Shown here one piece after another: positions 1 to 17,295 of a stretch of DNA of 17,295 nucleotides. The stretch comes from Methylacidiphilaceae bacterium (lineage in GTDB: Bacteria; Verrucomicrobiota; Verrucomicrobiia; Methylacidiphilales; Methylacidiphilaceae). The notes beneath the pieces are model-generated. The model saw only the letters and a list, made by a program, of their open reading frames with translations, did not search any database and was not told where the DNA came from. Position 1 is the stretch's first letter. Every line of letters starts with the position of its first letter. A program made the position numbers and the translations under genes. The DNA lies in the NCBI GenBank assembly GCA_028687155.1, contig JAQUAR010000002.1:1-17295 (forward strand), in the 5' to 3' direction.

Positions 1-45
1 GACGTTGTCAGGCTCATGATTCTGCTTTTCGCCGCGGTTTGGCAT
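1..45 (-). CDS. nifD: Start of a gene downstream of nifH, expected to be nifD (nitrogenase MoFe protein alpha chain), cut by the window edge
   Basis: Only the first 15 codons are present (MPNRGEKQNHEPDNV), reading off the left edge of the window. The ATG is preceded by a strong purine-rich Shine-Dalgarno stretch (AGGGGAGGAG), although the spacing to the ATG is short. Fifteen residues are too few to identify a protein by homology. The nifD call rests on position: in Mo-nitrogenase operons nifD nearly always follows nifH directly on the same strand, and the 68-bp gap with a stem-loop is typical of that junction. The start and SD are seen; the identity is inferred. Confidence 0.6.
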   Translation of the reverse strand, partial: MPNRGEKQNHEPDNV

Positions 46-66
46 CTCCTCCCCTGGGCGGGGAGT

Positions 67-96
67 GCCGGCTGGGAAATCGCCTACCCAGCCGGC
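67..96 (-). promoter_or_regulatory. Perfect 10-bp stem-loop between nifH and nifD
   Basis: The arms GCCGGCTGGG (67-76) and CCCAGCCGGC (87-96) are exact reverse complements separated by a 10-nt loop. The hairpin begins 17 bp after the nifH stop and ends 21 bp before the next start codon. No T-run follows it in the direction of transcription, so it does not look like a simple intrinsic terminator. In several diazotrophs a stable hairpin in this gap protects the 3' end of a nifH transcript and helps make NifH in excess over NifDK. That role is inferred here. Confidence 0.75.
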
Positions 97-113
97 CAAT
101 CCCTCTTATGACC

Positions 114-1058
<945 letters not shown>

Positions 1059-1086
1059 TCACCCTTCGGCGCTCGATTCCTTTGCG

Positions 1087-1102
1087 AGCAGCTGGCGTGC
1101 CA
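1087..1102 (-). promoter_or_regulatory. Sigma-54 (-24/-12) promoter of nifH
   Basis: On the minus strand the sequence reads TGGCACG-N4-CTGCT. The invariant GG (1101-1100) and GC (1089-1088) are exactly 10 nt apart, and only one position differs from the consensus TGGCACG-N4-TTGCW. Transcription would start near 1076, giving a 5' leader of about 75 nt before the nifH ATG. nifH is the textbook sigma-54/NifA target, so motif and context agree. Confidence 0.8.
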
Positions 1103-1290
1103 ATCTGTTTGCGACCTGTCGATCCTCTCCCGACCGGTCGGCGATGCTCCTCTGGTTTCCCCCTTGCCGTCCTCTGGAAAACGCCGATCTCGAGTGAGGC
1201 GGAGGTCTGCGATCGGGGAAGAGGAGCGGACTCCACCTCGTCTGCCTGACTCCGGACGGAGAGGTGCTAAAGGCAACAAACGGAGAGGAA

Positions 1291-1383
1291 ATGTCGGGAA
1301 ACGAACAGCTCTTCAGCCAATGGCCGTTCCGATGCGCGCGGGTCCGTCCGTGGCATGTTTCCTGCTCGTCACAGGAAAGATGA
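1291..1383 (+). CDS. Possible 30-residue leader ORF overlapping the nifV start
   Basis: An ATG at 1291 directly preceded by the purine-rich CGGAGAGGAA opens a 30-codon frame that ends at TGA 1381-1383. The stop overlaps the proposed nifV start in an ATGA arrangement (1380-1383), a layout typical of translational coupling. The peptide starts [10 protein letters not shown], is rich in Arg, Ser and Trp/Cys, and resembles no family I know. Against it: a NifA-type site (1292-1307) and a -24/-12 element (1351-1366) lie inside the same stretch, so it may be regulatory DNA that is open by chance. A transcript starting from that -24/-12 element would not contain this ORF at all. Confidence 0.25.
1292..1307. 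promoter_or_regulatory. NifA-type upstream activator site TGT-N10-ACA
   Basis: TGT at 1292-1294 and ACA at 1305-1307 are separated by exactly 10 nt, a perfect match to the NifA enhancer consensus. The site is centred about 77 bp upstream of the predicted nifV start point and about 223 bp upstream of that of nifH, so one activator site could serve both divergent sigma-54 promoters. The spacing to nifV is near the short end, and to nifH longer than, the usual 80-150 bp. The motif has only six fixed bases, so a chance match is possible. Confidence 0.5.
1351..1366 (+). promoter_or_regulatory. Sigma-54 (-24/-12) promoter facing nifV
   Basis: The plus strand reads TGGCATG-N4-CTGCT, with GG (1352-1353) and GC (1364-1365) exactly 10 nt apart. 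It uses the same CTGCT -12 half as the nifH promoter. The predicted start point is near 1377, only about 3 nt before the nifV ATG at 1380. That would leave an almost leaderless mRNA, which is why confidence is lower than for the nifH promoter. Confidence 0.6.
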
Positions 1384-2570
1384 CGCATCCCCCAAAAGTG
1401 CGAATAGCTCCGAGGCTGGTCGACACCACCCTCCGGGATGGAGAGCAGGCTCCCGGAGTCGCGTTCTCGCGGGAGGAAAAGCTCCGCCTGGTCCAAGCCC
1501 TCATTGCCGCGGGAGTACCCGAGATCGAAGCGGGCATTCCCGTCATGGGCAAGGAGGAGCGACAGACCCTCCGGGCGATGGCGGCATATGCTAATTCCCG
1601 CTGCCGGCTCATCTCCTGGGGAAGAATGCACCCGGCCGATTTGGCAGCGATCCAGGACCTGCCCATCCGTTTTGCCAACCTTTCGGTCCCGGTCTCCGAT
1701 CTCCAGATCGAGAAAAAGCTGCAAAGATCCCGTAGCTGGGTTCTGGAAACGGTCCGCCGGTTCGTCCGGGAAGCCATTGATCTTGGCCTAGAGGTGGCGG
1801 TCGGGGGAGAAGACTCCTCTCGCGCCGACCTGGACTTCGTCCTCCGGGTCGCGGAGACCGCCCAAGCCGCCGGCGCCTCTCGCTATCGGTTCGCCGACAC
1901 CCTTGGCATCCTCGATCCCTTCTCGACCTTCCGGTCGATCCGCAAGCTTCGTCGCGCGGTGGATATTGAAATCGAGATCCATGCGCATGACGACCTGGGA
2001 ATGGCGACTGCGAACTCCCTGGCGGCCTACCGGGCGGGGGCGACACACATCAGCGTCACCGTAAACGGGCTAGGCGAGCGGGCGGGCAATGCGCCACTCG
2101 AGGAAGTGGTGGCGGCCCTCCGTTACGGTAGCCAAATCGACTGCGGCGTACCGAGTGCTTCCCTTCCCTCCCTTTCCACGCTCGTAGCGCAGATTTCGGG
2201 ACGTCCGATTCCCCAGGCGAAAAGCATCGTCGGCAGCACGGTCTTCACCCACGAATCGGGAATCCACGTGGACGGCCTCCTCAAGGATCCCTGGAATTAC
2301 CAAGCTTTCGATCCCAGGGAGCTGGGCCGCTCCCACGAGCTCGTTTTGGGCAAGCATTCCGGCCCCCGGGCGATCCAGTGGGGCTATCAGCGGCTGGGGA
2401 TCGACCTCTCGCTTTCCGAAGCCGAAGCCCTGCGCCAACCCATTGCCGATTTTGTCACCGAATGGAAGCGTTCCCCCCAGCGCTCGGAACTCCTCCACCT
2501 CCTCTCGGCTGCAACCGCCCGCACCGCCTGCTCCACAAGCGTTGGAGAAAGCTCGCGGGATGCAGCCTAG
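1380..2570 (+). CDS. nifV: Homocitrate synthase NifV
   Basis: NifV condenses acetyl-CoA with 2-oxoglutarate to (R)-homocitrate, the organic ligand of FeMo-cofactor. The 396-aa protein has the DRE-TIM/HMGL-like signature [12 protein letters not shown] at residues 15-26, the metal-binding HAHDD at 201-205 (His201, His203) and [14 protein letters not shown] at 229-242. A C-terminal domain contains the HESGIHVDG and LGKHSG motifs usual in homocitrate/isopropylmalate synthases. I took ATG 1380 because [10 protein letters not shown] is normally close to the N-terminus; AGGA lies only about 3 nt upstream of it. GTG 1398 is an alternative. The open frame extends far upstream (to 846), but that part is antisense to nifH and not family-like. 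Divergence from nifH and a nif-type promoter favour NifV over a lysine- or leucine-pathway paralogue. Confidence 0.93.
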
Positions 2571-3667
2571 GAGGCCATCCGGCCCACGTCTAGCTTCATG
2601 TCCAGCTTCAGCTGGGCTAACGCAAGCTGGAGCTCCTGCCGGATCATCCGCAACGCCTCTTGCGAGAGACGCTTTTTCTCATCGATCGCCGAACTGAGCT
2701 CTTCCCGGTAGGCGGAGAGGGATGCGGCTACCTGACGCAAACACTCATGCCAAGCGGCCGCGATGCGGCACATGGATTCCTGAGCCGAGATCCGGGAAAG
2801 ATGGGAATCGATTTTGCTCTGGGCCGCCACCAGTTCCGCTAAGAGAATCCGCTCCGCGGGAACCCGCCGCAGGTTGCTGACGAGCCCGATCCGATGCAGA
2901 AGCCAGATCGTCCATTTCGTCGGATCCCACTGCCACGGTTTTACCCCGTTGCGATAATCGTGCTGAAACTCATGATGAAAGTTATGGTAACCCTCTCCGA
3001 AGGTAAACAGCGCCATGATCCAACTGTCCCGAGCAGTGCATCGAAACGAATAGGGCTGATCACCCACCATGTGGCAGAACGAATTGATGAAAAAAGTCAT
3101 CTGCTGCACGGCCACCACTCGGGTGACGCCCCCGACCAGGAATCCGCCCAAGGCCCCAATCCAACCTCCATGAAGAGCTCCCAAGGCCGTCGGCAGGCCG
3201 AAGCCCACCAGAAATGCCAGGGGGACCATATATTTGTTCTGCCATCGACAGAGAGGATCGGATAGCAGATCCTTTACATTGTCCAGGGAGCGGACGGGTT
3301 GGAGCTTCACGAGGAGCCATCCGATATGCGCGTGGAAAAACCCCTTGCGAATATCATAGGGATCCTCGTCGTGATCGACATGCTTGTGGTGATACCGATG
3401 ATCAGACACCCAGCTGATCGCCGATCCCTCAAAGGAGGCGGCCCCAAAGAGCAGCACGAAGAGGCGCACCGGCCATTTTGCTTGAAAGGCTCGATGGGAA
3501 TAGAGGCGATGATAGCCAAGGGTGACGCTCAATCCGGTCGCCAGGAATAAGCCGAAAAAAACCGTCCACTGGTACCAGTCGATGCCGTAGAAAAAGGCGT
3601 AAGCCGGCATCGCGGTTAACGCGAGAATAAGGGTGGAAATCAAAAAAATGCTCGTCGGCCAATTCAT
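2567..3667 (-). CDS. Membrane fatty-acyl (delta-9 type) desaturase with an extra C-terminal helical region
   Basis: The enzyme inserts a cis double bond into saturated acyl chains (acyl-CoA or lipid-linked), using O2 and a di-iron centre in the membrane. The three histidine boxes are all present: HRLYSH at 53-58, HRYHH at 90-94 and HNFHH at 228-232. [12 protein letters not shown] at 195-206 is also typical of the stearoyl-CoA desaturase family. Hydrophobic segments lie near 6-24, 33-50, 67-85, 145-165 and 168-190. The catalytic part ends near residue 270. The last ~95 residues are charged, leucine/alanine-rich and probably coiled coil, beyond what most bacterial desaturases carry. The stop codon overlaps the nifV stop (shared CTAG, 2567-2570). 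I see no convincing SD before ATG 3667. Confidence 0.93.
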
Positions 3668-3981
3668 ACGTTTAATCCGCAGTTATCATGACGGCGCACC
3701 CAGGCAAGGAGACGGAATCCGGTAAAAGGAGTGAAAGAACCTCCTGCCGTTGCCATAAGTGCGTTAACCAAGTTGTAGTTCCGCTTCGAAGAAAAACAGC
3801 TTTTCTTAAAAAAAGGATAGCCCAGAAGCTTTCGGGTTTACAGCCCTTTTTTCCGGTCAAAGCCGATTGGTTTTCCTTTCGTCTTGCGCCGGCTGCTGGT
3901 TCTCCCTTTCCCTCCTCCACCCGAGCCGTGCACTCCGCTACGTTTTTGGAGAACATCCGAATTGAACCCGACCGCTTTCGA
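3668..3981. other. Non-coding interval between desaturase and glyS remnant
   Basis: I see no convincing gene in these ~310 bp. The open frames crossing it lack an RBS and any recognisable protein pattern. It is visibly richer in A/T runs than its surroundings, especially around 3790-3860, and it holds the possible minus-strand terminator at 3808-3836. The desaturase promoter should lie here, but no clear -35/-10 pair stands out. Confidence 0.6.
3808..3836 (-). terminator. Weak candidate intrinsic terminator, minus strand
   Basis: On the minus strand an imperfect hairpin (CCCGAAAG / CTTCTGGG, from 3836-3821) is followed by six bases and a run of seven T (3814-3808). It would end transcripts coming from glyS and the HEPN cassette before the desaturase gene. 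The stem has a wobble and a mismatch, so the call is tentative. Confidence 0.3.
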
Positions 3982-4127
3982 TCAAGAGACGCGCAACCGC
4001 AAATAGTCGAGAAGCTCCGCGATCCGGACGCGCTCCTGGCGCATGCTGTCGCGCTCGCGGATGGTCCCCGTCTCCTTTTCCCCGGAGAGCGCCCCGCTCC
4101 TCACCCCTTCCAGGGTTTCGAAGTCGA
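3982..4127 (-). pseudogene. Detached 3' end of a glycyl-tRNA synthetase gene
   Basis: Read on the minus strand this stretch encodes the last 47 residues of a GlyRS anticodon-binding domain, starting DFETLEGVRS and ending in LLDYLRLRVS and a TGA stop. It corresponds to residues 411-457 of the intact glyS at 5441-6814. The first 118 bp are 116/118 identical to that gene. The last ten codons and stop keep the frame and protein similarity (LLDYLRLRVS against LLEFLRPRVS) but differ at many bases, as between related species. It has no start codon or upstream GlyRS sequence, so it is not a functional gene. It is most simply the original glyS tail displaced by the insertion of the neighbouring cassette. 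Confidence 0.85.
4010..4127 (+). repeat. 118-bp direct repeat, copy A (glyS 3' end)
   Basis: It is identical to 5469-5586 at 116 of 118 positions, in the same orientation; the mismatches are at 4024 and 4067. It bounds the lower-GC cassette on its left side. At 4128 the similarity stops abruptly; below 4010 it decays to protein-level similarity only. Confidence 0.95.
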
Positions 4128-4148
4128 GCCTCTTCCCGCCTCTAAGCG

Positions 4149-4541
4149 TCAAACACCGGATAGCTCTCCCAGAAGTTCGACGATCCGCTGAGCTTTTGCC
4201 AAGTTTTGCGGAACTTTACTTTCCCAGTCTGGGATGTCCCCCTTGTAATCCGCATGGCAACGGTCGGCATGGAGTTGCGTCAAAAGTTGTCCAATCGATT
4301 GTTCGACTGGATTGGATGATTGTTTGAAGAGATTGCGCACCCGCTTATGCCCTGCGTTCTCTCCTCGGGCACGGGATCCCAAATGGGTTCTGGCGGGACA
4401 GAAGACCGCGAAGTACGCCCGGTTCATTGCGGTGCGTAGGCATGCTTCACGGGGAACGGAGGGAAAGGAACCCTCTTGGAGGTTCCTGGCCAGCGACAAA
4501 AAGCTGGTCCAGTCAAACTTCGGAGAACCCGACATGAACAT
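4149..4541 (-). CDS. HEPN/UPF0332-like domain protein (third gene of cassette)
   Basis: This 130-aa all-helical protein fits the HEPN superfamily pattern of the UPF0332 type. A helix carries LRTAMNRAYFAVF (residues 35-47), a conserved-type His is at 65 (GHKRV), and the final helices hold RCHADY (94-99) and a Leu/Ala-rich tail. HEPN proteins include RNase toxins, often paired with nucleotidyltransferases, and components of defence systems. The strict R-x4-6-H catalytic motif is not obvious here, so RNase activity is uncertain. ATG 4541 has AAGG about 9 nt upstream and overlaps the end of the preceding gene by 29 bp; ATG 4535 is the alternative start. Pfam PF05168 membership is my pattern judgement, not a search result. 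Confidence 0.65.
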   Translation of the reverse strand: MFMSGSPKFDWTSFLSLARNLQEGSFPSVPREACLRTAMNRAYFAVFCPARTHLGSRARGENAGHKRVRNLFKQSSNPVEQSIGQLLTQLHADRCHADYKGDIPDWESKVPQNLAKAQRIVELLGELSGV

Positions 4542-5118
4542 CCAGCTTGCCTTCGCGAAAGGCCTGCTGTCGAAACCACCACTCCCGACAGAACGTTTCG
4601 AACTTCCGCAGGCCTTCTGAGATCGGGAGCTGCACCGTCGCGAAAAGCACAAGCATTCGGTCGTCTGGCTCCTCCGGATTTTCCACGACTTCTAATACGG
4701 GAGACGCGATCAACCGGTTCTTAAAATGGGCATCAAGCTTCTCTCTCATGCTGACGATCACTGACTGCAAATCCGGATTTTGCCGCAGGAAGAGCAGGAC
4801 CACTTCTCTTGCCTCCGCGTCGGAAGGAAGGAAAGGCACAGCTACGCCGGGAGAAAGCTGAACCGCATCCAATGAGGGAACGGAAAGAAGCCATTCGCCA
4901 GCAATAGGCGCTCGTATGACAAATTCTGACCACCATCCGACCTGTGCAGAAGGAGACGAAGTTACCAGTGGCCCGCCCTGTGGTTGGCCAGCACTGATCC
5001 ATGCGGTTGTTGCCCCAAAATATGCCCGCTCTTCGACTTTTCCCTCTGTAGGCCGACAAAGTCCCCAGGCTTCCGCCTCAAAAGAGACGCTTCGGACGGG
5101 CATTTCCGCAGCAATCAT
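4513..5118 (-). CDS. Unknown protein, second gene of the HEPN cassette
   Basis: This 201-aa soluble protein belongs to no family I can name. The N-terminal half (residues about 1-110) looks beta-rich, with many Gly, Ser, Pro and Trp. The C-terminal half is alpha/beta and ends in a segment with LVLFATVQLPISEG, LRKFETFCREWW and GKLDVHVGF. I have the impression of seeing similar endings in proteins encoded beside HEPN genes, but cannot confirm it. ATG 5118 has AAGGA about 7 nt upstream and overlaps the stop of the preceding gene as ATGA (5115-5118), indicating translational coupling. It overlaps the HEPN-like gene by 29 bp. It lacks the GSxxxxD...D motif of minimal nucleotidyltransferases, so this is not the classic MNT-HEPN pair. 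A role as partner or antidote of the HEPN protein is inferred from context only. Confidence 0.75.
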   Translation of the reverse strand: MIAAEMPVRSVSFEAEAWGLCRPTEGKVEERAYFGATTAWISAGQPQGGPLVTSSPSAQVGWWSEFVIRAPIAGEWLLSVPSLDAVQLSPGVAVPFLPSDAEAREVVLLFLRQNPDLQSVIVSMREKLDAHFKNRLIASPVLEVVENPEEPDDRMLVLFATVQLPISEGLRKFETFCREWWFRQQAFREGKLDVHVGFSEV

Positions 5119-5396
5119 GGTTGATCCTTCCGCTCGGTGCTGGACGCGTGTTCCATGAACACAAACGGAGCAGATTGAACGCCATAGAGAGGCTTGCCCG
5201 CAGGATCCTTCTTTTCTCGCGAACGGAGGATTCGGATGATCTCCGCCTTGACCCGAATGACCGTTCCGTCCTCGAGTTCCGCTACCGTCCATCCCTCGCT
5301 GCGCATTTTGAAGGGAACTTCCTCGGCGTCCTTCAAGAGTCCATTGGGTGGAAAAGGCGTCGCCACGATCTCTCTATCCCTCTGTTTTGAGCGCAA
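5115..5396 (-). CDS. Small beta-rich unknown protein, first gene of the HEPN cassette
   Basis: This is a protein of up to 93 aa with a central segment WTVAELEDGTVIRVKAEI followed by PAGKPLYGVQS. The alternating hydrophobic pattern suggests a small beta-barrel. The longest frame begins with TTG at 5396, which has no clear SD. GTG at 5366, preceded by AGAGGG, would give 83 aa and may be the real start. The gene begins 44 bp or more downstream of the glyS stop, with no strong terminator between, so the cassette may be transcribed by read-through from glyS. Its stop overlaps the next start (ATGA). I do not recognise a function; the tight coupling indicates that the three products work together. 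Confidence 0.7.
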   Translation of the reverse strand: MRSKQRDREIVATPFPPNGLLKDAEEVPFKMRSEGWTVAELEDGTVIRVKAEIIRILRSREKKDPAGKPLYGVQSAPFVFMEHASSTERKDQP

Positions 5397-5440
5397 GCCA
5401 AATTCTTTTTACAGGCAGGCTGGTTCCCCGAGCGCCGGGT

Positions 5441-6814
5441 TCAAGAAACTCGTGGCCTCAGGAACTCAAGAAGCTCCGCGATGCGGACGCGCTCCTGGCG
5501 CATGCTGTCGCGCTCGCGGATGGTCACCGTCTCCTTTTCCCCGGAGAGCGCCCCGCTCCTCACCCCTTCCAGGGTTTCGAAGTCGATCGTCACGCCAAAC
5601 GGTGTGCCCGCCTCGTCCATACGGCGATAGCGGCGGCCGATGGCACCGCTCTCATCGTAGAAAATCCGCAACTGCATCCGCAAGAGGTCCGCGACCTCCC
5701 GGGCCTTTCGGACGAGCTCCTCGTTGTTCTTGAGGAGCGGGAAGACGCCGGCTTTGATCGGCGCCACGCGAGGAGAAAAATGGAGGACGACCCGTTTTTC
5801 CACCTTCCCTCCTTCGGCAACCACATCCTCCTCGTCATAAGCCTCACAGAGGATCGCCAGGAACGTTCGATCGACCCCTCCGCTCGGCTCGATCACATGC
5901 GGGACGAATTTCTGTCCGGTCTCCTCGTCGAAATATTCGAGAGGCTTGCCGCTGGCGACTCCATGTTGTCGCAAGTCGAAATCGGTCCGGTACGCGACCC
6001 CCTCGAGCTCCTGGCGCCCAAAGGGAAACGTGTACTCCAGATCATAGGTCTTTTCCGAGTAGAAGGCTCTCTCGCCCTCAGGCACGTCCCGCACATGAAT
6101 ATGCTGCCGCGGGAGCCCGATCGACTCGTACCAGGCGAGTCGGGCTTCCTTCCACTTCTCCAGCTCTTCGAGCCCGGTTCCGGGACGAACGAAATACTCC
6201 ACCTCCATCTGCTCAAACTCCCGCGAGCGGAAGAGAAAATTTCGCGGATTCACCTCATTGCGAAACGATTTTCCAATCTGAGCGATGCCAAACGGGATCT
6301 TCTTGCGCGACGTCTCGAGGACGTTACGGAACTGAACGAACATCGCTTGTGCCGTTTCCGGACGGAGGTAGGTCAGCGCACTCTCCTCTTCCAAGGGACC
6401 GACGTAGGTCCGGAAAAGGAGGTTGAATCTCCTCGGCTCCGTCATCTCCCCGCCGCATTCTCCTGGATGCTTGGACGGTTTTTGGGGACAGCGGGCATCG
6501 GCCATCTGATCGACACGAAAGCGCGCCTTGCACCTCTTGCAGTCGACCAGCCAATCGACGAACTGCTCCTCATGCGTGCTCGCTTTCCAGACTGCCCGGT
6601 TCATGAGAATCGAACCATCGAGACCCACGATATCGTCGCGCAGCTGGGTCATCGAACGCCACCAGAGCTCCTTGATATTCCTCTTGAGTTCCACCCCCAG
6701 AGGTCCGAAGTCCCAGAGGCCGTTCAGCCCTCCGTAAATTTCGGAGGAGGGATAGACGAAACCGCGACGCTTACACAGAGCAACAAGCTTTTCCATTAAG
6801 GGTTCTTCTGTCAT
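5441..6814 (-). CDS. glyS: Glycyl-tRNA synthetase, single-chain alpha2 type
   Basis: This class II enzyme charges tRNA-Gly as a homodimer. The 457-aa length matches bacterial alpha2 GlyRS. FVYPSSEIYGGLNGLWDFGP is at 19-38. A Cys cluster (CKRC 92-95, Cys109, Cys120) could bind zinc. RPETAQ is at 151-156, motif 2 FRNEVNPRNFLFRSREF at 184-200, and motif 3 EPSGGVDRTF at 309-318. An anticodon-binding domain occupies about 340-457. I chose ATG 6814, although no clear SD is visible; the frame also opens from TTG 6853, and ATG 6796 is possible. The codons for residues 411-450 belong to the duplicated 118-bp segment. The last residues probably come from the inserted cassette, yet the domain is intact. 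The gene is divergent from the AsmA-like gene. Confidence 0.96.
   Translation of the reverse strand: MTEEPLMEKLVALCKRRGFVYPSSEIYGGLNGLWDFGPLGVELKRNIKELWWRSMTQLRDDIVGLDGSILMNRAVWKASTHEEQFVDWLVDCKRCKARFRVDQMADARCPQKPSKHPGECGGEMTEPRRFNLLFRTYVGPLEEESALTYLRPETAQAMFVQFRNVLETSRKKIPFGIAQIGKSFRNEVNPRNFLFRSREFEQMEVEYFVRPGTGLEELEKWKEARLAWYESIGLPRQHIHVRDVPEGERAFYSEKTYDLEYTFPFGRQELEGVAYRTDFDLRQHGVASGKPLEYFDEETGQKFVPHVIEPSGGVDRTFLAILCEAYDEEDVVAEGGKVEKRVVLHFSPRVAPIKAGVFPLLKNNEELVRKAREVADLLRMQLRIFYDESGAIGRRYRRMDEAGTPFGVTIDFETLEGVRSGALSGEKETVTIRERDSMRQERVRIAELLEFLRPRVS
5469..5586 (+). repeat. 118-bp direct repeat, copy B (inside intact glyS)
   Basis: This is the partner of 4010-4127 (116/118 identical, same orientation; mismatches at 5483 and 5526). 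It lies wholly inside glyS, covering codons for the end of the anticodon-binding domain. Together the two copies frame the accessory cassette like attL/attR-type boundaries. Confidence 0.95.
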
Positions 6815-6856
6815 AAGAAAAAAGGACCGCCGCGCGAGCCGCCCGTCGCGCAAACG

Positions 6857-6884
6857 CGAGAGCAGTTACACGAGAGCAGTTACC
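6857..6884 (+). repeat. Tandem 14-bp direct repeat between glyS and the AsmA-like gene
   Basis: CGAGAGCAGTTACA (6857-6870) is followed at once by CGAGAGCAGTTACC (6871-6884), 13/14 identical. The pair sits in the short gap between two divergent genes, 6 bp before the AsmA-like ATG. It could be a regulator site or a slippage duplication. Confidence 0.85.
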
Positions 6885-6889
6885 AGTCC

Positions 6890-9307
6890 ATGTCACGAAG
6901 GCTAAAGACCCGGAAGGAGCGTCCCTTCTCTCGACAATCGGTCCTGCGGCTCCTTTCCGGTTTTGCCGCCCGAATCGCCAGCCACTTTATTCTCGCCGCA
7001 GTTGGGCTGCTTTCGGCGCTTCTCATCGCCGCCTTTCTCCTATTACGGTTCCATGGAGTTCCCACGCAAATCAAAAACGTCCTTCTGGCTGAACTGGAGT
7101 CGCGCGACATCACGATCTCCGTCGGCCACCTCTCTCTCGATCCGTTGGGCCACCTCATCGCCAGCCGGGTTGCCATCTTCCGCAACCGGGATCGGCAGGA
7201 CGTCTGGCTGCAGATTGATCGCGTACGCCTCTCCGTCGCCTGGCTTGCCTGGTGGAAAGGCAAGCCTTGGATCAAGAATGCCTCCGTTCATAACGCCACG
7301 ATCTACCTCCCGATCACCCCGCGGAGCGAAGTCGAGCTTTCCCAGGTTTCCGCCCGGGTCAACTTTGTCCCGGGCGCCCTTGAGGTCCTGCATGCCAGCG
7401 CCCGCTTCCTCAATCTCGAGCTTCTGCTCAAGGGGCGCATCCTGCTCAATGGCTACCCCTCCTTCCCCGCCCCCTCTCCCCAAGAGCAGGAGGCGACAGA
7501 CCTCCTCTGGCATCGCATCCTGGCCACGGTGGATGAGATCGAGACCGAGCGGCCGATTCCCGTTGAGGTCGACCTCTCCCTTGCCACCAAGGACCCTGCG
7601 GAAGCCAGCATCCACTGCAAGATTCTCTCATCTCCGCTTTCCTGGCGGGAAATTCCACTGGGGCGCCTGTCGGGAGATCTGCGGCTGGCCGGACACGTCC
7701 TCCACCTGGAAGAACTTCACTTGGGATTTCCCAGGGGCGAGATCTCGCTCTGGGGAGAGGCCGACCTGCCGAAAGAGACCGGTTTCGTCGAATTTTTAAG
7801 CAACGCCGACCCCACCGTACTCCGCCCTTCCCTTCCGGAGAAGGTCGCCGCCATTGTCCAAGAACTCCATTTTCTCGATCTTCCCAGCCTGAGCGGGCGG
7901 CTGACCGCCAAATGGGGATCCACTGGGCGCTCCCTCCGTCTCTCCGCCGACCTCCATTGGCATCACTTCCGCTATCGCGGCCACCCGTTCGACGAGCTTG
8001 CGATTCCTGTCGCCTTCGACGGCACGCGCCTCTTCATCCCGGAGGCGAAGCTCCGCTCCCCCACGGGAAAGGTTGATGCGGAATTTCTCTACGAGATTTC
8101 CCCGCCCAAACTCCGCCTCAAGGCCGAGTCCACCATCGATCCGACTCTCTTCCTCGGAGTGGCCGGCCCCGCCGCCGACCGCTTCCTCGAGTCGCTTTCC
8201 TTCCCCAAGCAGCCCCCCTGGGCGCGAGGAGAGATTACGGGCGGAAGCTTGTCTTCTCCGCAGAGCTGGACGGTGCAAGGCAGCTTTTTGGCGAAGAACT
8301 GCTCCTACAGAGGGGTGGCGGCGCGCTCGGTGCAATCCGACATCCGATTTCAAGACCTCACCCTCCATTTCTCTCATTTCACGGCCACCCGACCCGAGGG
8401 AACGGTCTCGGGGAACTTCGAGAACGACTTCGGCCACAAGGTCGTGACCGTTCACGATCTATCCTCTGCGGTTGACGTGATCTCCTGTGCACCGGCTCTG
8501 GGAGACAAGTTTCCGGCCTATGTGCAACCCTACCGTTTCGAGAGACCCCCCCGACTCGAGGTGAGCGGGCGGGTCGACCTTAACGAAGGCAGCAAGAATC
8601 CGGTCAGCGACCTTCGGGTCGAGGTCCAGTCCGATTCCGTGCTCAACTACGTTCTCTTTGGGCGGAATTTCCCCGTCGTTTCTCCGAAGGGTCGCATCCT
8701 TCTCCGCCGCAATGAACTCACCGTGCAGATCGACCAATCCTCCCTTTTTGAAGGACCTCTTCATGGAATCTTCCAGGTGACGCTTCGACCGCCGCCCGCA
8801 GGCTCCCCCTTTCACTGCGTGTTTGACCTCGACCAGGGCAATTTTCATAAGCTCATGTCAGGCCTCTACCATATCGAGAGCTGCTCCGGCCCCCTGCAAT
8901 TCCACCTCAACTTGTCCGGCTTTGTCGGCAATCTCCCCTCGCTGACCGGTGATGGCGATTTTGACGTCCAGAACGGCTACATCCTCTCGATCCCATTCCT
9001 CGGCGGCCTCTCCACCAGTATGAGCGCGATCATTCCGGATTTCGCCATGGCCAAAGCCGATCAGGCGCACTCCCATTTTGTTGTGGGAAACGGCGAAGTC
9101 TCCACGAAGCAGTTCACCATCGCCAGCGTCGCCTTCACGCTCATTGGGAAAGGGAGCTATAATTTCCTGCATGACAACCTGGAAGCCGATGCGCGGGTCA
9201 ACATGCGCGGCCCCGTAGGGGCTGTTTTGTTCCCGATCAGCAAGCTTTTCGAATATCATGGCTCGGGCAAGCTTGCCGCGCCCGATTGGAAGCCGCGTAA
9301 TTTTTAA
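6890..9307 (+). CDS. AsmA-like (AsmA/TamB superfamily) membrane-anchored envelope protein
   Basis: This 805-aa protein has a basic N-terminus (SRRLKTRKER) and one transmembrane helix at about 31-53. The rest is a long periplasmic, beta-rich region of repeated amphipathic strands. The C-terminal section (about 670-790), with GDGDFDVQNG, LGGLSTSM and SVAFTLIGKGSYNF, follows the pattern of AsmA C-terminal domains, in which the model segment encodes low-rank shear-type beta sheet. Family members sit between inner and outer membrane and are implicated in lipid transport and outer-membrane homeostasis. No lipase or protease motif is visible. ATG 6890 has no strong SD. It is followed by valS after 58 bp on the same strand. 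The superfamily call rests on architecture and a few motifs, not on an alignment. Confidence 0.75.
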   Translation: MSRRLKTRKERPFSRQSVLRLLSGFAARIASHFILAAVGLLSALLIAAFLLLRFHGVPTQIKNVLLAELESRDITISVGHLSLDPLGHLIASRVAIFRNRDRQDVWLQIDRVRLSVAWLAWWKGKPWIKNASVHNATIYLPITPRSEVELSQVSARVNFVPGALEVLHASARFLNLELLLKGRILLNGYPSFPAPSPQEQEATDLLWHRILATVDEIETERPIPVEVDLSLATKDPAEASIHCKILSSPLSWREIPLGRLSGDLRLAGHVLHLEELHLGFPRGEISLWGEADLPKETGFVEFLSNADPTVLRPSLPEKVAAIVQELHFLDLPSLSGRLTAKWGSTGRSLRLSADLHWHHFRYRGHPFDELAIPVAFDGTRLFIPEAKLRSPTGKVDAEFLYEISPPKLRLKAESTIDPTLFLGVAGPAADRFLESLSFPKQPPWARGEITGGSLSSPQSWTVQGSFLAKNCSYRGVAARSVQSDIRFQDLTLHFSHFTATRPEGTVSGNFENDFGHKVVTVHDLSSAVDVISCAPALGDKFPAYVQPYRFERPPRLEVSGRVDLNEGSKNPVSDLRVEVQSDSVLNYVLFGRNFPVVSPKGRILLRRNELTVQIDQSSLFEGPLHGIFQVTLRPPPAGSPFHCVFDLDQGNFHKLMSGLYHIESCSGPLQFHLNLSGFVGNLPSLTGDGDFDVQNGYILSIPFLGGLSTSMSAIIPDFAMAKADQAHSHFVVGNGEVSTKQFTIASVAFTLIGKGSYNFLHDNLEADARVNMRGPVGAVLFPISKLFEYHGSGKLAAPDWKPRNF

Positions 9308-9328
9308 CCGACTCGGGAGCTTGTCCAC

Positions 9329-9347
9329 GCTGGCCAAAGCAGCCAGC
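9329..9347 (+). promoter_or_regulatory. Short hairpin just upstream of the valS ribosome binding site
   Basis: GCTGGC (9329-9334) and GCCAGC (9342-9347) form a perfect 6-bp stem with a 7-nt loop. It ends one base before the purine-rich AGGAGATATAGGA that serves valS. There is no T-run, so it is not a terminator. It might shape translation initiation, or be coincidence. Confidence 0.4.
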
Positions 9348-9365
9348 AGGAGATATAGGAAAAAG

Positions 9366-11996
9366 ATGTCCGATCTTTCGAAAACTTACGAGCCGAAATC
9401 AGTCGCCGAACTGCTCTACGCTCGCTGGCTGGGCGACGAAAACTATCGCGCGAACCCGGCCTCGTCCAAGCCCGCGTTTTCGATCGTCATGCCGCCTCCC
9501 AACATCACGGGCGTGCTGACTCTCGGTCATGTCTTGAACAACGCAATTCAGGACGTCCTCGCCCGCAAGGCTCGCCTGGAAGGGTATGAGGTGCTCTGGC
9601 TCCCAGGGACAGATCATGCCGGCTTAGCAACGGAAATGGTCGTGGAGCGCTCGCTCCGAAAGCAGAGGGGAATCGGCCGCAGAGAGTTGGGTCGAGAGAA
9701 ATTCCTCACGCTTGTGCGGGAGTGGAGGGAAACCCATGGCCGGATCATTGTCGAGCAGCTCAAGAAGCTCGGGAGCTCGGCCGACTGGTCTCGGGAACGC
9801 TTCACGATGGATGCGGACTACTCGCAGGCGGTCCAAAGAATCTTCGTTGCACTCTACCGCGAGGGGCTCATCTACCGGGGCAGGCGCATGGTCAACTGGT
9901 GTCCCGCCTCCTTGACGGCCCTCTCCGACGAGGAAGTCCTGCCGCGGGAAGAGCAGTCGAGTCTCTACTTCGTCCGCTATCCGATCGAGGGAGAGCCAGG
10001 CTCCTTTCTGACTGTCGCCACCACGCGCCCGGAAACCATTCCCGGAGACACGGGCCTTGCGGTGCATCCCGAAGACGACCGGTATCGAAAATGGATCGGC
10101 CGGCGGGCCATCCGGCCATTCCCCCGTGGCTCGATTCCGATTCTGGCAGATCCGGCGGTTGATCCCGCCTTCGGCACCGGCGCCCTCAAGATCACTCCGG
10201 CTCACGACAAGCTCGACTTCGAAATCGGGCAGCGGCACGACTTGCCCATCGTCGACATCCTGCACCCGGACGGCCGGATCCACTGCCCCGCCGCTCCCGA
10301 GCTCGACGGCCTCGACCGCTTCGAGGCACGAAACAAGGCGGCTTCCCTCCTGGAGGAAGAAGGGCTGCTCGCCAAAGTCGAGCCCTATCTTCATACGGTG
10401 GGGGTGAGCGAACGTGCAAACGTGCCGATCGAGCCGCGCCTTTCCGAGCAATGGTTTCTCCGTTATCCCAAAGTCGAGGAGGCTCTCCGCGTCGTTCGGG
10501 AACACCGAGTCCGATTCTTCCCCGAACATTGGGAAAAAGTGTACGAACATTGGATCGAGAACATTCAGGACTGGTGCATCTCCCGCCAGATCTGGTGGGG
10601 GCACCGCATCCCTGTCTGGTGGAAAGAAGGCTCGCATCGCTGCCAGATGGAATCGCCCGGTCCCGATTGGGTCCAGGATCCCGACACGCTCGACACCTGG
10701 TTTTCCTCCTGGCTCTGGGCGTTCGAGACGATGGACCCGGCCACCCGGCGCAAGTTCTATCCCACATCGGTTCTCGTGACCGGCCCCGACATCATCTTTC
10801 TCTGGGTTGCCCGCATGATCATCGCGGGACTCGAGTTCCAGCCGGGCCGCGGCCCGGCCCCAGAGGAGAACATCCCCTTTCGCGCCGTCTACTTCACCGG
10901 GCTGATCCGTGACCGATTGGGCCGGAAGATGTCGAAATCCCTCGGCAATTCCCCCGACCCCCTGGCACTGATCGAGAAATATGGAGCCGACGGACTCCGT
11001 TTCGGGCTTTTGCGAATCGCCCCTCAGGGCCAGGACATTCGCTTCGACGAGAAGCAGATCGAAGAGGGCCGGAACTTCTGCAACAAGCTCTGGAATGCCT
11101 GCCGCTTCCGGATCCGCTTCGGTCGGCTTTCTGCGGAAGCACGTCCTTGGGAGCATCGTCTCTCTCCCTTCGCGGTGGAAATGCTTTCCAGTTTGAGCCA
11201 GACCGGCAGCCGGCTCGAGACGGCCTTTGCGGCGTATGAATTCAGCGAGGCCGCCGGACTGCTTTACAGTTTTGTCTGGAACGACTTTTGCGCCTGCTTC
11301 CTCGAGGCCGCCAAGGTCGATCTTTCCCAAGAAGAGAGCCCAACCGCCATGGGGACTCTCTCCTCCTTCGATTACGCCCTCTCCTGGATCCTGCGGCTGC
11401 TCCACCCATTTTGCCCCTTCGTGACCGAGGAGCTCTGGAATCGACTCGAGCTCGGCCCTTCGACCATCCAGTTTGCAGGCTGGCTCACCGCTGCGGAAGC
11501 GCAGAAGCTCGACGAGCGGCTAGGGGATCGGAAGGAGGCCGCTGCCCAAGCGCGGGCTATCTACCAGGCGGCCGAACGAGGCCGTCATCTCCGTTCCACC
11601 TATGGCATCCCGTCCAATCGGAAGGCGCCTTTTCTCCTCCGGGCCGAGCAATCCCTGGCGAAGGCCGAGAGGAACGTGCTTTCCGCGCTAGCGAATGCCG
11701 CCGAAATCACCGACGTCGATGGTCCGCCTCCCAAGGCTCCCATGGTCCTGACCGTCCTGGGAGAGCTCTACTTGCCTTTGGAGGGACTTCTCGATCTCGA
11801 GGTCGAGAGGAAGCGGCTGACGAGCGAGAAGGAGAAGATCTCCCGCAACTGGAGGGCGATCCAAGACCGGTTGGAGAATCCCGAGGTCTCCGCTCGGGTT
11901 CCCACGGAAAAGCTCGAAGCTTGGAGAGAGCAGGCGGCGCAACTCGAAACGGCGATCCGGCGCCTGGAAGCTCAGTTGAGCGAACTCTCGGAATAG
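9366..11996 (+). CDS. valS: Valyl-tRNA synthetase
   Basis: This class I synthetase charges tRNA-Val and edits mischarged threonine; 876 aa is a normal length. The HIGH-type motif appears as TLGH (52-55) within PPPNITGVLTLGHVLNN, and KMSKS is at 521-525. Between them lies the CP1 editing domain. The C-terminal ~70 residues form the Leu/Glu/Arg-rich coiled-coil arm usual in ValRS. ATG 9366 was chosen because AGGA lies 6 nt upstream and SKTYEPKSVAE is the expected N-terminus. The open frame extends upstream to 9258, but that part overlaps the end of the AsmA-like gene. The stop is only 24 bp from the convergent recA stop. Confidence 0.97.
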   Translation: MSDLSKTYEPKSVAELLYARWLGDENYRANPASSKPAFSIVMPPPNITGVLTLGHVLNNAIQDVLARKARLEGYEVLWLPGTDHAGLATEMVVERSLRKQRGIGRRELGREKFLTLVREWRETHGRIIVEQLKKLGSSADWSRERFTMDADYSQAVQRIFVALYREGLIYRGRRMVNWCPASLTALSDEEVLPREEQSSLYFVRYPIEGEPGSFLTVATTRPETIPGDTGLAVHPEDDRYRKWIGRRAIRPFPRGSIPILADPAVDPAFGTGALKITPAHDKLDFEIGQRHDLPIVDILHPDGRIHCPAAPELDGLDRFEARNKAASLLEEEGLLAKVEPYLHTVGVSERANVPIEPRLSEQWFLRYPKVEEALRVVREHRVRFFPEHWEKVYEHWIENIQDWCISRQIWWGHRIPVWWKEGSHRCQMESPGPDWVQDPDTLDTWFSSWLWAFETMDPATRRKFYPTSVLVTGPDIIFLWVARMIIAGLEFQPGRGPAPEENIPFRAVYFTGLIRDRLGRKMSKSLGNSPDPLALIEKYGADGLRFGLLRIAPQGQDIRFDEKQIEEGRNFCNKLWNACRFRIRFGRLSAEARPWEHRLSPFAVEMLSSLSQTGSRLETAFAAYEFSEAAGLLYSFVWNDFCACFLEAAKVDLSQEESPTAMGTLSSFDYALSWILRLLHPFCPFVTEELWNRLELGPSTIQFAGWLTAAEAQKLDERLGDRKEAAAQARAIYQAAERGRHLRSTYGIPSNRKAPFLLRAEQSLAKAERNVLSALANAAEITDVDGPPPKAPMVLTVLGELYLPLEGLLDLEVERKRLTSEKEKISRNWRAIQDRLENPEVSARVPTEKLEAWREQAAQLETAIRRLEAQLSELSE

Positions 11997-12020
11997 GCGG
12001 CTCGCCCGCTGCTATCCGGT

Positions 12021-13082
12021 TTACGAGACTGCGGAAGAGGCCGCTGGGGTTTCCGCTGACTTGACCGCCTCGCCGTTAGCGACACCGAAAACCTTCGCAC
12101 GAGCAGCCGCCTCGATGCGGGCCGCGAGCTCCCGATTGGTCTTGATTGCTTGGACGGCCGCTTCCCTTCCCTGACCGATCTGCGTCCCCTCGAAGTAGAT
12201 CCAGGCGCCACGCTTGTCCAAGATCCTCTGGTCGATGCCGACGTCGATGAGCGATCCTTCTCGGGAGATTCCCTCGTTATACAGGATGTCGAACTCGCAT
12301 TCGGTAAAGGGGGGAGCAATCTTGTTCTTCACTACCTTCATCTTCGTGCGGTTTCCGTAGACCGTTCCGTCGCCGCTCTTCAGCTGTCCGATCCGACGCA
12401 CGTCGACACGAAGCGACGCGTAGAATTTGAGAGCCCTTCCGCCCGGAGTGGTCTCGGGATTCCCGAACATGACCCCGATCTTCTCGCGGAGCTGATTGGT
12501 GAAGATACAGATCGTCTTTGCCTTGCTGAGGAGAGCGGTCAGCTTCCGCAAGGCGCTGCTCATCAATCGCGCTTGAGCACCGACCGTTACGTCTCCGATC
12601 TGCCCCTCCAGCTCGGCGCGCGTAGCGAGGGCGGCCACCGAGTCGACTACGATGACATCCACGGCATTGGAGCGGATCAAGGTCTCCGCGATGGTGAGTG
12701 CTTCTTCTCCGCAGTCCGGCTGAGAGATCAACAGTTCGGACATGTTGACGCCCAGGCGCTGCGCATACTGGGGATCGAGCGCATGCTCCACGTCGATGAT
12801 CACCCCGACTCCGCCCAGCTTCTGCGCCTGAGCTATGATGGTGAGAGCGAGAGTCGTCTTTCCCGACGACTCCGGACCGAAAATTTCGACGATGCGGCCT
12901 CGCGGGAAGCCCCCTGCCCCGAGCGCCCGATCGATCACCAGGCATCCGGTAGGAATGACTTCGATCTGCAGACGGGCACGATCGTCGCCCAGACGCAGGA
13001 TGGCTCCCTCGCCATATTCCTTCGAGATCGTCTGGAGCGCCAGATCGAGATTCTTATCCAGCCGCCGCGCCTTCGCATCCAT
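12021..13082 (-). CDS. recA: Recombinase RecA
   Basis: RecA forms ATP-dependent filaments on single-stranded DNA for homologous recombination and SOS co-protease activity. The 353-aa protein has Walker [10 protein letters not shown], Walker [11 protein letters not shown], the family segment [28 protein letters not shown] (cut here by function: the L2/signature area) and a full C-terminal domain. ATG 13082 gives the usual N-terminus ([13 protein letters not shown]). The in-frame GTG at 13097, with AAGG about 7 nt upstream, would add five residues and has the better ribosome site. The gene follows rpoD by about 70-85 bp on the same strand. GGAATGTTCC at 13136-13145 in that gap is a possible but unproven operator. 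Confidence 0.98.
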
Positions 13083-13165
13083 CTTTTCGGATTCCACAAA
13101 ACACCTTCTTCCCGCAGTCAGTCCCTTGCCAAGAGGGAATGTTCCGCACAAACCTCTAGGAAAAT

Positions 13166-15040
13166 CTAAAAGCCTCGATCTGCCTCGAGGAAGCCCTCCA
13201 GATGGCGTAGCCGGGTTGGATGGCGCATCTTCCGAAGCGCCTTTGCCTCGATCTGACGGATCCGCTCCCGCGTGACGCGAAACTGACGGCCGACCTCCTC
13301 GAGCGTCCGAGGATATCCGTCGAGCAGCCCGAATCGCTGCTCGATCACCGTTCGCTCCCGCTCGGTCAGCGTATGAAGGACATCTCGGATCTTTTCCTTC
13401 AACAAGGAATAGGCGGTCATTTCGGAGGGATTTTCCGCCGATTTGTCCTCGATAAAGTCTCCAAACGTGGTGTCGTCGCTCTCCCCGACTTGGCTTTGGA
13501 GAGAGATCGGCTGCTGCGCCATCTTGAGAATCGCCCGGATGCGATCGACGCTTAGCTGGATCTCGTCGGCAATCTCTTCCGGATTCGGCTCACGGCCTAG
13601 CTCTTGAATCAACTGCTTCTGCACCCGCATCAGCTTGTTGATCGTCTCGATCATATGCACCGGAATTCGGATGGTGCGGGCTTGATCGGCGATGCTCCGC
13701 GTAATCGCCTGACGAATCCACCAGGTTGCGTAGGTCGAGAACTTGTAGCCGCGTCGGTATTCGAACTTCTCCACGGCTTTCATGAGGCCCATGTTCCCTT
13801 CCTGAATGAGATCGAGGAACGAGAGGCCGCGATTGGTATATTTTTTCGCGATCGAGATCACCAGACGGAGGTTGGCCTCCACCATCTCGGTCTTCGCCCG
13901 CATGGCTTGATGCAGGCACTTCTTGAGCTCGTTATGTCTTTTCTTGAACTCTTCCACACCGGCGTGAGCCTGCTTCTGAAACTGATGCAGCTGCTCCTCT
14001 ACCGCCGCAAGCGCCTCGGACGACCTGCTCCCGCGCCCCTGAGCACGGAGCCTCTTCCTCTCGCTCTCCCACCGGCAGACTTCCTGAAAGCGCTCTTCGC
14101 TTACTTGCACTAGGTCTTCGACGACCTTCTGCTTGAAGTAGAAGCGGCGGAAGATCTTTTCTAGAGCCAGATGCTGCTTCTCGAGCTCCTTGACCAACTT
14201 TGGCCTCTCCTTGGCATGATCCGGCAATGCGCTCAACCGGGCGTAAAGTTGGTCGCTCTCCTCGATCTTCTCCTCGAGCTTGCTCATGATCGTGGGCAAG
14301 ACCTTCATGTAGGCCTCACGGCCTTCGATATGCTTGTCTTGGATGAGCCGATCGAATCGCTCCCTTCCCTGCTCGAGCTTCCGGGCCAAATGCAGATATT
14401 CCCGAGCGATAAACCCAAAGCTGTGGAGACACTTTTGCACCATGAGCTCGGCGGTCTCGATCCGCTTGGAAATCTCCACCTCTTCTTCCCTGGTCAAAAG
14501 GGGTACCTGCCCCATCTGTCGAAGGTACATCCGCACCGGGTCGTCGAGAATGTCGAGCTTGGTCTCCTTTTCTTCGTGAACTACCGCCGTATCGGCCGGG
14601 GCGGCACCCTTCTGGCGATCGACCTCCGAGCTCCGGATGACGTTGATCTCGAGGCTCCGCAAAAACGCGATGACGGCCTCGAGATCGACGTCGGGCTGAG
14701 GCACGCAATCGGGCAACGCCTCGTTGATATCGTCGAAGGTGAGATAACCCTGCTCCTTAGCGAGCTTGACGAGGGTCCGCAGCTTTTCTTGCCGCAGAGG
14801 CTCATCGGACCAGATCTCCGCGAGCTTCTGGGCCAACTGCGGCCCCTCGGTTACGAGGGCGGCCGGGGAGACGGGGACGGGCGCGGTGTGACGACCGTTT
14901 TCTTCGGAGGCATGAACCTTGCTCAGCGTGGAAACGGGGGAAGAGGACTTAGACTTAGTGAGCTGACGAGCGGGAGAGGAAGAGGATGGGGTACGGGATG
15001 GGGCGGTTTTTTGGGTTCTTGGATTGCGCGGCATGGTCAT
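13166..15040 (-). CDS. rpoD: Primary RNA polymerase sigma factor (sigma-70/RpoD)
   Basis: This is a group 1 sigma factor of 624 aa. A Ser/Pro/Lys-rich N-terminal tail (1-60) is followed by region 1.1 (about 85-140) and region 1.2 (163-195, [17 protein letters not shown]). A charged, helical non-conserved region (about 195-385) comes next. Region 2 (389-470) includes the -10 reading helix [18 protein letters not shown], and region 3 (about 470-545) contains [11 protein letters not shown]. Region 4 (about 559-620) has the -35 helix-turn-helix [20 protein letters not shown]. Region 1.1 plus full region 4 marks the housekeeping sigma rather than a stress paralogue. ATG 15040 is preferred over the TTG at 15082, and ATG 15034 is possible. 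It sits 63 bp after dnaG and before recA on the same strand, as in the macromolecular-synthesis operon. Confidence 0.97.
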
Positions 15041-15103
15041 GCTCGACTCGTTACAGGGTTTCGATAACTGCAAAAAGGCCAAGGAAAGACAAAGTGAAAA
15101 AGG

Positions 15104-16852
15104 TTAATCGAGACTCTTCCGCAAGTCAACGAGTTCCCTCAGCGCGGCTTGGGCCTCCAGGGCTGCTCCTCCGGCACGGACTCGCTCCTCGAGAAGGCGC
15201 ATGCGCTTCCGCTTCCAAAAAACTTCGAGACGGCGGCGGAGCGTTACCCACCGCTCTTCCGGAACAATCGAAAGGTCGACCGGGGGAGGACGAAGCAACA
15301 GCCCGGTTACATAACCTCGTTCTTCCTCCGAAAGGATCGGAAAGAGAGTCTCCGGATCCGAACCCGACACCAGAATCTTCCGCACCAGCCCCCCCTCCTC
15401 GCTCTCCTCCAACCACCGGAGATCGAGCTCCGCGCGCGCTCGCTCCAAGATGGCCGGAACTTCGCAGAGCAGCCAGATGAGTTCCGTCAGAACCGCATTC
15501 CGCTGCACGGGCGGAGCGCTTGACGGTATCCCGTGTTCCTTCTCTGTCGTTCCTGTTCTCCGAATCGCCTCCTCTAGTGAGCTGCGCGAGACACCCAGGC
15601 GAACCGCCACATCCAAGACGACGGCCTCCCGATTGATCGGGTCGGGGATCTTGGCGAGCCAGGCGGCCATCGATTGGACCGCTTGGCTTCTTCCTCTGGG
15701 ATGAGTCAGGTCATTTTGGCGAGCGGCCTGATCCAGAAGGTGGGAAAGATAAGCGGGCGCCCGCTGCAATGTCTCCCGAAAGCTCGCGACTGCCGCCTCG
15801 CCTCCTCGAAGGAAGCTGTCCGGATCTTCCCCCGCCGGAAGCGAGGCAACACGGACATCGAGTCCCGCTTCCGTCAGAATGGCCAATCCCCGCACCGCAG
15901 CGCTCTCTCCGGCCCGATCGGCGTCGAAACAGACGATCACCTCCTCGGCAAACCTTCGCAAAAGCCGCGCGTGGTGCTCCGTGAGCGCCGTTCCCTGCAC
16001 GGCAACGACGTTACAGAAGCCGGCGGCATGGCAGCGGATCAGATCCATCGGCCCTTCGCAGAGAATCCCCCTGCCCTCTTGGGCGATCGCCCGCTTGGCT
16101 CGATCCATTCCCAAGAGAATCCTTCCTTTCGAAAAAATCGGGGTCTCGGGAGAATTGAGATACTTGGGAGCCGCTTCTTCGGCGCCCAGACTCCGGCCGC
16201 TGAAGCCGACGATCCTCCCCGCTTCATCGGCGATCGGGATGATCAGCCGGTCGCGAAAACGGTCGTAGGGCCGGGACTTTTCTCCGAGGACCACAAGACC
16301 GGCCTCCACCAGAAACTCTACGGGATAGCCGTGCGCGGCACCCCATCGGAGGACGCCATCCCATCGGTTCGGGGCATATCCCAGTCTGAATGTCTCCGCG
16401 GTCTCTCGCTCGATCGCACGGGACTCCAGATAGCGGCGGCAGATCTCTCCTTCCGGCGTCCCCCACAAGAGCTCGTGCCACCAGTCGGCGACGGCCTGGT
16501 GGAGGGAGAAGAGACGCTCGCGCGCCGAAGGCGCACCCGCCTCCTTCCGAAAGCTGGCGGGCATCTCCATGCGGGCCCGCTCGGCCAGCAGGCGCAGGGC
16601 TCCCAGGAAGTCGAGCCGTTCGTACTGCATCACGAAGTCGAACACGCTTCCGCCGTAGCCGCTGCTGAAACACTTGAATACCTGCTTCTGAGGATCGACA
16701 AAGAAAGAAGGCGTCCGCTCCGAATTGAATGGCGAGAGAGCCTTGTATTTGGAGCCCGCCCGCTTTAGAGGAACATAATTGCCGATAACCTCCACAATGT
16801 CACTGGCGGCACGAATCGCTTCCACGAACTCTCGGAACGCTGGCGTGCCCAT
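15104..16852 (-). CDS. dnaG: DNA primase DnaG with a degenerate zinc-binding motif
   Basis: DnaG makes RNA primers at the replication fork. The 582-aa protein has the N-terminal CHC2-type domain (about 1-95), the DnaG core (about 120-240) and a TOPRIM domain with ILCEGPMDLI and VIVCFDADRAG (about 250-350). A C-terminal helicase-interacting region that I could not resolve follows. In the N-terminal domain the four zinc ligands of the classical enzyme (Cys, His, Cys, Cys) correspond to Ser40, Asn43, Cys61 and Ser64 here, so zinc cannot be held in the usual way. The surrounding fold (LSPFNSERTPSFFV, VFKCFSSG) is well conserved. I recall similar LSPF...FSSG primases in Bacteroidota, so this is probably a natural zinc-less lineage rather than decay. 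ATG 16852 gives the family N-terminus; ATG 16894 is in frame but has no RBS and overlaps the divergent gene. Confidence 0.96.
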   Translation of the reverse strand: MGTPAFREFVEAIRAASDIVEVIGNYVPLKRAGSKYKALSPFNSERTPSFFVDPQKQVFKCFSSGYGGSVFDFVMQYERLDFLGALRLLAERARMEMPASFRKEAGAPSARERLFSLHQAVADWWHELLWGTPEGEICRRYLESRAIERETAETFRLGYAPNRWDGVLRWGAAHGYPVEFLVEAGLVVLGEKSRPYDRFRDRLIIPIADEAGRIVGFSGRSLGAEEAAPKYLNSPETPIFSKGRILLGMDRAKRAIAQEGRGILCEGPMDLIRCHAAGFCNVVAVQGTALTEHHARLLRRFAEEVIVCFDADRAGESAAVRGLAILTEAGLDVRVASLPAGEDPDSFLRGGEAAVASFRETLQRAPAYLSHLLDQAARQNDLTHPRGRSQAVQSMAAWLAKIPDPINREAVVLDVAVRLGVSRSSLEEAIRRTGTTEKEHGIPSSAPPVQRNAVLTELIWLLCEVPAILERARAELDLRWLEESEEGGLVRKILVSGSDPETLFPILSEEERGYVTGLLLRPPPVDLSIVPEERWVTLRRRLEVFWKRKRMRLLEERVRAGGAALEAQAALRELVDLRKSLD

Positions 16853-16905
16853 TCCGCTGGAATAAATCCACTGCCGTGGTGAAACGCAAGGCATACCCGA
16901 ATCCC

Positions 16906-17295
16906 ATGGGGCAACTCTTCCGCTTGCTTCCCCTGCTGCTGCTCCTTTCGGCTCCGCCCGAGGCGCCTGCTGCCACCGGCTCGCCGGTCGTCATCGTCGA
17001 GAGGCCCGGCGTCGTCCACAATTTTACGGTCGATGGCGCATCCGTTCGGACCATGTTTCGTGACGCCCTCTTGGAATACACGAAGCAGACATCAGTGAAG
17101 ACCGCCTGGACCAAAGGGATCGGCATCACGCCCCGCGACGTTGTGGGGATTAAGATTGCCGCATCCGGCGGTCCCGTCATGTCGAGCCGCAAGCCGCTCG
17201 TCGCGGCCATCGCCGAAAGCCTGGCAGAGGCGGGCGTGCCCGCGTACCAGATTGTCGTCTGGGACAAATTGGAAGATGACCTGCGGGAAGCCGAA
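16906..17295 (+). CDS. Secreted DUF362-like protein, 3' end outside the window
   Basis: The first 130 codons are present. From ATG 16906 the protein begins with a Leu-rich signal peptide (a run of Leu at residues 7-14, then SAPPEAPAA as a likely cleavage region), so export is expected. In-frame GTG codons at 16876/16879 would add a basic start (VVKRK) that also suits a signal peptide. The segment DVVGIKIAASGGPVMSS, then LVAAIAESLAEAGVP and IVVWD, resembles the start of DUF362 domains, some of which are linked to iron-sulfur or redox proteins. The gene is divergent from dnaG with a very short gap, and no clear SD is seen. The function is unknown and the domain call is moderate because the protein is incomplete. 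Confidence 0.6.
   Translation, partial: MGQLFRLLPLLLLLSAPPEAPAATGSPVVIVERPGVVHNFTVDGASVRTMFRDALLEYTKQTSVKTAWTKGIGITPRDVVGIKIAASGGPVMSSRKPLVAAIAESLAEAGVPAYQIVVWDKLEDDLREAE

What the first reader, a model, noticed from the sequence alone, without database searches (positions are those of the whole stretch)
3982..5586. Duplicated glyS 3' end flanking a three-gene cassette: a gene-end insertion site in a tRNA synthetase
Two direct 118-bp copies (116/118 identical) of the end of glyS bracket about 1.34 kb of lower-GC DNA. Both copies continue to a stop codon with homologous but diverged tails (LLEFLRPRVS in the intact gene, LLDYLRLRVS in the detached copy). This is the pattern expected when an element carrying its own version of a gene's 3' end inserts and rebuilds the gene, leaving the native tail at the far side. 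Integration into tRNA genes is common; glyS as the target is, to my knowledge, not a well-known case. No integrase lies inside.
Basis: partly seen in the sequence, partly recalled or inferred. Interest (0 to 1): 0.75.

Follow-up and report, generated by a model that had tools for sequence, protein, structure and literature searches.

The report
Toxin-like cassette inserted at glyS end
In a methane-eating acid-loving bacterium, a small block of three genes, one resembling known bacterial toxins, sits inside a duplicated end of an essential gene, giving that gene new last letters and leaving the old ones behind; relatives without the block show the empty site.

Summary
Two 118-bp copies (4010-4127, 5469-5586; 116/118 identical) flank 1,341 bp of lower-GC DNA with three overlapping minus-strand ORFs. 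The window is a Methylacidimicrobium MAG. Of the 7 genus genomes held, this one included, 3 have an empty site, AP8 has a decayed cassette at the same place, 1 is rearranged, and M. tartarophylax breaks inside the repeat, with cassette proteins on separate 1.4-kb contigs. The detached tail is native: 32/32 bases match the empty-site relative G002, against 21/32 for the tail now in the gene. So this is an insertion, not an old tandem duplication. Two refinements: both 118-bp copies are of the resident's own type, so the insert brought only the last ~10 codons plus the cassette; and no integrase was found. Silent-site divergence of the cassette from AP8 (24%) is below four of five neighbouring genes (40-45%), indicating transfer between species. 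Gene C is a HEPN protein; B weakly resembles partners of other HEPN genes; A is unknown. Most likely a toxin-antitoxin-like cassette entered by homologous recombination at glyS, resembling the 'insertion with long target duplication' of restriction-modification systems. Mechanism and toxicity are inferred.

The parts
5441..6853 (-). glyS, glycyl-tRNA synthetase; its body is of resident type
   Evidence: NCBIfam PRK04173.1 E 2.9e-178; 95% identical to G002 over 470 aa and 98% to G006 over its held part, residues 7-427
5469..5586 (-). repeat copy 1, inside the working gene
   Evidence: 116/118 with copy 2
5441..5468 (-). acquired last codons of glyS (...LLEFLRPRVS stop)
   Evidence: last 32 nt: 21/32 with G002, 25/32 with G005 and 25/32 with G003
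5115..5366 (-). gene A, 83 aa, GTG start (93 aa if the TTG at 5396 is used), function unknown
   Evidence: besides the window's own copy the protein search returned only M. tartarophylax (P0007) and M. sp. AP8 (P0008); codon-position differences against G005 of 5/82, 6/83, 18/83
4513..5118 (-). gene B, 201 aa, overlaps the end of A; no named family
   Evidence: weak similarity to the genes upstream of HEPN in Gloeothece (E 0.004 and 0.13), none at E 1 to those of G010, C207 or Thermus; close homologues P0001, P0002
4149..4541 (-). gene C, 130 aa, overlaps the end of B; HEPN-superfamily protein
   Evidence: PADLOC HEPN_IX E 5.8e-5; PDB HEPN chain 9xbd E 1.4e-12 by profile; AlphaFold pLDDT 85.5, top Foldseek hit a HEPN protein at E 0.025, none under 0.001
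4010..4127 (-). repeat copy 2, detached from the gene
   Evidence: starts directly after the cassette end
3982..4009 (-). detached native last codons of glyS (...LLDYLRLRVS stop)
   Evidence: last 32 nt: 32/32 with the single glyS of G002, 31/32 with the G006 contig end
4128..5468 (.). the 1,341-bp insert between the repeat cores
   Evidence: no DNA match in G001-G004 or G006, match in G005 at 79-82% at the same place
3668..3981 (.). native glyS-desaturase spacer
   Evidence: 42 of 313 aligned bases differ from G006, 66 of 293 from G002
2567..3667 (-). fatty acid desaturase, the conserved downstream neighbour
   Evidence: PF00487 E 2.1e-17; follows glyS by about 250, 420 and 340 bp in G001, G002 and G004

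Best explanation
A horizontally acquired three-gene cassette (A, B and the HEPN protein C) is inserted at the 3' end of glyS with a 118-bp duplication of that end. Order: glyS body - repeat - new tail - A - B - C - repeat - native tail - desaturase. Shown: empty sites in relatives, native tail on the far side, the same cassette at the same place in a second species, and less silent divergence in the cassette than in four of five neighbouring genes. Inferred: incoming DNA from another Methylacidimicrobium that already carried the cassette behind its glyS recombined with the resident glyS by homology, swapping the last ~10 codons. The far side joined, or recombined again, at the start of the repeat. 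RecA-type recombination between the two repeats could remove the cassette cleanly and restore the native tail, and an R-cassette-R unit could enter any related glyS without its own recombinase. B and C probably act as a toxin-antitoxin-like or defence pair that makes loss costly; A is unknown.
For: Empty sites G001, G002, G004. Detached tail 32/32 with G002, working tail 21/32. Tail type follows the cassette: RPRVS in 2 of 2 genes with it behind them (G000, G005), RLRVS in 4 of 4 without (G001-G004). Third-position differences from G005: cassette 98/415, against glyS 183/459, desaturase 153/353, nifV-like 153/365, AsmA-like 362/798 (p 3.5e-7 to 5e-14). M. tartarophylax: the glyS contig ends 14 nt inside the repeat and the desaturase contig starts in its last ~18 nt with the native tail; cassette proteins C and A come from 1,401- and 1,419-bp records of that species. 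Repeat copies 116/118 and both of resident type. ComEC and DprA families in 7 of 7 genus genomes, consistent with DNA uptake; both families also ring in 10 or 11 of 14 control genomes, so this is weak.
Against: The tail test rests on 32 nt, and G003 is 25/32 to both tails. G005 has no clear second glyS copy: a possible decayed one at the expected place scores 17 against glyS with 12 of 300 simple shuffles as good, and in a start-anchored test 3 (with G005's own repeat) and 6 (with the window's) of 1,500 genomic positions did as well; the anchored test was chosen after seeing the local alignment. nifH silent divergence (87/295) is not significantly above the cassette (p 0.083). The window is a MAG (83.6% complete, 336 contigs). 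No cassette was found in the held M. tartarophylax assembly. C shows no codon-position bias against G005 (20, 23, 24 of 131), so its function is not supported by selection here.
Confidence: 0.7

Rival explanations
1. Site-specific integration: a former integrase-bearing element carrying a replacement glyS 3' end inserted at the start of the repeat and later lost its integrase, as phage 21/e14 do in icd (recalled) or ICEs in lysS.
For: Gene end rebuilt, native end on the far side, same site used in G005; lysS precedent (PMC4701971, passages).
Against: No integrase family in A, B or C. Both 118-bp copies are of resident type, whereas a carried 3' end should look foreign over the whole repeat unless later homogenised. 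Reported lysS repeats are 13-17 bp.
Confidence: 0.17
2. One old insertion in an ancestor of the genus, lost several times by recombination between the repeats, with the two repeats kept alike by gene conversion.
For: Cassette proteins in several members: G005, M. tartarophylax, strain 3C, JGI contigs; possible decayed second copy in G005 at the same joint; if shared with M. tartarophylax and unconverted, about 10 differences between copies would be expected and 2 are seen (binomial 0.0015; 0.13 if both copies are given the slower glyS rate).
Against: The cassette is less diverged at silent sites than 4 of 5 neighbouring genes. The detached, now non-coding tail is still 32/32 with G002 although the spacer beside it differs at 66 of 293 bases (P 0.0003 to 0.03 by the rate assumed).
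Confidence: 0.2
3. Plain partial tandem duplication of the glyS end, with the cassette arriving by chance between the copies.
For: Direct repeats in tandem order.
Against: The new tail goes with the cassette in G005 and the old tail with empty sites; no comparable duplication without the cassette is seen in the genus genomes with a complete glyS end (G001-G005).
Confidence: 0.05
4. Assembly chimera of two strains in the MAG.
For: 336-contig MAG.
Against: An isolate, M. tartarophylax 4AC, has contig breaks just inside both repeat edges and cassette proteins on small contigs, and G005 is a single-contig genome with the cassette at the same site.
Confidence: 0.04

Closest known systems
Insertion with long target duplication (Nobusato et al. 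2000, not seen; [quoted passage not shown]
   Same: An insert present in one genome and absent from a relative, flanked by direct copies of a target of about 100 bp, moving without a known mobile element (PMC1643837 and PMC3874152, passages).
   Different: Cargo is a HEPN-containing trio, not an R-M system; the insert starts with a different version of the target gene's last codons; the same site is occupied in another species.
Minimal mobile elements of Neisseria
   Same: Small gene cassette between two conserved genes, said to be exchanged by homologous recombination alone (PMC3898611, passages).
   Different: Only one cassette type was seen here, and it is flanked by a duplicated gene end.
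Gene-end integration by ICEs (lysS, guaA, rpsI) and by phage 21/e14 in icd
   Same: Conserved gene's 3' end used and rebuilt with small changes (PMC4701971, passages; the icd case is recalled).
   Different: No integrase found; repeat 118 bp, not 13-17 bp as in lysS; insert 1.3 kb.
Displaced toxin/immunity modules of CDI loci
   Same: A new 3' end displaces the old one downstream, with shared sequence that could allow recombination back (PMC4927057, passages).
   Different: The gene is an essential synthetase, and the cargo, not the tail, is the toxin-like part.
HEPN-MNT toxin-antitoxin systems
   Same: HEPN protein encoded with an overlapping upstream partner gene.
   Different: B matches no nucleotidyltransferase family in Pfam or NCBIfam; C lacks the usual catalytic His (motif recalled).

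Membership tests
Insertion with long target duplication | insert absent from a relative with the site otherwise intact | tested here: met
   G001, G002, G004
Insertion with long target duplication | direct repeats of about 100 bp that are single copy at the empty site | tested here: met
   118 bp; single copy in G001, G002, G004
Insertion with long target duplication | cargo is a restriction-modification system | tested here: not met
   no R-M family in A, B, C
Insertion with long target duplication | target sequence itself unchanged at both sides | tested here: not met
   tails differ, 21/32
Integrase-mediated gene-end element | integrase gene in the element | tested here: not met
   none in A, B, C
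Integrase-mediated gene-end element | target gene kept whole by a supplied 3' end | tested here: met
   glyS reads through to LLEFLRPRVS
Minimal mobile element | different cassettes between the same two conserved genes in different strains | tested here: not met
   same cassette (2), empty (3), rearranged (1) or unresolved (1) in 7 genomes
Minimal mobile element | incorporation by homologous recombination only | not testable with these tools
   inferred; ComEC/DprA families present in 7 of 7
HEPN superfamily | HEPN sequence profile and helical fold | tested here: met
   Pfam gave no match
HEPN ribonuclease toxins | R-x(4-6)-H motif (recalled) | tested here: not met
   invariant R94, D98, Y99 among 8 sequences instead
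HEPN-MNT toxin-antitoxin | MNT nucleotidyltransferase partner | tested here: not met
   B matches no such family; two other HEPN genes of the phylum do have one beside them, judged by eye

The most novel reading that the evidence does not exclude
A recombinase-free mobile unit: a toxin-antitoxin-like cassette that carries a duplicated end of an essential tRNA-synthetase gene as homology arms, so that ordinary RecA recombination lets it enter and leave glyS in any related cell, remaking the enzyme's C-terminus each time and keeping its arms matched to the host.
Probability: 0.3. Interest if true: 0.65.

Novelty: new variant of a known kind. Interest (0 to 1): 0.45.

Why it matters
It is a comparative case, with empty, occupied and decayed sites in one genus, of a small cassette being spread without a visible recombinase by borrowing the end of an essential gene. 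It makes the old idea of insertion with long target duplication testable outside restriction-modification systems, and adds glyS to the synthetase-gene ends used as insertion sites.

Tried and rejected
Integrase or prophage remnant in A, B, C: none by Pfam, NCBIfam, PADLOC, PHROGs; C does match a phage family of unknown function (phrog_5176). Plasmid or viral source for B: no match in plasmids or viral contigs. A in plasmids: one hit at E 1, taken as chance. C in plasmids: 5 distant records, 4 of them opened. A glyS-end hotspot beyond this genus: of 116 loci with a complete glyS end (some genomes counted twice), 3 had only short hits of 21-34 nt and none a comparable second copy. Structure of B: low confidence (pLDDT 56.2), fold search uninformative. 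A paper holding both HEPN and TIGR04255: none. Literature on glyS as an integration site: one search listed 7 papers, none on this subject by title or shown abstract start; none was opened. A six-term search on gene conversion, partial duplication and toxin-antitoxin found none. Furuta et al. 2010 is not held. The count of codon positions was run twice: (other gene bounds, glyS frame off by one), which is the one cited.
Full report
Setting. The window is contig C271 of a 1.89-Mb, 336-contig MAG. Its nearest relatives are Methylacidimicrobium: contig lengths tie G006 to M. tartarophylax, G003 to M. cyclopophantes, G002 to isolate STB_62 and G001 to LP2A, and G005 to AP8 (contig length 2,300,970).

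The repeat. Copies 4010-4127 and 5469-5586 agree at 116 of 118 bases. Each is followed, reading in the direction of glyS, by a tail ending in TGA. The cassette ends directly where the detached repeat begins.

Relatives. Desaturase follows glyS after about 250 bp in G001, 420 bp in G002 and 340 bp in G004: empty sites. In G003 glyS is followed by the nifV-like and nifH genes, and the desaturase is on another contig. G005 carries the cassette directly behind glyS, at 79-82% DNA identity, with a one-base insertion in A, several indels in B, and C split by a 182-bp insert with 20-nt perfect inverted ends. In G006 the glyS contig stops 14 nt inside the repeat and the desaturase contig starts in the last ~18 nt of it, with tail LLDYLRLRVS. 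That genome was assembled from single-end reads made with a 36-cycle kit, and the paper describes second versions of the assembly, binned on GC and coverage (PMC7163025, part 1 of 2 of the text), so a repeat longer than a read would break contigs. The cassette is not in the held assembly, but proteins C and A from M. tartarophylax are recorded on contigs of 1,401 and 1,419 bp, about what a 1,341-bp insert plus repeat ends predicts. That these contigs fill the gap is an inference; I could not read them.

Which tail is native. Over the last 32 nt the detached tail is 32/32 with G002, 31/32 with G006, 25/32 with G001, G003 and G004 and 21/32 with G005. The working tail is 21/32 with G002, G006 and G001, 22/32 with G004 and 25/32 with G003 and G005. 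By protein the split is RPRVS with the cassette (G000, G005) and RLRVS without (G001-G004). Among single-copy genes only G003 is equally near to both tails at the DNA level.

What was brought in. Both repeat copies share three bases that none of G001-G005 has at those places, and both are closest to G002 (107 and 105 of 114 compared positions). So the repeat is resident sequence and the foreign part begins at the last ~10 codons. Either the duplication is recent or the copies have been homogenised. If the arrangement predates the split from M. tartarophylax, about 10 differences would be expected and 2 are seen (P 0.0015). With a glyS-like rate for both copies the expectation is 4.8 and the result is unremarkable (P 0.13).

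Transfer. Against G005 the third codon positions differ at 98/415 in A+B+C but at 40-45% in glyS, desaturase, nifV-like and AsmA-like; nifH, with 87/295, is not significantly different. The cassette is therefore younger between these two genomes than most of the genes tested around it. C shows no codon-position bias (20, 23, 24 of 131) and B little (40, 41, 56 of 200-201), as expected with a decayed copy in G005; A does (5, 6 and 18 of 82-83).

A trace in G005. Behind its cassette, at the point where the window has the detached repeat, G005 has a stretch resembling the glyS end: local score 17 (shuffle mean 12.7, maximum 22; 12 of 300 as good); start-anchored, 3 and 6 of 1,500 genomic positions as good, true glyS positions among the pool. 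This is suggestive only, and the anchored test was chosen after the first result.

Cargo. C matches HEPN proteins by PADLOC and by a profile against the PDB, and its model is HEPN-like, though no Foldseek hit is below E 0.001 and Pfam gives none; R94, D98 and Y99 are invariant among 8 sequences in place of the classical motif. HEPN homologues occur with a short gene directly upstream in G010 and in Thermus brockianus pTB1 (both behind a TIGR04255 gene; the Thermus HEPN is not annotated), in another contig of this genome (C207) and in two Gloeothece plasmids; in Nitrosomonas the partner is a nucleotidyltransferase. Of the 10 pairs among those five upstream genes (G010, C207, Thermus, two Gloeothece), 8 reach E 3e-5 or better, but B itself reaches only the Gloeothece ones, weakly (E 0.004 and 0.13), so its family link leans on position. 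A match to the HEPN alignment at E 1e-5 was found in 13 of 288 genomes of the phylum, this one included. A toxin-antitoxin or defence role is an inference from kinship.

Mechanism. No recombinase was found in the cassette. ComEC and DprA families are found in 7 of 7 genus genomes and RecA is encoded in this window, so uptake and homologous recombination are possible but not shown. A donor carrying the cassette behind glyS could anchor by homology in the resident glyS, giving the tail switch, and join at the start of the repeat. If the donor already had the repeated arrangement, two crossovers in the repeats are enough. Loss by recombination between repeats would restore the native tail, the state of the empty sites.

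Known kinds. [quoted passage not shown] original papers not seen). Neisserial minimal mobile elements (PMC3898611, passages), ICE insertion at lysS (PMC4701971, passages) and displaced CDI modules (PMC4927057, passages) share single features. I file this as a variant of insertion with long target duplication in how it looks, not as a proven member.

Noticed in passing
L116:4999-5184 (AP8, G005): A 182-bp insert with 20-nt perfect inverted ends, probably a MITE, splits gene C. One search counts 43 matches in G005, 41 in M. tartarophylax and 24 in this MAG; G005 and M. tartarophylax were capped at 40 scored candidates, and 3 of the G005 matches are the same places on the other strand.
   Followed up: partly
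G000:C207 (L162:1468-2413): A second HEPN gene with an overlapping short upstream partner in the same genome, away from glyS.
   Followed up: partly
G011:C1:1221965-1223337 (L013, L121): In one relative of another genus of the family the glyS 3' end is split between two frames near residue 440: frame shift or assembly error.
   Followed up: no
G000:C204:4167-4948: The ComEC match of this MAG falls in two adjacent pieces while 6 of 6 other genus genomes have one.
   Followed up: no
L115:1-2552 and L129 (G003): In M. cyclopophantes the nifV-like and nifH genes lie directly downstream of glyS and the desaturase is on another contig, so this neighbourhood has been rearranged.
   Followed up: no
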